A stretch of 64,000 bases of DNA from NCBI RefSeq assembly GCF_002258315.1, contig NZ_NOYD01000005.1, positions 241,584 through 305,583 on the forward strand. The letters are read 5' to 3'. Under the pieces are notes generated by a model, which worked only from the letters and a program-made list of their open reading frames with translations, did no database searches and had not been told where the DNA came from. How positions within the stretch are numbered: position 1 is the stretch's first letter; each line of letters opens with the position of its first letter. Positions 1-64,000 of this stretch are shown here, piece after piece. This stretch comes from Rhodococcus sp. 06-462-5. Its GTDB lineage: Bacteria > Actinomycetota > Actinomycetes > Mycobacteriales > Mycobacteriaceae. The translations under genes and the position numbers were made by a program.

Positions 1-294
1 CGCGTCCGGTTCCACCCGCTCGGGCGTCAGCTCGACTCCTACCTCGGCGACGGAACCGATCTGCTGCACCGGCCCGTCCACCGAGTCGGGGTACGCCGTG
101 CGCAGAATCTCGTGGCGTCCGAGAACGTCGTCGAATGCCCCGCGCAGGGAGTCGATGTCGAGTGCACCGGTCAGCCGGACCGCGACAGGAATGTTGTACG
201 CCGAGGAACCGGGGTCGATCCGGTTGATCGTCCACATTCTTTCCTGAGCGATCGAGAGCGGAAGCAGATCGGGCCGCTCACGAACGGTCAGTTC
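1..294 (-). other. Start of NRPS module 7 (partial C domain)
   Basis: After T domain 6 the frame continues with LSIAQERMW and an LGRHEILRTAYP stretch, the opening of another condensation domain. It is cut by the left edge before its HHxxxDG motif, so the enzyme has at least seven units. Confidence 0.9.
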
Positions 295-3200
295 TCGGCG
301 CGCACCGCCACCGACGAGTGGGGCGATGTGGGCGGCCAGACCTGCGACGGTGGACGCCGCGAACACTGCTCGCACCGGAATCTGGGCGTCGAGCGCCTGA
401 CCCAACCTGGAGACCAATTGCGTTGCGACCAAAGAGTTTCCACCGAGCGCGAAGAAGTCGTCGTCGAGCCCTGCGCGGTCGAGACCGAGTAGTTCCGCCA
501 CGGTGGACGCAACGATCTCCTCGATCGGGGTGACCGGGGCACGGAACTCGGCAACCTCGAACTGCGGTGCCGGAAGGGCCCGTCGATCCAGTTTGCCGTT
601 GGCGTTGAGCGGGAGGGCATCGAGGACGACGAACGCTGCCGGAACCATGTACGACGGCACGGCGCGCGCGAGCTCGGCTTCCACACTCGCCACGTCGAGT
701 ACTGCCCCGGACTGTCCGACGACGTAGGCGACCAGCTGGTCCCCCATCGATTCGCCGGTATGCACGACGACGGCGGTGTCGGCCACCGTTGCCTGAGCGC
801 GCAGGGCTGCCTCGATCTCACCGAGTTCGATGCGGAATCCGCGAATCTTGACCTGGAAGTCGGCGCGCTCGATGTAGTCGAGGCGGGCCGCTGCGGGTGC
901 GCCGTCGACGAGCGGAACCCGCCAGCGCACGAGGTCGCCCGTGCGGTACATCCGCGTTCCGTTCGGGTCGAACGGATTCGCCACGAACCGTTCGGCGGTG
1001 AGGTCTGCTCGCCCGAAGTACCCTCGCGCCAGTTGCGCACCGGCGAGGTAGAGCTCTCCGGTGACTCCGGCCGGAACCGGATGAAGGCGAGAGTCCAGCA
1101 CGAACACGGCAGTGTTGGACTCGGGCACGCCGATCGGCACGGCGACGGTGTCGGCATCGGTGACCGGATGCGAGGTCACCGATACCGCTGCCTCGGTCGG
1201 GCCGTACAGGTTGTGCAGCTCGGCGGAACCGTTGTGCCGCCGGAAATCCTGCGCCACCGCTGCGGGTAGTGCTTCACCGATGGCCAGGACGCGTCGCAGA
1301 TCGGGTGACAGCTCGCCCGCGGCAACGGTGCCGAGCATCGACAGCATCGACGGGACCAGATGCAGCGTCGTCACCGCGTGCCGACGGATCAGCGTGAGCA
1401 GGTAGTCGGGATCACGATGCCCTTCCGGGTTCGCGACGACGAGTCGTCCACCCGAGGTCAGCTGTGACCAGAACTCCCACACCGACAGGTCGAAGGTCGC
1501 TGCGGTCTTGAGCAGCGACGCATCGGTCTCGTCGAGGCCGTACTCCGCACGCAACCAGTTCAACTGGTTGACGACGGCACCGTGCGAGACCGCAACGCCC
1601 TTGGGGCGGCCGGTGGAGCCGGACGTGAAGATGACATAAGCGGTGTTGTCGGCGGAGAGCACACCGGAGCGCTCGGAGGCATCCACCGGCGCGGGCGAGC
1701 AGCTCGCGAGATCGAGCTGTGTCAGATCGACGACCGTTGCTGCAGAAGAGATCTCCGTGCCGACGGCACCGGATGTCAGTACGCACAGCGGAGCTGCGGT
1801 CTCCAACACGAGCGCGTTGCGCTCGGCCGGCTGATCCGGATCGATCGGGACGTAGGCACCACCGGCCACGGAGATGGCGTACATGCCGACGAGCAGATCC
1901 ACCGATCGCCGAATGGCAAGTCCCACCGGCACTTCGGGTCCGACGCCCAGGCCGATCAGGTGGCGGGCCAGGCGCGACACCCGCTCGGAGAACTCACCGT
2001 ACGTCAGCGTGCCGTCGTCGTGCACGAGGGCAACGGCGTCACCGTTGCGCGCTGCCGAGTCCACGAACAGATCGGCGAGCGTGGTGCCGCCAGCGGAATC
2101 GAAGTCGCGGTCGGTGTCGTTCCACTCGTCGACGATGGCGGGTAGCTCACCGTCGAGGAACAGATCGAGATCGCCGACCGGGGTCGACGGCGACGCCGCG
2201 ACGGCGTCGAGAACGGCCTCGAAGCGGGCGACGAGTGAGCGAGCAGTGCGCTCGTCGAACAGATCGGTCGCATACGTCAACAAGGCATCGAAGCCGCCCG
2301 ACACCTCGTCCTCGCGCGGGGCGTCGGAGACGATCAGGTGCAGGTCGAACTGCGACGTTCCGGTCTCGGTGTCCAGAGCCGAGATGTCGAGTCCGTCGAG
2401 CTCGAATTCTCGACGCGCGAAGTTCTGGAACGAGAAGCCGACCTGGAACAGCGGGTGACGCGCCGTCGACCGGGTGGGGTTGACGACCTCGACGAGCCGC
2501 TCGAACGGTATGTCGGAGTTGGCGAACGCATGCAGATCGGTCTCTCGAGCCGCGTCGAGAAGGTCCTCGAAGCTCGCTCCCCCCGCCACGTCGAGCCGCA
2601 GCACCAACGTGTTCACGAACATGCCGACGAGGTTTTCGATGGCCGCTTCACCGCGACCCGCGATGGGAGTTCCGACGACGATGTCCGGCGATCCCGACAT
2701 GCGCGCGAGCAGCACGGCGAACGCCGCGTGCACCGCCATGAACACCGTCGCGTTGTGCGCACGTGCCAGTTCGGTCAGTCGAGCGTGCGCGGCTGCGTCG
2801 ATCCGGAAATCGACACGGCCGCCCCGGAAACTCTGCTCGGCGGGACGCGGACGATCCAGCGGTAGCTCGATCTGCTCGGGCAGCTCGGCCAGAGTAGCTT
2901 CCCAGTACCGAATCTGCTGCGCAGCAATCGATTCCGAGTCCTCTTCGGATCCGAGAACCTGACGCTGCCACAGTGCGTAATCGGCGTACTGCACCGGTAG
3001 CGGTGCCCACGCGGGATCGGAGCCGCGGGTGCGAGCGGCATATGCGGTCATGACGTCGGTGGACAACGGCATCACCGACAGACCGTCGGCGCTGATGTGG
3101 TGGATGACCATGCCGAGGACGAATTCGGTGTCCGAGACTCGGAAGAGCGCGGTCTTCAGCGGAACCTGGGTCGTGACGTCGAACGTCGCCGACAGGAGCT

Positions 3201-6200
3201 CCAGAACCCGAGCGGTCACCGACTCCGCGTCGGTGTCGATCACCTCGAGGGTGGTGGGCACCTCCGACATCGGCACGATCACCTGATGTGGGCCCTCGGG
3301 TGAATCGGGGTACACCGATCGCAGGGTCTCGTGACGCTCGATCACGTCGGCGACGGCACGCTGCAACGCCTGGACGTCGAGACGTCCGCTGAGCCGAAGC
3401 GCGAACGGGATGTTGTACGCCGTGGACTCGGAATCGAAGCGGTTGAGGAACCACATCCGCTGCTGCGCGAGCGAGAGCGGCACTCGGCTCGGCCGCGTCG
3501 ACGCCACCAACGCCGGACGCGCAGCTACGCCCGAACCCTGCTCGACCCGCGCTGCCAGAGCAGCGACCGTCGGGGCCTCGAACAGTGCGCGGACGGGAAC
3601 AGTCGTCTCCGCTGCGGCACCCAGCCTGGACACCACCTGAGTTGCCACCAGCGAGTTGCCGCCGAGCTCGAAGAAGTCGTCGTCGAGACCGACCCGTTCG
3701 ACGCCGAGAACGTCGGCGAAGACGTCGGCGACCAGTTCCTCCACCGGAGTGGTCGGTGGCCGGAACTCACGAGTGCGCGCAGCCGGCTCGGGTAGGGCTC
3801 GTCGGTCCAGTTTTCCGTTGGCCGTCAACGGAATCGCATCGAGAACCACGAACGCCGAGGGCACCATGTACTCGGGAAGGTTCTCCCCGACCGCCGCCCT
3901 GACGACGTCGATGTCGATCGTCGACTCGGCCGCGGGCACGACGTACGCAACCAACCGTGCGGCACCGGGAGTGTCCTCGCGCACGATCACCGCTGCCTGC
4001 CCGACGACAGGAGCGGACGCGACGGCGGATTCGACCTCGCCCAGCTCGATTCGGAAACCACGGATCTTGACCTGGTCGTCGGCGCGACCGACGAACTCGA
4101 GTTCGCCGTCGGTCGACCACCGTGCCACGTCACCGGTGCGGTAGAGCACCGATCCGTCGCCTGCGAAGGGATCGGCGACGAACCTCGTCGCGCTCAATCC
4201 GGCTCGACCGAGGTACCCGCGCGCGACCTGACCACCGGAGACGTACATCTCCCCCGGCACGCCTGCGGGTACCAGCGACAGCCGTGAATCCAGGACGTAC
4301 ACCGACAGCCCGGAAATGGCGCGTCCCACCAGAGATCCCGATGCCTGCGCCGCGGACCGCGCGTCCACGACACGGTGCGACACGTGCACCGTGGTCTCGG
4401 TGATGCCGTACATGTTGACCAGTTGCGGGGAAGCGTCGCCGTGACGGTCGAACCAACCGGTCAGTCGTCGCAGTTCCAGCGCCTCGCCACCGAACACGAT
4501 GTACCGCAACGAATAGTCGCCTGCCGAGCCTGCGGTGCGATCGACCTGATCGAGCTGGTAGAACGCGGACGGAGTTTGGTTGAGAACGGTGACGCGCTCA
4601 CGAACGAGCAACTCCCGCAATGTTTCCGGCGACCGGGAGGTGAAGTAGTCGACAACGACGACGCTACCGCCGGTGGTGAGCGGGCCCCACAGTTCCCACA
4701 CCGAGAAGTCGAACGCGAACGAGTGGAACAGCGTCCACACGTCGCCCCGACCGAAATCGAAGTGCCGCGCGGTGTTGGCCAACAGCCGTACGACGTTGCG
4801 ATGCGGGATCAGCACGCCCTTCGGCTTGCCCGTCGAGCCCGAGGTGTAGATGACGTACGCCGTCGAAGCCGCGGTCGCCGGAATCGGATCGGTCGCCGGA
4901 AGGTCGCTCTCGGCCGAGGCGGTGTCGATGTCGATCCTGGGGAGCTCTGCGGGAAGCGCGACGTCCACACCGGTCCACGTCAGGACGGCAACCGGACGAG
5001 AATCGGTGAGAACGAACTCGATCCGGTCGGCCGGGTAGGACGGGTCGATCGGAACGTAGGCACCACCGGCTTTGAGCACCGCGAGCAGTGCCACGACGAG
5101 GTCGGCGGTGCGCGGCAGCACGACGGCCACCAGCGACTCCGGCCCGACTCCCTGAGCGGCGAGGATCTTCGCCAATGCAGTCGAGGACTCGTCGATCTCT
5201 CGGTAACTCCTGGAAGCACCCTCGAACACCACTGCGGGAGCGTCGGGGTCCTCGGCCACCCGAGCGGCGAAGAGGTCGACGATCGTGTCGAGCGAATCGG
5301 CGACGGCAGGCGCGTCCTGGGCGAGCGCGAGCACACGGCCGCGCTCGGCCTCGTCCATCACCGGGACGTCGCCGATTCGCTGTTCCGGATCGCCGGCCAC
5401 GGACTCGAGAACGCGGATCAGGCGTTCACCGATTGCACGCGCCGTGCTGTCGTCGTACAGGTCGCGGGCGAAGGTGACGTCGATGGTCATGCCGCCGTCG
5501 ACGTGATTCTCGGTGAAGGTGAACTGAACGTCGAACTTGGCCGTCTCGACGTCGAGGTCGACTGCGCGCACACTCAGGCCGGGCAGTTCGAGCTCGGTCT
5601 GCTCCATGTTCTGCACGGTGAGCATCACCTGGATGAGCGGGTGACGAGCCGCCGACCGCGGTGGGTCGAGTACCTCGACGAGCCGCTCGAACGGCACCTC
5701 GGCGTGGGCGAACGCCGACAGGTCGGTCTCGCGGGCCCGAGCCAGCAACTCGGTGAATGCGCCGCCGTGATCGATGTCGGTCCGCAGCACCAGCGTGTTG
5801 ACGAACATTCCGATGACGTCGTCGAGGGCCGCCTCACCGCGCCCTGCGACCGGGGTACCGATCGCGATGTCGGTCTCACCGGACAGTCGGGCCAGCAGCA
5901 CGGCGAGCGAGGAGTGCAGCACCATGAACAGCGAGCTCTGGTTGGCGCGGGCCACGTCGCCGAGGCGGCCGTGCGTCTCGGCGTCGAGGGCGAGCGTGAT
6001 GTTGCCGCCTCGATACGACGACCGGTCCGGTCGGACGCGATCGCCGGGGAAGGTGACCTCGTCCGGCAGCGAGGACAGTGCACGAGTCCAGTGCCGAATC
6101 TGGTTCGATACCGGTGACGTCGCATCGTCCTCGGAGCCGAGAACGGCCTGCTGCCAGAGGGTGTAGTCGACGTAGCGGACGGCGAGCGGAGCCCAACCGG

Positions 6201-9200
6201 GCTCGGTGCCCGCGCTACGGGCTGCGTACGCGACCATCAGATCCCGGGTCATGGGACCGATCGAGAAGCCGTCTGCCGCGATGTGATGGGTGACGAACGC
6301 CAGAACATGGCGGTCCGAGTCGAGCTCGAACAACGCAGCCCGCAACGGCGGCGCAGCGGTGACGTCGAACCCGCCCATGGCCAGCGCCGCCAGGGCCGAC
6401 GGCAGTTCGGCCGCGGTGGTCGCAGTCGGCACCAGATCCGGCGTCACCTGTTCCGCCGGAACGATCACCTGGGAGGCGACGCCGTCGACCTCCGGGTACA
6501 CCGTTCGCAGGGACTCGTGTCGCTCGACCACGTCGGCCACTGCGGCCCGCAGAGCGGGGATGTCCAGATCGCCGCTGAGCTCGATGGCGACGGGGAGGTT
6601 CTCCGTCGCGGACTCGGGGTCGAACCGGTTGAGGAACCACATCCGGCGCTGCGCGAGCGAGAGCGGTACCAGATCCGGCAGATCGGTGCGCACCAGAGGA
6701 ATTCGACGGCCCGAACCCGAGAGCTCGTCGAGCCTGGCCGCCAGTGCGGACACGGTCGAGGCCTCGAAGATCGTCCGAACGGTCACGGTGGTGTCGAGTG
6801 CCGCACCGATTCTCGACGCCACTCTCGTGGCGACGAGGGAGTTGCCACCGAGGGCGAAGAACTCGTCGTCGGCACCGACGACATCGATACCGAGAACATC
6901 GCGGAACACTTCTGCCACAACGATTTCCGATGTGGTGGACGGCGCACGGAAGGCGCGCTGCTCGATGTTCGGCTCCGGCAGAGCGCGACGATCGAGCTTG
7001 CCGTTGGGCGTGAGCGGCAGCGCGTCGAGCACGACGGTCGCGGCCGGGACCATGTAGCTCGCGAGCGAGCGCGACGCGAAGTCGGTCAGCTCGGCGACGT
7101 CGACGGTCCCGCCGACCGCAGGTACGACGTAGGCGACCAGTTGGTCGCCCGCGACAGCGGTCTGCCGAACCAGAACGACGGCGGATTCCACGGACGGGTG
7201 TTTGCGCAACACGGTCTCGATCTCGCCGAGTTCGATGCGCAGTCCCCGGAGCTTGACCTGGAAGTCGGTGCGGCCCAAGTACTCCAACCGTCCCGAACCG
7301 GAGGCCGCTGCACGCCAGCGCACCAGGTCACCGGTGCGGTACATGCGCGCACCCGGTTCTCCGAACGGGTCGGGAAGGAATCGATCGGCCGTCAGGTCCG
7401 TTCGTCCGAGGTAGCCGCGGGCCAGTTGAACTCCGGCGAGGTACAGCTCGCCCGCCACCCCGGGAGCCACCGGAGACAGTCGAGCGTCGAGAACATACGT
7501 TCTGGTGTTCCACACGGGGACACCGATCGGAACGAGGTCGACGTCCGCCTCCGACACCGCGTGGTAAGTGACGTCGACGGCCGCTTCGGTGGGACCGTAG
7601 AGGTTGTGCAGCGCCACGCCCGGCAGGACGCGTCGGAGCCGATCGCCGACCTCTGCGGGCAAAGCCTCTCCGGACGCGAACAGAGTCCGCAGGGAGGTGG
7701 CCGCAGGCGACGATGCCGCTGCAACCACGGAAACGAAGACCTCGAGCAGCGAGGGTACGAAGTGTGCGGTGGTGACCGACTGCGCCTCGATCGTCTCGAG
7801 CAGGTACTGGGGATCACGATGGCCGTCGGGCTTCGCGATGACCAGCGTGGCACCGATCTGCAACGGCCAGAACAGTTCCCACACCGACACGTCGAACGTG
7901 ACCGGGGTCTTCTGCAGCACGACGTCGTCGGCGGCGAGCTCGTACTCCGCCTGCATCCACAGCAGGCGGTTGACGATCGCCTCGTGCGTGACGGCCACGC
8001 CCTTGGGCTGCCCGGTCGAACCCGACGTGAAGATGACGTAGGCGGTGTTCGACGGTGCCAGCGCACTGATTCGGTCCGCGTCGGTGATCGGCGCATCGGA
8101 GAAGCCGGACAGATCGAGGGTGTCGATATCGAGGACCTCGACACCGTCGGCCTCCACCGCGTCTCGTGACGTGGTCAGCACGCAGACCGGTGCCGCGGTT
8201 CCGAGAATGTGTGCGATCCGCTCGGCAGGCTGGTCCGGATCGATCGGTACGTACGCACCACCGGCGGCGATGATCGCGTGAATTCCGACGAGCAGTTCCA
8301 CCGAGCGACGGGCAGCGATGCCCACTGCGCTCTCGGGCCCGACACCGCGGGCGATCAGGAACCGCGCCAGACGAGCGACCCGTTCGTGGAACTCGCCGTA
8401 GGTGAGTATCTCGTCTCCGAAAACCAGTGCAGGAGAGGACGAGTCGACCTGGCCGGCGAGCGAGGCCAACGTCTGGGCGCGATCGAGCTCGTGTTGGGTG
8501 TCGTTCCAGTCGACCAGTACCCGCCTGCGTTCGACGGGCTCGAGCAGTTCGATGTCGCCGACCACGGTAGAGAGGTTGCCTGCGACGGCTTCGAGAACTG
8601 TGATCAGGCGGTCGCCGAGTGTGACGACCGTGGCTTCGTCGAAGAGATCGGTGGCGTAGGTGACGTCGACCGTCATGCCCTGCGGAGCACCGCTGGGTCC
8701 GATCGACTCGACGAACGTGAACTGCAGATCGAACAGCGCGACCAGCGTCTCGAAGTCGACACCGGAGACCGACAGTCCCGGCAGTTCGAGATCCTTCTGT
8801 CCCAGGTTCTGGAACGCGAGCACCACCTGCACGAGGGGATGGCGAGCCGTGGATCGGGCGGGGTTGAGGATTTCGACCAAACGCTCGAACGGTACGTCCA
8901 CGTGGGCCAGAGCCGACAGATCGGTCTCGCGGGTGTCGGCGAGTACCTGGTCGAATCGCCGCGCCGTGTCGATCTCGGTGCGCAGTACCAGGGTGTTGAC
9001 GAACATGCCGATCAAGTCGTCCAGGGCGGCCTCACCACGACCGGCCACCGGGGTGCCGATCGCGATGTCGGCTTCGCCGGACAACCGCGACAGCAGTACG
9101 GCGAGCGATGTGTGCACCACCATGAACAGCGATGCGTTCTCTGCTCTGGCGGCATCGATCAGTGCGCGGTGCAGATCCTCGTCGATGGAGAACCGCACGA

Positions 9201-12200
9201 GCGCACCACTGTTCGATGCCACGACGGGCCTCGGGCGATCGGACGGCACGTCGAGCTGGTCCGGCAGGCCGGCCAGAGCGGTTGTCCAGTAGTCGATCTG
9301 CTGCGAGACGACCGACTGCGGGTCGTCCTCGGAACCGAGTACTTCGCGCTGCCACAGGCTGTAATCGGCATAGTCGATCGGCAGAGGAGACCAGTACGGT
9401 TCCTGCGACATCGACCGAGCGGCATACGCATTCATCACGTCACGAGTCAGCGGGCCAAGCGAGAACCCGTCGGCCGCGATGTGGTGGACGACGAACACCA
9501 ACAGGTGCTCGGTTGGGCTGACCTCGAAGAGCCTGGTTCGGAAGGGCAGGTCCTTCGACAGGTCGAAGCCGGTGGTCGCCAGTTCTCGCAACGCGTCCGC
9601 GACGTCGTGGGCGGCGATGTCGATGGGCGTCAGATCCGGTGTGGCCGAGGCTGCGTCGACGATGACCTGATGAGCGGTTCCGTCGGTCTCCGGGAACACC
9701 GTGCGCAGGGACTGCTGCCGAGCCACGACGTCCGCGACCGCGATCTGCATGGCGCGACGGTCCAGCAGACCGGACAGTCGCACGGCGATCGGGATGTTGT
9801 TGGCCGCGGATTCGACGTCGAACTTGTTGAGGAACCACATGCGCTGCTGCGCCAGTGACAACGGAATATGTTGCGGCCGTTGTTGAGGCACCAGCGGAGG
9901 ACGACTTCCGGTGGCGACCAGTGTACTCAACCGCGCGGCCAGATCTGCCACCGTGGAGGTGTCGAACAGCTCTCGCACCGCGATTCGGGTGTCCAACGCG
10001 ACGCCCAGTCGTGACACCAGTTGCGTTGCGATGAGGGAGTTTCCACCGAGCTCGAAGAAGTCGTCGTCGAGACCGACACGCTCGACTCCGAGGACCTGGG
10101 CGAAGACCTCGGCAACGGTGCGTTCGATGTCGTTGGTCGGTTCCCGGTACTCGGTCACCTCGAAAGCGGGATCGGGCAGGGCCTTGCGGTCGAGCTTTCC
10201 ACTCGCGCCGAGCGGAAATTCCTCGAGCACGATCAGCGTCGACGGCACCATGTACTCGGCCAGTCGAGACCGCAGCGCGCCGAGCACGGCTCCGGTCTCC
10301 ACCGAGGCACCGGACGGTACGACGTACCCGACGAGTTGCTCGTTGCGGACCACCACGACAGCCTGGGAGATCGACCGTTGCGCCAGCAATGCCGATTCGA
10401 TCTCGCCGAGTTCGATGCGCAAGCCGCGCAGCTTCACCTGGAAATCCGACCGACCCACGTATTCCAGTTCGCCGCTGCGGTTCCACCGCACGACGTCGCC
10501 GGTGCGATAGAGGCGTCGCCCGCCCGTTGCGAACGGATGGGCCACGAAGCGGTCCGCCGTCAGGTCGGAGCGTCCCACGTACCCGCGAGCCAGCTGCGTA
10601 CCTGCGAGATAGAGCTCACCTGCAACACCGACGGGAGTGGGATGCAGTCGCGAATCGAGCACGTACACCGAGGTGTTCCACACCGGCGCACCGATGGGCA
10701 TCACGTCCGAATCCTCGTCCGTGACAGCGTGATAGGTCACGTCGACGGCAGCCTCGGTGGGGCCGTACAGGTTGTGCAGCTCCACTCCTGCGATTGCCCG
10801 TCGCAGTGCGCGGGCCGTGGTGGGAGCCAGCGCCTCACCGGATGCGAACACCAATCGCAGCGAGGCACCCGATGCACGGCGCCGCTCCACCTCCGGTACG
10901 AACACCGACATCATCGACGGCACGAAATGCACCACCGACACATGCTCACGAGCAATGACATCGAGCAGATACATCGCATCCCGATGACCATCCGGAACAG
11001 CAACGGCCACCGACGCACCGTTCTGCAACGCCCAGAAGAACTCCCACACCGACACATCGAACGTCGACGGAGTCTTCTGCAACACCACATCACCGGCACT
11101 CAGCCGATACTCGTGCTGCATCCACAACAACCGATTGACGATCGCCTCGTGCGAAACACCCACACCCTTCGGACGACCCGTCGACCCCGACGTGAAAATC
11201 ACGTACGCGAGATTCGAAGGCCGTAACGGTGCTCTGCGCTCGGCATCGCTCAACGGCATCGAGGACAGATCCGACACATCCAGGGTGTCGATATCGATCG
11301 TCTCGACACCAGCGAACTCCACATGATCACGCGTCGTCGACAACACCCGAACCGGAGCCGCCGTCGCCACGATGTACTCGTTACGATCCGCCGGCTGCGA
11401 CGGATCGATCGGAACGTACCCCGCACCGGCCTTCACGATCGCGTACATACCCACGAACAGATCCAGGCTACGTCCGATCGCCAACCCCACCAGCGAATCA
11501 GGCCCCACCCCCACCGACACCAAATGCCGCGCAAGACGATTCGCACGCCCCGCGAACTCCGCATACGTCAACCGCTCACCCTCGAACACCAACGCCTGCG
11601 CATCAGGAGTCTCGGCCACCTGACGATCGAACAGGTCGACCAGCGTAACTTGTTCCGGTACTTCGTGTTCGGTGCGGTTCCACGCCGTCACGACGCGGTC
11701 GCGCTCGCCGTCCTCGAGAAGATCGATGTCTCCCACCGAGACCGACGGGTCGGCCACCACAGCGGTGAGCATTCGCACGAAACGTTCGGAGAAGCCGCGC
11801 ACCGTGTCGGCGTCGAACAGGTCGGTCGCGTAGGTCAACTCGGCGGCCATGCCCTGCCCGCGACCGTCCACTCCGATGGATTCGGTGACGGTCAGCTGCA
11901 GGTCGAACTTCGCCACCTCGGCGTCGAGGGCGACGCTGTCCACCGACAGTCCCGGTAGGTCCACGTGCGTGCGGGTGAGGTTCTCGAACGAGAGCATCAC
12001 CTGGAACAGGGGATGCCGCGCCTGTGACCGGGACGGGTTGAGCACCTCGACCAAGCGCTCGAACGGCAGATCGGCGTGCCCGAACGCACCGAGCGCCACT
12101 TCTCTCGCGCGCCCGATCTGCTCCGAGAACGTCCGACCCGACTCGATGTCGGTGCGCAACACGAGGGTGTTGACGAACATGCCGACCACGTCGTCGAGGG

Positions 12201-15200
12201 CTGCGTCGCCGCGGCCCGCGACCGGAGTACCGATCGCGATGTCCTCGGTGCCGGACAGGCGCGCGAGCAGTACCGCCAGAGCAGCGTGAACGACCATGAA
12301 CAGCGATGCGTTGTGCGTGTGGGCCAGCGACGACAGGCCTCGGTGTACCTCTGCCGGCACGTCGAATCGGATCGACGATCCCTGGTAGGACTGACGATTC
12401 GGGCGCGGCCGATCGGTCGGAAGATCGAGCTGATCGGGCAGACCGGCGAGCATGTCGGCCCAGTAGTCGACCTGACCGGAGATCAGCGACTGCGGATCGT
12501 CCTCGGAGCCGAGAACCGAACGCTGCCACAGGCTGTAGTCGGCGTACTGCACCTCGAGCGGCATCCACGCCGGGTTCTCCCACGCGGTGCGCGAGGCGTA
12601 CGCGATCATGAGGTCGCGGGCCAGCGGACCCATCGACCAGCCGTCGGCCGAGATGTGGTGCACCACCATGGCGATGACGTGTTCGCGCGGACCGATCTCG
12701 AACAGGCGAGCCTGGATCGGAACGTTGACCGTCACGTCGAACGTCGTCGATGCCAGCGTGAAGACCTGACGCTGGATGTCGGCCCCTGACGTCGGAATGG
12801 GCATCAGGTTCGGCACCGTCTGAGCGGCGTCGAGGATGGACTGCTGCGGGCCTGCCGCGGTGTCCGGGTAGACCGTGCGCAGCGATTCGTGCCGGTCGAT
12901 CACGTCCATGATCGCAACCTGCAGCGCGGCCACGTCGAGCTCGCCGGTCAGCTTCAGTGCGAAGGGAATGTTGTACGCGGTGGAGTCGGCGTCGAATCGA
13001 TTGAGAAACCACATTCGCTGCTGCGCGAGCGAGAGCGGGATTCGCTCGGGCCGCACGGTCGCGACGAGCGCGACACGGCCGCCCTCTCCCGCGGCCTGCT
13101 CCACCCGCACGGCGAGCAGCGCTACGGTCGATGCCTCGAACAACATGCGCACCGGAACGGTGGCATCGAGAGCGACTCCCAGGCGCGAGACCACCTGCGT
13201 GGCGATCAGCGAGTTACCGCCGAGCTCGAAGAAGTCGTCGTCGAGACCCACGCGCTCCACTCCGAGAACGTCAGCGAAGACGTCGGCAACGATCTCCTCG
13301 ATCGGTGTGGTCGGGGCACGGAACTCACGCACCTCGAATACCGGAGCCGGCAGTGCTCGGCGATCGAGTTTGCCGTTGACGGTCAGCGGGATCGAGTCGA
13401 GCACCACGAAAGCCGACGGCACCATGTATTCCGGAAGTACTTCTGCGATACCGGTTCTGATGTCCTCGATGTCGACGATCGGCCGGCCCTCGACGGCAGC
13501 GGACACCACGTAGGCGACCAGTCGAGCTGCACCGGGCGAGTCCTCGCGAACGACGACGGCTGCCTGGGTGACGGTGGGCTGCGCGGTCACCGCGGCCTCC
13601 ACCTCGCCCAGCTCGATGCGGAATCCGCGGACCTTGACCTGATCGTCCGAACGACCGAGGTATTCGAGCTCGCCTGCTGCGTTCCACTGTGCGAGGTCTC
13701 CGGTGCGGTACAGCAGCGATCCCTCGTCGGCTCCCGACGCGAAGGGGTTCGCCACGAAGCGAACCGACGTCAGTTCCCGGCGACCGAGATATCCGCGGGC
13801 CAATTGTCCACCGGCAACGTACATTTCGCCCGGCACCCCGACCGGAACCGGATGCAGGCGGGTGTCGAGCACGAACACCCGCAATCCGGCGATCGGCTTG
13901 CCGACCACCGACGCACTGGTCTCGACCGACGCGGCATCGAGCGCGCGGTAGGACACGTGCACGGTCGTCTCGGTGATGCCGTACATGTTGACGAGCTGGG
14001 GCGTACGGTGCCCGTGCCGCTCGAACCACCCGGTCAGCCGTCGTTGTTCGAGGGCTTCACCACCGAAGATCACGTAGCGCAGCGACAATTCGCCGTGCTC
14101 GGTCGCCGTGGTGCGATCGGCCTCGGAGAGCTGATAGAACGCCGACGGCGTCTGGTTGAGCACCGTGACCTGCTCGTCGACGAGCAGTCGATGGAATGCC
14201 TCCGGCGAGCGCGACGTGAAGTAGTCGACGACGACCAACGTGCCGCCGTAGAGCAGCGGGCCCCACAGCTCCCAGACAGAGAAGTCGAATGCGTAGGAGT
14301 GGAACATCGTCCACACGTCGTCGGCACCGAAGCCGTAGACCGAATCGGTGTTGTCGAGCAGCCGAACGACGTTGCGATGCGGAATCATCACGCCCTTGGG
14401 CTTGCCCGTCGAACCCGAGGTGTAGATGACGTAGGCGACGTTGTCCGGCCGCAGCGGACTCCTCCGGTCCTCGTCGGTGACGGGATCGCCGGACACCGAA
14501 GACAGATCGACGGTGTCGATGTCGAGCAGCGCTGCGCCGGTGCGAGTTTCGACGTCGGACGGCAGTTCCACCCGGTCCGAGCCGGACAACAGAACGGTTG
14601 TCGGCCGCGCGTCGTCGAGCATGTATTCGACTCGGTCGAGTGGGTAGCTCGGGTCGACCGGGAGGTATCCACCGCCTGCTTTGATCACCGCGACGAGCGC
14701 GACGATGAGTTCCGCCGACCTCGGAAGGGCAACGGCGACCAAGCTTTCGGGGCCGACGCCGTGGGAGATGAGAACGCGGGCAAGGCGATTGGTGTGCGCG
14801 TCGAACTCGGCGTAGGTCATCGACGAGCCGTCGAAGCGCACCGCGACGGCGTCGGGGTGCGCTGCGGCAGCAGCGTCGAGCAGATCCACCAGGGTGAGTT
14901 CCCGAGAGACGTCGTCTCCCGAGGCGTTCCACTGCGAGACCACGGACCGGTGCTCCGCGGCATCGACGATCGTGACGTCGCCGACCGGCACTGTGGCGTC
15001 CGTGGTCACCGCGTCCAGAATCGTCAGGAAGCGGCGCGCGAAACTCTCGACGAGATCGACGTCGAACAGATCCGTTGCGTACTCGAACACCGCGTCGATA
15101 CCCGCGGGTGCGCCGTCGTCGAGATGCTCGGTCAGCCACAGCTGTACGTCGAATTTGGCGATGGGAACATCGAATTCGGCGGCTTCGGCGCGCAGTCCAC

Positions 15201-18200
15201 CGACGGTGAGTTCGCGAGACATCGCCGATTCCAGCGAGATCGCGACCTGGAACAGCGGGTGCCGGGACGTCGAACGCACCGGGTTCAGCACCTCGACGAG
15301 GCGCTCGAACGGCACGTCTGCATGTGCGAAAGCGGACAGATCCGTGTCTCGAACGCGCGAGAGGAGTTCCTCGAACGTCAACGCCGGATCGACCTCGGTG
15401 CGCAGTACGAGCGTGTTGACGAACATGCCGACCAGGTCGTCGAGTGCAGGTTCTCCTCGACCGGCCACGGGCGCACCGATGGCGATGTCGGTGGTGCCGC
15501 TGAGCCGGGCGAGCAGCAGCGCGTACGCGGACTGCATGACCATGAACAGCGAAGCATTGTTGGCACGGGCCAGGCTCGCCAGCGAGGCGTGCAGACGAGC
15601 CGGAACGTCCACCCGAAGCTTGCTGCCCGCGTTCGAGGACACTGCCGGACGTGGCCTGCTCGACGGCAGCGCCAGCTGATCGGGAAGATCCTCGAGAGTT
15701 GCGCTCCAGTAAGCGATTTCGCGCGACGCCAACGACATCGGATCGGTCTCGGGACCGAGCACCGCTCGTTGCCACAGCGCGTAGTCGGCGTATTGGACCT
15801 CGAGCGGCGTCCACTCGGGTGCGCGCCCCTTGATCCGGCTCGAGTACGCAACCAGCACGTCCCGGGCCAACGGACCGAACGACGCCCCGTCGGCGGCGAT
15901 GTGGTGCAACACCATCGCGAGTTCGTGTTCGGTCGGTGAGATCTCGAACAGTGCGATGCGGAAAGGTGTGTCGACCGTGACGTCGAATCCCTTGGCGACC
16001 AGTTCGTGCAGGCGGCCGCCCAGTTCGTCGCGCTCGATGCGGACCGGCAGAATCGTCGCCGGGGTCCGCGCCGCCGTGAGTACGACCTGTTCCGGAGAGC
16101 CGTCCACCTCGGGGTAGACGGTGCGCAGCGTCTCGTGTCGGTCGACGACGTCGGCGAATGCGGCCGACAGGGCCACCACGTCGAGCGGCCCGGTCAGACG
16201 CACGGAGAACGGCAGGTTGTACACCGCCGTGGTGGGATCGAAGCGGTTGAGGAACCACATGCGCTGTTGCGCAGGTGAGAGCGGAATACGCTCGGGTCGT
16301 TCCCGCGACTCCAGCACCGGGGTGTCCGCCCCGAGCCGAGCCGCCGACTCGGCCCTGGCCGCGAGTGCGCCGACGGTGGGAGCCTCGAACAGCTCACGGA
16401 CACCGAGGCGAACTCCCAGAGCGCTGCCGACTCGCGTCACCAACTGCGTGGCGATCAGAGAATTGCCGCCGAGCTCGAAGAAGTCCTCGTCCAGACCGAC
16501 CTTGGAGGCCCCGAGCAGATCCTCGTAGATACCGGCGACGACGTACTCCGCCCGGCTCTGCGGGGCCCGGTACTTCTTCGCACTGCTGAACACCGGTTCC
16601 GGCAACGCTTTCCGGTCGAGCTTGCCACTGGTGTTCAATGGCAGGGCGTCGAGAACGACGACCGCTGCAGGCACCATGTACGACGGCAGGGCCTGACCGG
16701 CGAACTCGATCGCCGCGGCGGATTCGATGGATCGGCCCGGAGTCGCGACGACATACGCCACCAACTGATCACCGGTGACCGTCTGGACCACCAATACCAC
16801 TGCCTGCGAGATGGATTCGTGGGCGAGCAGAACCGTTTCGATCTCGCCGAGCTCGATGCGTTGTCCGCGGAACTTGACCTGGAAATCCGTCCGGCCGATG
16901 TAGTCCAGCACGCCGTCGCTGCGCCAGCGCACGAGGTCACCGGTGCGGTACATCCGCTCGCCGCCGGTGCCGAAGGGGTTGGCGACGAAGCGATCCGAGC
17001 TCAGATCCGGCCTGCCCACGTAGCCGCGCGCCAGCTGGACGCCTGCGAGATACAGCTCGCCCGATTCGCCGATCGGGGTGGGTCGCAGCCGAGCGTCGAG
17101 AACGAAGGCTCTGGTGTTCCACTCGGGTACACCGATCGGAACGGTGCGGGTGTCCTGCGGGCCACTGGGGTGATAGGTGACCGAGACGGCGGCCTCGGTG
17201 GGGCCGTAGAGGTTGTGCAGACCGGCTCGACACATCGCGCGGAACGACGCTGCGGTCTCGACCGGCAGTGCCTCACCGATGACGAACACGTGGCGCAGCG
17301 AACTGCAGGTGCCCGCGGGCGCGTTGGCCACGAACACCGTCAGCATCGACGGCACGAAATCGGTGACGGTGACGCGATGTTCGGCGATCTTGTTGGCGAC
17401 GTAGACCGAGTCTCGATGCCCGTCGGGGGTGGCGAGCACCATCGTCGCGCCGACCCGCAGCGGCAGGAAGAATCCCCAGAGCGAGACGTCGAAGGTGGTG
17501 GCCGTCTTCTGCAGATAGACGTCGGAGGCGTCCATCGGATACTCCGAGAGCATCCACTCCATCTGATTGTCGATCGCCGCGTGCTCGACCGCGACACCCT
17601 TCGGCCGTCCGGTCGAACCGGAGGTGTAGATCACGTACGCGGTATTCGAAAGTCGGAGTGGCGCAGTGCGTTCGGCATCCCGAACGGGCTCCGCGGACCT
17701 GGCCGAGCAGTCGACGAGATCGACCGCAACCGTCTCGGTGCCCTCGGGCAGCGCAACGTCGTCGCGTGAGGAGATCAGCACACATCGCGGCTGTGCGGAG
17801 TCGAGAATGTAGGCGGTGCGATCGGCAGGGTGGTCGGGGTCGATCGGCACCCAGGCACCGCCCGCCGCCACGATCGCGTACATGCCGACGACGAGGTCGA
17901 ACGAACGGCGGATCGAGAGTCCGACGAGAGTCTCGGGGCCGACCCCCATGTCGATCAGGTGGCGAGCCAGGCCGTTCACGCGCGCCGAGAGTGCGCCGTA
18001 GGTGAGAGCTTCGCCCTCGTACACCAGTGCCGTCGTGTCGGGGTGTGCGGCCGCGGCGGCCTCGAAAGCGGACAGCAGCGTGCGCGGTTCGGTCCGGTGC
18101 TCGGTGGCATTCCACTCGGCCACGACGAGTTCGCGTTCGACACCGTCCGTCAGGGCCAGATCCCACACCGCATGCTTCGGTCCCGACGCCACGAAACGGG

Positions 18201-19497
18201 CGAAGAAATCCACGAACCTCTCGTGGTTGCGTCCGGACTGCTCGGGTCCGTACAGATTGGGATTGGACTCGAAGTCGATGTGGGTGGTCGACCCGGCAAC
18301 GCTGGTGTAGAGGTTGAGCCCGAAGTCCTCGATGAGGCCGGTCGAGAGAATGTTGATGCCGCCGACCATCGAGCCGAGGCGCACCTCGCCGAAGAACAGC
18401 ATGATGTTGACCCACGGGCCGAAGAACGAGGCCTGACCGCTGGCCGCTCCGGCGTCGCGCCGAATGTCCTCGTGCCGGTATCGCTGGTGACGCAGTGCGC
18501 CGGAGACCTCCGCATTGACGCGCGCGAGCAGCGTCTCGACGGTGGTGTCGTCCGACACGTCGAGCCGCAGGGGAACGACGTTGGAGACCATGCCGCCGGA
18601 GCGGCGCAACACCGCGGTGGTGCGCGCGGTGACCGGGAGCGAGAGCACGACGTCCTTGCGTCCGGTCATCTGCGCGAGGTAGGCGGCGAAGCCGGCGATG
18701 ACGATGGTTGCCATCGTCGTGTCGGTCTCGACACGCAGGGCTTCGAGGCTGTCCATCGTCTCGGTGGACAGAGCTGTGCTGTCGATCTGACTCGTCGCTG
18801 CGGGAGCAGCGGTGTGACCGGCGAGGGTGGTGACTCCGTCGATCCCGTCGATCCGCGACGCCCAGTACTCGCGATCGGCCTCGAAACGGCTCGAGTCGCG
18901 GTAGGCCACGTCGATGTCGTAGACCTTGGTCAGGTCCGATGCCAGGTTCTTGCTCGGTTCGGTGCCCTCGACCGCAGCGGTGTAGAGCTCGGCCGCGCGG
19001 TTCATGAACGTGACGGCACCGAATCCGTCGAGCACCACGTGATGCACGCGCTCGTACCAGAACCAGACGTCGTCCTCCAGGCGCAGGACGGTCGCGGCGA
19101 TCAGTCGGTCGCGGAGGATGTCGATCGGCGCGCTGTAGTCGGCGTGCATCCACGCCAGTGCCGCTGCCCGCGGATCGGCCTCACCGCGTAGATCCAGATA
19201 ATTCAGTGAGTCGTCGAGTGTGGGATCGACGAGCTGCCGGGGCTCGGCGTCGATCTCGACGATGCGCACGAAACCGGACTGCAGCTCGAGTGCCGCCTGT
19301 GACGATGCTCGACGGAGCAACTCCACGTCGAGCTCGCCGTGCAGCTCGATGTACTGGGCGATGTTCGCGGGTACCGAGGGGTCCACATGCTGCGCGAACC
19401 ACATTCCCAATTGGGCCGGTGACAGTGGGAACGACGAATGCTCAGGACTGTCGACTCCGTCGTCGTGTCCAGCACCTTCCACACCTAGCGGGTCCAA
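1..19497 (-). CDS. Giant non-ribosomal peptide synthetase, at least six modules (3' end outside the window)
   Basis: One reading frame runs from a TTG start at 19497 to the left edge, at least 6,499 codons. I checked the frame at the N-terminus, at T domains 1-5 and at the left edge, and it is the same throughout. The TTG start has a good ribosome site (GAGAGG six bases upstream); the next candidate, GTG at 19482, lacks one. The order is C-A-T six times, then the start of a seventh C domain. C domains 1-6 keep HHxxxDG; A domains carry SGSTG(R/K)PKG; T domains carry LGGNSL. I see no epimerase, methylation, cyclisation or thioesterase domain inside the window. A-domain codes read by eye predict unknown-Thr-Ser-Ser-Thr-unknown. 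The product is an at least seven-unit hydroxyl-rich peptide, perhaps a siderophore or acyl-peptide. No MbtH or tailoring gene lies within the window. The assembly-line identity is certain; the product is inference. Confidence 0.97.
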   Translation of the reverse strand, partial: MDPLGVEGAGHDDGVDSPEHSSFPLSPAQLGMWFAQHVDPSVPANIAQYIELHGELDVELLRRASSQAALELQSGFVRIVEIDAEPRQLVDPTLDDSLNYLDLRGEADPRAAALAWMHADYSAPIDILRDRLIAATVLRLEDDVWFWYERVHHVVLDGFGAVTFMNRAAELYTAAVEGTEPSKNLASDLTKVYDIDVAYRDSSRFEADREYWASRIDGIDGVTTLAGHTAAPAATSQIDSTALSTETMDSLEALRVETDTTMATIVIAGFAAYLAQMTGRKDVVLSLPVTARTTAVLRRSGGMVSNVVPLRLDVSDDTTVETLLARVNAEVSGALRHQRYRHEDIRRDAGAASGQASFFGPWVNIMLFFGEVRLGSMVGGINILSTGLIEDFGLNLYTSVAGSTTHIDFESNPNLYGPEQSGRNHERFVDFFARFVASGPKHAVWDLALTDGVERELVVAEWNATEHRTEPRTLLSAFEAAAAAHPDTTALVYEGEALTYGALSARVNGLARHLIDMGVGPETLVGLSIRRSFDLVVGMYAIVAAGGAWVPIDPDHPADRTAYILDSAQPRCVLISSRDDVALPEGTETVAVDLVDCSARSAEPVRDAERTAPLRLSNTAYVIYTSGSTGRPKGVAVEHAAIDNQMEWMLSEYPMDASDVYLQKTATTFDVSLWGFFLPLRVGATMVLATPDGHRDSVYVANKIAEHRVTVTDFVPSMLTVFVANAPAGTCSSLRHVFVIGEALPVETAASFRAMCRAGLHNLYGPTEAAVSVTYHPSGPQDTRTVPIGVPEWNTRAFVLDARLRPTPIGESGELYLAGVQLARGYVGRPDLSSDRFVANPFGTGGERMYRTGDLVRWRSDGVLDYIGRTDFQVKFRGQRIELGEIETVLLAHESISQAVVLVVQTVTGDQLVAYVVATPGRSIESAAAIEFAGQALPSYMVPAAVVVLDALPLNTSGKLDRKALPEPVFSSAKKYRAPQSRAEYVVAGIYEDLLGASKVGLDEDFFELGGNSLIATQLVTRVGSALGVRLGVRELFEAPTVGALAARAESAARLGADTPVLESRERPERIPLSPAQQRMWFLNRFDPTTAVYNLPFSVRLTGPLDVVALSAAFADVVDRHETLRTVYPEVDGSPEQVVLTAARTPATILPVRIERDELGGRLHELVAKGFDVTVDTPFRIALFEISPTEHELAMVLHHIAADGASFGPLARDVLVAYSSRIKGRAPEWTPLEVQYADYALWQRAVLGPETDPMSLASREIAYWSATLEDLPDQLALPSSRPRPAVSSNAGSKLRVDVPARLHASLASLARANNASLFMVMQSAYALLLARLSGTTDIAIGAPVAGRGEPALDDLVGMFVNTLVLRTEVDPALTFEELLSRVRDTDLSAFAHADVPFERLVEVLNPVRSTSRHPLFQVAISLESAMSRELTVGGLRAEAAEFDVPIAKFDVQLWLTEHLDDGAPAGIDAVFEYATDLFDVDLVESFARRFLTILDAVTTDATVPVGDVTIVDAAEHRSVVSQWNASGDDVSRELTLVDLLDAAAAAHPDAVAVRFDGSSMTYAEFDAHTNRLARVLISHGVGPESLVAVALPRSAELIVALVAVIKAGGGYLPVDPSYPLDRVEYMLDDARPTTVLLSGSDRVELPSDVETRTGAALLDIDTVDLSSVSGDPVTDEDRRSPLRPDNVAYVIYTSGSTGKPKGVMIPHRNVVRLLDNTDSVYGFGADDVWTMFHSYAFDFSVWELWGPLLYGGTLVVVDYFTSRSPEAFHRLLVDEQVTVLNQTPSAFYQLSEADRTTATEHGELSLRYVIFGGEALEQRRLTGWFERHGHRTPQLVNMYGITETTVHVSYRALDAASVETSASVVGKPIAGLRVFVLDTRLHPVPVGVPGEMYVAGGQLARGYLGRRELTSVRFVANPFASGADEGSLLYRTGDLAQWNAAGELEYLGRSDDQVKVRGFRIELGEVEAAVTAQPTVTQAAVVVREDSPGAARLVAYVVSAAVEGRPIVDIEDIRTGIAEVLPEYMVPSAFVVLDSIPLTVNGKLDRRALPAPVFEVREFRAPTTPIEEIVADVFADVLGVERVGLDDDFFELGGNSLIATQVVSRLGVALDATVPVRMLFEASTVALLAVRVEQAAGEGGRVALVATVRPERIPLSLAQQRMWFLNRFDADSTAYNIPFALKLTGELDVAALQVAIMDVIDRHESLRTVYPDTAAGPQQSILDAAQTVPNLMPIPTSGADIQRQVFTLASTTFDVTVNVPIQARLFEIGPREHVIAMVVHHISADGWSMGPLARDLMIAYASRTAWENPAWMPLEVQYADYSLWQRSVLGSEDDPQSLISGQVDYWADMLAGLPDQLDLPTDRPRPNRQSYQGSSIRFDVPAEVHRGLSSLAHTHNASLFMVVHAALAVLLARLSGTEDIAIGTPVAGRGDAALDDVVGMFVNTLVLRTDIESGRTFSEQIGRAREVALGAFGHADLPFERLVEVLNPSRSQARHPLFQVMLSFENLTRTHVDLPGLSVDSVALDAEVAKFDLQLTVTESIGVDGRGQGMAAELTYATDLFDADTVRGFSERFVRMLTAVVADPSVSVGDIDLLEDGERDRVVTAWNRTEHEVPEQVTLVDLFDRQVAETPDAQALVFEGERLTYAEFAGRANRLARHLVSVGVGPDSLVGLAIGRSLDLFVGMYAIVKAGAGYVPIDPSQPADRNEYIVATAAPVRVLSTTRDHVEFAGVETIDIDTLDVSDLSSMPLSDAERRAPLRPSNLAYVIFTSGSTGRPKGVGVSHEAIVNRLLWMQHEYRLSAGDVVLQKTPSTFDVSVWEFFWALQNGASVAVAVPDGHRDAMYLLDVIAREHVSVVHFVPSMMSVFVPEVERRRASGASLRLVFASGEALAPTTARALRRAIAGVELHNLYGPTEAAVDVTYHAVTDEDSDVMPIGAPVWNTSVYVLDSRLHPTPVGVAGELYLAGTQLARGYVGRSDLTADRFVAHPFATGGRRLYRTGDVVRWNRSGELEYVGRSDFQVKLRGLRIELGEIESALLAQRSISQAVVVVRNEQLVGYVVPSGASVETGAVLGALRSRLAEYMVPSTLIVLEEFPLGASGKLDRKALPDPAFEVTEYREPTNDIERTVAEVFAQVLGVERVGLDDDFFELGGNSLIATQLVSRLGVALDTRIAVRELFDTSTVADLAARLSTLVATGSRPPLVPQQRPQHIPLSLAQQRMWFLNKFDVESAANNIPIAVRLSGLLDRRAMQIAVADVVARQQSLRTVFPETDGTAHQVIVDAASATPDLTPIDIAAHDVADALRELATTGFDLSKDLPFRTRLFEVSPTEHLLVFVVHHIAADGFSLGPLTRDVMNAYAARSMSQEPYWSPLPIDYADYSLWQREVLGSEDDPQSVVSQQIDYWTTALAGLPDQLDVPSDRPRPVVASNSGALVRFSIDEDLHRALIDAARAENASLFMVVHTSLAVLLSRLSGEADIAIGTPVAGRGEAALDDLIGMFVNTLVLRTEIDTARRFDQVLADTRETDLSALAHVDVPFERLVEILNPARSTARHPLVQVVLAFQNLGQKDLELPGLSVSGVDFETLVALFDLQFTFVESIGPSGAPQGMTVDVTYATDLFDEATVVTLGDRLITVLEAVAGNLSTVVGDIELLEPVERRRVLVDWNDTQHELDRAQTLASLAGQVDSSSPALVFGDEILTYGEFHERVARLARFLIARGVGPESAVGIAARRSVELLVGIHAIIAAGGAYVPIDPDQPAERIAHILGTAAPVCVLTTSRDAVEADGVEVLDIDTLDLSGFSDAPITDADRISALAPSNTAYVIFTSGSTGQPKGVAVTHEAIVNRLLWMQAEYELAADDVVLQKTPVTFDVSVWELFWPLQIGATLVIAKPDGHRDPQYLLETIEAQSVTTAHFVPSLLEVFVSVVAAASSPAATSLRTLFASGEALPAEVGDRLRRVLPGVALHNLYGPTEAAVDVTYHAVSEADVDLVPIGVPVWNTRTYVLDARLSPVAPGVAGELYLAGVQLARGYLGRTDLTADRFLPDPFGEPGARMYRTGDLVRWRAAASGSGRLEYLGRTDFQVKLRGLRIELGEIETVLRKHPSVESAVVLVRQTAVAGDQLVAYVVPAVGGTVDVAELTDFASRSLASYMVPAATVVLDALPLTPNGKLDRRALPEPNIEQRAFRAPSTTSEIVVAEVFRDVLGIDVVGADDEFFALGGNSLVATRVASRIGAALDTTVTVRTIFEASTVSALAARLDELSGSGRRIPLVRTDLPDLVPLSLAQRRMWFLNRFDPESATENLPVAIELSGDLDIPALRAAVADVVERHESLRTVYPEVDGVASQVIVPAEQVTPDLVPTATTAAELPSALAALAMGGFDVTAAPPLRAALFELDSDRHVLAFVTHHIAADGFSIGPMTRDLMVAYAARSAGTEPGWAPLAVRYVDYTLWQQAVLGSEDDATSPVSNQIRHWTRALSSLPDEVTFPGDRVRPDRSSYRGGNITLALDAETHGRLGDVARANQSSLFMVLHSSLAVLLARLSGETDIAIGTPVAGRGEAALDDVIGMFVNTLVLRTDIDHGGAFTELLARARETDLSAFAHAEVPFERLVEVLDPPRSAARHPLIQVMLTVQNMEQTELELPGLSVRAVDLDVETAKFDVQFTFTENHVDGGMTIDVTFARDLYDDSTARAIGERLIRVLESVAGDPEQRIGDVPVMDEAERGRVLALAQDAPAVADSLDTIVDLFAARVAEDPDAPAVVFEGASRSYREIDESSTALAKILAAQGVGPESLVAVVLPRTADLVVALLAVLKAGGAYVPIDPSYPADRIEFVLTDSRPVAVLTWTGVDVALPAELPRIDIDTASAESDLPATDPIPATAASTAYVIYTSGSTGKPKGVLIPHRNVVRLLANTARHFDFGRGDVWTLFHSFAFDFSVWELWGPLTTGGSVVVVDYFTSRSPETLRELLVRERVTVLNQTPSAFYQLDQVDRTAGSAGDYSLRYIVFGGEALELRRLTGWFDRHGDASPQLVNMYGITETTVHVSHRVVDARSAAQASGSLVGRAISGLSVYVLDSRLSLVPAGVPGEMYVSGGQVARGYLGRAGLSATRFVADPFAGDGSVLYRTGDVARWSTDGELEFVGRADDQVKIRGFRIELGEVESAVASAPVVGQAAVIVREDTPGAARLVAYVVPAAESTIDIDVVRAAVGENLPEYMVPSAFVVLDAIPLTANGKLDRRALPEPAARTREFRPPTTPVEELVADVFADVLGVERVGLDDDFFELGGNSLVATQVVSRLGAAAETTVPVRALFEAPTVAALAARVEQGSGVAARPALVASTRPSRVPLSLAQQRMWFLNRFDSESTAYNIPFALRLSGRLDVQALQRAVADVIERHETLRSVYPDSPEGPHQVIVPMSEVPTTLEVIDTDAESVTARVLELLSATFDVTTQVPLKTALFRVSDTEFVLGMVIHHISADGLSVMPLSTDVMTAYAARTRGSDPAWAPLPVQYADYALWQRQVLGSEEDSESIAAQQIRYWEATLAELPEQIELPLDRPRPAEQSFRGGRVDFRIDAAAHARLTELARAHNATVFMAVHAAFAVLLARMSGSPDIVVGTPIAGRGEAAIENLVGMFVNTLVLRLDVAGGASFEDLLDAARETDLHAFANSDIPFERLVEVVNPTRSTARHPLFQVGFSFQNFARREFELDGLDISALDTETGTSQFDLHLIVSDAPREDEVSGGFDALLTYATDLFDERTARSLVARFEAVLDAVAASPSTPVGDLDLFLDGELPAIVDEWNDTDRDFDSAGGTTLADLFVDSAARNGDAVALVHDDGTLTYGEFSERVSRLARHLIGLGVGPEVPVGLAIRRSVDLLVGMYAISVAGGAYVPIDPDQPAERNALVLETAAPLCVLTSGAVGTEISSAATVVDLTQLDLASCSPAPVDASERSGVLSADNTAYVIFTSGSTGRPKGVAVSHGAVVNQLNWLRAEYGLDETDASLLKTAATFDLSVWEFWSQLTSGGRLVVANPEGHRDPDYLLTLIRRHAVTTLHLVPSMLSMLGTVAAGELSPDLRRVLAIGEALPAAVAQDFRRHNGSAELHNLYGPTEAAVSVTSHPVTDADTVAVPIGVPESNTAVFVLDSRLHPVPAGVTGELYLAGAQLARGYFGRADLTAERFVANPFDPNGTRMYRTGDLVRWRVPLVDGAPAAARLDYIERADFQVKIRGFRIELGEIEAALRAQATVADTAVVVHTGESMGDQLVAYVVGQSGAVLDVASVEAELARAVPSYMVPAAFVVLDALPLNANGKLDRRALPAPQFEVAEFRAPVTPIEEIVASTVAELLGLDRAGLDDDFFALGGNSLVATQLVSRLGQALDAQIPVRAVFAASTVAGLAAHIAPLVGGGARRELTVRERPDLLPLSIAQERMWTINRIDPGSSAYNIPVAVRLTGALDIDSLRGAFDDVLGRHEILRTAYPDSVDGPVQQIGSVAEVGVELTPERVEPDA
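295..3509 (-). other. NRPS module 6: C-A (specificity unassigned)-T
   Basis: The C domain has HHISADG near 3090. The A-domain code reads D-L-W-H-L-I-L-V-S-K. It shares the unusual tail I-L-V-S-K with module 1 and partly resembles a serine code, but I cannot assign it. The T domain has ALGGNSLVATQL near 435. Confidence 0.75.
3510..6689 (-). other. NRPS module 5: C-A(Thr)-T
   Basis: The C domain has HHIAADG near 6275. The A-domain code reads D-F-W-N-V-G-M-V-H-K, a threonine signature differing from module 2 at one position. Modules 2 and 5 share near-identical text around cores A4-A5 (FDFSVWELWGPL, NMYGITETTVHV), so their A domains look like duplicates. The T domain has ELGGNSLVATQ near 3655. 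Confidence 0.85.
6690..9899 (-). other. NRPS module 4: C-A(Ser)-T
   Basis: The C domain has HHIAADG near 9480. The A-domain code reads D-V-W-H-F-S-L-V-D-K, the same serine code as module 3, but here the codon use is like the rest of the gene. The T domain reads ALGGNSLVATR near 6840. Confidence 0.85.
9900..13064 (-). other. NRPS module 3: C-A(Ser)-T, A domain with aberrant codon use
   Basis: The C domain has HHISADG near 12650. The A-domain code reads D-V-W-H-F-S-L-V-D-K, a standard serine signature. Within the A domain, from about 10870 to 11640, the coding strand changes to G- and T-ending codons and the plus strand becomes C-rich and G-poor, unlike the flanking NRPS DNA. The T domain has ELGGNSLIATQL near 10040. 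Confidence 0.85.
13065..16319 (-). other. NRPS module 2: C-A(Thr)-T
   Basis: The C domain opens with LSPAQQRMWFLNRF and has HHIAADG near 15890. The A-domain code reads D-F-W-N-I-G-M-V-H-K, the standard threonine signature, with the YGITETTVHV form of core A5 also usual for Thr. The T domain has ELGGNSLIATQ near 13205. No epimerisation domain follows, because the next C domain begins after a short linker. Confidence 0.85.
16320..19497 (-). other. NRPS module 1: starter-like C, A (specificity unassigned), T
   Basis: The C domain (about 19440-18110) differs from all the others. It carries HHVVLDG and an RRHQRY-type stretch followed by a FGPWVNI-like segment, both typical of the EntF/DhbF condensation domain that accepts an aryl acid from a stand-alone carrier protein. 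By alignment to GrsA the A-domain code is D-V-W-D-F-I-L-V-S-K (about 17540-17180), which matches no signature I know. The T-domain serine lies in ELGGNSLIA near 16460. The first unit is therefore probably an acyl- or aryl-capped amino acid of unknown identity. Confidence 0.75.
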
Positions 19498-19764
19498 TCG
19501 AATCCTCTCTTTCCCACAATCACACGCGCCCCCACCGGCCGCCGAATCGGCAGCGATCGGTGGGCACCGAACACGTCGAGCAAGTTGCTTACTTCGTTCT
19601 CTATTTTCTCACCGGAAACAACTCGAAGTTACCTTTCAGTACATATCCGTATGCATGTACCGGACCGTTACATGTCGGTACCCGATTCGGGTCCACCCGA
19701 CACACTCCGACTCATTCGGCACCCGGTCAATCTACAGGCCCGACAGCGCGGATCTCGTCGGTCG
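19498..19764 (-). promoter_or_regulatory. Likely promoter/control region of the NRPS gene
   Basis: This 267-base gap between the PPOX gene stop and the NRPS start is visibly more AT-rich than its surroundings. It contains the inverted repeat GTACAT (19639-19644) and ATGTAC (19655-19660), with further GTAC- and ACATGT-like words up to about 19682. The ribosome site of the NRPS (GAGAGG) is at its lower end. I looked for an iron-box (IdeR/DtxR) palindrome and did not find a convincing one. An operator role for the repeat is a guess. Confidence 0.4.
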
Positions 19765-20190
19765 TCATCCCGTCATGTCGAAAGCGGCAATAACCTTGGA
19801 CGGCCTGATCCGTACGATCAATTCGCCCGGTACGCCGTTCCGAGCGCCGAACTCCTCGGCTCGCTCGCGGCCCATGTACCTGGCCCCGATCTCGGTCGCT
19901 GTGCGGACCAACTCGGCGGGGTCCTCGTCGACCGACGCGATGCCCTGCACCTGGACGAATCCGTACGGTGGCTCCTCGAGATCGACGGTCAGCACGACGC
20001 GTGGATCACGGCTGATCGACTTCCCCTTCGCCGTGTCGGCCCCGGTGTTGAACACGATTGCGTCGCCCTCGACGACGAACCAGATGGGTGCCACCAGTGG
20101 CCTTCCGTCGGAGGCGAGGTACCCGAGCTTGCCGGTGCGGGTGCCCGCGGACAGAAACTCGCGTACGCGCGGATCGGTGATCGACGTCAT
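19765..20190 (-). CDS. PPOX-class flavin/F420-binding split-barrel protein
   Basis: The 141-residue product has the pyridoxamine-phosphate-oxidase-like split-barrel pattern. It starts MTSITDPRVREFL, and an early strand (GKLGYLASDGRPLVAPIWFVV) is followed by a phosphate-gripping segment (KGKSISRDPRVVLTVD) and a late GELIVRIRPSKV strand. This layout fits the short actinobacterial PPOX proteins that bind F420 or flavin and reduce or bind small substrates; the substrate cannot be told. I chose the ATG at 20190 because the family starts there, and the frame's upstream extension reads like untranslated DNA. The gene stands alone between the NRPS and the glycerate kinase, on the same strand as both, with 155 bases upstream for a promoter. 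Confidence 0.8.
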   Translation of the reverse strand: MTSITDPRVREFLSAGTRTGKLGYLASDGRPLVAPIWFVVEGDAIVFNTGADTAKGKSISRDPRVVLTVDLEEPPYGFVQVQGIASVDEDPAELVRTATEIGARYMGRERAEEFGARNGVPGELIVRIRPSKVIAAFDMTG

Positions 20191-20345
20191 CGCTGTCACG
20201 CTACGCGGGTGGTCCGACAGAAGCGGCGATCTCGGACACTTCCGCAGGTCTGCGGGGCCGATTCGCACTGCTCGGACATCCCCGACCAGCTCTCGTGCGT
20301 CGTACGGACGATGCGCGCGGTCGATTCCGCTCGACCGGTGCCGAC

Positions 20346-21539
20346 TCAGTGGCCCAGGGTCGCTCCGACCAGAATCAATCTCATCGCTCGCTCCGTGGCG
20401 TCGGTCAGGAACTCGGCACCCCGTTCGAGCGCCTCGACCAACTCGACCGGAGAGGGCAGGATGCCGGCGAAGGCGTCGATACCCGAGTCGTAGTTGGCGC
20501 GGGCGTCGAGACCGATGGTTCCCGCGAGTGCCACCACAGGTTTGCCGTGAAGCTTGGCTCGGCGGGCGACCTCCGTCGGGATCTTCCCCTTCGGCGTCTG
20601 CTTGTCGATGGCCCCCTCGGCGGTCAACACCAGGTCGGCTGTCGCGATGAGACTGTCGAGGTCGACGTGATCGAGCATCACCTCGAAGCGCGGTAGCAGC
20701 TCGGCCCGCAGGACCGCTGCCACACCTGCCCCCATCCCGCCGGACGCACCGGTACCGGGCCCGGTGCGGAGGTTCAGACCGGCCGGTCGCGTCGACACGT
20801 CACGCTCCAACACCTCGGCCCAGCGGTCCATCGCAGCCGACAGGATCTCCACTTGCGTCGAGCTGGCCCCCTTCTGCGGTGCGAAGACCCGTGCGACCCC
20901 GCCGGGCCCACAGAGAATGTTGTGTGGGTTGCATGCGACCCTGATCTCCACACCGCTTCCCGGAGTCAGCCGTGAATCGAGGCCGGATACATCGATGTGG
21001 TCGAGCCGAGTCAACTCGCCTCCGCCGTCGCCCAATTCGACGCCGTCGGCATCGAGGAGTCGCACTCCGAGCGCCTGTAGGAGCCCCGCACCGCCGTCCG
21101 AGGTGCCGGAGTCGCCGCAGCCCAACAGGATTCGTTCGGCACCGTAGTCGAGGGCGGCGCGGATGAGCTCACCGACTCCGCGACTCGTGGTCACCGTCGG
21201 GTCGCGCATGTCTCGCGGAACCAGCGACAGACCGGCCGCTGCCGCCATCTCCACGACCGCTGTGACCGGCCCGTCCGTTCCCAGCAGAGCGAAATGGGAA
21301 TCGACCGGCTTGCCCACCGGCCCTGTCACGACGGTGTCGATCACCTTGCCCAGGGTGGCACCGGCAAGGGCGCGCGCGGATCCCTCACCCCCGTCGACGA
21401 GGGGGACCGAGTTGACGATGGCCCCGGGTACCACCCGGCGGATACCAGCGGCAATAGCCGACGCGACCTCGTCGGCACCGAGAGATTCCTTGAAACCGGA
21501 CGGGGCGACGACGAACCGGAGTGGGGTGGAAGACGGCAT
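20346..21539 (-). CDS. Glycerate kinase (type I, GarK/GlxK family)
   Basis: The 397-residue product is full length for the glycerate 2-kinase family, which phosphorylates D-glycerate with ATP. Recognisable segments are VVAPSGFKESL at the N-terminus, PLVDGGEGS (about residue 47), a GCGDSGTSDGG nucleotide-binding stretch in the middle, and EGAIDKQTPKGKIP near residue 305. It lies 30 bases downstream of an SLC13-type permease on the same strand, so the two are probably co-transcribed. The pairing suggests uptake of a glycerate-like or dicarboxylic acid followed by entry into glycolysis. The enzyme family is secure; the exact substrate and the link to the permease are inferred. Confidence 0.92.
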   Translation of the reverse strand: MPSSTPLRFVVAPSGFKESLGADEVASAIAAGIRRVVPGAIVNSVPLVDGGEGSARALAGATLGKVIDTVVTGPVGKPVDSHFALLGTDGPVTAVVEMAAAAGLSLVPRDMRDPTVTTSRGVGELIRAALDYGAERILLGCGDSGTSDGGAGLLQALGVRLLDADGVELGDGGGELTRLDHIDVSGLDSRLTPGSGVEIRVACNPHNILCGPGGVARVFAPQKGASSTQVEILSAAMDRWAEVLERDVSTRPAGLNLRTGPGTGASGGMGAGVAAVLRAELLPRFEVMLDHVDLDSLIATADLVLTAEGAIDKQTPKGKIPTEVARRAKLHGKPVVALAGTIGLDARANYDSGIDAFAGILPSPVELVEALERGAEFLTDATERAMRLILVGATLGH

Positions 21540-21569
21540 GGTGATCGATTCCTTTTCGAGGGTGGGAGA

Positions 21570-23069
21570 TCAGGCGATGGGGGTGCCGAGCAGAGGCCAC
21601 ACGAACACGGCGAAGAACAGCACGGTCCCTGCGGTCAGCGGCGCGAGAAAGGCGGACAGGCGTAGCAAGTCCTTCGGTGAATACGTCTCCACACCTTCGG
21701 CTTTGGCAAAGATTGCCACCGGCTTCGCCGAGGACGGCATGGTGTGACAGAAGCCCGCTGCAGCCGTCGAGGCGAATGCCGCGGCCACGGGATCGACTCC
21801 GAGCGCCAGAGCCGTGGTCACGACCAGCGGAACGAGGACGGACGAACGCGCCGAGCGAGATTGAATCAGAAGATGCGAGGCAACCGAGACGACGATCACC
21901 ACCGCGATGAACACCCAGGGCGGTGCCGACCCGATCGGGACCACCGTGAACAACCCGTCCGAGAGCCACCCTGCCGCACCGGACGTCGTCAACGCGGTCC
22001 CGAGGGCCAGCGTCGCCGCCATGAACAGCAGCAGCGACCACGGCACAGTAGCGAGAGCCTTTCCGAACTCGGTCGTACCGAAGCGCGGTGACGTGGAGAT
22101 CAACGCACCCAGCAGAGCGATGACGGCAGGGTGCACGCCGTGCAACGGTTCGGAGCACCACAGCACCATGACGACGGCCAGCAGGGTCGCGGCCCGGTTC
22201 TCTGCGATGGTCAGCGGTCCCGTCACCGGCGTCGGCAGCCGCGACGCCAGATCGGACACGTTCACCGCCAGTGGGATTCGACGATCCTCACGATCGGTGA
22301 ACAGCAGCAGCACGAGTTCCGCTGAACAGTGGCTGCTGACCACGGCCAGCGGAACACCGAGCAACAACCACGCGGTGAAGCTGATGCCGGTGCCCGTGGC
22401 GCTCTCGAGCACCTGGCTGGTGATCAGATGTGCCCCAGCGCCGATGAGGGTCGCCACGGCGGACAGCAGGATGACGGTAGGAAACAGGATTGCCAACGCC
22501 CGCACCACTCGCTTGCGCTCGGCAAGCGCCTGCGCCAGCGCCAGAAATACGGGCAGCGCAAGTGCCGCACGACCTGAGGTGGCGGGGATCGCGAAGGCGG
22601 TCACTATCAGGGCGGCCGTCACCAGGTGCGCCAGCTGGCGTACGGTGCCCGCGCCGCTGACGATGAACACTGCTGCGCGCGTTGCCAAACCGGACTCGCG
22701 AACTCCAGCGGCAATGATGAACGCCGCGATGAGAAGCCAGATGGTCTCCTCGCCGAGGGTGTCGAACAGTCCGTCGGTGCTCACCACACCGGTCAGTACC
22801 AGAGCCAGTGCGGCACCGAGAGCGACGTAGGTGTCGTCGATCTTCGTGAACACCCAGAGTGCGACAGCTGCAGTGAACACCACGAGCGTGGTGCGTCCCG
22901 CGGCGGGTAATCCGTCCGCCGCGCCTGCGAGTACGGCCAGGAGCACCAGCAGCGCACCCGAACTCGAGACGACCTGAACCACCCTGCGGGTCACCAGGTC
23001 GCGAAAGCGCCACGACTGCAAGGGTTCCGGGACCGGAGGTGGCTGCGTTCTGAAGCTGACCGTGTTCAT
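21570..23069 (-). CDS. SLC13/DASS-type anion permease
   Basis: The 499-residue protein is strongly hydrophobic with about a dozen membrane segments. It has the divalent-anion:Na+ symporter layout: a first half ending in an SGRAALALPVFL segment and a second half with a TAAAGFCHTMPSSAKPVAIF motif, where small-residue/proline signatures bind substrate and sodium. Family members carry succinate, tartrate, glycerate-like acids or sulfate. It is followed 30 bases later by glycerate kinase and preceded by a two-component system 72 bases upstream on the same strand. The two-component system may therefore control uptake. The substrate is not readable from sequence; an organic acid is the best guess. 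Confidence 0.85.
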   Translation of the reverse strand: MNTVSFRTQPPPVPEPLQSWRFRDLVTRRVVQVVSSSGALLVLLAVLAGAADGLPAAGRTTLVVFTAAVALWVFTKIDDTYVALGAALALVLTGVVSTDGLFDTLGEETIWLLIAAFIIAAGVRESGLATRAAVFIVSGAGTVRQLAHLVTAALIVTAFAIPATSGRAALALPVFLALAQALAERKRVVRALAILFPTVILLSAVATLIGAGAHLITSQVLESATGTGISFTAWLLLGVPLAVVSSHCSAELVLLLFTDREDRRIPLAVNVSDLASRLPTPVTGPLTIAENRAATLLAVVMVLWCSEPLHGVHPAVIALLGALISTSPRFGTTEFGKALATVPWSLLLFMAATLALGTALTTSGAAGWLSDGLFTVVPIGSAPPWVFIAVVIVVSVASHLLIQSRSARSSVLVPLVVTTALALGVDPVAAAFASTAAAGFCHTMPSSAKPVAIFAKAEGVETYSPKDLLRLSAFLAPLTAGTVLFFAVFVWPLLGTPIA

Positions 23070-23141
23070 GTGAACCAGTCTCGGGCCGACCGATGAAACG
23101 TCGATGAACAGTCGATGAGCGTTCTTTCATGAGCGATCCGC

Positions 23142-23801
23142 TCAGGCCAGTCGATACCCCATCCCGCGCACCGTCTCGATTCGGCCGGAACCGATCTTCT
23201 TGCGCAGCATACGAACGTAGACATCGACGACGTTGGAACCGGGGTCGAAGTCGTATCCCCATACGTGACTGAGGATCTGCTCACGCGAGAGGACCTGCCG
23301 CGGGTGACGGAGAAACATCTCGAGCAGAACGAACTCGCGTGAGGTCAACGACACCACCGCATCGTTCACCACGGCACGTCTGGTGAGCAGGTCCACTGCC
23401 AGAGAGCCCGATTGCAGAACGGAGACCGAGGGCTCTCGGTCACCGCCACGCAGACGCAATCGAATACGTGCGAGTAGCTCCTCGAATCGGAACGGCTTGG
23501 TCATGTAGTCGTCCGCTCCGCCTTCGAGGCCGGTCACGGTGTCGTGCACCGAGTCACGGGCCGTCAGGATGATCACGGGAACTCCGACACCGGCGCCGCG
23601 CAGTGATGCGATCACCTCGAACCCGTCTTTGCCCGGCAGGCCCAGATCCAGCACGACGAGGTCGAAGTCTCCGGTCGACGCACAGTCGATCGCATTGATG
23701 CCGTCGGCAACAGTGGTGGTGGTGAAGCCGTTGGCCTTCAATCCCTTTTCGACGAAGGACGAGATGCGCTCGTTGTCCTCGGCGATCAGTATTCGGCTCA
23801 T
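23142..23801 (-). CDS. OmpR/PhoB-family response regulator
   Basis: The 219-residue protein has a receiver domain (residues 1-115) with the acidic pair near E8-D9, the phospho-acceptor D52 in VVLDLGLPGKDG and the conserved lysine in TKPF. A C-terminal winged helix (LLTRRAVV, SLTSREFVLLEMFL, REQILSHVWGY) ends in the usual DVYVRMLRKKIG and RGMGYRLA. It follows the histidine kinase gene after 10 bases and is clearly its partner. The next genes on the same strand encode a permease and glycerate kinase, plausible targets. Confidence 0.95.
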   Translation of the reverse strand: MSRILIAEDNERISSFVEKGLKANGFTTTTVADGINAIDCASTGDFDLVVLDLGLPGKDGFEVIASLRGAGVGVPVIILTARDSVHDTVTGLEGGADDYMTKPFRFEELLARIRLRLRGGDREPSVSVLQSGSLAVDLLTRRAVVNDAVVSLTSREFVLLEMFLRHPRQVLSREQILSHVWGYDFDPGSNVVDVYVRMLRKKIGSGRIETVRGMGYRLA

Positions 23802-23811
23802 CGTCGCTCAC

Positions 23812-25302
23812 TCATCGGGCCGGCAGGTCGAGCCCGAATGTGGCACCCGCACCGGGCCTGCTGTCGAGCGTCGCGGCACCGTGGTGCCCATCGGCGATTG
23901 CACGCACGATGGACAGACCGAGACCCGCGCCGCCATTGTCCGAGCGACTCGATCCGGTACTGCCCCGGGCGAACCGCTCGAAGATGGTTCTCGCGTCCTC
24001 GCTGGACACACCGGGTCCGGAGTCACTCACCCACAACAGAACTCGATCTTCGGCACGCTCCGATCCCACCACGATCCGGTCACCGGTCCTGGTGTGCGAC
24101 ACCGCGTTCTGCGCCAGCTGAAGCACTGCCTGGGTGACTCGTTGCGGATCGACCCCTACCGAGCCCGTACCGACGTGCCCCAGTATCCAGTCGCGGTCGG
24201 CGAGCGCGCGGACCTTCGCGTCGATGTCGCGCGTGAGGGTTTCGAGATCCACCGGCTGCTTGTGGACGAAATCCGGGCGCTCGGCTTTGGCGAGGAGCAA
24301 CAGGTCCTCCACGATCCGGTTCATTCGGTCCAACTCGTCGGTGACGAGCCGGACCGTCTCTTCGCGCTCACGGGGATCGTCGCCCATCAGTTCGAGATGC
24401 CCGAGGACGATCGTGATCGGCGTTCGTAACTCATGGCTCGCGTCGTCGACGAATTGTCGCTGCGCGGCGAACGCGGCCTCCAGTCGATCGAGCATGTCGT
24501 TGAACGTGTCGGCCAGCTCGGCAACATCGTCGCGACCGCCCACCTCGATCCGCCTGGACAGGTCGTCGGTGGTGATTTGGGCCGCGGTCCGGCGAACCAG
24601 GCGCACGGGCGCAAGGATCTGTCCGGCCACCACCCAGGCGATGCCGCCCGTGAACAGCAATGCCATCAGTGACACTCCGACCACTACGCGAACGGTGTCG
24701 GACACGTCGCCGCGCTCGCGGTCGACGAGAATTCCGATCGCGAAAGTTCCGGCCTGGCCCCCGCCGGACGGTTCGGCGACCTGTTTCGCCCAGGCGACTT
24801 CGCCTTCCGAAGTCTGCGTGGATCCAACACTGTCGGGTGAGTTCACGATGGCCGACACGACAGCCGCATCGGCGACCAGATCTCCTGGACCGCTGCGTTC
24901 CTGACGCAACAGTCGATCGGTGTAGCCGAACAGGATCTCGTCATCGTCCGGGTATTGGCGCTGCAGGTGCAACTGGAGCAGATCGGCGACGTTGCCGAAC
25001 GGCAACCCGTCGTCCGGGTCGCGACCGGTGGCAGCGAACTCGCTGAACTCGCCGATCTCCTGCTCGAGAGCTACTGCGGTGTCTCGCTCGACCTCCGCGA
25101 GGAGGATCGTTCGCACGGCAACCCCGACGGCCAGCATGGCCAGCGCCATGACGAACAACAGCCAGCCGAGAATGCGCACCCGCGCCGGAACCCGCGTCCC
25201 TACCCGGGCGCTACGGAGCGCAGGCTCTGGTCCCGGCCCCTTCGGCGCGAGCGCCTCGGTGCGAGCCTTCGTGTCGTCGATCGATTCTTCGGTCGAGTTC
25301 AC
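23812..25302 (-). CDS. Membrane sensor histidine kinase (HAMP type)
   Basis: The 496-residue kinase has two membrane helices (about residues 44-66 and 207-228) bounding a roughly 140-residue extracytoplasmic sensor, then a HAMP linker (229-282). The HisKA box DASHELRTP places the phosphorylated histidine at residue 290. The ATPase domain shows N (LAQNAVSHT), G1 (VSDSGPGV), F (FERFARG) and G2 (GAGLGLSIV) boxes. The start is GTG at 25302 in a GTGA overlap with the upstream small-protein gene, so translation is coupled. The sensor domain matches no named ligand domain that I recognise. Confidence 0.95.
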   Translation of the reverse strand: MNSTEESIDDTKARTEALAPKGPGPEPALRSARVGTRVPARVRILGWLLFVMALAMLAVGVAVRTILLAEVERDTAVALEQEIGEFSEFAATGRDPDDGLPFGNVADLLQLHLQRQYPDDDEILFGYTDRLLRQERSGPGDLVADAAVVSAIVNSPDSVGSTQTSEGEVAWAKQVAEPSGGGQAGTFAIGILVDRERGDVSDTVRVVVGVSLMALLFTGGIAWVVAGQILAPVRLVRRTAAQITTDDLSRRIEVGGRDDVAELADTFNDMLDRLEAAFAAQRQFVDDASHELRTPITIVLGHLELMGDDPREREETVRLVTDELDRMNRIVEDLLLLAKAERPDFVHKQPVDLETLTRDIDAKVRALADRDWILGHVGTGSVGVDPQRVTQAVLQLAQNAVSHTRTGDRIVVGSERAEDRVLLWVSDSGPGVSSEDARTIFERFARGSTGSSRSDNGGAGLGLSIVRAIADGHHGAATLDSRPGAGATFGLDLPAR

Positions 25303-25739
25303 CCGTCGTCGTCTTCCGCGTCGTCGCTGTCCGCATCGTCCTGGTCGCCGAAGTCGTCGTCGTCATCCCAGTCCGGTAGGACCTCGACAGGCGGCGGGGC
25401 GGGGACGACGATGGATTGCGGCGCCGCTGGAGGGGCCGGTGCGGCCGGAGCCGTCTCGCCCGCTGCACCCGTGGCGATGGGAGGAGCTGCGGCGGTCGAT
25501 CCGCCCGGGTTGGCCGTTGGTGCCGTATTGCCCAGTGGGGCCGGGGCACTCGATGGGGCCGACGACGGTGCCGCGTCGGACGGCTGGGGTGACGCGCTCG
25601 ATGTCGCAACTCCGACGGTGACCCGCGGCTCGAAGCTCGGTGACTGCGGGGTATCGGCAAGTACAGTGCTCGCCAGCGCTACGCCCACCGGAACGATCAC
25701 CACGGCCGCCAGGACTGCGATCTTGGGTGCGAACTTCAC
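25299..25739 (-). CDS. Small exported or membrane-anchored protein with Pro/Ala-rich linker and acidic tail
   Basis: The 146-residue product begins with a lysine followed by a hydrophobic stretch (IAVLAAVVIVPVGVALAS), a signal peptide or anchor. A long Ala/Pro/Ser-rich low-complexity region follows, and the last 25 residues are almost all Asp and Glu. It belongs to no family I know. It is first in the operon and overlaps the kinase start by four bases (GTGA), so it may be an accessory to the sensor, for example a cation-binding or cell-wall-exposed partner. The GTG at 25739 is chosen because the signal segment follows immediately; the frame is open upstream to 25799. Confidence 0.7.
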   Translation of the reverse strand: MKFAPKIAVLAAVVIVPVGVALASTVLADTPQSPSFEPRVTVGVATSSASPQPSDAAPSSAPSSAPAPLGNTAPTANPGGSTAAAPPIATGAAGETAPAAPAPPAAPQSIVVPAPPPVEVLPDWDDDDDFGDQDDADSDDAEDDDG

Positions 25740-25853
25740 GCCACCACTGTCTCTGCGGTGTGTGAGACGACGATGAAGGCGACATGAGTAATTTCTCATG
25801 TCCGCGCAGGCGGTGCTTCGCCGTACGCTTCCAGTTCTCGCCGAACCGGGCGC

Positions 25854-27311
25854 CTACCCCCCAGCTGCGTGAGTGAGCGCACCGGCGCAGATCGTGGCTC
25901 TGATCTCCGTCTCGGCGAGATCGTGCACCGAACGGTGCACGGGATGCTCGACGAGAACGACGATGTCCGCCGCATCCCCCACTCGGAGTGACCCACGGCC
26001 ACCGCACGACGCGCGCAGGGCAACCTCGAGGGGCACTGCTTCGTCGAGGTGCCATGGGGGTCGCTCGTCGTCGGTACGGAACACCGCTGCGGCGACTCCC
26101 GCCAACGGCTCCGGTGGACTGACCGGGGCGTCGGAACCGAAGAGCAGCCTCGCACCGCTTCGGTGCAGCGAGCCGTAGCCGTAGGCCACCGAGCGGCGTC
26201 CGGCCCACAGGTCCTCGGCGATGTCGCGATCGGACATCGCGTGCTGCGGTTGTACCGATGCCGTGACGCCCAAGTCGGCGAAACGCGTGATGTCCTCCGG
26301 CAGGATCTGCTGTGCATGTTCGATTCGACCACCGCAGCCGGCGCGCTCGAATGCATCGAGCGCGACACCGTTGGCGCGATCACCGATCGCGTGGACGGCC
26401 GCCGTGATGCCGCCGCGTGACGCACGTGCAACGAGCTCGAACAGACTCTCCTGGGTCTCGAGCAACAGCCCGTACGCGTCGTCACCGTCGATGCCCGGAT
26501 ACCGATCGTGGCAGCACGCCGTTCGAGTATTGAGTGAACCGTCGAGCATCACCTTGAGCGGGCCGCGCCTGATCAGTTCCGAGTGGGCCGAGACGTCTCC
26601 GGTCCGCTCGCCGCGATCGAGTGCCTCGTCGAGCCACTGGGGCCACACCGTAGTGTCGATGCGCACCGCAGGAGATCCGGCCGTCAGGCGTCGATCCCAG
26701 ACCGTCTTGTTGTCTGCGAACTCGAAATCCACGACGCCGGTGACACCGCGGACCGCCAGTGCGGCGGTCGCGTCGAGCACGGCCCGATCGAGCTCGGCCG
26801 GGTCGTCCTGCTCCTCGAGCGCCATGACTGCTTCGAGGCCGTCGACGTCGCGGAGCACCCCGGTGGGGTGATCGATACCCAGATCGTCGAGCAACGCCGG
26901 GCTCAGCCACAGCGTGTGCAGGTCCATGCTCGTCATGGCCACCCGGGCACCGGGCAGTGCATTCTCGAGCAGGTCCTTGTGCGGCTCCTCGGGCCAGTGC
27001 GCGTCACGGAAGCCGTTGGCGCGCACCACCGAATCTCCTGCCGTCCGCGCGTAGGGGTACACCAGTGCGACGGCATCGGCCGCCGACATCGCCGGCCCGA
27101 CATCGATTCGCCGACGCGCCGCCGCCCACTGCGTCAGGTGCACGTGCGAGTCCACGAACCCGGGCAGCGCCACTCCGCCCCCACCGTCGAGCACCTCGGC
27201 ACCCGGTGTGCGTCGAGAGCCCGCGGGGGTGATCGACGCGATGACCGAGCCTACGAGTTCGATGTCGACGAGCACGCCGGAACCATCCAGTGCGACATTG
27301 GCGATAAACAC
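25854..27311 (-). CDS. Amidohydrolase, YtcJ-like (amidohydrolase family 3)
   Basis: The 485-residue product has the TIM-barrel amidohydrolase layout. An N-terminal beta-sandwich strand leads into GGGGVALPGFVDSHVHL (metal-binding HxH near residue 57). In the middle are KVMLDGSLNTRT and AAVHAIGDRANGVALDAF, then RIEHAQQI with a metal-ligand histidine, and LLFGSDAPVSPPEPLAGV carries the catalytic aspartate. The YtcJ group hydrolyses amides of unknown identity in the cytoplasm. The gene is divergent from a thioesterase across a 52-base gap and lies 115 bases upstream of the two-component operon, to which it does not seem related. Substrate unknown. Confidence 0.88.
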   Translation of the reverse strand: MFIANVALDGSGVLVDIELVGSVIASITPAGSRRTPGAEVLDGGGGVALPGFVDSHVHLTQWAAARRRIDVGPAMSAADAVALVYPYARTAGDSVVRANGFRDAHWPEEPHKDLLENALPGARVAMTSMDLHTLWLSPALLDDLGIDHPTGVLRDVDGLEAVMALEEQDDPAELDRAVLDATAALAVRGVTGVVDFEFADNKTVWDRRLTAGSPAVRIDTTVWPQWLDEALDRGERTGDVSAHSELIRRGPLKVMLDGSLNTRTACCHDRYPGIDGDDAYGLLLETQESLFELVARASRGGITAAVHAIGDRANGVALDAFERAGCGGRIEHAQQILPEDITRFADLGVTASVQPQHAMSDRDIAEDLWAGRRSVAYGYGSLHRSGARLLFGSDAPVSPPEPLAGVAAAVFRTDDERPPWHLDEAVPLEVALRASCGGRGSLRVGDAADIVVLVEHPVHRSVHDLAETEIRATICAGALTHAAGG

Positions 27312-27363
27312 TCCTGGGACTCTAGAGCGTCCTACTCACGGGCGCGCATGCCATCCTCTAGCA

Positions 27364-27819
27364 ATGGATACAGAGCCTGTTGCGATGCAGACAGAGCCGA
27401 CCGAGCCCGTCGGATATCACGCGAGCGTGACGGTGCGCTGGTCCGATATGGACGCTTTCGCGCACATCAACCATGCCCGGATGGTCACCCTGCTCGAAGA
27501 GGCGCGTATCGAATGGCTGCTCAGCGAGGGCGAGGCCAACGAGTCTCTGATCAAGAGCGCGTTGATCGCCAACGTGACCATCGCGTACAAGAAGCCGCTC
27601 CGACACTCGGACGGTCCACTCGACGTGACGCTCTGGTTCGAGAAGGTACGCGCGGTCGATTTCACCATCGGGTACGAGGTTCGGGCGGCGGGCGCGGCAC
27701 CCGATTCGCCGCCGGCCGTGGTGGCGACGACCCGGATGGCGATGGTCGACGTCGGTGCCGAGACCCTGCGCCGCATCGCGCCGGAGGAGAAGGCCTACCT
27801 CGCGCGCTGGACTCGCTGA
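27364..27819 (+). CDS. Acyl-CoA thioesterase, 4HBT hotdog fold
   Basis: The 151-residue product has the hotdog-fold signature SDMDAFAHINHARMVTLLEEAR, with the active-site acidic residue and the HxNN-like HINH. Further strands are IAYKKPLRHSDGPLDVTLW and VVATTRMAMVDV. Members hydrolyse acyl-CoA thioesters. I start at the ATG at 27364 because the frame's upstream extension overlaps the divergent amidohydrolase; ATG 27385 is an alternative. The 3' end overlaps the convergent acetoacetyl-CoA synthetase by 25 bases. The context of two CoA ligases fits a role in acyl-CoA balance. Confidence 0.87.
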   Translation: MDTEPVAMQTEPTEPVGYHASVTVRWSDMDAFAHINHARMVTLLEEARIEWLLSEGEANESLIKSALIANVTIAYKKPLRHSDGPLDVTLWFEKVRAVDFTIGYEVRAAGAAPDSPPAVVATTRMAMVDVGAETLRRIAPEEKAYLARWTR

Positions 27820-29741
27820 AACTCGGCCGCCCGGTCGACGAACCACGCCAACGCAGTCGGATCGTCGACGGCACTCGCATCGAGAGTGCCTGCAGCAGCG
27901 GCACCTTGGAAGAGTCGTTTGAGAGGTACCTCGAGCTTCTTCCCCGTTCGAGTGTGGGGTATCGCGGGCGTGGCAACGATGTCGTCGGGAACATGTCGCG
28001 GCGACGCCTGCGTCCTGATCACGGATTCGATGCGTTCACGCAACTCGTCGGTCGCACCGCCCGGGACCACCACGAACAGGGGCATCCAGTAGCCACCGTC
28101 GGGTAACTCGATGCCCAGAACGAGTGCCTCGGTGACCTCGTCCAGCGATTCGACGGCCTGGTAGATGTCGGCGCTCCCCATGCGGATTCCGTTGCGGTTG
28201 AGTGTCGAATCGGATCGCCCGTGCACGAGCACACTGCCGCGATCGGTCACGGTGATCCAGTCGCCGTGCCGCCAGATTTCCGGATAGGTAGCGAAATAGG
28301 CGTCCCGGTAACGAGATCCGTCGGGGTCGTTCCAGAAGTACAGCGGCATCGACGGCATCGGCTCGGTGACGACCAGTTCACCGACGGTGCCGCGGACGGG
28401 TTCACCGTCCTCGTCGAAGGCGTCGAGCGCGACGCCGAGGAACGGCACCGACAGCTCCCCCGCCCAGACCGGGGCGGTCCGCACTCCCCCGGCGAACGCC
28501 GACACCACGTCGGTTCCGCCCGAGATGGAGAAGACCGGCACGTGCGCACCGATGTTCTCCGACAACCAGATCGACGACGTGGCGGGCATCGCGGATCCGG
28601 TGATGCCGACGGCCCGCAGCGCCGACAGATCGTGGTCGACGCCCGGGTGTGTGTCTGCCTTGATGCAGGCGAGCACGTAACCGGGGCTGGTGCCGAGGTA
28701 GGTCACACCCAGCCGACCGGCGATGTCCCACAGTGCATCGGGCGTCGGAAATGCCGGATTGCCGTCGGCGCACACGATCGTGGATCCGGTCAGCAGGCCG
28801 GCGATCTGGAAGTTCCACATCATCCAGCTGGGGCTGGTGTACCAGAAGAACACGTCCTCGGGCCCCAGATCGGAGTGCAGCGCAACGGATTTGAGGTGCT
28901 CGAGCACCACACCGCCGTGACCGTGCACGATCCCCTTGGGTAGCCCCGTGGTACCCGAGGAGAACACCACCCACAGCGGGTGATCGAAAGGCACTGCGAC
29001 CGGGGCCAGTTCACGACTCTGCGCTGTTGCGGCAGACCAGCTCACTGCGTTTCCCGACGCCTCGCCGACCGTCACCACCACCCGTAAGGTCGGCAAGGCC
29101 TCGACCAGCGCAGCGACATCACTGGACCTGTCTCTGAACTTCCCTCCGTACACGTATCCGGAGGCTGTGATCAGGGCCGTGGGCTCGAGCTGTCCCAGAC
29201 GATCGCGCGCGGCCGAAGCCGAGTAGTCCTGCCCGCACGCGGACCACACCGCACCCAGACTCGCGGTCGCCAGGAATGCGATCACCGCCTCGGGAACGTT
29301 GGGCAGGTACCCGACGACGCGGTCGCCGCGTCGGACTCCCGCGTCGGCGAGTGTGCCCGCCAGCGCCCCGGTCCGATCGATCATCTCCTCCCACGTCACG
29401 GTCCGCGTCGAACCGTCTTCGCGGGCATGGACGATCGCGGCGCGGTCGGGTCGAGCGTGCCTGATCACCTGGTCGACGTAGTTCAGCTGCGTACCCGGAA
29501 ACCACTGCGCGCCCGGCATGGTGCGTTCTGCGAGCGCCGTCGTCGGCACACTGGAGGCGCGAACCTCGAAGAAGTCCCACACCGCTCGCCAGAACAGTTC
29601 CAGCTCGTTCGTCGACCACCGCCACAGAGCCGGGTAGTCCGGCAGCTCTACGTCGTGACGTTGCTCGACGAAGCGCGCGAACTCGGTCACCCGAGCCTCG
29701 GCGACGTCCGAATCCGTCGGTGTCCACAGCGCACTGGTCAT
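27795..29741 (-). CDS. aacS: Acetoacetyl-CoA synthetase
   Basis: The 648-residue adenylate-forming enzyme has the acetoacetate-CoA ligase signature: WRWSTNELELFWRAVWDFF near residue 41, P-loop VVFSSGTTGLPKGIVHGHGG, SPSWMMWNFQ, ISGGTD, and the hinge/catalytic end TRTGKKLEVPLKRL. The length equals the family norm. It activates acetoacetate with ATP and CoA, salvaging ketone-body-type acids. It ends in a 25-base overlap with the convergent thioesterase and lies 31 bases downstream of another AMP-binding ligase on the same strand, so the two are probably one transcript. Confidence 0.93.
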   Translation of the reverse strand: MTSALWTPTDSDVAEARVTEFARFVEQRHDVELPDYPALWRWSTNELELFWRAVWDFFEVRASSVPTTALAERTMPGAQWFPGTQLNYVDQVIRHARPDRAAIVHAREDGSTRTVTWEEMIDRTGALAGTLADAGVRRGDRVVGYLPNVPEAVIAFLATASLGAVWSACGQDYSASAARDRLGQLEPTALITASGYVYGGKFRDRSSDVAALVEALPTLRVVVTVGEASGNAVSWSAATAQSRELAPVAVPFDHPLWVVFSSGTTGLPKGIVHGHGGVVLEHLKSVALHSDLGPEDVFFWYTSPSWMMWNFQIAGLLTGSTIVCADGNPAFPTPDALWDIAGRLGVTYLGTSPGYVLACIKADTHPGVDHDLSALRAVGITGSAMPATSSIWLSENIGAHVPVFSISGGTDVVSAFAGGVRTAPVWAGELSVPFLGVALDAFDEDGEPVRGTVGELVVTEPMPSMPLYFWNDPDGSRYRDAYFATYPEIWRHGDWITVTDRGSVLVHGRSDSTLNRNGIRMGSADIYQAVESLDEVTEALVLGIELPDGGYWMPLFVVVPGGATDELRERIESVIRTQASPRHVPDDIVATPAIPHTRTGKKLEVPLKRLFQGAAAAGTLDASAVDDPTALAWFVDRAAEFQRVQRAR

Positions 29742-29772
29742 GGCAGCGAGTATGGCAGCCCGAGGGCGATAT

Positions 29773-31389
29773 TCAGATCAATCCGAGCGACCGTTCGCGC
29801 ATTTCCACCTTGCGCACCTTGCCGGTGACCGTCATCGGGAACTCGTCGACCACGTGCACGTAGCGCGGGATCTTGTAGTGCGCCAATCGTCCGTCACAGA
29901 AGGACCGTATCGCCGCCGAATCGAGAGGCGCGGCATCGTCTTTCATCCTGATCCACACCATCAGCTCCTCGCCGTATTTCGGGTCGGGCACACCGATCAC
30001 CTGCGCGTCGAGGACATCGGGATGGGTGTACAGGAACTCCTCCACTTCGCGGGGATAGATGTTCTCGCCGCCGCGAATCACCATGTCCTTGATCCGCCCG
30101 GTGATCGCCACGTAGCCGTCTCCGTCCATCACCCCGATGTCGCCGGTGTGCATCCACCCCTCGCCGTCGATGGCCTCGGCGGTCTTCTCCGGCTGCTCCC
30201 AGTAGCCGAGCATCACCGAATAGCCGCGGGTGCACAGCTCGCCCGCCTCACCTCGTGGCAGCGTTTCGCCGAGGACGGGGTCGACGATCTTCACCTCCAG
30301 ATGAGGACCGACGCGTCCGACGGTCGACACCCGCTGCTCGATGGAGTCCTCGCTTCGAGTCTGCAGCGACACCGGAGACGTCTCGGTCATGCCGTAGCAG
30401 ATCGACACCTCGGCCATCCCCATCCGCTCGATCACCTGCTTCATCACCTCGGTGGGACACGGCGATCCGGCCATGATGCCGGTACGCAGACTGCCGAGGT
30501 CGAAATCGGCGAAGTTCTCCAGTGCCAGCTCGGCGATGAACATCGTCGGGACTCCGTAGAGCGACGTGCACTTCTCCGCGGCGACGGCCGTCAACGTCGC
30601 CACCGGATCGAACGAGGGCCCGGGAATCACCATCGCTGCGCCGTGCGACGTGCACGCGAGATTGCCCATCACCATGCCGAAGCAGTGGTAGAACGGCACC
30701 GGAATGCACACGCGGTCCTCGGCGGTGTAGTGGCAGAGCTCGCCGACGAAGAAGCCGTTGTTGAGGATGTTGCGATGACTGAGCGTCGCACCCTTGGGGA
30801 ATCCCGTTGTTCCCGAGGTGTACTGGATGTTGATGGCATCGTCGGCACCGAGCCGCTCGGACACATCGGTGATCATGCGCGGAGTCTTCGCCAACGCTCG
30901 ATGGCCGCGATCGGTCACCGCCTCCCATTGGATGCTCCCGATGAACAGCACCTCACGCAGAGATTCCACCTCGGGACGCACGTCGTCGATCATCGCCGCG
31001 TAGTTCGATCCCTTGAACTCCGTGGCCGACAACAGCACCGACACCCCGGCCTGCTTCAGCACGAACTGCAATTCGTGCGAGCGATACGCGGGATTGATGT
31101 TGACCAACACGGCACCGATCTTGGCCGTCGCATACTGCGCCAAAACCCATTCCGGGCAGTTCGGAGCCCATATTCCGACGCGGTCACCCACCTCGACTCC
31201 GGCCACGAGCAAACCGGCCGCCAACAGGTCGACGTCGGCGACGAACTCCGAGTAGGTCCACCGCCGCCCGGACGCAACATCGATCAAGGCATCACGATCC
31301 GAGTACCGCGCCGCCGTGCGATCCAGATTCGCGCCGATGGTGTCGTCCAGCACCGCTGTGTCCGACGGACCGGAAGAGTAACTGTCCAT
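29773..31389 (-). CDS. Fatty-acyl-CoA ligase (FadD-like AMP-binding enzyme)
   Basis: The 538-residue enzyme has the ANL-superfamily motifs YTSGTTGFPKGATLSH, YGMTETSP, GWMHTGDIGVMDGDGY and the conserved lysine in the C-terminal MTVTGKVRKVEMRE. FYHCFGMVMG and GSPCPTEVMKQV are typical of medium/long-chain acyl-CoA ligases of the FadD35 or AMP-binding DitJ kind. I chose ATG 31389 because TGGGGATC precedes it; an in-frame GTG at 31416 would add nine residues. It precedes aacS by 31 bases. Substrate chain length cannot be told. Confidence 0.9.
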   Translation of the reverse strand: MDSYSSGPSDTAVLDDTIGANLDRTAARYSDRDALIDVASGRRWTYSEFVADVDLLAAGLLVAGVEVGDRVGIWAPNCPEWVLAQYATAKIGAVLVNINPAYRSHELQFVLKQAGVSVLLSATEFKGSNYAAMIDDVRPEVESLREVLFIGSIQWEAVTDRGHRALAKTPRMITDVSERLGADDAINIQYTSGTTGFPKGATLSHRNILNNGFFVGELCHYTAEDRVCIPVPFYHCFGMVMGNLACTSHGAAMVIPGPSFDPVATLTAVAAEKCTSLYGVPTMFIAELALENFADFDLGSLRTGIMAGSPCPTEVMKQVIERMGMAEVSICYGMTETSPVSLQTRSEDSIEQRVSTVGRVGPHLEVKIVDPVLGETLPRGEAGELCTRGYSVMLGYWEQPEKTAEAIDGEGWMHTGDIGVMDGDGYVAITGRIKDMVIRGGENIYPREVEEFLYTHPDVLDAQVIGVPDPKYGEELMVWIRMKDDAAPLDSAAIRSFCDGRLAHYKIPRYVHVVDEFPMTVTGKVRKVEMRERSLGLI

Positions 31390-31425
31390 GATCCCCACGG
31401 TAGTGAGCCCGGTCACGTACGGCCA

Positions 31426-31440
31426 CCCCCGAATAGGGGG
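31426..31440 (-). terminator. Short GC hairpin after eutC
   Basis: CCCCC and GGGGG flank a five-base loop five bases beyond the eutC stop on the minus strand. There is no T run after it. It could end the ethanolamine transcript before the CoA-ligase gene, but the stem is short. Confidence 0.35.
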
Positions 31441-31444
31441 GACG

Positions 31445-32278
31445 TCAGTCGAGTGTCAGGGCCTCGGCCGCTTCGAGCACATCGGCTCGCGAGGTGTCCT
31501 TCAACGCCACACCCGACCGCCCCAGCTTCCTGGCGCCTGCCAACAGACCTGCCACGATTCGTGCCGACTGCGCATACCCCTGGCCTTCCGGCGGATGGAT
31601 GTTGGAGATGCAGTTGCGATCGGCGTCGGTGCACCCGGGTTTCGGCAGATGCGTCAGATAGATACCGAGACTGTCGGCGACCGACAACCCCGGACGCTCC
31701 CCGATCAGAACCAACACCGTCCGCACACCCATCGCCGCGGCGATGTGATCACCCAGCGCCACCCGAGCCTCGGTCGCGATCACGGGAGCCGCGATCGAAT
31801 AACGATCCGACAGCTCTGCTTTCAAGGCCTCGAGCATCGCCACACCGTGATCGGCGAGCGCACGCGGAGACAACCCGTCGCCCAACACGATGCCGATCTC
31901 GTCCTCGGAATGCGGCACTGCCGAGAGATCTTTCGGCTGCCGACCCAGATCGGGCCGTCTCAGATACTCCGCACGACTCGTCGCCAACGATGTCACCACC
32001 GACGGTGCACCGAGACCCACCTGCTCGACCCGGCCCACGAACTCTTCGACCTCGAGCGGCATGTGCACCGCATCCCGCGCAGCGGCATGCGCCGAACGAA
32101 ACTCGAGCACCCGCGTGGTCGGCAACGAATCACCGATGCGTCCCAAACCGATTCGAGCCTGGGTCATCGCCCTCAGGTCACCCCAGAACTCTGTTTCCGG
32201 CCGTTCCGCGGGCTCCACTCCTGCACTCCCTGGTCGTTCCGCGGGCTCCACTCCTGCCACCTCCGACTCACCGGTCAT
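31445..32278 (-). CDS. eutC: Ethanolamine ammonia-lyase, small subunit
   Basis: The 277-residue product is the light chain of the adenosylcobalamin-dependent enzyme that converts ethanolamine to acetaldehyde and ammonia. Family segments are TQARIGLGRIGDSLPT (near residue 40), EDEIGIVLGDGLSPRALADHG, IGERPGLSVADSLGIYLTH and the cysteine-bearing DADRNCISNIHPPEG. It starts in an ATGA overlap with the eutB stop, so the subunits are translationally coupled. The first 30 residues contain the octapeptide GVEPAERP twice, encoded by a direct DNA repeat (32203-32256) related to an intergenic repeat at 44676. This N-terminal addition is not part of the usual family. Confidence 0.94.
   Translation of the reverse strand: MTGESEVAGVEPAERPGSAGVEPAERPETEFWGDLRAMTQARIGLGRIGDSLPTTRVLEFRSAHAAARDAVHMPLEVEEFVGRVEQVGLGAPSVVTSLATSRAEYLRRPDLGRQPKDLSAVPHSEDEIGIVLGDGLSPRALADHGVAMLEALKAELSDRYSIAAPVIATEARVALGDHIAAAMGVRTVLVLIGERPGLSVADSLGIYLTHLPKPGCTDADRNCISNIHPPEGQGYAQSARIVAGLLAGARKLGRSGVALKDTSRADVLEAAEALTLD
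32203..32256 (-). repeat. Two-copy 32-base repeat inside the 5' end of eutC
   Basis: On the minus strand the 22-base word beginning GCAGGAGTGGAGCC and ending CGCGGAAC occurs at 32256-32235 and again at 32224-32203. It encodes GVEPAERP twice. The core GGAGTGGAGCCyGC followed by GGAACGACC also occurs in the tandem repeat at 44676-44766, so this looks like a dispersed element that has become coding. Confidence 0.7.
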
Positions 32279-33687
32279 CGCGCACTCATCAACGCGCGCA
32301 ACGGGCTTCCCGCTGCATCCACGTCCAGTACTCGACCGTCGGCGTCGACCATTCCCAGTCGGGAGAGCCACGACTCGAATTCCGGTGCCGGCCTCAGACC
32401 GAGAACCTGCCGAACGTAGAGCACGTCGTGGAAGCTCAACGACTGGTATCCGAGCATGACGTCGTCGGCACCGGGCACCGCAATGACGAACGCGACACCG
32501 GCGGTACCGAGGAGCGTCAGCAGGGTGTCCATGTCGTCCTGGTCGGCCTCGGCATGGTTGGTGTAGCAGACGTCCACTCCCATCGGCAGTCCCAGCAGCT
32601 TGCCGCAGAAGTGATCTTCCAGGCCGGCCCTGATGATCTGCTTACCGTCGTAGAGGTACTCGGGTCCGATGAATCCGACGACGGTGTTGATCAGCAGCGG
32701 CTCGAGATCGCGGGCCACCGCGTACGCACGCGTTTCGAGGGTCTGCTGATCGACGGGGCGGTCGCCGGTACCGATGTGCGCACCCGCCGACAACGCGGAG
32801 CCCTGACCGGTTTCGAGATACATGACGTTGTTCCCGACGGTTCCGCGGTGCAGCGATCGGCCGGCCTCGTTGGCTTCCCGGAGCAGCGGAACGTTCACTC
32901 CGAAGCTCGAATTGGCTCCTTCGGTGCCCGCGATGGATTGGAACACCAGATCGACCGGAACGCCCTTGTCGATCAGTTCCATCGTCGTCGTCACGTGCGA
33001 GAGCACGCACGATTGCGTGGGAATCTCGAAACGTTGCCGAATCTCGTCGAGCAGGTGCAGCAACTCGGCCGTCGCCTGAGGTGAATCGGTCGCGGGGTTG
33101 ATCCCGATCACCGCATCGCCCGATCCCAGCAGCAACCCGTCGAGCGTGGCCGCGGCGATTCCGCGGGGATCGTCCGTCGGATGATTGGGCTGGAGCCGAG
33201 TGGTGAGTGTGCCGGGAAGTCCCACCGTCGTGCGGAACGCCGACGTCACCTGCACCGCCCGCGACACTGCGATCAGATCCTGGTTTCGCATGATCTTGCT
33301 GACCGCGGCCACCATCTCCGGAGTCAGTCCGGCAGCCACCGACCGCAACGTCGCCGCCGCGTCCGGCCTCGCGGTGACCTGGAGCAGCCAGTCCCGCAGG
33401 CCGCCGACGGTCAGGTGCGAGACGGCACCGAATGCGATGCGGTCGTGTGAATCGATGATGAGCCGGGTGACCTCGTCGCTCTCGTACGGGACGAGCAGAT
33501 CGTGCAGGAAGACATCGAGTGAGACCTCCGACAGCGCCCATTGCGCTGCCGCACGCTCGGCATCCGATTCGGCTGCGCAGCCGGCCAATTCGTCACCGGA
33601 TCGCAGCGGTGTCGCCTTGGCCATGAGGTCGACCAACCCGTCGAACGTGTAGGTGGTGCCCGAGACCTGCTGGGTGTAGATCGTCAT
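32275..33687 (-). CDS. eutB: Ethanolamine ammonia-lyase, large subunit
   Basis: The 470-residue product is the heavy, catalytic TIM-barrel chain of ethanolamine ammonia-lyase. Characteristic segments are GDAVIGINPATDS (about residue 190), ETGQGSALSAGAHIGTGDRPVDQQTLE, VGFIGPEYLYDGKQIIRAGLEDHFCGKLLGLPMGVDVCYTNH in part, and a C-terminal YQSLSFHD. The start at ATG 33687 overlaps the permease stop (ATGA). Together with the permease and eutC it forms a minimal ethanolamine operon without microcompartment genes. Adenosylcobalamin must be supplied elsewhere, and no EutA reactivase was seen. Confidence 0.96.
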   Translation of the reverse strand: MTIYTQQVSGTTYTFDGLVDLMAKATPLRSGDELAGCAAESDAERAAAQWALSEVSLDVFLHDLLVPYESDEVTRLIIDSHDRIAFGAVSHLTVGGLRDWLLQVTARPDAAATLRSVAAGLTPEMVAAVSKIMRNQDLIAVSRAVQVTSAFRTTVGLPGTLTTRLQPNHPTDDPRGIAAATLDGLLLGSGDAVIGINPATDSPQATAELLHLLDEIRQRFEIPTQSCVLSHVTTTMELIDKGVPVDLVFQSIAGTEGANSSFGVNVPLLREANEAGRSLHRGTVGNNVMYLETGQGSALSAGAHIGTGDRPVDQQTLETRAYAVARDLEPLLINTVVGFIGPEYLYDGKQIIRAGLEDHFCGKLLGLPMGVDVCYTNHAEADQDDMDTLLTLLGTAGVAFVIAVPGADDVMLGYQSLSFHDVLYVRQVLGLRPAPEFESWLSRLGMVDADGRVLDVDAAGSPLRALMSAR

Positions 33688-35138
33688 TCCAGCTCGGCCT
33701 CGGCCTCGGCCAGTGCGGCGAACTCCTCGTCCGGCGAGTTCGCGACCAGATGATGCCTGCTGTAGATGCCGAAGTAGGCCATGAACGCGACGAACACGGC
33801 CAGGCACCACAGTGCCGCCGTGGAATCGACGACGAAGGTGGCGACAACAGCGAGGGCGGCGATGACCAGGGCGAATCCGGTTGTCACGACGCCGCCGGGG
33901 GTTCGGTACGGCCGTTCCATGTTCGGCTCGTTGCGACGGAGCACGATGTGGCTGACCATCATCAGAACGTAACTCAGAGCCGCGCCGAACACGGCCATGT
34001 TGAGCAACATTCCGCCCTGACCGGTCAGGGAGAGCAGGAAGCCGATGACGCCCGGCACGATCAACGCCAGCGTCGGAGCCTTGCGAGAGTTGGTGATGGA
34101 CAGTGTCTTCGGCAAGTATCCGGCGCGCGAGAGGGCGAACAGCTGGCGCGAGTACGCGTACATGATCGAGAAGAAGGACGCGACCAATCCCGCGAGGCCG
34201 ATGTAGTTGACGATCTTGCTCGCGGTTCCGTCACCGAGGGCTTCCACCAACGGGTTTCCCGATTCCTTGACGGCGTCGGCACCGCCGGCCCCGGTCACCA
34301 GGAACAGCACGACGGCACCGGTGACGAGCAGCACGCCCATGGCGGCGATGATGCCGCGTGGGACGTTCTTCGTCGGATCCTTGGCCTCCTCAGCGGCCAG
34401 CGGGACGCCTTCGATGGCGAGGAAGAACCAGATGGCGAACGGAACGGCGGCCCAGATTCCGAGGTAGCCGAACGGCAGGAATCCCGAGGCTCCGGCGGCG
34501 TCGGTGGGTGCAATGTCGGTCAGGTTGCTCGCGTCGAATTGCCCGATGGCGGCGATGGCGAACACCACGAGCCCGACCAGGGCGATCGCGGTGATGACGA
34601 ACATGATCTTGAGGGCTTCGCCTGCGCCGGAGAGGTGGATTCCGATGAACACGGCGTAGACCGCCAGGTAGACCCACCAGCCGTCGGTGATACCGAACAG
34701 TCCGAGCGATTCGACGTAGGCACCGATGAACGTGGCGATCGCCGCGGGAGCGATGGCGTACTCGATGAGAATGGCTGTGCCGGTGGCGAATCCGCCCCAC
34801 GGCCCGAGAGCGCGGCGGGCGAAGGTGTAGCCACCGCCCGCGGCGGGCAGCGCCGACGACATCTCGGCCATACCGAGGACCATGGCCAGGTACATGCCCG
34901 CGATGATGATCGCCGCGATGAGCAGACCACCGAAGCCGCCCTCGGCGAGACCGAGATTCCAACCGGAGTAGTCACCGGAGATGACGTAGCTGACTCCGAG
35001 GCCCGCCAGCAGGACCCAGCCTGCCGTCCCCTTCTTCAGAGTTCGCTTGGCCAGGTAGTCACCGCCCTCGACGTGCGACCGAGTGCTCTCGTGAGAGCCT
35101 GATTTCGAGTGAGACGACTGGGGGTCTACTACGGACAT
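33684..35138 (-). CDS. eat: Ethanolamine permease (APC superfamily)
   Basis: The 484-residue protein has about twelve membrane helices after a hydrophilic N-terminus of some 35 residues. It shows the features of the ethanolamine permease subfamily: GLGVSYVISGDYSGWNLGLAEGG, MAEMSSALPAAGGGYTFARRALGPWGG, and FLAIEGVPLAAEEAKDPTKN. Its stop overlaps the eutB start by four bases, which supports ethanolamine as substrate. The 140 bases upstream hold the operon promoter region; it contains the palindrome ACACGTGT at 35199-35206, whose role is unknown. Confidence 0.94.
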   Translation of the reverse strand: MSVVDPQSSHSKSGSHESTRSHVEGGDYLAKRTLKKGTAGWVLLAGLGVSYVISGDYSGWNLGLAEGGFGGLLIAAIIIAGMYLAMVLGMAEMSSALPAAGGGYTFARRALGPWGGFATGTAILIEYAIAPAAIATFIGAYVESLGLFGITDGWWVYLAVYAVFIGIHLSGAGEALKIMFVITAIALVGLVVFAIAAIGQFDASNLTDIAPTDAAGASGFLPFGYLGIWAAVPFAIWFFLAIEGVPLAAEEAKDPTKNVPRGIIAAMGVLLVTGAVVLFLVTGAGGADAVKESGNPLVEALGDGTASKIVNYIGLAGLVASFFSIMYAYSRQLFALSRAGYLPKTLSITNSRKAPTLALIVPGVIGFLLSLTGQGGMLLNMAVFGAALSYVLMMVSHIVLRRNEPNMERPYRTPGGVVTTGFALVIAALAVVATFVVDSTAALWCLAVFVAFMAYFGIYSRHHLVANSPDEEFAALAEAEAELE

Positions 35139-35278
35139 TGCAAGCCTCTCGTAACCAATTCGCTCGGAGCGGGGTCACGCCCGAGGGGACGATTCACAAC
35201 ACGTGTGGCGCGCGAATCGGTTCAAGATAGGCCCGTGATGTAAGCGCCGCGTCATCGATGAGTGACGGGCGAATTACG

Positions 35279-36256
35279 TCAGGTATCGACGGCGTTCACG
35301 TCGCCGATGTCTCCCTCGTCCGGTTCGGCGACTGTCAGTACCGCGTCCACCACAGCCCTGTTGGTTTCCAACTCACGCTCCAGCCGCCGGAGCGTGTGCG
35401 CGATGCGTGATTCTGCGAAATCACCGACGAGATCGACACTCGCCACCACGTAGATCTGTTTGGGACCGACGAACTCGATGCGCACGAATCTGACCGACGC
35501 CACCTCGGGAAGTTGCTCGATCCGCTGCACCACCGCGTTCCATAATGCTCTCGATCCCGGTTCGCCGGTGAGGAATCGACGGTTCCGATCGATCAATACG
35601 AAGGCGACGATTCCGAGCAGCACACCCACCAGGATGGAGCCGATGGCGTCGAACGCCGCCGATCCGGTGAGCTGATGCAACCCGATTCCGGTGCCGGCGA
35701 TGACGATGCCGATCAGTGCGGCACTGTCCTCCGCGAACACTGCCCGCAGCGTCGGATCGGAGGTCTCGAGCGCGTAGTCGAGGAAGTCCTTGTCGTATTC
35801 GGCCGCTTCACCGCGAATCTGCCGAACCGACTGCAGGAACGACACTCCCTCCAGCAGAAAAGCGATGGCGAGCACCACATACGCGACGAGGTAGTTCTCG
35901 CTGCTCGATTCGCCGGCGAGCAACGACGTGATGCCGTGCCACACCGACACGGCCGCACCGGCGACGAAGAGTCCGATCGCCGCGAGCGTCGACCAGAAAT
36001 AGGTCTCCCGCCCGTACCCGAGTGGCCGTCGATCATCGGGCCCACGTGATCCACGGCGATTGGCGACGAGCAGGAATATCTCGTTTCCGGTATCCGCCCA
36101 CGAGTGCGCAGCTTCGGCGACCATGGAGGCCGATCCGGTGAACACGGCCGCGAACGTCTTCGCGATCGCGACGCCGAGATTGGCGACGAAAGCGATGACC
36201 ACAGTGCGCAGGCTCTCGCCGCCGTCGGCGTCGTCGGACTTCGGTGCGCTCTTCAT
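35279..36256 (-). CDS. Cation diffusion facilitator family transporter
   Basis: The 325-residue protein has six membrane helices and the CDF metal site in helix II (AEAAHSWADTGNE) and helix V. The heavy-metal-transporter helix I (IAFVANLGVAIAKTFAAVFTGSASM) is clear, and a C-terminal cytoplasmic dimerisation domain follows (RFVRIEFVGPKQIYVVASVDL). It exports Zn2+, Mn2+ or a similar divalent cation. The start is ATG 36256; the upstream in-frame extension runs antiparallel to nothing recognisable and overlaps the DUF779 gene. It stands between the ethanolamine operon and the aldehyde dehydrogenase pair, separated from the latter by a strong hairpin, so it is likely an independent unit. Confidence 0.92.
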   Translation of the reverse strand: MKSAPKSDDADGGESLRTVVIAFVANLGVAIAKTFAAVFTGSASMVAEAAHSWADTGNEIFLLVANRRGSRGPDDRRPLGYGRETYFWSTLAAIGLFVAGAAVSVWHGITSLLAGESSSENYLVAYVVLAIAFLLEGVSFLQSVRQIRGEAAEYDKDFLDYALETSDPTLRAVFAEDSAALIGIVIAGTGIGLHQLTGSAAFDAIGSILVGVLLGIVAFVLIDRNRRFLTGEPGSRALWNAVVQRIEQLPEVASVRFVRIEFVGPKQIYVVASVDLVGDFAESRIAHTLRRLERELETNRAVVDAVLTVAEPDEGDIGDVNAVDT

Positions 36257-36279
36257 CTTTCGCACTGTATGCGCTGCGC

Positions 36280-36327
36280 GCAGTGGTGCGGTTATGTGCC
36301 ACCTGCGGCATCCAACCGCACCACTGC
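36280..36327 (-). terminator. 14-bp inverted repeat after the aldehyde dehydrogenase operon
   Basis: GCAGTGGTGCGGTT (36280-36293) is perfectly inverted at 36314-36327 with a 20-base loop. It lies ten bases beyond the DUF779 stop. Part of the loop (GTGCC...TGCGGC) can instead pair with GCCGCAGGCAC at 36326-36336, so two folds exclude each other. The simplest reading is a transcription terminator; there is no T tract, as is common in actinobacteria. Confidence 0.6.
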
Positions 36328-36336
36328 CGCAGGCAC

Positions 36337-36875
36337 TCAGCCCTGAAGCATCCCCGGGACGGGACACGCGTCGACGGCCTCGGCGACCACCAAGGGGTCT
36401 GCGGGAACCTCCGGTCGTCGACCTTCTTCCCAGTCGACGCCGACCAGTGGTGGATGCTCCGCGAGGATGGCGTTCTCCTCGGCGGTGTAAGCGCGTCCGC
36501 GGCTGAGGAACCGCACTCCCTCCGGCGATTCGAGCGAGAATCCACCACCGCGGCCGGGAACCACGTCGAGCACCAGTTGAGTGTGCTTCCACGCCTGGAA
36601 CTGAGATCCCGAAATCCACACCGGTACACCGTCGCTCCCGGTCGGCAGGTCCTGTGGGACCTCGCCGACCCCGAGTCGAAGGTCGATGTATCCCAGGAGG
36701 ACATCCCGGTCGCCGACGATGAATTCGCCTGCGGGATAACACATCGGCGACGACCCGTCACAGCATCCCCCGGACTGATGCATCATCAGTTCCCCGTGGA
36801 TACCGCCGAGGCGACGGAGCAGGTCCATCGCCTCGACGGTGGTCTTCAGCCGCGCGGGCTGCGCAGCGCTGGTCA

Positions 36876-36876
<1 letters not shown>
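36337..36876 (-). CDS. DUF779 protein, partner of aldehyde dehydrogenase
   Basis: The 179-residue product is a DUF779 member. It has MMHQSGGCCDGSSPMCYP (clustered cysteines that could hold a metal), GDRDVLLGYIDL, FQAWKHTQLVLDVVPGRGGGFSLESPEGVRFLSR and a C-terminal extension. DUF779 genes are often next to AldB/ExaC-type aldehyde dehydrogenase genes; their role is not established. The ATG overlaps the dehydrogenase stop by one base (TGATG), so the two are translationally coupled. Confidence 0.9.
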
Positions 36877-38399
<1,523 letters not shown>

Positions 38400-38463
38400 T
38401 GAAAATCCTCCTGATCGACACGTGCTTCACAGTTGATGCGATGTGTGATTCAAGACACTAGGG

Positions 38464-38487
38464 GTTGCAACGTTGCAACTACGTTGC
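38464..38487 (-). promoter_or_regulatory. Candidate operator of the aldehyde dehydrogenase operon
   Basis: The self-complementary octamer GTTGCAAC stands twice in direct succession (38464-38471 and 38472-38479), making a perfect 16-base palindrome. An ACGTTGC half-copy follows at 38481. It lies about 65-90 bases upstream of the dehydrogenase start, between that gene and the GAF regulator, a natural place for the regulator or another activator to bind. Confidence 0.55.
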
Positions 38488-38522
38488 TTCGTCTCATGCA
38501 CGAGGACCGGTGGAGCCTGCGG

Positions 38523-39818
38523 TCAAATTCCCAGTTCGCGGTCGAGCAGATCGATGCGTGCGCTGACTTGCCCGTAGAGCGCGGAATCACTGCTCAGGGT
38601 GGCCCGATACGCCTCCCACGCGATCACGTCCGAGCGACCGTGAATGGACGATGTCCACTGCGCCAGCAGCACCGGATCTCCGAGTCGGAGCAATGCGGCC
38701 TGCATCCGCGACCGCAGTTCCTCGCGGATCTCCTCGATGCCGGGCGCGGACGATCCGGGCAGCACCGGGCCCGAGTAGATACGCAGAGCAGCCTCGACGT
38801 CGCCGCGGTCGAGGGCACGCCGGATGTCGCCGACGTCCGAGGACAGCTCGCCGACCAGACGGTAGGGCCGCGACGCCAGGCCTGCGGTCCCGAAAGCCTT
38901 GCGCAATCTCGACATCTCGGCGCGGATCGTCACCGAGTCCAGTTCCTGCTCGTCGAGCAGCACGGCGAGGTGGTCGGAGCTGAGGCCTTCGGGATGCTCC
39001 CCGAGCAGAAGCAGGATCTCCGCGTGTCGCTGCGAGAGCGGGATCCGGCCGGAACCGCGCACCACTCCCGGCCGTCCCGATCCGAGGACCTCGAGCCGAG
39101 GAGCAGTGTCTCCCAGCGATTTCGGAGAGTTCATCAGATGCAGGCGTAGCTCGGATTCGGCGGCGGCGACGGTGGCACGCACCAGCGAGAGCACCTCGGG
39201 TACCGCAACGCGGGGGCCACCGGTGATATCGATGGCTCCCAGGATGTGGCCGCTGGTGGGGTGGTGAACCGGTGCCGCCGAGCAGCTCCACTCGTGCACC
39301 GACCTGGAGAAGTGCTCGGACGCGAAGATCTGCACACTGTGGTCGACCGCGAGAGCAGTGCCGGGGGCATTGGTGCCCTTGCTCTCCTCGCTCCAATCGA
39401 CCCCCTCGGCGAAGTCCATCGTGAGCGCTCGGTCCTTGGCCGCGGAATCACCCTCGACCCACAACAGCCGTCCCTCGGCATCGGAGATGGCCACGAGCAG
39501 ACCCGTGTCCGAAGCGTCCTCGACCAGCAGCTTGCGGATGACAGGACGGATGATGGCCATCGGGTGCCCGTTGCGGTAACGCTCGAGATCCGGCCCGGTC
39601 AACGCAGGAGTGTCGTTGCCGCCGTCGGGATCGACGCCCTTGGTTCGACTGCGCATCCACGAATCGAGCACGACGGACCTCACCGTCGAGCCCTGGGTAC
39701 GAATGTCGTCGACGAAAGATTGGTGGGCACTGGACATCTGGCGCGCGAGCACAGCGATGTCCTCGCCGGGGCGCACGGCGACCCAGGGGTTGCCACCACT
39801 GTTCGATCGGCTTGCCAT
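38523..39818 (-). CDS. GAF-domain transcriptional regulator (AcoR-like, lacking the AAA+ domain)
   Basis: The 431-residue protein has an N-terminal segment with LDSWMRSRTKGVDP, typical of acetoin/aldehyde regulators, then a GAF sensor domain (about 85-260: VAISDAEGRLLWVEGD, EGTNAPGTAL-like text, SCSAAPVHHPTSGHILGAIDITGG). The C-terminal part (about 285-350) reads like a winged helix (LSQRHAEILLLLGEHPEGLSSDHLAVLLDE, VTIRAEMSRLRKAF). The central AAA+ ATPase of sigma54 activators is missing, as usual in actinobacteria. ATG 39818 has GGAGGAAG upstream. It lies upstream of the aldehyde dehydrogenase on the same strand and is probably its regulator, sensing a small alcohol, aldehyde or related compound. 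Confidence 0.85.
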   Translation of the reverse strand: MASRSNSGGNPWVAVRPGEDIAVLARQMSSAHQSFVDDIRTQGSTVRSVVLDSWMRSRTKGVDPDGGNDTPALTGPDLERYRNGHPMAIIRPVIRKLLVEDASDTGLLVAISDAEGRLLWVEGDSAAKDRALTMDFAEGVDWSEESKGTNAPGTALAVDHSVQIFASEHFSRSVHEWSCSAAPVHHPTSGHILGAIDITGGPRVAVPEVLSLVRATVAAAESELRLHLMNSPKSLGDTAPRLEVLGSGRPGVVRGSGRIPLSQRHAEILLLLGEHPEGLSSDHLAVLLDEQELDSVTIRAEMSRLRKAFGTAGLASRPYRLVGELSSDVGDIRRALDRGDVEAALRIYSGPVLPGSSAPGIEEIREELRSRMQAALLRLGDPVLLAQWTSSIHGRSDVIAWEAYRATLSSDSALYGQVSARIDLLDRELGI

Positions 39819-39927
39819 TCGACGCTTCCTCCGTGACCTGTCCACATCGTTGTAACCCAGCTCACAAGCCAGGATACAGCCGTGGCCGGCGCGCGCGGCC
39901 CAGGCCGGTCGCGCCGACCCCGGGTGC

Positions 39928-40065
39928 CTACTTCTTCTTGACCGCCGAGGTGATGATGTCGTTGCTGGTGTCACCACTCGACTTGGCCCGCTTGTCCGCG
40001 CGCTTGTCCTTGAGAGATTTGCCGGATTTCTTGGTCATCGTGTTGCGGGGCGATTTGTCCGACAT
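39928..40065 (-). CDS. Small basic protein, 45 residues, actinobacterial
   Basis: The product begins MSDKSPRNTMTKKSGKSLK and is rich in Lys, Arg and Ser throughout, ending in AVKKK. Short Lys-rich proteins with this opening are frequent hypothetical proteins in mycobacteria and rhodococci; the function is unknown. ATG 40065 is preferred because homologues as I recall them start with MSDKSP; the open frame extends to 40110. It stands alone between mftG and the GAF regulator. Confidence 0.65.
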   Translation of the reverse strand: MSDKSPRNTMTKKSGKSLKDKRADKRAKSSGDTSNDIITSAVKKK

Positions 40066-40157
40066 GGCAGTAACCCATCTATCGGGGAACCTGAACGGTC
40101 CCCAGACCACGAACGCTACGCCTCGACGCGCCGACCGTGGTCTTCAACAGCCACGAC

Positions 40158-41642
40158 TCAGTGCGCCGGCTCGACTCCCACCAGTGCAGCGGCGCGCTCG
40201 GCGAACATGATGGCCGTCGCATGCGGGCCCCGGCTGGGCACCACCGGAAACGCCGAGGTGTCGACGACGAAGACACCGTCCACTCCGCGCACGCGGCAGT
40301 GTTCGTCGAGCACCGACCCCGGATCCGACTCCGGTCCCATCCGGGCGCTTCCGGACAGGTGCAGCGACGTACCGAGTGCCGCGAAGGGATCGTCGATCGC
40401 GGGGACTTCGACGCTGCAGGGCATCGACGGCGACGCGAGCAGATCTCGCGCCAGTTCGACGCCACCTCGCATCGCCCGCCGGTCGCTCTCCGATTCGAGA
40501 TAGCGGTATCTCACGTCAGGGGCCTCGAACGGATCCGTGCTGCGCAGCGCGATACTCCCCCGCGCCGTCGAGCGCATGAGGCCGACACCGAACACGTGCG
40601 GCCCACGCGCAAGACCGGAGATCAGTCGATCGAATCTCCTGGTGTACGGCCTGATCTCCACGTCGCCCGCATGCAACACTGCTTCCAGAGCAGGAGATGG
40701 CGTCGAGAATTCCGTCGTCGGCACCACGGGAACGGCAACCTCGGGATGGTCACTGAAGCCGGCTCCGACTCCCGGACTGTCGACGACCACCGGAATCCCC
40801 AGTGCAGCCGAGCTTTCGGACGCTCCGATGCCTGATCGCAGCAGCAACGCGGGGGTGTGCACCGCGCCGGCCGAGAGTACAAGGGTGTCGGACTCGACGA
40901 CGGTGCGTACCCCGTCGACGATGATCTCGACCCCGATCACCCTGCTGCCCTTGAACTTCAACGACGCAACCGTCGTATTGCCTTGTACCCGTAAGTTCTT
41001 TCGGCCGATGACCGGTAAAAGATATGCCACAGCGGCACTTACGCGGATCCCGTTGCGGATGTTGGACGGTACCGCACCTACTCCGCCCACGGCCGCGGCG
41101 GGAGCGTTCAGGTCCTCGTGGAATCGAAAACCCGCGTTCCCAGCGGCCTGCACGAACGATGCGGTCAGAGGATGTCGGTCCTGCTCGGGTGTGCGCGAGA
41201 CCGGCATCGGCCCGCGGGAACCGTGCCACCGATCGATCGCTCCGGCATCGAGATCGGTTTCGGAGCCGATGTAGAACGGCAGCACCTGATCGAAGGACCA
41301 CAACGACTGAGGCCAAGCGTCGAAGTCACCCGGCGTGGCGCGGACGAAATAGCCACCGTTCACCGCGCCGGAGCCTCCCAGCACCCGGCCTCGCGCGATC
41401 GTCCGAGACACACCCGCCGCGAGTTCGGCCGCATAGGTTCCCACCCATTCGCTACCGGGGCCGATCGGAAGCGTCGACGCGTCGAGCAAGGCCGCCGGGA
41501 CATCGGCGACGCCGGAGAACGCCGGCCCGGCTTCGAGCAACAGCACCGACCGATCGGGGTCCTCACTGAGCCGCGACGCGAGAACGCAACCGCAGGATCC
41601 ACCGCCGACGACGATGACGTCGGCGAACTCGATCGGGTTCAC
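40158..41642 (-). CDS. mftG: GMC oxidoreductase of the mycofactocin system (mycofactocinol dehydrogenase)
   Basis: The 494-residue flavoprotein opens with the FAD-binding VIVVGGGSCGCVLASRLSEDP and has GMC signatures GRVLGGSGAVNGGYFVRA and LSAGAVHTPALLLRSGIG, then a C-terminal RMGPESDPGSVLDEHCRVRGVDGVFVVDTSAFP. MftG oxidises reduced mycofactocin and passes electrons to the respiratory chain. The identification rests on its position 33 bases after mftF in the order mftE-F-G, the order found in mycobacteria; by sequence alone choline-dehydrogenase-like GMC enzymes look similar. The start is a GTG. Confidence 0.88.
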   Translation of the reverse strand: MNPIEFADVIVVGGGSCGCVLASRLSEDPDRSVLLLEAGPAFSGVADVPAALLDASTLPIGPGSEWVGTYAAELAAGVSRTIARGRVLGGSGAVNGGYFVRATPGDFDAWPQSLWSFDQVLPFYIGSETDLDAGAIDRWHGSRGPMPVSRTPEQDRHPLTASFVQAAGNAGFRFHEDLNAPAAAVGGVGAVPSNIRNGIRVSAAVAYLLPVIGRKNLRVQGNTTVASLKFKGSRVIGVEIIVDGVRTVVESDTLVLSAGAVHTPALLLRSGIGASESSAALGIPVVVDSPGVGAGFSDHPEVAVPVVPTTEFSTPSPALEAVLHAGDVEIRPYTRRFDRLISGLARGPHVFGVGLMRSTARGSIALRSTDPFEAPDVRYRYLESESDRRAMRGGVELARDLLASPSMPCSVEVPAIDDPFAALGTSLHLSGSARMGPESDPGSVLDEHCRVRGVDGVFVVDTSAFPVVPSRGPHATAIMFAERAAALVGVEPAH

Positions 41643-41675
41643 ACCGTCGGCGGAGCCGACCGGGCTCGCACCTCG

Positions 41676-43202
41676 TCAGCCGTCGAGGCGGGGTTTGAGG
41701 GCCTCGACGCTGCGGGCGGACAGTGCGCCGCGCCACAGCCCCGCTCCGTAGGCGACGTCATCGGCTCGTTTGTAGAAGGCATAACGCACAGGATCGAGGC
41801 CGCCGAGCTCCCGATGCTTGTACCAATCCGAGAATGCCTCTGCCACAGCCAATCCCAGCGCGATTCTACGAATTCGACTCGACAGCAGCACGGCGAGCAG
41901 GGTGATCGGCCAATAATGTCGACACAGGGCCGACGCCAGTTGCCACAACCCCGCCACGAAACCCTCGGCGGCGAGAATGGCCGCGATCCGCGTGGGCTGA
42001 TCGAGACCGACGAACATCTTGCGCAGGCGAACGATCGTCACGCCGAGTGTGGCGGCGGCACCGACGAGTCCGATCCGCGTCAGACTCGCGGCGAGCAGAC
42101 ACGCGACCAACGTCCACGGAGACATCGCGATCGGCGGCACCATGCCCGGATGACGCGCCGACAACGGTGTGGCACCGGTGCCGTAGAACAGCTTGCGGGC
42201 GAACCACTCGACGAAGGTGACGCGATGCTCGTGCGCGACGTGGGCGACGGGTTCGTAGCGCAGCCGCCACCCCGCCTCCTGCAGTCGCCAGCACAGGTCC
42301 ACGTCCTCGGCCACGTGCATCGACTCGTCGAATCCGTCGCAGTCCATTGCCACCGACCGGCGCATCAACATCGCGGCGCTGGGAACGTACGACACCGAAC
42401 TGCCTGCCCGTACCGCCGCTTCCTTGCGGCCCAGGTCGAGCGACGACCGGGCGTGTTCGTACCTGGCCAGCGCGCTGCCCTCGGGCTCGAGTGCGACGAT
42501 GCGGGGGGCCACCAGAGCGACCGCCGGATCCGAGAAGTGACCGAGCATCACCTCCAGCCACCCCTTGCGTGGGACGACGTCCGAATCCAAGAACGCGACA
42601 AAATCCGTTGTGGCACATCGTAAGCCAGTGTTTCGCGCCGCAGCCGGTCCGCGTGAGCGCTCGTGCCGCAGCACCGTCACGCTGCCCACACTCCAGGAGA
42701 TCCGCGGTACTGCGACCGGGACGTCAGAGCCGTCGTCGACGATGATGACGTGCAGACCGTGGAGTGCCGCGATCAAGCGCTCCAACCCCGCCTCGTTGTT
42801 CTTGAGCGGTACGACGACGGTGACGTCGCACGGCGACGGGATCGACATCGGGCGCGGGTTCCCGACACCCGAGTCGAGCAATTTGCGAGCCACGAGAGCG
42901 GACTGCGAGTCGGTCACTTCGATGAATCCATCGCCGATCATCGCCGCAGCGGTGGGTGCGAGCTTGAGCATGCGGGTCGGTGAACCACCGATCAGGACGC
43001 GTCCTTCGGAGAATGTGCGTACGCGTGGATCGACTCGCACCCCGAAGCCATCAGGCAACCGACCTTCACCCATCAGGAGATCGTAAGCGGACGAGACGCC
43101 GAAGTGTCGGCCACCCGTGAAATCGGACGGAACATACCTGTTCCCCGTTTTTCGCAGCTTCTCGTCTGGGTCGCGACCAGTCGTTTCACCGGGTTCGGTC
43201 AC
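41676..43202 (-). CDS. mftF: Mycofactocin glycosyltransferase
   Basis: The 508-residue protein is the family-2 glycosyltransferase that adds a beta-1,4-glucose chain to the mycofactocin core. About 110 N-terminal residues ([26 protein letters not shown]) precede the GT2 domain with [41 protein letters not shown], the DxD-like [14 protein letters not shown] and a [13 protein letters not shown] acceptor motif. Hydrophobic segments near the C-terminus suggest membrane attachment. It starts with GTG at 43202 in a GTGA overlap with mftE; the frame is open much further upstream but that text is a shadow of mftE. Confidence 0.93.
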
Positions 43203-43885
43203 GAGATCACGCCCTGCTCGGAGGGACTCCATCGCCCGACTGCATCGGCTGCTCTGGTGCACATCTGCTCGAAGGCGCGACGCCCTTCGTCCGCATCGGC
43301 CCCGGTCGGATCGCCGAGCACGCCGTTGGCAGTGATCGGTGCCAATCCACCGTCGCGAAGTGCAGGCAGCAGGGCGGCGATGTCGGTCACATTTCCCACC
43401 TGCGCCTTCGCCATGTTCACCACCTCGGGCGAAAGGTGCAGTAGCAACGACGTTTCGGTCCGTCCGGCGTGAGCATCTGCTCCGGGTATCGCGCACGGAA
43501 ACCACACGACATCGCGTCCCTCGTACCGGAGCTGCAGCACTGCGGTGCGCACCGTCGGCGCGTTTCCGCCGTGGCCGTTGACGAACACCACTCTCTCGGC
43601 CCACCGGCACGCGGAACGTCCGTACTCCACCAGAAGTGTTTCGAGCGCGGCTGCACCGATCGAGACGGTGCCGGGAAAGCCTTCGTGTTCGCCACTGGCC
43701 CCGTACGCGATCGACGGGGCCACGACTGCGTCGGGAATGGTTCGCGCCACGGCGTCGGCGATACGGGTGTCGGTGTCGAGGGGAAGGTGCGGTCCGTGCT
43801 GCTCGATCGAACCGACCGGCACGACGAGGGTCCTCGACCCGTCGACGTCCGGCCAGTACTGCGCACCGAGGGAGTCCGTGGCCAT
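43199..43885 (-). CDS. mftE: Mycofactocin precursor peptide peptidase (creatininase family)
   Basis: The 228-residue product is a creatininase-fold metallo-amidase with [19 protein letters not shown] (metal ligands E, H and D) and [16 protein letters not shown], plus [14 protein letters not shown]. MftE releases the modified Val-Tyr dipeptide from MftA after MftC has acted. The start at ATG 43885 is the family start. It is divergent from a GntR regulator across about 70 bases and overlaps mftF by four bases. In other genomes mftE follows mftD directly; here about 7.9 kb lies between. Confidence 0.93.
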
Positions 43886-43955
43886 GGATGCAGATGCTAT
43901 CGGATGGAACGAAGCCGTCACGCCGTCGAAACACACGGGCGCTAATCTTCGATTC

Positions 43956-44672
43956 GTGCCACCCCGTCGTCGATCCATATTGCTCTCGCAATTGTCGATA
44001 TCGGCACCCGGCGGCCCGCAGCCGTCGATCCTGCGCGAATTGCGTTGCGTTATTCTCGCTGGCGACGCTCCACCGAATACCCCTATTCCACTCAACGAAG
44101 TCGCGGAACTGTTCGGGGTCAGCCGAATACCGGTGCGCGAGTCGCTCAAGACGCTGATCGGTGAGGGATTGGTCGATCATCGGCCGAATCTGGGCTATAC
44201 GGTCGCCCAGTTGACGGCAGCCGAACTACGCGAAATGTACATCGTCCGAGAGGTTCTGGAGACGGCAGCGCTTCCGATCGCCGTCGAACTCGCCACCGAT
44301 GCCGACCGCGAACACATCGCCGAGATCAATCGGCAACTCGAAGCGTCACTGGCTCGCGACGACTCGCGGGAGTATCACCGACTCTCACGTGAATTCCACC
44401 TGTCCCTGACGCGCCCGTCTCGGATGCACCGGTTGCTGCACATGCTCGAATCAGCATGGAACATAACCGAACCCGTGCAACCGATGGTGCATGTCGCCGG
44501 GTCCGACAGGGCGTCGCTGCACAGCGACCATGCCGATATGCTCACGGCATTCCTGGACGGCGATTCCGCCGGACTGCTCAGCGCAGCACAACATCACCAC
44601 ACGCGTCTCAATTCGGTCATTTCGACACTTTCGAACGACCACGGATTGTTTGCCGACCCGCCGTCGGAATAG
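43956..44672 (+). CDS. GntR-family regulator, FadR/FCD type
   Basis: The 238-residue protein has an N-terminal winged helix ([53 protein letters not shown]) and an all-helical FCD ligand domain with metal-binding histidines ([16 protein letters not shown]; late HHHTRL). GTG 43956 is preferred because it places the winged helix at the usual distance from the N-terminus; an ATG at 43887 is in frame. It precedes an NCS1 permease and a racemase on the same strand and is probably their regulator, although the divergent mftE promoter is also within reach. Confidence 0.87.
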
Positions 44673-44675
44673 CGG

Positions 44676-44766
44676 AGGAACGACCCGAAAAGATACGGGA
44701 GTGGAGCCTGCAGGAACGACCCGAAAAGATACGGGAGTGGAGCCTGCAGGAATGACCGAAAAGATA
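44676..44766 (+). repeat. 36-base tandem repeat, two copies and a partial third
   Basis: The unit begins AGGAACGACCCGAAAAGATA and ends GTGGAGCCTGC. Copies lie at 44676-44711 and 44712-44747 and are identical; a third from 44748 to about 44766 has changes. Each unit contains CCCG...CGGG able to form a small stem, so it may also terminate the GntR transcript. There are no spacers, so it is not a CRISPR array. The GGAGTGGAGCC and GGAACGACC words recur inside eutC (32203-32256). Confidence 0.85.
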
Positions 44767-44868
44767 TATCGCTCTCGTCACGAATGCGCAACACTTCGCC
44801 GCTAGCTTTTCCTCATTCGCTCGTTCACCTCCTTCGTTCACCTCAATGCCATGCCGTCAGGAGCATCG

Positions 44869-46422
44869 ATGACAGATACAGCGCACGGTCCCGCTCAAAC
44901 GGGAGATCTCGTGGAAGCCGCGGGCCACCCCGTCGGTGGTGGCCTGATCAAGGACAGCTACGACCCGCGGCTGACCAACGAGGACCTCGCTCCGCTGAAG
45001 AAGCAGACGTGGACGTCGTACAACCTGTTCGCCTTCTGGATGTCCGACGTGCACTCGGTCGGCGGTTACGTGACCGCGGGCAGCCTGTTCGCGCTCGGGT
45101 TGGCCAGCTGGCAGGTGCTGATCGCATTGCTCGTCGGCATCACGATCGTCTACTTCTTCTGCAACCTCGTCGCCAAGCCGAGCCAGGTGTCGGGTGTTCC
45201 CTATCCGGTCATCTGCCGCAGTGTTTTCGGCGTCCTCGGTGCCAATATTCCAGCCATCATTCGCGGTTTGATCGCAGTGGCCTGGTACGGCATTCAGACG
45301 TTCTTGGCCTCGGCCGCTCTCGACATCGTGTTGATCAAGTTGTTCCCGTCGCTGGCTCCGTACGCCGTCACCGCGGATTACGGTTTCGCAGGGTTGTCGC
45401 TGCTGGGCTGGGCGAGCTTCTTGTTCCTCTGGGTCGTCCAGGCCGCGGTGTTCTGGCGTGGCATGGAGTCCATTCGTAAGTTCATCGACTTCTGCGGCCC
45501 GGCCGTCTACGTCGTGATGTTCATGCTGTGCGGCTACCTGATCTGGAAAGCAGGCTGGGGCGCAATCGATCTCAATCTCGGTGAGGTCGAGCACACCGGT
45601 CTGAGCTCCATTCCGGTGATGCTGGGTGCCATCGCTCTGGTCGTCTCCTACTTCTCGGGCCCGATGCTGAACTTCGGCGACTTCTCCCGCTACGGCAAGT
45701 CCTACGCGGCGGTGAAGAAGGGCAACTTCCTCGGCCTGCCGGTGAACTTCCTGGTGTTCTCGATTCTCGTCGTCGTCACCGCCTCCCTGACGCTTCCGGT
45801 GTTCGGTGAACTGATCACCGATCCGGTCGAGACCGTCGCCCGGATCGACAGCACGTTTGCCATCGTCCTCGGAGCACTGACCTTCACAATCGCCACCATC
45901 GGCATCAACATCGTCGCCAACTTCATCTCCCCTGCATTCGACTTCTCGAACGTCAGCCCCCAGCGCATCAGCTGGCGCGCAGGCGGCATGATCGCCGCCA
46001 TCGGCTCGGTGCTGATCACGCCATGGAACCTGTACAACAACCCCGACGTCATCCACCTGACGCTCGAGACCCTCGGTGCATTCATCGGACCCCTGTTCGG
46101 CATCCTCATCGCCGACTACTACCTCGTCCGCAAGCAGAAGGTCGTGGTCGACGAGCTGTTCTCGATGTCGCCCACCGGGCTGTACTGGTACTCCAAGGGT
46201 TACAACCCGGCCGCGGTGTACTCCACCATCGTCGGCGCATTGGTCGCGATGTTCACCGTGCTCTTCAACGGGGCCATCGACGGTATGGAGATCGCCGGTA
46301 TGTCGACGGCATCGAAGTACAGCTGGTTCATCGGCTGCGGCATCGGATTCGTCATGTACTACTACCTGGCGACGCGAACCAAGCTTGCTGTCACCAACTT
46401 CGACGTTCCAGCGAAGGCATAG
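44869..46422 (+). CDS. NCS1-family nucleobase/hydantoin permease
   Basis: The 517-residue protein has twelve membrane helices and NCS1 hallmarks: LKKQTWTSYNLFAFWMSDVHSVGGY (start of helix I), GVPYPVICRSVFG, PAIIRGLIAVAWYGIQTF, SGPMLNFGDFSRYGKS, and PWNLYNN followed by GPLFGILIADYYLVRKQ. Members carry uracil, allantoin, hydantoins, cytosine or vitamins by cation symport. AGGAG stands six bases before ATG 44869. The next gene, 10 bases later, is a hydantoin-racemase-like enzyme, so hydantoin or allantoin derivatives are the likely cargo. Confidence 0.93.
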   Translation: MTDTAHGPAQTGDLVEAAGHPVGGGLIKDSYDPRLTNEDLAPLKKQTWTSYNLFAFWMSDVHSVGGYVTAGSLFALGLASWQVLIALLVGITIVYFFCNLVAKPSQVSGVPYPVICRSVFGVLGANIPAIIRGLIAVAWYGIQTFLASAALDIVLIKLFPSLAPYAVTADYGFAGLSLLGWASFLFLWVVQAAVFWRGMESIRKFIDFCGPAVYVVMFMLCGYLIWKAGWGAIDLNLGEVEHTGLSSIPVMLGAIALVVSYFSGPMLNFGDFSRYGKSYAAVKKGNFLGLPVNFLVFSILVVVTASLTLPVFGELITDPVETVARIDSTFAIVLGALTFTIATIGINIVANFISPAFDFSNVSPQRISWRAGGMIAAIGSVLITPWNLYNNPDVIHLTLETLGAFIGPLFGILIADYYLVRKQKVVVDELFSMSPTGLYWYSKGYNPAAVYSTIVGALVAMFTVLFNGAIDGMEIAGMSTASKYSWFIGCGIGFVMYYYLATRTKLAVTNFDVPAKA

Positions 46423-46432
46423 GATTTCTTCC

Positions 46433-47164
46433 GTGCTCATCAAGGTCATCAATCCGAACACCACCAGTTCGATGACCGCAACGATCGGCGACTGTGCCCG
46501 GGCCGTGGTCGGCCCGGGCACGGTCGTCGACGCGGTCAGCCCCTCGATGGGGCCCGTGTCCATCGAAAGTCACGTCGACGAAGCGCTCAGCGTCCCAGGC
46601 ATTCTCGCCGAGATCGCCCGTGGCGAGGCCGCGGGGGTCGACGGCTACGTCATCGCCTGCTTCGGAGATCCCGGCATCGACGCAGCCCGCGAGCTGGCGG
46701 CCGGGCCGGTCATCGGCATCGCCGAGGCGGCCATGCACGCCGCGAGCTTCCTGGGCCGAGGATTCAGCGTCGTCACCACACTCGGACGCACCATCGGGCG
46801 TGCTCAGGATCTCGCGAACCACTACGGCTTCGGACGCCACTGCCTCGGCATCCATGCGTGCGAGCTGCCGGTCCTCGATCTCGAGACCGATCCCGATGCC
46901 CGCAAGATCGTCACCGAGGCGTGCCGCGTCGCCGTCGAGACGGACGGCAGCGATGCCGTCGTACTCGGATGCGCGGGCATGGCCGATCTGTGCCAACACA
47001 TTTCGGCCGAGATCGGCGTACCGGTGGTCGACGGTGTGGCCGCGGGAACCCTTTTCGCTCAGTCCCTCGTCTCGCTGGGACTGGGCACCGGAAAGCGGGG
47101 CGAATTCGCGACTCCGCCGGCCAAGCTCTACACGGGGATGCTCGAGGGCTTCAGCCGCGAGTGA
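46433..47164 (+). CDS. Asp/Glu/hydantoin racemase family protein
   Basis: The 243-residue product has the cofactor-independent racemase fold with INPNTTSSMTATI at the N-terminus and the two catalytic cysteines in IACFGDPGIDAARE and VVLGCAGMADL. Hydantoin or allantoin racemases are the nearest described group. The start is GTG 46433 with AGGA upstream. It is in one operon with the NCS1 permease. No hydantoinase or carbamoylase is present in the window, so the pathway is either incomplete here or completed elsewhere. Confidence 0.88.
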   Translation: MLIKVINPNTTSSMTATIGDCARAVVGPGTVVDAVSPSMGPVSIESHVDEALSVPGILAEIARGEAAGVDGYVIACFGDPGIDAARELAAGPVIGIAEAAMHAASFLGRGFSVVTTLGRTIGRAQDLANHYGFGRHCLGIHACELPVLDLETDPDARKIVTEACRVAVETDGSDAVVLGCAGMADLCQHISAEIGVPVVDGVAAGTLFAQSLVSLGLGTGKRGEFATPPAKLYTGMLEGFSRE

Positions 47165-47167
47165 CTG

Positions 47168-47365
47168 CTACCGCGAACGAGTCAGCGTGGCAACGGTGTA
47201 GCCGATCGCTCCGCCGGCGACCAGCACGCCGACGAGCAGCAACACAACCTGCAGAACAGTCGACATCGAGTCCGCGAACAACGCTACGTAGACCACGACG
47301 CAGGACGCGACGATCGCGATGAGAGCAGACAGTGTCGGGGGGACTCTCGGAGACTTGTCGGTCAT
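47168..47365 (-). CDS. Small two-helix membrane protein
   Basis: The 65-residue product has two hydrophobic segments (SALIAIVASCVVVYVALFA and VLQVVLLLVGVLVAGGAIGY) and belongs to no family I recognise. It starts 27 bases downstream of the nSTAND-WD40 gene stop on the same strand and could be co-transcribed with it. It is convergent with the racemase gene, three bases apart. Confidence 0.65.
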   Translation of the reverse strand: MTDKSPRVPPTLSALIAIVASCVVVYVALFADSMSTVLQVVLLLVGVLVAGGAIGYTVATLTRSR

Positions 47366-47392
47366 GGTGTCAGTACACCATCTCCGAGTCCA

Positions 47393-50300
47393 TCAGGTCT
47401 CGCACAAGCCCCGATAGGGAACACCGGGTAGGTATTGGGCCCATTCCGCTTCCGTCACCACCGACCCGCCGGATTCGCACAGATGGGTACGAACCTCGTC
47501 GGGGTCGGTTCGCCAGATGCGAACATCGCGGGCCGTGCCACCGCCGAACAGCACTCGCCCGTCCGCGGCGAAAACAGCGTCGTTGACGCGCTGACCGTAT
47601 GCGGTGAGGGCGGCGTACTGCGACGGTGCGGCACGGTCCGCCACATTCCACAGCCAGACCGACGATCCACCGTCGCCCGCGGCCAACCGGGTGCCGGACC
47701 GATCGAAGGCGAGCGAGGAGATCGGGCTCGACGGCCCGACGACTCGAGCCAGGTGCTGCGGTTCTGCGGAGTCTGTCATGTCCCACAGTCGAATCGAGCG
47801 ATCAGCACTGCCCGCGGCAAGAGTTCTCCCGTCCGGTGAGATGGCCACGGCCTGGACGCTACTTCCGAAACCGCCGAGCACGGCCGTCCGGCGCGGATCG
47901 GTCGGGTCTCCGACATCCCACAGCTCGACCACACCACCGACACTGGCGATGGACAGTACGGACGCATCGGGAGACAGTGCCATTCCGGCGGGATAGTTTC
48001 CCGCATTCAGGGTCGACACCATGCGCGGAGCGGCAGGGTCCAGAAGCGACCACAACGACACGTCGTTCGAGTTCTGGCCGGACGCGACCAGCAAGGTCCC
48101 GGTGCGGTCGAAGACCAACACAGCAGTCAGACTGCTCGTTGCCGTCCGAACGGTGCCGAGCGCCACCGGATCGGCGAGATCGGTTGTGTCCCACAGCTGA
48201 AATCCTCCGGTTGCCGTACCCGCCGCCGCCCGGGTTCCGTCCGCAGTGAGCGCCACCGCGCCCGTCTGGTCCATACCGTCACCGATGACCAACGGCTTCG
48301 ACGCCACCGGATGCTCGACGTCCGAGACGTCCCAGAGCGTCGTGGCGAGAGCCCGGGTGCCTGCTCCGACGAGCAAACGCGTTCCCGATGCACCGATGGG
48401 GTTCTGAAAGATCGTGTCGCCGGCATCGGCGAGAGCTGGTCCGGGCAGCGGCCAGATCCGGGTGATTCCATCGCCACTGGCAGTGACGATCGACGAGCGA
48501 TCCGGGGTGAATACGAGCGAACTCACCTCGGAAGGACCGGGAAGCGTCAGCTGTGGCGTTCCCGAGGCCGCGTCCCACACCTTCGAGGAATTGTCCGAAC
48601 TCGCCGCAGCGATCAGAGTCCCGTCCCCGCTGAACGCCACATCGTTGACATAGCTGGTGAATCCCGTCAACGCCGGCAGAGGAGACAACCGGCCTGCGTC
48701 GACAGCCCACCGCAGAACCTCACGACCGGTAGTACCGGCGATCAACGTGGTGCCGTCAGGCGAGAAGGCCAACTGTTGTGCGGTGTAGGTCGATCCGTCC
48801 GAGGGGACGTCGATCAGTGGAACGGTGGGGGCTGCTGGAGACCTCGTCAGCTGCGCGGCGTCCCACAACCGCATCGCGCGCCCGGGACCGACCGTCACCA
48901 GGTACCGCCCATCGGGGCTGAACTCAGTCGCTGTCGGTGAACCGGGTTGAGCCACTTCGGCCACTGCGGTCGGCCGCGCAGGATCGGCGACGTCGAGGAC
49001 AGGCAACGACTCGGCCCCGGTGCCGACGAGAAGCAAGCGGCCATCGGGAGAGTAGGACAGGTTTCGCACCTCGTCGACATCGTTGCGCGACAACATTATC
49101 GGTGCCGTCGGATCCGACACATCCCACAGTTCGACGCCGTAGAACCCACCCACGGCGAGAACGTCACCCCGCGGATCGAACGTCAGCGCCGATGCGTCAC
49201 GAGAGGTGATCTCGCCGAGTCGCGCGTGGCCGTCCGCGAGGGACCACATCCGGACGCGACCGTCGGAACCAGCTGTTGCCACGAGGCTTCCGGCCGGGTC
49301 GACCGAGGTCACCGCCCCGCCTTCCACACCGAGTAACCGCACCGGAGTGTGGATCGCGGACGAATCGAGTATTGCTGATCGCGCCTCGGACGTTCGATCC
49401 ACCTCGTACGACGCCAACGCGAAGTACGCCGCCAGACCGGGATCTTGATTCCTCAATTGGCTTGCGACACCAGCGATTTGACGAGAGACGGCTTCTGCCT
49501 CTGCATGTTCGGCATCGACCCGCCGTTTGTTCGCGTCCGAGCGAGCGACGAACGCGGTGACCGCCAGTGTCACCGACAGTACGGTCAGAATCGCCAATGC
49601 AGTGACGAGCGTTTCGAGAATGCGTCGTCGACGTCGGTCGTTTCGGTGTTGTTGCTCGATTCGATTCGCACTTGCTTCGAGGTAGAGCCTCTCGATGGAA
49701 TTGAGATCGCGCCGACGCACCGGTCCGACGGATTCCTGTACCACCACCAGCCTGGACTCCGGCAACAGCGAGCCCTCGTCGCGGTCGTTGTTCTCCCACA
49801 GTTCGGCCGCCTGGGTGAGCCGACGGTGTTCGACCAGCCACTGACGATCGTCGTCGAGCCACTCACGCAGCCGCTTCCATGCCGTGAGCAACGCCTCGTG
49901 CGTCACCTGGACCGTCTCTTCGTCGACGGTCAGCAGTCTGCCCGCGGCGAACCGTTCGATGACGACATCGACGTCGGTGACCACGTCCATGTCGTCGTCT
50001 CCGTGGAACAGCTCGAGACGATCGACGCGGCGGCGCGTGACCACGTCGTCGTCGAGATTGACCAGACGCATGAAGATGCGGCGTGCTTCGCGCTGCTGTT
50101 CGGAAGTCAAGGCGGAGAAGACTTCCTCGGCACTCTGGCCCACCGCTCCGCCGATTCCGCCGGTTGCGAGATAGTCCGCGACGGTCAGAGTTCTGCCGTT
50201 GGAAACCTGCCACGTGGTCAGCAGTGCATGCGAGAGCAACGGCAGGGCACCGGAGTCGTGGGCGAACTGCGATCCGCGTGGACCCAACTCGCCGATCAGT

Positions 50301-51166
50301 ACCTGAACGAGGGCATCGTCGACGGTGACGCCCGCCTTGGCTGCAGGCGAGACGATGACTTCCCGCAACTGCGATTCGGTGAGGCGGCCGACGACCACAA
50401 GGTTGTCGGACAGTCCGGACAGCAGAGCATCCTCCGATACGGCGTTCTGATAGAAGTCGGCCCGCAGACCGACCACCAGCACCGACCCGGAGTCGCTCGA
50501 AGCCGATGCCGCACGAAGAAAGTTCTCGCGCTCGCGCGCTGTCGCCAGCGTCCACAACTCCTCGGCCTGATCCAGAACGACGACCGAACTCGACTCGAGC
50601 GACCCGACTCGCTCGGGAAAGGCACGGATATCGCCGACGCCCGAGCAGATTTCCGAACCAGCGAACCTCGATGCCAGGCCTGCACGCAGCAGCGAGGACT
50701 TCCCCGAACCCGATGCACCGACGACGAAGACGATGCCTCCACCTGTCTCCAGAACCTCACGGACGCGCGCGCTCAGACGCTCGACAACGTCGTCGCGTCC
50801 GAAGAACCACTCCGCATCGGCGGTCCCGAACGCCTCCAAGCCCTTGTACGGCGGGTTGCCCTTCGCCGGGTCGACCGAGCGCCTGCCCGAGACGGACCGC
50901 ACCCTCGACACTGCGTCCCACCACCGTGCCCGCTCGTCCTCGTCGTCCACTCCGCAGGCGACGAGCACTGCAGCGAACATCTCGGCGCTGGCCTTCGTCG
51001 GTACGTGGTGACCGGAGAACCAGCCGCTGATGGTGCCGTGCAGGCCACCGGAACGCTCGACGATATCGCGGACCGTGGCATCCGCCCGAGTCCTGATGGC
51101 ACGCAACCCCGCGGCGAATTCGGTGCGATCCGAGATCGACGAGGGATCCGGGCGATCAGAGGTCAT
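47393..51166 (-). CDS. HTH-nSTAND1-WD40 repeat protein
   Basis: The 1,257-residue protein combines three parts. An N-terminal helix-turn-helix of XRE kind (about 15-90, GLHGTISGWFSGHHVP) is followed by a STAND ATPase module with PYKGLEAFGTADAEWFFGRDD, Walker A GASGSGKSSLL (150-160) and Walker B VVVLDQAEELW (195-205). A membrane helix (about 517-540) leads into more than 600 residues of WD40 beta-propeller repeats (FSPDGRxL, LWDVxDPxxP), perhaps two propellers. Such proteins are actinobacterial and cyanobacterial signal switches; ligand and output are unknown. The frame is intact. It stands inside the interrupted mycofactocin cluster and is divergent from a LuxR-type HTH gene. Confidence 0.9.
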   Translation of the reverse strand: MTSDRPDPSSISDRTEFAAGLRAIRTRADATVRDIVERSGGLHGTISGWFSGHHVPTKASAEMFAAVLVACGVDDEDERARWWDAVSRVRSVSGRRSVDPAKGNPPYKGLEAFGTADAEWFFGRDDVVERLSARVREVLETGGGIVFVVGASGSGKSSLLRAGLASRFAGSEICSGVGDIRAFPERVGSLESSSVVVLDQAEELWTLATARERENFLRAASASSDSGSVLVVGLRADFYQNAVSEDALLSGLSDNLVVVGRLTESQLREVIVSPAAKAGVTVDDALVQVLIGELGPRGSQFAHDSGALPLLSHALLTTWQVSNGRTLTVADYLATGGIGGAVGQSAEEVFSALTSEQQREARRIFMRLVNLDDDVVTRRRVDRLELFHGDDDMDVVTDVDVVIERFAAGRLLTVDEETVQVTHEALLTAWKRLREWLDDDRQWLVEHRRLTQAAELWENNDRDEGSLLPESRLVVVQESVGPVRRRDLNSIERLYLEASANRIEQQHRNDRRRRRILETLVTALAILTVLSVTLAVTAFVARSDANKRRVDAEHAEAEAVSRQIAGVASQLRNQDPGLAAYFALASYEVDRTSEARSAILDSSAIHTPVRLLGVEGGAVTSVDPAGSLVATAGSDGRVRMWSLADGHARLGEITSRDASALTFDPRGDVLAVGGFYGVELWDVSDPTAPIMLSRNDVDEVRNLSYSPDGRLLLVGTGAESLPVLDVADPARPTAVAEVAQPGSPTATEFSPDGRYLVTVGPGRAMRLWDAAQLTRSPAAPTVPLIDVPSDGSTYTAQQLAFSPDGTTLIAGTTGREVLRWAVDAGRLSPLPALTGFTSYVNDVAFSGDGTLIAAASSDNSSKVWDAASGTPQLTLPGPSEVSSLVFTPDRSSIVTASGDGITRIWPLPGPALADAGDTIFQNPIGASGTRLLVGAGTRALATTLWDVSDVEHPVASKPLVIGDGMDQTGAVALTADGTRAAAGTATGGFQLWDTTDLADPVALGTVRTATSSLTAVLVFDRTGTLLVASGQNSNDVSLWSLLDPAAPRMVSTLNAGNYPAGMALSPDASVLSIASVGGVVELWDVGDPTDPRRTAVLGGFGSSVQAVAISPDGRTLAAGSADRSIRLWDMTDSAEPQHLARVVGPSSPISSLAFDRSGTRLAAGDGGSSVWLWNVADRAAPSQYAALTAYGQRVNDAVFAADGRVLFGGGTARDVRIWRTDPDEVRTHLCESGGSVVTEAEWAQYLPGVPYRGLCET

Positions 51167-51388
51167 GGGCGAGAACTATAGAGCCGGGAGATCATGAGCC
51201 GATGCACTCGAACACCCCACTGAGCAGCAGAAACTGCAAATTGCTGCGTTTGAATGACGCACACGTCGAGCCCGGATCCGTCCGTATTGACCTTGTATGG
51301 ACTTCCGTGCACAGCTGGATCCGCGGTGAGTTTCCTTCCACGATGGACGCAGCGGTCGGGGTAGGTGGATTCACGAGGGGGAATTTTC

Positions 51389-51715
51389 GTGCGCGAGCAG
51401 ACGTCGGCATCGGCGGTACATCACTCGTTCCGGAGGCCGAGGCAGTCGGCACCCGGGGCACTCCCAACACCGACCGAAGCTCACCGCGCCAAGCCTGCGC
51501 TGAGCGCTCGCGAGATCGAGGTCATGATCGCCTGGTTCGCCTCCGACTCGAAAACGGACGCAGCTCGGTCCGTCTACATTTCGGTGGGCACGATCAACAC
51601 GCACATCACCCGTGTCCGACAGAAGTACGCGGCAGTGGGCCGCAACGCGCCGACGAAGGCGGCCCTGTTCGCCCGCGCACTGCAGGACGGTCACACTCAC
51701 CTGTCCGATTGGTGA
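51389..51715 (+). CDS. Short LuxR-type helix-turn-helix protein
   Basis: The 108-residue product is almost only a LuxR/GerE DNA-binding domain: LSAREIEVMIAWFASDSKTDAARSVYISV in part, then GTINTHITRVRQKYAAVGR. The DNA-recognition helix is recognisable although TVNTHL is replaced by TINTHI. No receiver or ligand domain precedes it. GTG 51389 has AGGGGG seven bases upstream; an in-frame GTG at 51365 is an alternative. It is divergent from the nSTAND-WD40 gene and convergent with the second mftD, 42 bases away. Confidence 0.8.
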   Translation: MREQTSASAVHHSFRRPRQSAPGALPTPTEAHRAKPALSAREIEVMIAWFASDSKTDAARSVYISVGTINTHITRVRQKYAAVGRNAPTKAALFARALQDGHTHLSDW

Positions 51716-51757
51716 CCATCGGTTCGACTACCCCTCGCGGGATGGCCGGGCGCGAAA

Positions 51758-52981
51758 TCAGCTCCTCGGATATGAGTTTCCTACTCCGATCGGCGTCGGG
51801 TTTACCGGACCGGGGAGTCGATCGGCGCAAGCGAAGTCGGGCGGTACGACGACATCGGATGGTCCGAGCGTGCGAACCGATGCATGCCCGAGTCCGAGTA
51901 CAGCGGAATCCAGTCCGCCGCGCAGGATATCGAGGACGTTCTCCACCCCTGCCTGACCGTTCGCCGCCAACCCCCATAGATACGCCCGCCCGATCAGCAC
52001 TGCCCGCGCACCGAGCGCGAGTGCTTTCGCCACATCGCTTCCCCGCCGGATACCACCGTCGAGGGTGATCTCGACCTGATCGCCTACCGCCTCGGCGATC
52101 GACGGCAGCACCCGAATCGACGCCGGAGAGCCGTCGAGATTGTTGCCCCCGTGATTGGACACCGACATCGCCGTGACACCTGCATCGACAGCCCGCACCG
52201 CGTCGTCGACCCGCGAGATGCCCTTGAGCATGAACGGTCCACCCCACTGCTCACGTAGCCAGGCGATGTCCTCCCACGTGGGCAGCGGGGTGGACTTCCA
52301 CTCGCGATATGCGGCAAAGAACGTCGGCGCAGGCTTTCCTGGCGGAGCAAGATTCGGTGCCGTCAAATCCGGGAACGTACCCGTCCGCGCCCACCGCGCA
52401 AGCCATCGCGGACGCGCCAGTGCTTCCGGTGCCAACCGCATCATCGCCGCCATATCGAGCCGTTCGGGAATCACCGGACTCCCCCAGTCGCGGCCCTCGG
52501 AGAACGACCAGTCCATCGTGACGATCAACCCGACGGCACCCGCACTGCGTGCGCGCTCGACCATGTGTCCCAACAACTCCCGCGAACCCACCCAGTGCAG
52601 CTGAAAAAACGTCCGCGGGTTCGCCGCGACGACCTCCTCGATAGGTTTGCTCGCGAACAACGACAACCCCATCGCCACACCGCGTGCCGCTGCCGCCCTC
52701 GCGACGGCAACCTCACCATCGGGATGCACCGCCTGCACACCCGTCGGCGAGATCATCACCGGAAACGACAGCGGCTGCCCCATCAGCGTCGTCGACAACT
52801 CCCGCTCGTTCGACAGACCCACCACGTGCGGGGCGAACCCGAGTTCAGCGAACGCAGCCGTATTGTCCGAGGCAGTGATTCCGCGTTCCGATCCCGCCAC
52901 CAACGCCGCATACACCGACCTCGGCAGACGCCTCTTCGCGCGCCGCTCCGCCTCGGCAACAGTCTCGAACCAGTCGGTCAC
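51758..52981 (-). CDS. Second MftD-like FMN-dependent dehydrogenase
   Basis: The 407-residue paralogue of the upstream MftD begins TDWFETVAEAERRAKRRLP and keeps FAPHVVGLSNERELSTTLMG, ISPTGVQAVHPDGEVAVA, the catalytic SNHGGNNLDG and FMN-phosphate DGGIRRGSDV. It differs in having a C-terminal extension of about 18 residues beyond the usual end and substitutions such as LHWVGSRELLG. It starts with GTG overlapping the mftD stop (GTGA), so it is translationally coupled. It may have a specialised role in mycofactocin maturation, act on a related molecule, or be redundant. Confidence 0.85.
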   Translation of the reverse strand: MTDWFETVAEAERRAKRRLPRSVYAALVAGSERGITASDNTAAFAELGFAPHVVGLSNERELSTTLMGQPLSFPVMISPTGVQAVHPDGEVAVARAAAARGVAMGLSLFASKPIEEVVAANPRTFFQLHWVGSRELLGHMVERARSAGAVGLIVTMDWSFSEGRDWGSPVIPERLDMAAMMRLAPEALARPRWLARWARTGTFPDLTAPNLAPPGKPAPTFFAAYREWKSTPLPTWEDIAWLREQWGGPFMLKGISRVDDAVRAVDAGVTAMSVSNHGGNNLDGSPASIRVLPSIAEAVGDQVEITLDGGIRRGSDVAKALALGARAVLIGRAYLWGLAANGQAGVENVLDILRGGLDSAVLGLGHASVRTLGPSDVVVPPDFACADRLPGPVNPTPIGVGNSYPRS

Positions 52982-54156
52982 ACACCCAGCCTGCGATCGA
53001 AACCGGCCGGCATCACCACATCCGACGGCGACAGATCGTGCACCGAGTTGTGCCCGAGCCCCAGGACAGCGGAATCGACTCCGCCGCGCAGGATATCGAG
53101 CACGTTCTCCACACCGGCCTGACCGCCCGCCGACAGACCCCACAGGTATGCCCGGCCGATCAGCACGGCTCGAGCACCGAGAGCCAGTGCCTTCACCACA
53201 TCGCTGCCGCGCCGGATACCGCCGTCGAGGGTGATCTCGATCTGATCACCGACGGCCTCGGCGATAGCAGGAAGAGCCCGGATCGGAGCCGGGGTGCCGT
53301 CGAGATTGTTGCCGCCGTGGTTGGACACCGAGATCGCCGTGCACCCGGCGTCGACAGCCTTCTTCGCGTCGTCGACGCGCATCACGCCCTTGAGCATGAA
53401 CGGCCCACCCCAGTGCCCACGCAGCCACGCCACGTCCTCCCACGTCGGCAGCGGAGTGCCCATCCATTCGCCGTATGCACCGAAGAACGTCGGGGCCGGA
53501 CCACCCGTGGGCGGGGTCAGGTTCGGGGTCGTCAGGTCTGGGATCTTGCCGGTCTTGGCGAACTCCCACAACCACTTCGGGCGGGTGATGCCTTCCGGGG
53601 CGAACTGGACCATCGCTTTGAGGTCCATCTTCTCCGGGATCGACGGGCTTCCCCAGTCGCGGCCGTTGGAGAACGACCAGTCCAACGTCATGATCAGTCC
53701 GACCGCCCCGGCTGCGCGGGCCCGCTCCATCCGTTGCAGCAGTACCTCGCGCGATCCGACCCAGTACATCTGGAAGAACGTCTGCGGGTTCGCCGCCGCG
53801 ACCTCCTCGACGGACTTGCTCGCGAACGAGGACAAACCGATCGGAATCCCCCGCGCCGCAGCGGCTCTCGCGACAGCGACCTCACCGTCGGGATGCACCG
53901 CCTGCACGCCCGTCGGCGAGATCATCACCGGGAACGACAGCGTTTGCCCCATCACCGTCGTCGACAGATCACGCTTGTCCGACAGCCCGGCCACATGCGG
54001 GGCGAAGCCGAGTTCACCGAACGCCGCCATGTTGTCATCGACCGTCAGTCCGCGCTCCGAGCCTGCCACCAGGGCGGCGTACACGGACTTCGGTAGACGC
54101 TTCTTCGCACGCCGTTGCGCTTCGGCAACGGTCTCGAACCACGCACTCTTCGCCAT
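52978..54156 (-). CDS. mftD: Pre-mycofactocin synthase, FMN-dependent
   Basis: The 392-residue product matches MftD, a lactate-dehydrogenase-like flavoenzyme that oxidatively deaminates the Val-Tyr-derived lactam to the redox-active pre-mycofactocin. Visible are WFETVAEAQRRAKKRLPKSVYAAL, VMISPTGVQAVHPDGE, DWSFSNGRDWGSP, PFMLKGVMRVDDAKKAVDAG, SNHGGNNLDG and LDGGIRRGSDVVKALALGARAV. A GTG at 54159 (TAGTG overlap with the mftC stop) and ATG 54156 are both possible starts; AGGAAG precedes them. Confidence 0.95.
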   Translation of the reverse strand: MAKSAWFETVAEAQRRAKKRLPKSVYAALVAGSERGLTVDDNMAAFGELGFAPHVAGLSDKRDLSTTVMGQTLSFPVMISPTGVQAVHPDGEVAVARAAAARGIPIGLSSFASKSVEEVAAANPQTFFQMYWVGSREVLLQRMERARAAGAVGLIMTLDWSFSNGRDWGSPSIPEKMDLKAMVQFAPEGITRPKWLWEFAKTGKIPDLTTPNLTPPTGGPAPTFFGAYGEWMGTPLPTWEDVAWLRGHWGGPFMLKGVMRVDDAKKAVDAGCTAISVSNHGGNNLDGTPAPIRALPAIAEAVGDQIEITLDGGIRRGSDVVKALALGARAVLIGRAYLWGLSAGGQAGVENVLDILRGGVDSAVLGLGHNSVHDLSPSDVVMPAGFDRRLGV

Positions 54157-54158
54157 CA

Positions 54159-55409
54159 CTACGCTTCCTGTTCCATTCCTGCGAGCGGGTTCTCGTCGCA
54201 GATCTTGGTCGGTGGACGCATCATCAACGTGAGCGGCACCGACTTTCGTGGGGTTTTGCGTTGCCCGGTCCGGGAATGGTCGACACTGGACTTGGGGATC
54301 TCCCCCGCCGCTGCCAACGCCATTTCACCGTTCCCGATGACGCATTCGGGGTCCGGTCCGTCCATGGGCAGGCCGGTGAAGAATTTCGCTGCCATGCACC
54401 CACCGCGGCACGCGTCGAAGTGGGCGCACTTGGTGCACGCGCCCGAGGTCTGCGGCGAGCGCAGATCCTGGAACAATTCCGATGTCTGCCATACGGATTG
54501 GAACCCGCCCATGCCCGCCGACGTTTCCGAAGCAACAGTCGCGTCACGGACGATGTTGCCGGCGAGGAAGTTCTCGTGAATGGCGAACGGGCAGGCATAG
54601 ACGTCGCCGATCGGATCGATCAGGCACACCACTCGTCCGGCACCGCAGAGGTTGAGCCCGGGCAGAGCGTCACCGAATGCCGAGAGGTGGAAGAACGAAT
54701 CGCCGGTCAACACGCCTTCACCGTTGGCGACGAGCCAGTTGTAGAGCTCACGCTGCTGACCGGCCGTCGGGTGCAGATCGTCCCAGACATCGGCGCCGCG
54801 ACCCGACGGCCGTAGCCGTGTGATACGCAGTGTCGCAGCGTATTTGTCGGCGAGAGCCTTGAAATCGTCGAGCTGGCTGACGTTGTGCCGGGTGACGACC
54901 ACCGAGATCTTCGCGTCCCGGAAGCCGGCCTCCTTCAGATTCTCCAACGCTCGGCAGGCCATGTCGAACGAACCCGGTCCGCGGACCGCGTCGTTGACCT
55001 CGGCGGTTGCGCCGTCGATGGAGATCTGGACATCGACGTAGTCCGACGCGGCCAGACGCGCGGCCACCTTATTGTCGATCTTGACCCCGTTGGTCGAGAA
55101 CTTCACCCCCACCTGATGCGCCGTCGCATAATCGACCAGCTCCCAGAAGTCCGACCGCACCGTCGGCTCCCCACCACCGATATTGACGTAGAACACCTGC
55201 ATCTTCTGCAACTCGTCGATCATCGACTTGCACTGCTCGGTGCTCAGTTCGCGAGGGTCACGGCGACCCGACGAGCTCAGACAGTGCACACACGACAAAT
55301 TGCAGGCGTAGGTCAGCTCCCACGTCAAACAGATGGGCGCGTCGAGTCCGAGTTCGAACTGGTCGACCAGTTTGCCTACCGGAGCGGGTCTTTCGAGGGT
55401 GGAGGTCAT
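54159..55409 (-). CDS. mftC: Mycofactocin radical SAM maturase
   Basis: The 416-residue radical SAM/SPASM enzyme has the cluster motif CNLSCVHC (C36, C40, C43), GGGEPT for SAM binding and a cysteine-rich C-terminus (CGAGRVVC, ACPFAIHENFLAG, CTKCAHFDACRGGC) for two auxiliary clusters. MftC decarboxylates and cross-links the C-terminal Val-Tyr of MftA. The start is ATG 55409, 34 bases after mftB. It carries a C-terminal tail of some 40 residues after the SPASM domain, rich in Pro, Lys and Arg, longer than I expect for the family. Confidence 0.97.
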   Translation of the reverse strand: MTSTLERPAPVGKLVDQFELGLDAPICLTWELTYACNLSCVHCLSSSGRRDPRELSTEQCKSMIDELQKMQVFYVNIGGGEPTVRSDFWELVDYATAHQVGVKFSTNGVKIDNKVAARLAASDYVDVQISIDGATAEVNDAVRGPGSFDMACRALENLKEAGFRDAKISVVVTRHNVSQLDDFKALADKYAATLRITRLRPSGRGADVWDDLHPTAGQQRELYNWLVANGEGVLTGDSFFHLSAFGDALPGLNLCGAGRVVCLIDPIGDVYACPFAIHENFLAGNIVRDATVASETSAGMGGFQSVWQTSELFQDLRSPQTSGACTKCAHFDACRGGCMAAKFFTGLPMDGPDPECVIGNGEMALAAAGEIPKSSVDHSRTGQRKTPRKSVPLTLMMRPPTKICDENPLAGMEQEA

Positions 55410-55443
55410 GGGCGGAAGTCCTCTTCTGCTAATGGGTGTGGCT

Positions 55444-55728
55444 TTACGGGCGGGTGATCATGCTCGAGTCGGCCAACGTTGCGAGTGCTTTCACGTATGG
55501 GGCCGACTGCGACTCGGTGATCCCTGCGGCCGCGATCGCCGAACGCATGTCCGAGTGTTCCGGCAGCGATTCGATGATCGCCACGATCGTGCGGTTCTTC
55601 AGAAAGGAGAGCTTGCGTGTTCCGAAGTGGTAGAGCAGCGCCCCGAACGATTCGGGGCGCAGCGCCACCTGTGGGTGAAGTGCCCACGGCGCATCGAGAT
55701 CGAGTGCGTCCTGCACTGCAGTGGTCAT
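55444..55728 (-). CDS. mftB: Mycofactocin peptide chaperone
   Basis: The 94-residue product is the PqqD-like RiPP recognition element that binds MftA and presents it to MftC. It shows APWALHPQVALRPESFGALLYHFGTRKLSFLKN, the typical beta-strand portion, and a helical C-terminus. ATG 55728 is two bases from the mftA stop. A longer open frame reaches 55905, but that part overlaps mftA in another frame. Confidence 0.94.
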   Translation of the reverse strand: MTTAVQDALDLDAPWALHPQVALRPESFGALLYHFGTRKLSFLKNRTIVAIIESLPEHSDMRSAIAAAGITESQSAPYVKALATLADSSMITRP

Positions 55729-55730
55729 GA

Positions 55731-55844
55731 TCAGTACACGCCGCACATGCCGTCGATCGACACTTCCTCTACCAACGACTCTTCGATCAAGTCGGATTCG
55801 ACGACAGCCGTACCGACCACAGCGTTCTCGTTCTTCTTCGACAT
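55731..55844 (-). CDS. mftA: Mycofactocin precursor peptide
   Basis: The 37-residue peptide begins MSKKNENAVV and ends IDGMCGVY, the invariant MftA terminus whose last two residues, Val-Tyr, become the cofactor. The middle is acidic (ESDLIEESLVEEV), the part recognised by MftB. GGAGG stands seven bases before ATG 55844. It heads the mftA-B-C-D-D2 transcript. Confidence 0.97.
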   Translation of the reverse strand: MSKKNENAVVGTAVVESDLIEESLVEEVSIDGMCGVY

Positions 55845-55872
55845 CTGAAACCTCCTGCGAAATATGCTCGGT

Positions 55873-55891
55873 CACAATCCGATTGGTTGTG
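55873..55891. promoter_or_regulatory. Inverted repeat in the mftA/mftM divergent promoter region
   Basis: CACAA (55873-55877) and TTGTG (55887-55891) flank a core in which CAATC and GATTG also pair. It lies about 30 bases before the mftA start, and the gap between mftA and the methyltransferase gene (55845-56123) is the only non-coding DNA there. The size and symmetry suit a dimeric TetR-like repressor such as MftR, but no mftR gene is present in the window. Confidence 0.45.
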
Positions 55892-56123
55892 TCTCGGATC
55901 ATCACGCTAGCGGCCGACCACGACTCGGAACCGGCGTGACGGGAGGAACTGGTCTGCCGTCGCGATCAACCGTCCATATGGGTAGGTGTCGTCCCGTCCG
56001 GCATGCGGGGTCCACAACGTCCGAGCGGCCCGACCTGCGCGGGAGCGGCCGATTCGTCGACCGATGTGTGGAACGCTCGACCTCACCGAAGGGGCGGCCA
56101 CTCCCGGCGTCCGACGAACAGAA

Positions 56124-56960
56124 ATGACTTCGATGACCGAACTGGATGCACTCGCACCGAGCCCCGATGGAGTCTGGGCGCACGAGAACGTTGTGGTCCG
56201 CCATCTCCACGGACTCGAGTTCGACGCGGTCCGAACCGGATCGACCGTGCAGGTGTGCCATGGCCTGACGTCGGCCGAGATCGGTGAGCGCCTGGTTCCG
56301 ATCGTGACCGCACAGGCACGTCATGTGGGTCTTTCACAGCGGGAATTCGAGTTGGTGTTGGTCGGGATCGTCCGCACCACCGTCGCCGATCCGGTCGACG
56401 CATGGGCGACCTATTACCGAAATTCACTGGACGAGCTGCTCTCGGGCACCGCCGATTTCGCTCCCGTCCACGAACACGCGGAAAACCTGATCGTCGGATC
56501 GGTGCTCGATATGGGGTCGTGTTTCGGCTTCTTCCCGCTCCGACTGGCGATGAAGGGGCACTCGGTGACTGCGACGGACCTCTCCGCCGGCACCATGCGG
56601 TTGCTCGCCGTCGTGGCCCCGCATCTCGGGATCACACTCGACACCGTGGTGTGCGACGCGGCAGATGTTCCCGTTGCCGACAGCAGCGTCGACACGGTGA
56701 CTGCACTGCATCTCCTCGAACACGTCGACGCCGAGACCGGCTCCCGCATAGTGGAAGAAGCACTACGCATCGCGCGCACTCGTGTCGTGGTTGCCGTGCC
56801 CTTCGAGGCCGAGACCACCGCCTGCCACGGACACGTCCGCACGTTCGACGAATCGTCGTTGGTGGACTTGGGGCGGTCGACGGGTTCGATGTTCGAGACC
56901 TCGGAGCATCACGGCGGGTGGCTCGTGATCGACAAGACCTGGGCACACCAATTCACCTGA
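56124..56960 (+). CDS. mftM: SAM-dependent methyltransferase, probable mycofactocin oligosaccharide methyltransferase
   Basis: The 278-residue product has a class-I methyltransferase domain in its second half (VLDMGSCFGFFPLRLAMKGHSVTATDLS, VVCDAADVPVADSSVDTVTALHLLEHV) after a characteristic 120-residue N-terminal region starting with HENVVVRHLHGLEFD. Its divergent position next to mftA and the N-terminal region fit MftM, the enzyme that methylates the mycofactocin glucose chain. ATG 56124 is preferred; ATG 56133 is nine bases on. The assignment by context is strong but not proved by sequence alone. Confidence 0.8.
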   Translation: MTSMTELDALAPSPDGVWAHENVVVRHLHGLEFDAVRTGSTVQVCHGLTSAEIGERLVPIVTAQARHVGLSQREFELVLVGIVRTTVADPVDAWATYYRNSLDELLSGTADFAPVHEHAENLIVGSVLDMGSCFGFFPLRLAMKGHSVTATDLSAGTMRLLAVVAPHLGITLDTVVCDAADVPVADSSVDTVTALHLLEHVDAETGSRIVEEALRIARTRVVVAVPFEAETTACHGHVRTFDESSLVDLGRSTGSMFETSEHHGGWLVIDKTWAHQFT

Positions 56961-56988
56961 ACAGGTTTCGCGTCCGGGGCGTAACTCC

Positions 56989-59355
56989 CTAGAACGGCAG
57001 AGCGTCGGTGTCTACGTCGGTTGGTTCTGTTACCGGCTCGTGGCTGTCGGGTGGGTGGGGGTAGGCGATGATGCCGGATCGTTTGGGTCGGGTGGGGATG
57101 TGTGGTCTGAGGTCGTTGCCGAGGATGGGGACGGCTGTGCCGTTGGTGGGCAGGGTGATTCGGGTGGTCTTCGATGTCGATGTCCACAGGATCGCGCCGC
57201 CGGGGAGCATGACGGCTTTCCAGTAGCCGGCGGTCTTGACGGTGTGGTGGTATTCGCAGAGGCATTGCAGGTTGTTGACGGTGCTCCAGCCGCCGCCGAG
57301 AGGGTTGGTGTGGTCGAACGGGTTCACGTGGTCGAGTTGGCAGCGTGCGGCAGGGCGGTGGCAACCGGGAAAGCGGCAGTGTTTGTCGCGGAATCGGACC
57401 GCTGCGGTGGTGAGGGCATCGGGGCGGTAGATCAGGGCGCGGTCGGTGAGGGGGTCGCGGGGGACGGATTTTCCGAGGGTGGGGTCGGCGGCGATGGCGG
57501 CTTCGAGTGCAGCGGCGAGCGATGCGTTGCCGAGGTAGAGGCCCGAGGGCGTGTGGCCTGCTGTAGGGATCGTGCGGTTGTTGAGCCGGATTGCGGAGGG
57601 CAGGTCGAGGGCAGAGCTGTGCCGTGTTCCCCTGCCGACTGGTGTGTGGGTGCAGTACAGGGCTGCAGCGGAGGTCAGCGACTGCGGACGACGCTGAGGT
57701 CGATCGTCGCCCGGTGCCGGGTCGGTCGGGCCAGTCTCTGCTGGGACTGGATCCGGTATTGAACCTTGCTCGGCTGGCGGCTTCGAAGTGGGCGATGACA
57801 AGGTGGCCGTCGCTGGTTCAGGTACTGGCGTCGGACCAGCTGTTGTGGAGCCGGATAGCGTTGTGGAAGAGCGTGATTCCGGACAGTTCGGTCCGGTATC
57901 AGGTGCCGGCGATGTCTGTCGCGCAGGTGATCGTGGAGCTGACTCGGGTTCGGTTCGTGCAGCAGGGTCGGTGTTCGACGTTGCCTCCGGTAGCGGGTCG
58001 GTCACTGGTGCCCCAGCGCGTGTTGCTGCCTGCTTCCGGACAGGATCGGCGGCGTCCGGGTCGGGGGTTGCCGACGGGTCGCCCGCAGGTACGGGTGTGG
58101 ACTCGTCGTTCTCCTCAGCATCGTCGGTCTCGTCGACCTCATCTGCCGGTGCCGCTGGTGCCGCTGGTGCCGAGGTGTTCCCAGGCGCAGAAGCAGGAGC
58201 AGGAGCAGGCGAACTGGACGAATTCGGTTCGGTCGAGGAATCAGCCTCTCTATCCCAATCCGTGGCCGACCCCGTTCCCTCGCCAGCATCAGCATCAGCA
58301 GCCGAATCCAGGTCTGCGCCTGTGTCCGCGTTGGCGTCTCTGTCCGCGTCGGCGTCGGCGTGCGCATCTGTTTCCGTCTCGGGTCCTGTTGCAGCCCTAG
58401 CCTTCTCACTGTCCGGGCGTCGTTCCCATTCCCCGGTCTCCGGGTTCTGCACCGCCAGGCCCAACTTCTCGGCGAGGGTGACTGCTTCGGTGAGCAGGAC
58501 CTGCCACTGACTGTTCCGTGCCAACTCCCGCGCGAGCTCCGGATCGATGGATCCGTGCCCGGCCAGATACGCCGGGTTCGCCAGCAATCCGATGAGGGTG
58601 GCGATGTCGACGGTGACCATCGTCAACGGTACCCGCCGATCGGGCAGCTCTGCATCTTTTTTCGGGCAGTCGTCGCGGTGGCACAGGCATGTCAGGCGGG
58701 GTTCGCCGTGCATGCGGGCCATGAATGCATCGCACAGGCGTTCTTTCTTGCCTCGGGGGTCTTTCGGGCAGAGGGTGTCGGCCATCTCCTCGAGGAGCTG
58801 CCACGCCGCCGCGGCTTCGGGTGCGGTCAACTCGGCCCTGATCCGGGTGAGTTCGCCGGCGGGGCTGTAGGTGACGTTCCGGAACTTCTTCGCGAACTCA
58901 CGTAGTGCTGCCGCTTCCTCCGGCGCGACCCGCAGCAGGATGTCCCAGATCTCCTTTTCGAGGGGACCCGGTGAACACCTGCGCGCGGCTTCCACAACCT
59001 CTTCCTCGACCAGAGACACGATGCTGTCGGAGAGGTTGTCGAGGATCCGGCACACCGTCCGCACTCGCGGGAAGTCGATCTCCCCGGCCTCGAACGCGGT
59101 CTTCACCAACGGAAGCCGGGTGTGCAGGGCAACACCGACGGACACATACGATTCGGAGACGGTTTTCGAGCACCCCAACGCCACTGCCATTTCGGTGCGC
59201 CCGTACCGGCTGTAGTGCTTGTGCTCGATATCGCTCTCGATCCACTCGCAGTGCACCCGATAGCAGGCAGCGACCTTCCGGGCAGCGTGACGATTTTCTG
59301 CACACGCAGCAGCAGTCAATGCCTCCAGCGACACGATCGGTACTGCCATCCCCAT
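56989..59355 (-). CDS. DUF222/HNH endonuclease-like protein (13E12 type) with a long insert
   Basis: The 788-residue frame has the DUF222 domain (about 1-300) with a cysteine cluster CLCHRDDC (223-230). A low-complexity stretch of about 255 residues (315-575) made of Ala, Asp, Pro, Ser and Thr follows, for example DAHADADADRDANADTGAD. The C-terminal HNH motif is HCRFPGCHRPAARCQLDHVN followed by CEYHHTVKT. DUF222/HNH genes occur in many copies in actinobacteria; the function is unknown and mobile-element relationships are suspected. The insert is much longer than usual. ATG 59349 is an alternative start. Confidence 0.9.
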   Translation of the reverse strand: MGMAVPIVSLEALTAAACAENRHAARKVAACYRVHCEWIESDIEHKHYSRYGRTEMAVALGCSKTVSESYVSVGVALHTRLPLVKTAFEAGEIDFPRVRTVCRILDNLSDSIVSLVEEEVVEAARRCSPGPLEKEIWDILLRVAPEEAAALREFAKKFRNVTYSPAGELTRIRAELTAPEAAAAWQLLEEMADTLCPKDPRGKKERLCDAFMARMHGEPRLTCLCHRDDCPKKDAELPDRRVPLTMVTVDIATLIGLLANPAYLAGHGSIDPELARELARNSQWQVLLTEAVTLAEKLGLAVQNPETGEWERRPDSEKARAATGPETETDAHADADADRDANADTGADLDSAADADAGEGTGSATDWDREADSSTEPNSSSSPAPAPASAPGNTSAPAAPAAPADEVDETDDAEENDESTPVPAGDPSATPDPDAADPVRKQAATRAGAPVTDPLPEATSNTDPAARTEPESAPRSPARQTSPAPDTGPNCPESRSSTTLSGSTTAGPTPVPEPATATLSSPTSKPPAEQGSIPDPVPAETGPTDPAPGDDRPQRRPQSLTSAAALYCTHTPVGRGTRHSSALDLPSAIRLNNRTIPTAGHTPSGLYLGNASLAAALEAAIAADPTLGKSVPRDPLTDRALIYRPDALTTAAVRFRDKHCRFPGCHRPAARCQLDHVNPFDHTNPLGGGWSTVNNLQCLCEYHHTVKTAGYWKAVMLPGGAILWTSTSKTTRITLPTNGTAVPILGNDLRPHIPTRPKRSGIIAYPHPPDSHEPVTEPTDVDTDALPF

Positions 59356-59484
59356 TCACCCCCCGGTGACCCGAAACAAGAACGCCTGTTCGAACAAGAA
59401 GAACAGTAACCCGGACCACCGACAAGAAACCGAAGCGCAAGCTCGGCAGGTCGTGTCAACCTCTCCGAGCGGGACCGATCACCC

Positions 59485-59518
59485 GAGGTCGAACTCTGGA
59501 GGTCGTGAGTTGAACCTC
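59485..59518 (-). terminator. Possible hairpin terminator after trpS
   Basis: GAGGTCGAACTC (59485-59496) faces GAGTTGAACCTC (59507-59518), an imperfect inverted repeat with two mismatches, about 40 bases beyond the trpS stop and 130 bases before the DUF222 gene start. The rest of the 201-base gap shows nothing I recognise. Confidence 0.35.
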
Positions 59519-59556
59519 TTTTCGATCGCATCGACGACCGTCTCGAGCAGGCGGGC

Positions 59557-60597
59557 CTAATACGCGGTACCCATCGCTGCGCGTACCTCGTTCAGCGTCT
59601 GCTCCGCGATCTCGTTCGCACGCTCGTTCCCCCGGCTCACCACCGATCTCACGTAGTCAGGGTCGGCGGCCAACTCCGCCCGACGACGGCGATGTTCCGC
59701 CAGAGTCGAGTTGACTACCTCTGTCACAAGACCTTTCAACGATCCGGCTCCAGCACCGCCTATGTCTGCGGCGATCGATCTCGGGTCCTGCCCGGTACAC
59801 AGGCCCGCGACCGTGAGCAGTGCCGACACCCCCGGCCGTGCATCCGGATCGAACGAGATGTGTCGATCTGCGTCCGTCGGCGTTCTTCGCACCACCGCGG
59901 CTGTCTCGTCCGGTGTCATGGACAGCGTGATCGCATTGCCGAAGGTCTTGGACATCTTGCGGCCATCGAGTCCAGGAACGGCGGGGCTCGAGGTGAGCAG
60001 ACCCTGCGGCTCCTCGAATACCGCGCCGTAACGGGAGTTGAATCGCCGCGCGATAGTCCTCGCCATCTCGATGTGCGGAAGTTGGTCTTTGCCGACAGGC
60101 ACCACGTTCGCTTTGCAGAACAGGATGTCGGCCGCCTGGTGCACCGGGTACGTCAGCAACAGCCCACTCAGTGCGCGGCCACTGGCGGCGAGTTCTGCTT
60201 TGACAGTGGGGTTTCGGTGGAGTTCCGCCTCGGTCACCAGGCTCAAGAACGGTAGCATCAGCTGATTGAGGGCGGGTACCGCAGAATGGGTAAAGATCAT
60301 GGACTTCTCGGGGTCGATACCCGCGGCCAGATTGTCCAACGCAGCGTCGTACACATGTTGCCGCACTTGCCCGATTGCGTCGCGATCGGTGATCACCTGA
60401 TAGTCGGCCAAGACCACCATTGTCCGGACCCCTAGATCCTGCAGCCGAACTCGCTCTCGAATTGTCCCGAAGAGATGACCGAGATGCAGTGGACCTGTTG
60501 GTCGTTCACCGGTCAACGTTGTGTAGCTACTTGGATCAGCAGCGATGTCGGAGGCGAGCGCCTCGCTACGGCCGATGCTGGACAAGTAAGTGTCCAT
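59557..60597 (-). CDS. trpS: Tryptophanyl-tRNA synthetase (probably auxiliary copy)
   Basis: The 346-residue class-I synthetase has the HIGH-type GERPTGPLHLGHLFG (30-44) and the KMSKS-type LDGRKMSKTFG (210-220), and charges tRNA-Trp in the cytoplasm. AGGAGG stands six bases before ATG 60597. Directly upstream is a short leader frame with three consecutive Trp codons and a set of alternative hairpins, the arrangement known for the antibiotic(indolmycin)-resistant auxiliary TrpRS of Streptomyces. I therefore infer that this is a conditionally expressed second enzyme; whether the genome holds another trpS cannot be seen here. Confidence 0.94.
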   Translation of the reverse strand: MDTYLSSIGRSEALASDIAADPSSYTTLTGERPTGPLHLGHLFGTIRERVRLQDLGVRTMVVLADYQVITDRDAIGQVRQHVYDAALDNLAAGIDPEKSMIFTHSAVPALNQLMLPFLSLVTEAELHRNPTVKAELAASGRALSGLLLTYPVHQAADILFCKANVVPVGKDQLPHIEMARTIARRFNSRYGAVFEEPQGLLTSSPAVPGLDGRKMSKTFGNAITLSMTPDETAAVVRRTPTDADRHISFDPDARPGVSALLTVAGLCTGQDPRSIAADIGGAGAGSLKGLVTEVVNSTLAEHRRRRAELAADPDYVRSVVSRGNERANEIAEQTLNEVRAAMGTAY

Positions 60598-60603
60598 CGA
60601 ATT

Positions 60604-60741
60604 CCTCCTGAAAGAACGAAGGGCTGTACCGACCGCGCTTCGATCCGAATTCAGGACATCGGCGGGCTGAGTACAGCCCGCGGGACATGATCGACCGGGC
60701 TGCTAACGCAGCCACCACCAAGCCTGTCGAGGGTCGATCAT
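60604..60741 (-). promoter_or_regulatory. Trp-dependent attenuator leader of trpS
   Basis: In transcript order the region contains the Trp leader peptide, then mutually exclusive pairings. The leader start (ATGATCGACC, 60732-60741) is complementary to 60687-60696. The word 60696-60702 just after the leader stop is complementary to 60674-60680. An 8-bp, 4-base-loop hairpin spans 60662-60681. Finally 60671-60679 is complementary (9 bp) to 60621-60629, followed by TTCGTTCTTTC and the ribosome site. This four-segment logic is that of ribosome-mediated attenuation. No T-box consensus (AGGGTGGNACCGCG) is present. Confidence 0.8.
60703..60741 (-). CDS. Trp leader peptide (12 residues, three Trp)
   Basis: The frame reads MIDPRQAWWWLR and stops with TAG. 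Three consecutive UGG codons in a 12-codon frame, 106 bases before a tryptophanyl-tRNA synthetase start, are hard to explain by chance. Ribosomes stalling at the Trp codons when charged tRNA-Trp is scarce would free the downstream antiterminating fold. The ribosome site is weak (CGAG). Confidence 0.82.
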   Translation of the reverse strand: MIDPRQAWWWLR

Positions 60742-60830
60742 CTCGAAAGGCTACCAAGACTCGGATCGACGGGAGCGACCGATGTGGTGTCAGGATCGCA
60801 ATGGATCCTGACACCACTGCCTCTGTGGGT

Positions 60831-62096
60831 CTAGGCGTGCTCGGGTACCGACAACCGATTCTCGGCTGCGGCAAGAGAATCGAATCCCTCCGCCTTGAGC
60901 AAATTGTGGACGTTGCGCCGTCGGACGCCCATGTTGCCTCCGTCGTACACCGGGAAACACAGGACGTCTTCCATGATCACCGCGATCGGTGTCAGGTTCG
61001 TGTACGCATCGACGCCGACGAGACGCATGGCGTCGTACACGACCTGCACGGCCGTCTCGGATGCAAAGATCTTTGCCTCGTTGGCCAATTCGCGGTCACG
61101 TCCGCCGGTACGGTCGAAATGATCGGCGGCCTTCCATGCAAAGTAGCGGACCGCCTCGATGCGAGTCTTGATGTCCACCAACATGTATCCGGCGTTCTGA
61201 TACTCGATGACCGGCACCGGACCTGACCGATGGTCGGTCTTGGCGAACTGCAGAGAATAGTCGAACGCAGCTCGCATCCTGCCCACGCACGCAGCAGCAA
61301 TGGACGAGCAGGTCCAGGAGAAGGCGGTGGCGACGATGTCCAACCCGTCGCCCGGCTTGCCGATGAGGTTGCCGACCGGCACCCGCACGTCGCGGAATTC
61401 CACCCGCGGCGAATTGGTGGCGCGATGTCCGATGGTGTCGATCATGTCGGTGATTTCGACCCCGGGCGTTCCCCTCTCCACGACGATGACGGCGAGCGAC
61501 TCCGACGGCGGCAGTGCAGGATCGGTACGGCAGACCACACTGATCAGGTCGGCACCCTGACCGTCCCAGCCCGAGGCATTGGTGGTGTAGTGCTTGGCAC
61601 CGTTGATGACCCATTCGTCGCCCTCGCGACGCGCGAAGGTCCGGATTCCGACGGTCGGGTCTTCCGAGTCATAATTTGCTCCGCCGGTCACCTCTGTGTA
61701 GGCGATCGCAGCCAATCGGGGTTCGCCGTCGCAGAACAACGGGAGCCAGCGATTCTTCTGTTCCTCGGTGCCGAAATTGATGATCGGGTTGAGTCCCAAT
61801 CCGGTGCCGAGCAATGCAGTGGGAGTGTTGATGTCGACCCGAGCGAGTTCCTCGGCCGCGAGCGCGAAGGTCAAGTTGTCGAAGTACGCGCCGCCGTATT
61901 GGTCGGGAACCAGCCCCTTGACGAATCCGAGACCGGCCAACTGCTTGTAGACCGGCTGCAGTGCGTAGAAGCGATCCTCCGGCCGCGGCAAGGATGAGAT
62001 AGCTGCCGCTACTTCGCTCAGGATGTCGTCTGCCACTTGCCGCGCTTGCATGCGCACGGCCATCTGCTCGGGGCTGAGCTCGAAACTCAGGGTCAT
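60831..62096 (-). CDS. Acyl-CoA dehydrogenase family protein
   Basis: The 421-residue flavoprotein has the acyl-CoA dehydrogenase fold. A helical N-terminal domain (FVKGLVPDQYGGAYFDNLTFALAAEELAR) precedes the beta-domain (AIAYTEVTGGANYD, WVINGAKHYTTNAS), and the C-terminal domain contains IEYQNAGYMLVDIKTRIEA and KIFASETAVQVVYDAMRLVGV. The usual catalytic glutamate region is replaced by VYDGGNMGVRRRN near the end, typical of atypical members. GAGGAG precedes ATG 62096. Substrate unknown. It lies upstream of the trpS leader on the same strand and is divergent from nothing. Confidence 0.88.
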   Translation of the reverse strand: MTLSFELSPEQMAVRMQARQVADDILSEVAAAISSLPRPEDRFYALQPVYKQLAGLGFVKGLVPDQYGGAYFDNLTFALAAEELARVDINTPTALLGTGLGLNPIINFGTEEQKNRWLPLFCDGEPRLAAIAYTEVTGGANYDSEDPTVGIRTFARREGDEWVINGAKHYTTNASGWDGQGADLISVVCRTDPALPPSESLAVIVVERGTPGVEITDMIDTIGHRATNSPRVEFRDVRVPVGNLIGKPGDGLDIVATAFSWTCSSIAAACVGRMRAAFDYSLQFAKTDHRSGPVPVIEYQNAGYMLVDIKTRIEAVRYFAWKAADHFDRTGGRDRELANEAKIFASETAVQVVYDAMRLVGVDAYTNLTPIAVIMEDVLCFPVYDGGNMGVRRRNVHNLLKAEGFDSLAAAENRLSVPEHA

Positions 62097-62245
62097 GTGA
62101 GACTCCTCGATGTCTGTCCTGATGGGGTGGAGAACGGAATCGGGCGACGCTGCCCTGCACACCATGTTTCACGGGCCGACGTGTCCACGTCTTGTATCGG
62201 ACTGCGCCATGATCGGTACCGTTCTGCACACTCGGACAGAGCGTT

Positions 62246-63262
62246 TCACCCCTGAGCCAGCTGTGGTACTTCCCTTGTCTTCACCGACTCGCGATATTCG
62301 ACCGGACTGCATCCGAAGCGCGATCGAAAGGTCTTGGCCAGATGCGCCGAATCCGAGAATCCCCACGCTGCAGCGATCGCGCCGATCGATCGATCGTCGC
62401 GTGAATCGGCAAGCTCACGACGACACGCTTCGACCCGATGCTCACGGACGACAGCACCGAAAGTCGTTCCGGCCCTCTCGAACAGGGCATGAAGGGTGCG
62501 AACCGATACCCCTACGTGGCGGGCTGCCTCGGTGGCGGGAACTCGGCCGAAGGGAAGCCGGGAATCGATGTATCGAACTGCGGACACCCGGAGTACTTCG
62601 TCGGTCTGCACAGAGCATCCGGCACCCCGTTCGGCCGTCCCTCCCAGCACCGCACGGAGCAGATCGACATGGGCGGCACCGATCATCTGTCGCTCGGCGG
62701 GATGCAGCGAGGAATCGGTTTGCCAGGTCTCCACCATCAACGAGCTGAGCAAGCGAGCCGAGCCCGACGAGCTCGAAAAACGCCGCGCAGTAGTCGCTGC
62801 CGACGGGCCGACCACGTCTGCCAGCAGAGGGCGCGGCAGTCGGAAAGACAGCACTCGCCACAGTTCGTCGTTACCCGGCTCGACGAACTCGAGCCGGTAC
62901 GGGCGAGTCGAATCGACGATGGCAAATTCGCCTCGGGAGACGGTGCACTGCCGCCCGTCCTGAGTGGTCGTACACTGCCCGTCCAATTGCAGGTTGACAA
63001 AAACGACGTCCTCGTCGGCGCGGGCAACTTCACGTTTTCCGTGGTCGATTCGCTGTGTGCAGGAGGCAATCTCCGCTGCATTGCCACCCCCGATCGCCGC
63101 CGAGCGCACCCACCCGGGAAGTCCGGAGCTCGAGGAACTGCGTTCGACGTGGTCCCGAGATCGCCACGGTGCCAGCGGAGTGAATGCCTGGCAGAGGACG
63201 TCGGCCCAATAGCTCATCTGATCGGCCGGACCGAGTCCCCTGGTTGTCCAATATGACGTCAT
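62246..63262 (-). CDS. AraC-family transcriptional regulator (AraC/XylS, ligand domain of AraC_binding_2 type)
   Basis: The 338-residue protein has an N-terminal regulatory domain beginning YWTTRGLGPADQMSYWADVLCQAFTPL, in the manner of regulators of aromatic and amine catabolism, and a C-terminal double helix-turn-helix (VPATEAARHVGVSVRTLHALFERAGTTF in part; SIGAIAAAWGFSDSAHLAKTFRSRFGCSPVEYR in part). ATG 63262 has GGAG six bases upstream. It precedes the acyl-CoA dehydrogenase by 149 bases on the same strand and may regulate it. Confidence 0.93.
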   Translation of the reverse strand: MTSYWTTRGLGPADQMSYWADVLCQAFTPLAPWRSRDHVERSSSSSGLPGWVRSAAIGGGNAAEIASCTQRIDHGKREVARADEDVVFVNLQLDGQCTTTQDGRQCTVSRGEFAIVDSTRPYRLEFVEPGNDELWRVLSFRLPRPLLADVVGPSAATTARRFSSSSGSARLLSSLMVETWQTDSSLHPAERQMIGAAHVDLLRAVLGGTAERGAGCSVQTDEVLRVSAVRYIDSRLPFGRVPATEAARHVGVSVRTLHALFERAGTTFGAVVREHRVEACRRELADSRDDRSIGAIAAAWGFSDSAHLAKTFRSRFGCSPVEYRESVKTREVPQLAQG

Positions 63263-63394
63263 GATGCACTCCGCGCTAGGTTCGAGTGCACCCACGGTAG
63301 GCCTTGGGCGTAAGCCATCCGAGGCGTTTGCGTTACGAAATGCGTGCACTCTCCTCACATCGACGCGAGAGTCGCGGAGAGATTCTTCGAGTTT

Positions 63395-64000
63395 TCAGAT
63401 GCAGGTACCTCGCCGCGTCGACGCGACCGAGTCCAGCATCCATGCGGGGTACTCACCCGGCGGACCCAGGCCGCCGTCGGAGGGCGGAATTACGATCACA
63501 CAGTTGGCATGGGCGAGCGCACCGACCGAGTGCGATCGAATGATCGCGGCGCTTTCACCGTCGACGATGCCCAGCATGACCCGGGGCACCGGTGAGGCAG
63601 GAACGGCCTCCCCCGCTACCCTGACCGTTCTGATCGTTCGCTCTGCTCGCGGGTTGCGCAGTGCCGCAACGATCATCGGCCGGACGAACAGTTCGTACGA
63701 GATCAACGCGCTGACAGGGTTTCCGGGCAGACAGACGATCGGAGTTCCCTCGACTTTTCCGCACGCCTGCGGTTTGCCCGGTTTGACTGCAACCGAGACG
63801 AATTCGACGTCCTGGTCTGCTAGCGCGAGCCGGATCACCTCTTCGGTACCCGCACTGATCCCACCGGTCGTGACGATGACATCGGCAACCGCGGCGCATC
63901 GGGCCAGTGCCGCCCGACACGCGTCGACGTCGTCGGCGACGGCCGGTTCGAGGTGAACGTCGGCACCGCACCGAAGCAGATCGGCCACGATCATCGCCGA
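63395..64000 (-). CDS. moeA: Molybdopterin molybdenumtransferase, C-terminal part (5' end outside the window)
   Basis: The visible 201 residues include the MPT-binding TTGGISAGTEEVIRLAL, VKPGKPQACGKVEGTPIVCLPGNPVSALISYELFVRPM and the C-terminal barrel domain. MoeA inserts molybdate into adenylylated molybdopterin. The frame continues through the right edge. The 132 bases between its stop and the AraC gene start show no distinct signal. Confidence 0.94.
   Translation of the reverse strand, partial: SAMIVADLLRCGADVHLEPAVADDVDACRAALARCAAVADVIVTTGGISAGTEEVIRLALADQDVEFVSVAVKPGKPQACGKVEGTPIVCLPGNPVSALISYELFVRPMIVAALRNPRAERTIRTVRVAGEAVPASPVPRVMLGIVDGESAAIIRSHSVGALAHANCVIVIPPSDGGLGPPGEYPAWMLDSVASTRRGTCI

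Follow-up and report, generated by a model that had tools for sequence, protein, structure and literature searches.

The window, which is the whole 64,000-nucleotide stretch of Rhodococcus DNA analysed here, contains an auxiliary trpS gene behind a conserved Trp-codon leader, and this leader is likely to be a ribosome-mediated attenuator that raises trpS when charged tRNA-Trp is short. Judged by sequence comparison, it is a switch of a known kind, that of the trpS attenuators of Streptomyces, here extended by a further conserved pairing segment next to the ribosome-binding site (RBS). The leader, its pairing strands and trpS are all located on the minus strand, with the following parts:

60748..60753, minus: -10 box TAGCCT (TANNNT) with TGG before it (extended -10), located 6 nt ahead of the leader start codon
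60703..60741, minus: leader peptide frame MIDPRQAWWWLR-stop, read from the sequence, with translation predicted from a leaderless transcript
60732..60741, minus: start-codon arm AUGAUCGACC, 10 bp with 60696-60687
60712..60720, minus: three consecutive Trp codons TGG TGG TGG, read from the sequence, predicted stall site
60708..60713, minus: strand 1, GGCUGC (last Trp codon and following), partner of strand 2
60696..60703, minus: strand 2, GCAGCCCG, partner of strand 1 or strand 3
60687..60696, minus: 3' arm of the start-codon stem, GGUCGAUCAU, supported by swap test and alignment counts
60674..60681, minus: strand 3, GCGGGCUG, the shared strand, with strands 2, 4 and 5 as partners
60670..60673, minus: loop of the 3:4 hairpin, UACU, able to pair with the 5' end of strand 5
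60662..60669, minus: strand 4, CAGCCCGC, forming the 3:4 hairpin, no U-tract behind
60650..60656, minus: anti-Shine-Dalgarno UCCUGAA, 7 bp with 60612-60606, present in the MFE fold
60621..60629, minus: strand 5, GUACAGCCC, pairing with strand 3 and the loop
60604..60609, minus: Shine-Dalgarno AGGAGG of trpS, read from the sequence
59557..60597, minus: auxiliary trpS, 346 aa (TIGR00233, PF00579)

Auxiliary trpS and its distribution

The window trpS matched TIGR00233 with 228.8 bits (cut-off 176.75) and was also recognized by PF00579. A second TrpRS had been suspected in this organism by an earlier, sequence-only reading of the window, and a second trpS, 34% identical, was indeed found on the same contig (C41); such TrpRS pairs are described as ~ 30% identical in the accessible part of PMC9437257. 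Window-type trpS accompanied by a second copy, with 31–35% identity between the two, was also detected in Glutamicibacter sp. PS, Microbacterium gorillae and Microbacterium sp. 69-10 (MAG).

When the window TrpRS was aligned to the enzyme of B. stearothermophilus (Geobacillus), position Q9, which we take to be important for the indolmycin sensitivity of TrpRS, was occupied by Arg and position H43 by Gln. Both substitutions recur in all 13 other auxiliary proteins that were aligned, and the housekeeping TrpRS of the same genome retains Q and H at these positions; D132 and Q147 are unchanged in the window TrpRS. Given the two active-site substitutions, it is plausible that the window enzyme is insensitive to indolmycin or Trp analogues. 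H43, D132 and Q147 are named as determinants of indolmycin binding, and H43N as a change that makes the B. stearothermophilus TrpRS resistant, in the accessible text of PMC4899734, where, as in that of PMC9437257, the indolmycin-resistant TrpRS1 of S. coelicolor is cited.

The auxiliary, window-type trpS is encoded by 5 of the 37 genomes of the genus, with a protein identity of 83–100%, and a WWW leader stands upstream of it in all five. A search for the pattern TGGTGGTGGCTGCNNTAGCAGCC without mismatch returned 5/37 genomes, exactly these five carriers. The WWW frame and the pairings are conserved in close relatives, with covariation, so the lack of conservation that the sequence-only reading had named as evidence against an attenuator was not encountered. 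No WW frame was present upstream of the genome's own housekeeping trpS (L002 and L112) or, among its other Trp genes, in the trpE locus L178; the WW frames observed in L179 and L180, loci of further Trp genes, look incidental.

Remnants of the gene were observed in three genomes. L117 (G021) and L118 (G023) contain a broken auxiliary trpS between the window's neighbours, i.e., the HNH-type gene, the acyl-CoA dehydrogenase and the AraC regulator, and in L119 (G009) part of the leader and a weak trpS fragment of 41 residues remain, with only the HNH-type gene matched among the neighbours. Relatives are also plasmid-borne, in Rhodococcus sp. DN22 and YL-1 (71%) and in Microbacterium sp. No. 7 (67%); the plasmid loci L166/L167 and L168, which have a Trp leader, lie near PIN-domain and ImmA/IrrE genes or adjoin an IS21 element. 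With five carriers in 37 genomes, remnants and plasmid copies, the auxiliary trpS is, to judge from these sequences, patchy, sometimes carried on plasmids and at times lost. Relatives among phage TrpRS (20 records) were every one below 60% identity. The same carrier count and the remnants in G021, G023 and G009 would fit an inherited leader without present regulation, belonging to a gene that decays in the genus; we consider this highly improbable, since the five intact copies retain the frame, the promoter spacing and the pairings, with the exception of one mismatch in the start-codon stem of L116.

The leader is also found well outside the genus. Sampled genomes matched the auxiliary trpS at E 1e-80 or 1e-90 in 33/246, 2/85, 20/295 and 18/398 cases, and 89 distinct upstream regions (at least 48% identity; from relatives, class and family samples, and plasmids) were collected, 78 of which contain a WW or WRW frame. 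Among the other 11, L138 is truncated by the contig end, yet its WWW run is present, L188 and L191 have one-Trp frames that were located by eye, and for the remaining eight (L207, L139, L140, L150, L093, L155, L095 and L096) no leader was detected by the frame filter. Kept out of the 89 regions were 74 loci from Bifidobacterium, Coriobacteria and similar organisms, of which 72 have no WW frame.

Leader transcript and alternative pairings

The 12-codon frame with three Trp codons that had been noticed ahead of trpS was confirmed (60741-60703, with trpS at 60597-59557), and its codons are ATG ATC GAC CCT CGA CAG GCT TGG TGG TGG CTG CGT TAG. A TANNNT box is positioned 6–7 nt ahead of an in-frame ATG or GTG start in 73 of the 78 leaders after six starts had been re-anchored by the TANNNT rule (before re-anchoring, the box was at 5–8 nt in 67/78), in comparison to 0.5% (0.005) of upstream control positions with TANNNT in a 4-position slot. 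Based on this spacing, the leader transcript is probably leaderless. Upstream, on the same strand, the window encodes an acyl-CoA dehydrogenase-like gene and an AraC-like regulator (scores under curated cut-offs). A 14-bp inverted repeat, GTGGTGTCAGGATC/GATCCTGACACCAC (60817-60804 with 60797-60784), lies between the dehydrogenase gene and the leader; at 60784-60817 it is terminator-like, without a U-tract, and on account of this repeat the leader probably has its own promoter.

The perfect complements of 10, 7, 8 and 9 bp listed by the sequence-only reading exist as described. They consist of AUGAUCGACC:GGUCGAUCAU (10 bp, 60741-60732 with 60696-60687), UCCUGAA:UUCAGGA across the trpS Shine-Dalgarno (7 bp, 60656-60650 with 60612-60606) or else CGGGCUG:CAGCCCG between strands 2 and 3 (7 bp), GCGGGCUG:CAGCCCGC, which is the 3:4 hairpin (8 bp, 60681-60674 with 60669-60662), and GGGCUGUAC:GUACAGCCC (9 bp, 60679-60671 with 60629-60621). 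In addition, a 6-bp hairpin GGCUGC:GCAGCC surrounds the leader stop codon. The 153-nt leader folds with -68.3 kcal/mol, compared to -53.5 (sd 4.2) for shuffled sequences (z -3.51), and 0 of 200 shuffles were as good.

Conservation of the mutually exclusive pairings 1:2, 2:3 and 3:4 was examined in an alignment of 30 relatives, taken from the 35 loci that had 64% identity or more and passed the hairpin filter, and all three are conserved. For 1:2, the 5 counted pairs and 6 RNAalifold consensus pairs are kept in 30/30 relatives, and for 2:3 the five core pairs are possible in 30/30, with a sixth in 6/30; being almost invariant, these helices are silent on covariation. The covariation signal comes from 3:4, in which 97.9% of the cells are paired and two-sided changes occur at 2 of the 8 pairs. 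RNAalifold, applied unprompted to the same relatives, returned hairpins 1:2 and 3:4 and a hairpin at the RBS, with two-sided changes in 7 of 19 pairs. The relatedness of the sequences was left uncorrected in all of these covariation tests.

The sequence-only reading had proposed to fold the leader with and without a ribosome on the Trp codons, and in the window's own leader the equilibrium folds give no switch. The MFE fold retains 3:4 in all three modelled ribosome states, and with a stalled ribosome a forced 2:3 costs 3.4 and a forced 3:5 costs 5.0 kcal/mol relative to 3:4; the Shine-Dalgarno is largely paired in the three states, with mean unpaired values of 0.35, 0.25 and 0.17. Since 3:4 stays favoured at equilibrium, a switch in the window leader would have to rest on kinetics. 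The leader of R. fascians (L116) does respond in the MFE fold, with 2:3 formed when the ribosome is stalled and 3:4 when it is at the stop codon. Across 10 loci in the stalled state, 2:3 beats 3:4 in three (L116, L200 and L162) and ties with it in L168, with the reservation that the run counted as 2:3 differs from the core 2:3 run in L162 and L167.

The position of the start codon inside the first pairing segment had been regarded as unusual; it is present, but it is not peculiar to this genome. Of the 30 aligned relatives, 29, 30 and 30 retain the respective AUG:CAU pairs, with one-sided changes only, and by this comparison the start-codon stem is a conserved feature of the clade. Transcription from the AUG would make the leader the 5' end of the RNA, which would explain why the outer stem of this clade reaches the start codon. 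In a swap test on 17 thinned relatives (of 34), stems with their own partner had -11.65 kcal/mol and swapped ones -8.12, and none of 20000 permutations was as good. The own partner ranked among the best four in 13 of the 17, eighth in L182 and L189, eleventh in L202, and last in the plasmid leader L167. Counted on the MAFFT alignment, the outer stem was not significant: its covariation score was reached by 76/500 shuffles and its paired cells by 39/500, with helix 2 being 68.2% paired. This is explained by the two registers of the stem, of which the AUG:CAU part alone is aligned, and we relied on the swap test instead of the column count. The outer stem mostly involves later leader codons in leaders of the Streptomyces type and in the VKSLVLVWWLPS group.

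Strand 5 and the ribosome-binding site

Strand 5, which lies some 20–25 nt ahead of trpS, is complementary to strand 3 together with the 3:4 hairpin loop. In the MAFFT alignment of the 30 relatives, 98.3% of the cells of the 10-bp 3:5 helix are paired, compared to 24–46% when the helix is slid, and its covariation score is above 500/500 shuffles, which ignore kinship, and above all six slides; two-sided changes affect 3 of the 10 pairs, a number that 140 of the 500 shuffles reach. Left out of this alignment were L175 and L186, which have no convincing strand 5 (shuffle fractions 0.135 and 0.09), and L188, L189 and L205, which differ in geometry. L202 (0.105) and L183 (0.84) were kept though they missed significance in the strand-5 shuffle test; the 0.05 level of this test is attained by 67.5% of 77 loci.

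The loop contributes to this pairing. With strand 5 defined by the strand-3 core alone, and loci not chosen for pairing, 63 of 69 loop nucleotides pair with strand 5 in 23 of the 24 thinned clade members, against a permutation mean of 39.5, and 0 of 20000 permutations were as high. In 27 more distant loci, 37 of 81 nucleotides pair (p 0.12), with four full triples (p 0.023). A second sequence family, the L145-L162 set (family f34), has the same layout, with leader VKSLVLVWWLPS, strand 3 GGCCGCCGCGA and strand 5 UCGCGGUGGCC.

The end of strand 5 pairs with the RBS, as indicated by a swap test on 23 loci (own -8.29 versus -6.72; 0/20000). The RBS hairpin proposed by RNAalifold has four pairs, with 11, 0, 5 and 8 two-sided changes and 6, 1, 6 and 8 breaks, respectively; an RBS closed by a covarying hairpin, a trait of translational attenuators, is thus present in the relatives. 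The window RBS is closed by a different partner than in the relatives, UCCUGAA:UUCAGGA. Opening of the RBS was modelled in 19 loci, i.e., the 26 thinned strand-5 loci minus five for length and two with no recognisable RBS. When 3:5 was forced in the stalled state, the mean unpaired probability of the RBS was 0.42, compared to 0.21 with 3:4 (ribosome at the stop codon) and 0.19 with 2:3, and relative to 3:4 it increased in 13 loci and decreased in three. For forced 3:5 versus 3:4, the values were 0.27 and 0.24 in the window and 0.53 and 0.00 in R. fascians L116. Among the 10 loci folded in the stalled state, 3:5 is less stable than 3:4 in nine, the exception being L162.

The 3:4 hairpin of the window has no U-tract behind it, the longest U-run in the scored tail being 1. 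The sequence-only reading had assigned the leader to ribosome-mediated attenuation; what stands is an auxiliary TrpRS with a conserved attenuator-like Trp leader, but plain transcription attenuation cannot be assumed, since the U-tract is missing and the RBS lies in a hairpin of its own. A purely transcriptional attenuation, in which 3:4 would terminate without a U-tract and strand 5 and the RBS hairpin would be by-products, is rather unlikely. It agrees with a Trp leader before trpS in S. lividans that is described without a uridine-rich stretch in the accessible part of PMC8079986, and with the existence of relatives that do have a U-tract after 3:4; conservation of strand 5 with covariation of the loop, together with the covarying RBS hairpin of the relatives, would be unexpected of by-products. 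A canonical U-tract follows 3:4 in L175, L188, L189, L191 and L143. By the set criteria, U-tract and strand 5 occur together in 5 of 51 thinned loci (L181, L189, L191, L195 and L196), and strand 5 can therefore not be regarded as a mere replacement of the U-tract; in L188, a U-tract is accompanied by a 9-bp run that fails the loop criterion. The association between U-tract and strand 5 in a 2x2 test (p 0.002 over 77 loci) is lost on thinning to 51 (p 0.075), and a strict either-or is therefore not claimed.

The opposite possibility is a purely translational attenuation, with no termination in the clade and the leader ribosome deciding on RBS opening via 3:4 or 3:5. The missing U-tract of the window, the more open RBS with forced 3:5 in 13 of the 19 strand-5 loci and an 11-bp 3:5 helix in the MFE fold of the leader of a GNAT gene (L220) would all suit it. 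We nevertheless regard it as unlikely: 3:5 is the weaker helix in all stalled-state folds but that of L162, stalling frees strand 2, a rival for strand 3, so that there is no simple equilibrium path to 3:5, and forcing 3:5 has little effect on the RBS in the window's own sequence. As 3:4 has no U-tract, a translational or two-stage readout is plausible. Attenuation upon Trp starvation as such is the likely reading, whether it acts by termination, by RBS control or by both.

Proposed mechanism, related systems and use before other genes

In the mechanism that we propose, transcription would start at the leader AUG. When Trp-tRNA is plentiful, a ribosome on MIDPRQAWWWLR would reach the stop codon and cover strand 2; strands 3 and 4 would pair, and the gene would be off by U-less termination, a closed RBS, or both. 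Under a shortage of Trp-tRNA, the ribosome would be held at the three Trp codons and strand 2 would capture strand 3, leaving strand 4 open and the RNA read through; we infer that this is the state that switches trpS on. Strand 5 may then compete for strand 3 and the loop and help to open the RBS. If the leader is untranslated, the AUG would be covered by the start-codon stem, with the switch kept off. Tentatively, the leader may be a portable two-stage sensor of TrpRS inhibition, in which a stall on a leaderless, self-locking leader would let transcription through and also hand strand 3 to strand 5, opening the RBS, with the module not tied to trpS, as the GNAT case described below would illustrate.

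The trpS2 / trpRS1 attenuators of Streptomyces are reportedly treated in work by Kitabatake in 2002 and by Vecchione and Sello in 2009, and a study from 2010 is said to deal with attenuation of the indolmycin-resistant TrpRS1 of S. coelicolor. These systems have in common with the window an auxiliary trpS, a leader peptide with Trp codons and mutually exclusive hairpins; the Streptomyces-like loci L143, L169, L170 and L172 differ in that 3:4 is followed by a U-tract and no strand 5 satisfies our criterion. The trp leader of E. coli contains tandem Trp codons, strands 1–4, a Shine-Dalgarno of its own and a terminator with a U-tract, of which the window shares the tandem codons and the four strands but lacks the leader Shine-Dalgarno and the U-tract. 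In translational attenuators of the ermC/cat type, a ribosome stalled on the leader opens the downstream RBS; in the window, the stall signal would be a run of Trp codons, and strand 5, the predicted anti-sequestering element, can pair with strand 3 as well.

Among published predictions, an attenuator was placed upstream of S. avermitilis trpS2 (Seliverstov et al. 2005, PMC1262725, seen in part). S. lividans trpL1 and trpL2 are leaderless by RNA-seq according to the accessible part of PMC8079986, and trpL2 of strain TK24 resembles the window in its Trp leader before trpS, with two hairpins and no uridine-rich stretch, and in the leaderless transcription that is predicted for the window. It differs in containing one Trp codon (MMTRTCTQLWRAA) instead of three, and strand 5 is absent from the description of the trpL leaders in that part of the article. 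The C. glutamicum hisD 5' UTR and the T-boxes of actinobacterial ileS resemble the window in opposing RBS sequestration to anti-sequestration, but their proposed sensor is uncharged tRNA, with no leader peptide (PMC3896937 and PMC1262725, accessible parts). The ileS case, in which predicted T-boxes sequester the RBS (PMC1262725, same part), would speak for a sensor other than the stalled ribosome, either uncharged tRNA bound by a T-box or TrpRS binding its own mRNA. Such a sensor is very improbable here, since it has no need of the Trp codons, frame and stop that are conserved, and since no Rfam family, the T-box model included, matched the window stretch at E up to 1 or any of 8 loci at gathering scores. 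A literature search, the coverage of which excluded most subscription papers, returned no description of a Rhodococcus trpS leader or a strand-5 element.

Returning to the ribosome-mediated leader, we compared its occurrence with that of trpS by means of a covariance model (R1) of the leader front, 93 positions in length. At E 1e-5, R1 matched 18 of the 398 genomes in the family to which G305 belongs, and 15 of these matches fall within the 18 auxiliary-trpS carriers. Those outside were G916, G1071 and G909. G916 (the same genome as G271; loci L220/L262) matched with E 7.2e-14 and has leader MRNDRANWWRLQ, the start-codon stem, strand 4 and strand 5 ahead of a gene encoding a 158-aa GNAT acetyltransferase:

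L220:1501-2113 (G271), Microbacteriaceae genome: Trp attenuator before the GNAT gene

The auxiliary trpS was not found in this genome, which is absent from the genomes matching it in both samples in which its numbers, G271 and G916, place it. Judging from the gene product, the GNAT protein could inactivate a Trp-adenylate-like inhibitor. Relatives of this protein are encoded on plasmids, and no Trp-Trp leader was present in the 4 inspected of 14 records, so the GNAT leader is a single case. In G1071 (L263, reverse, around 1460-1760), the front half of a leader (MNFNRTAWWWLR, strand 2 and the outer-stem arm) precedes an unrelated gene, the 3' half being lost. The G909 match (L264, E 3.1e-6) looks like chance, as it has no WW frame and lies opposite another gene. 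Among the weak RNA-model matches that were inspected, L221, L222, L223, L225, L226 and L231 have no WW frame and were likewise set aside, and L224 (E 4.1e-4) is a real trpS leader.

The leader makes testable the standing question of how Trp attenuators of GC-rich bacteria work when the terminator hairpin has no U-tract. If the proposed two-stage mechanism is true, actinobacteria would sense TrpRS inhibition by an RNA acting on one gene at two levels through a single shared strand, and the same leader module could stand before other genes. The leader could then be used to probe genomes for genes conferring protection against natural inhibitors of Trp-tRNA synthetase.
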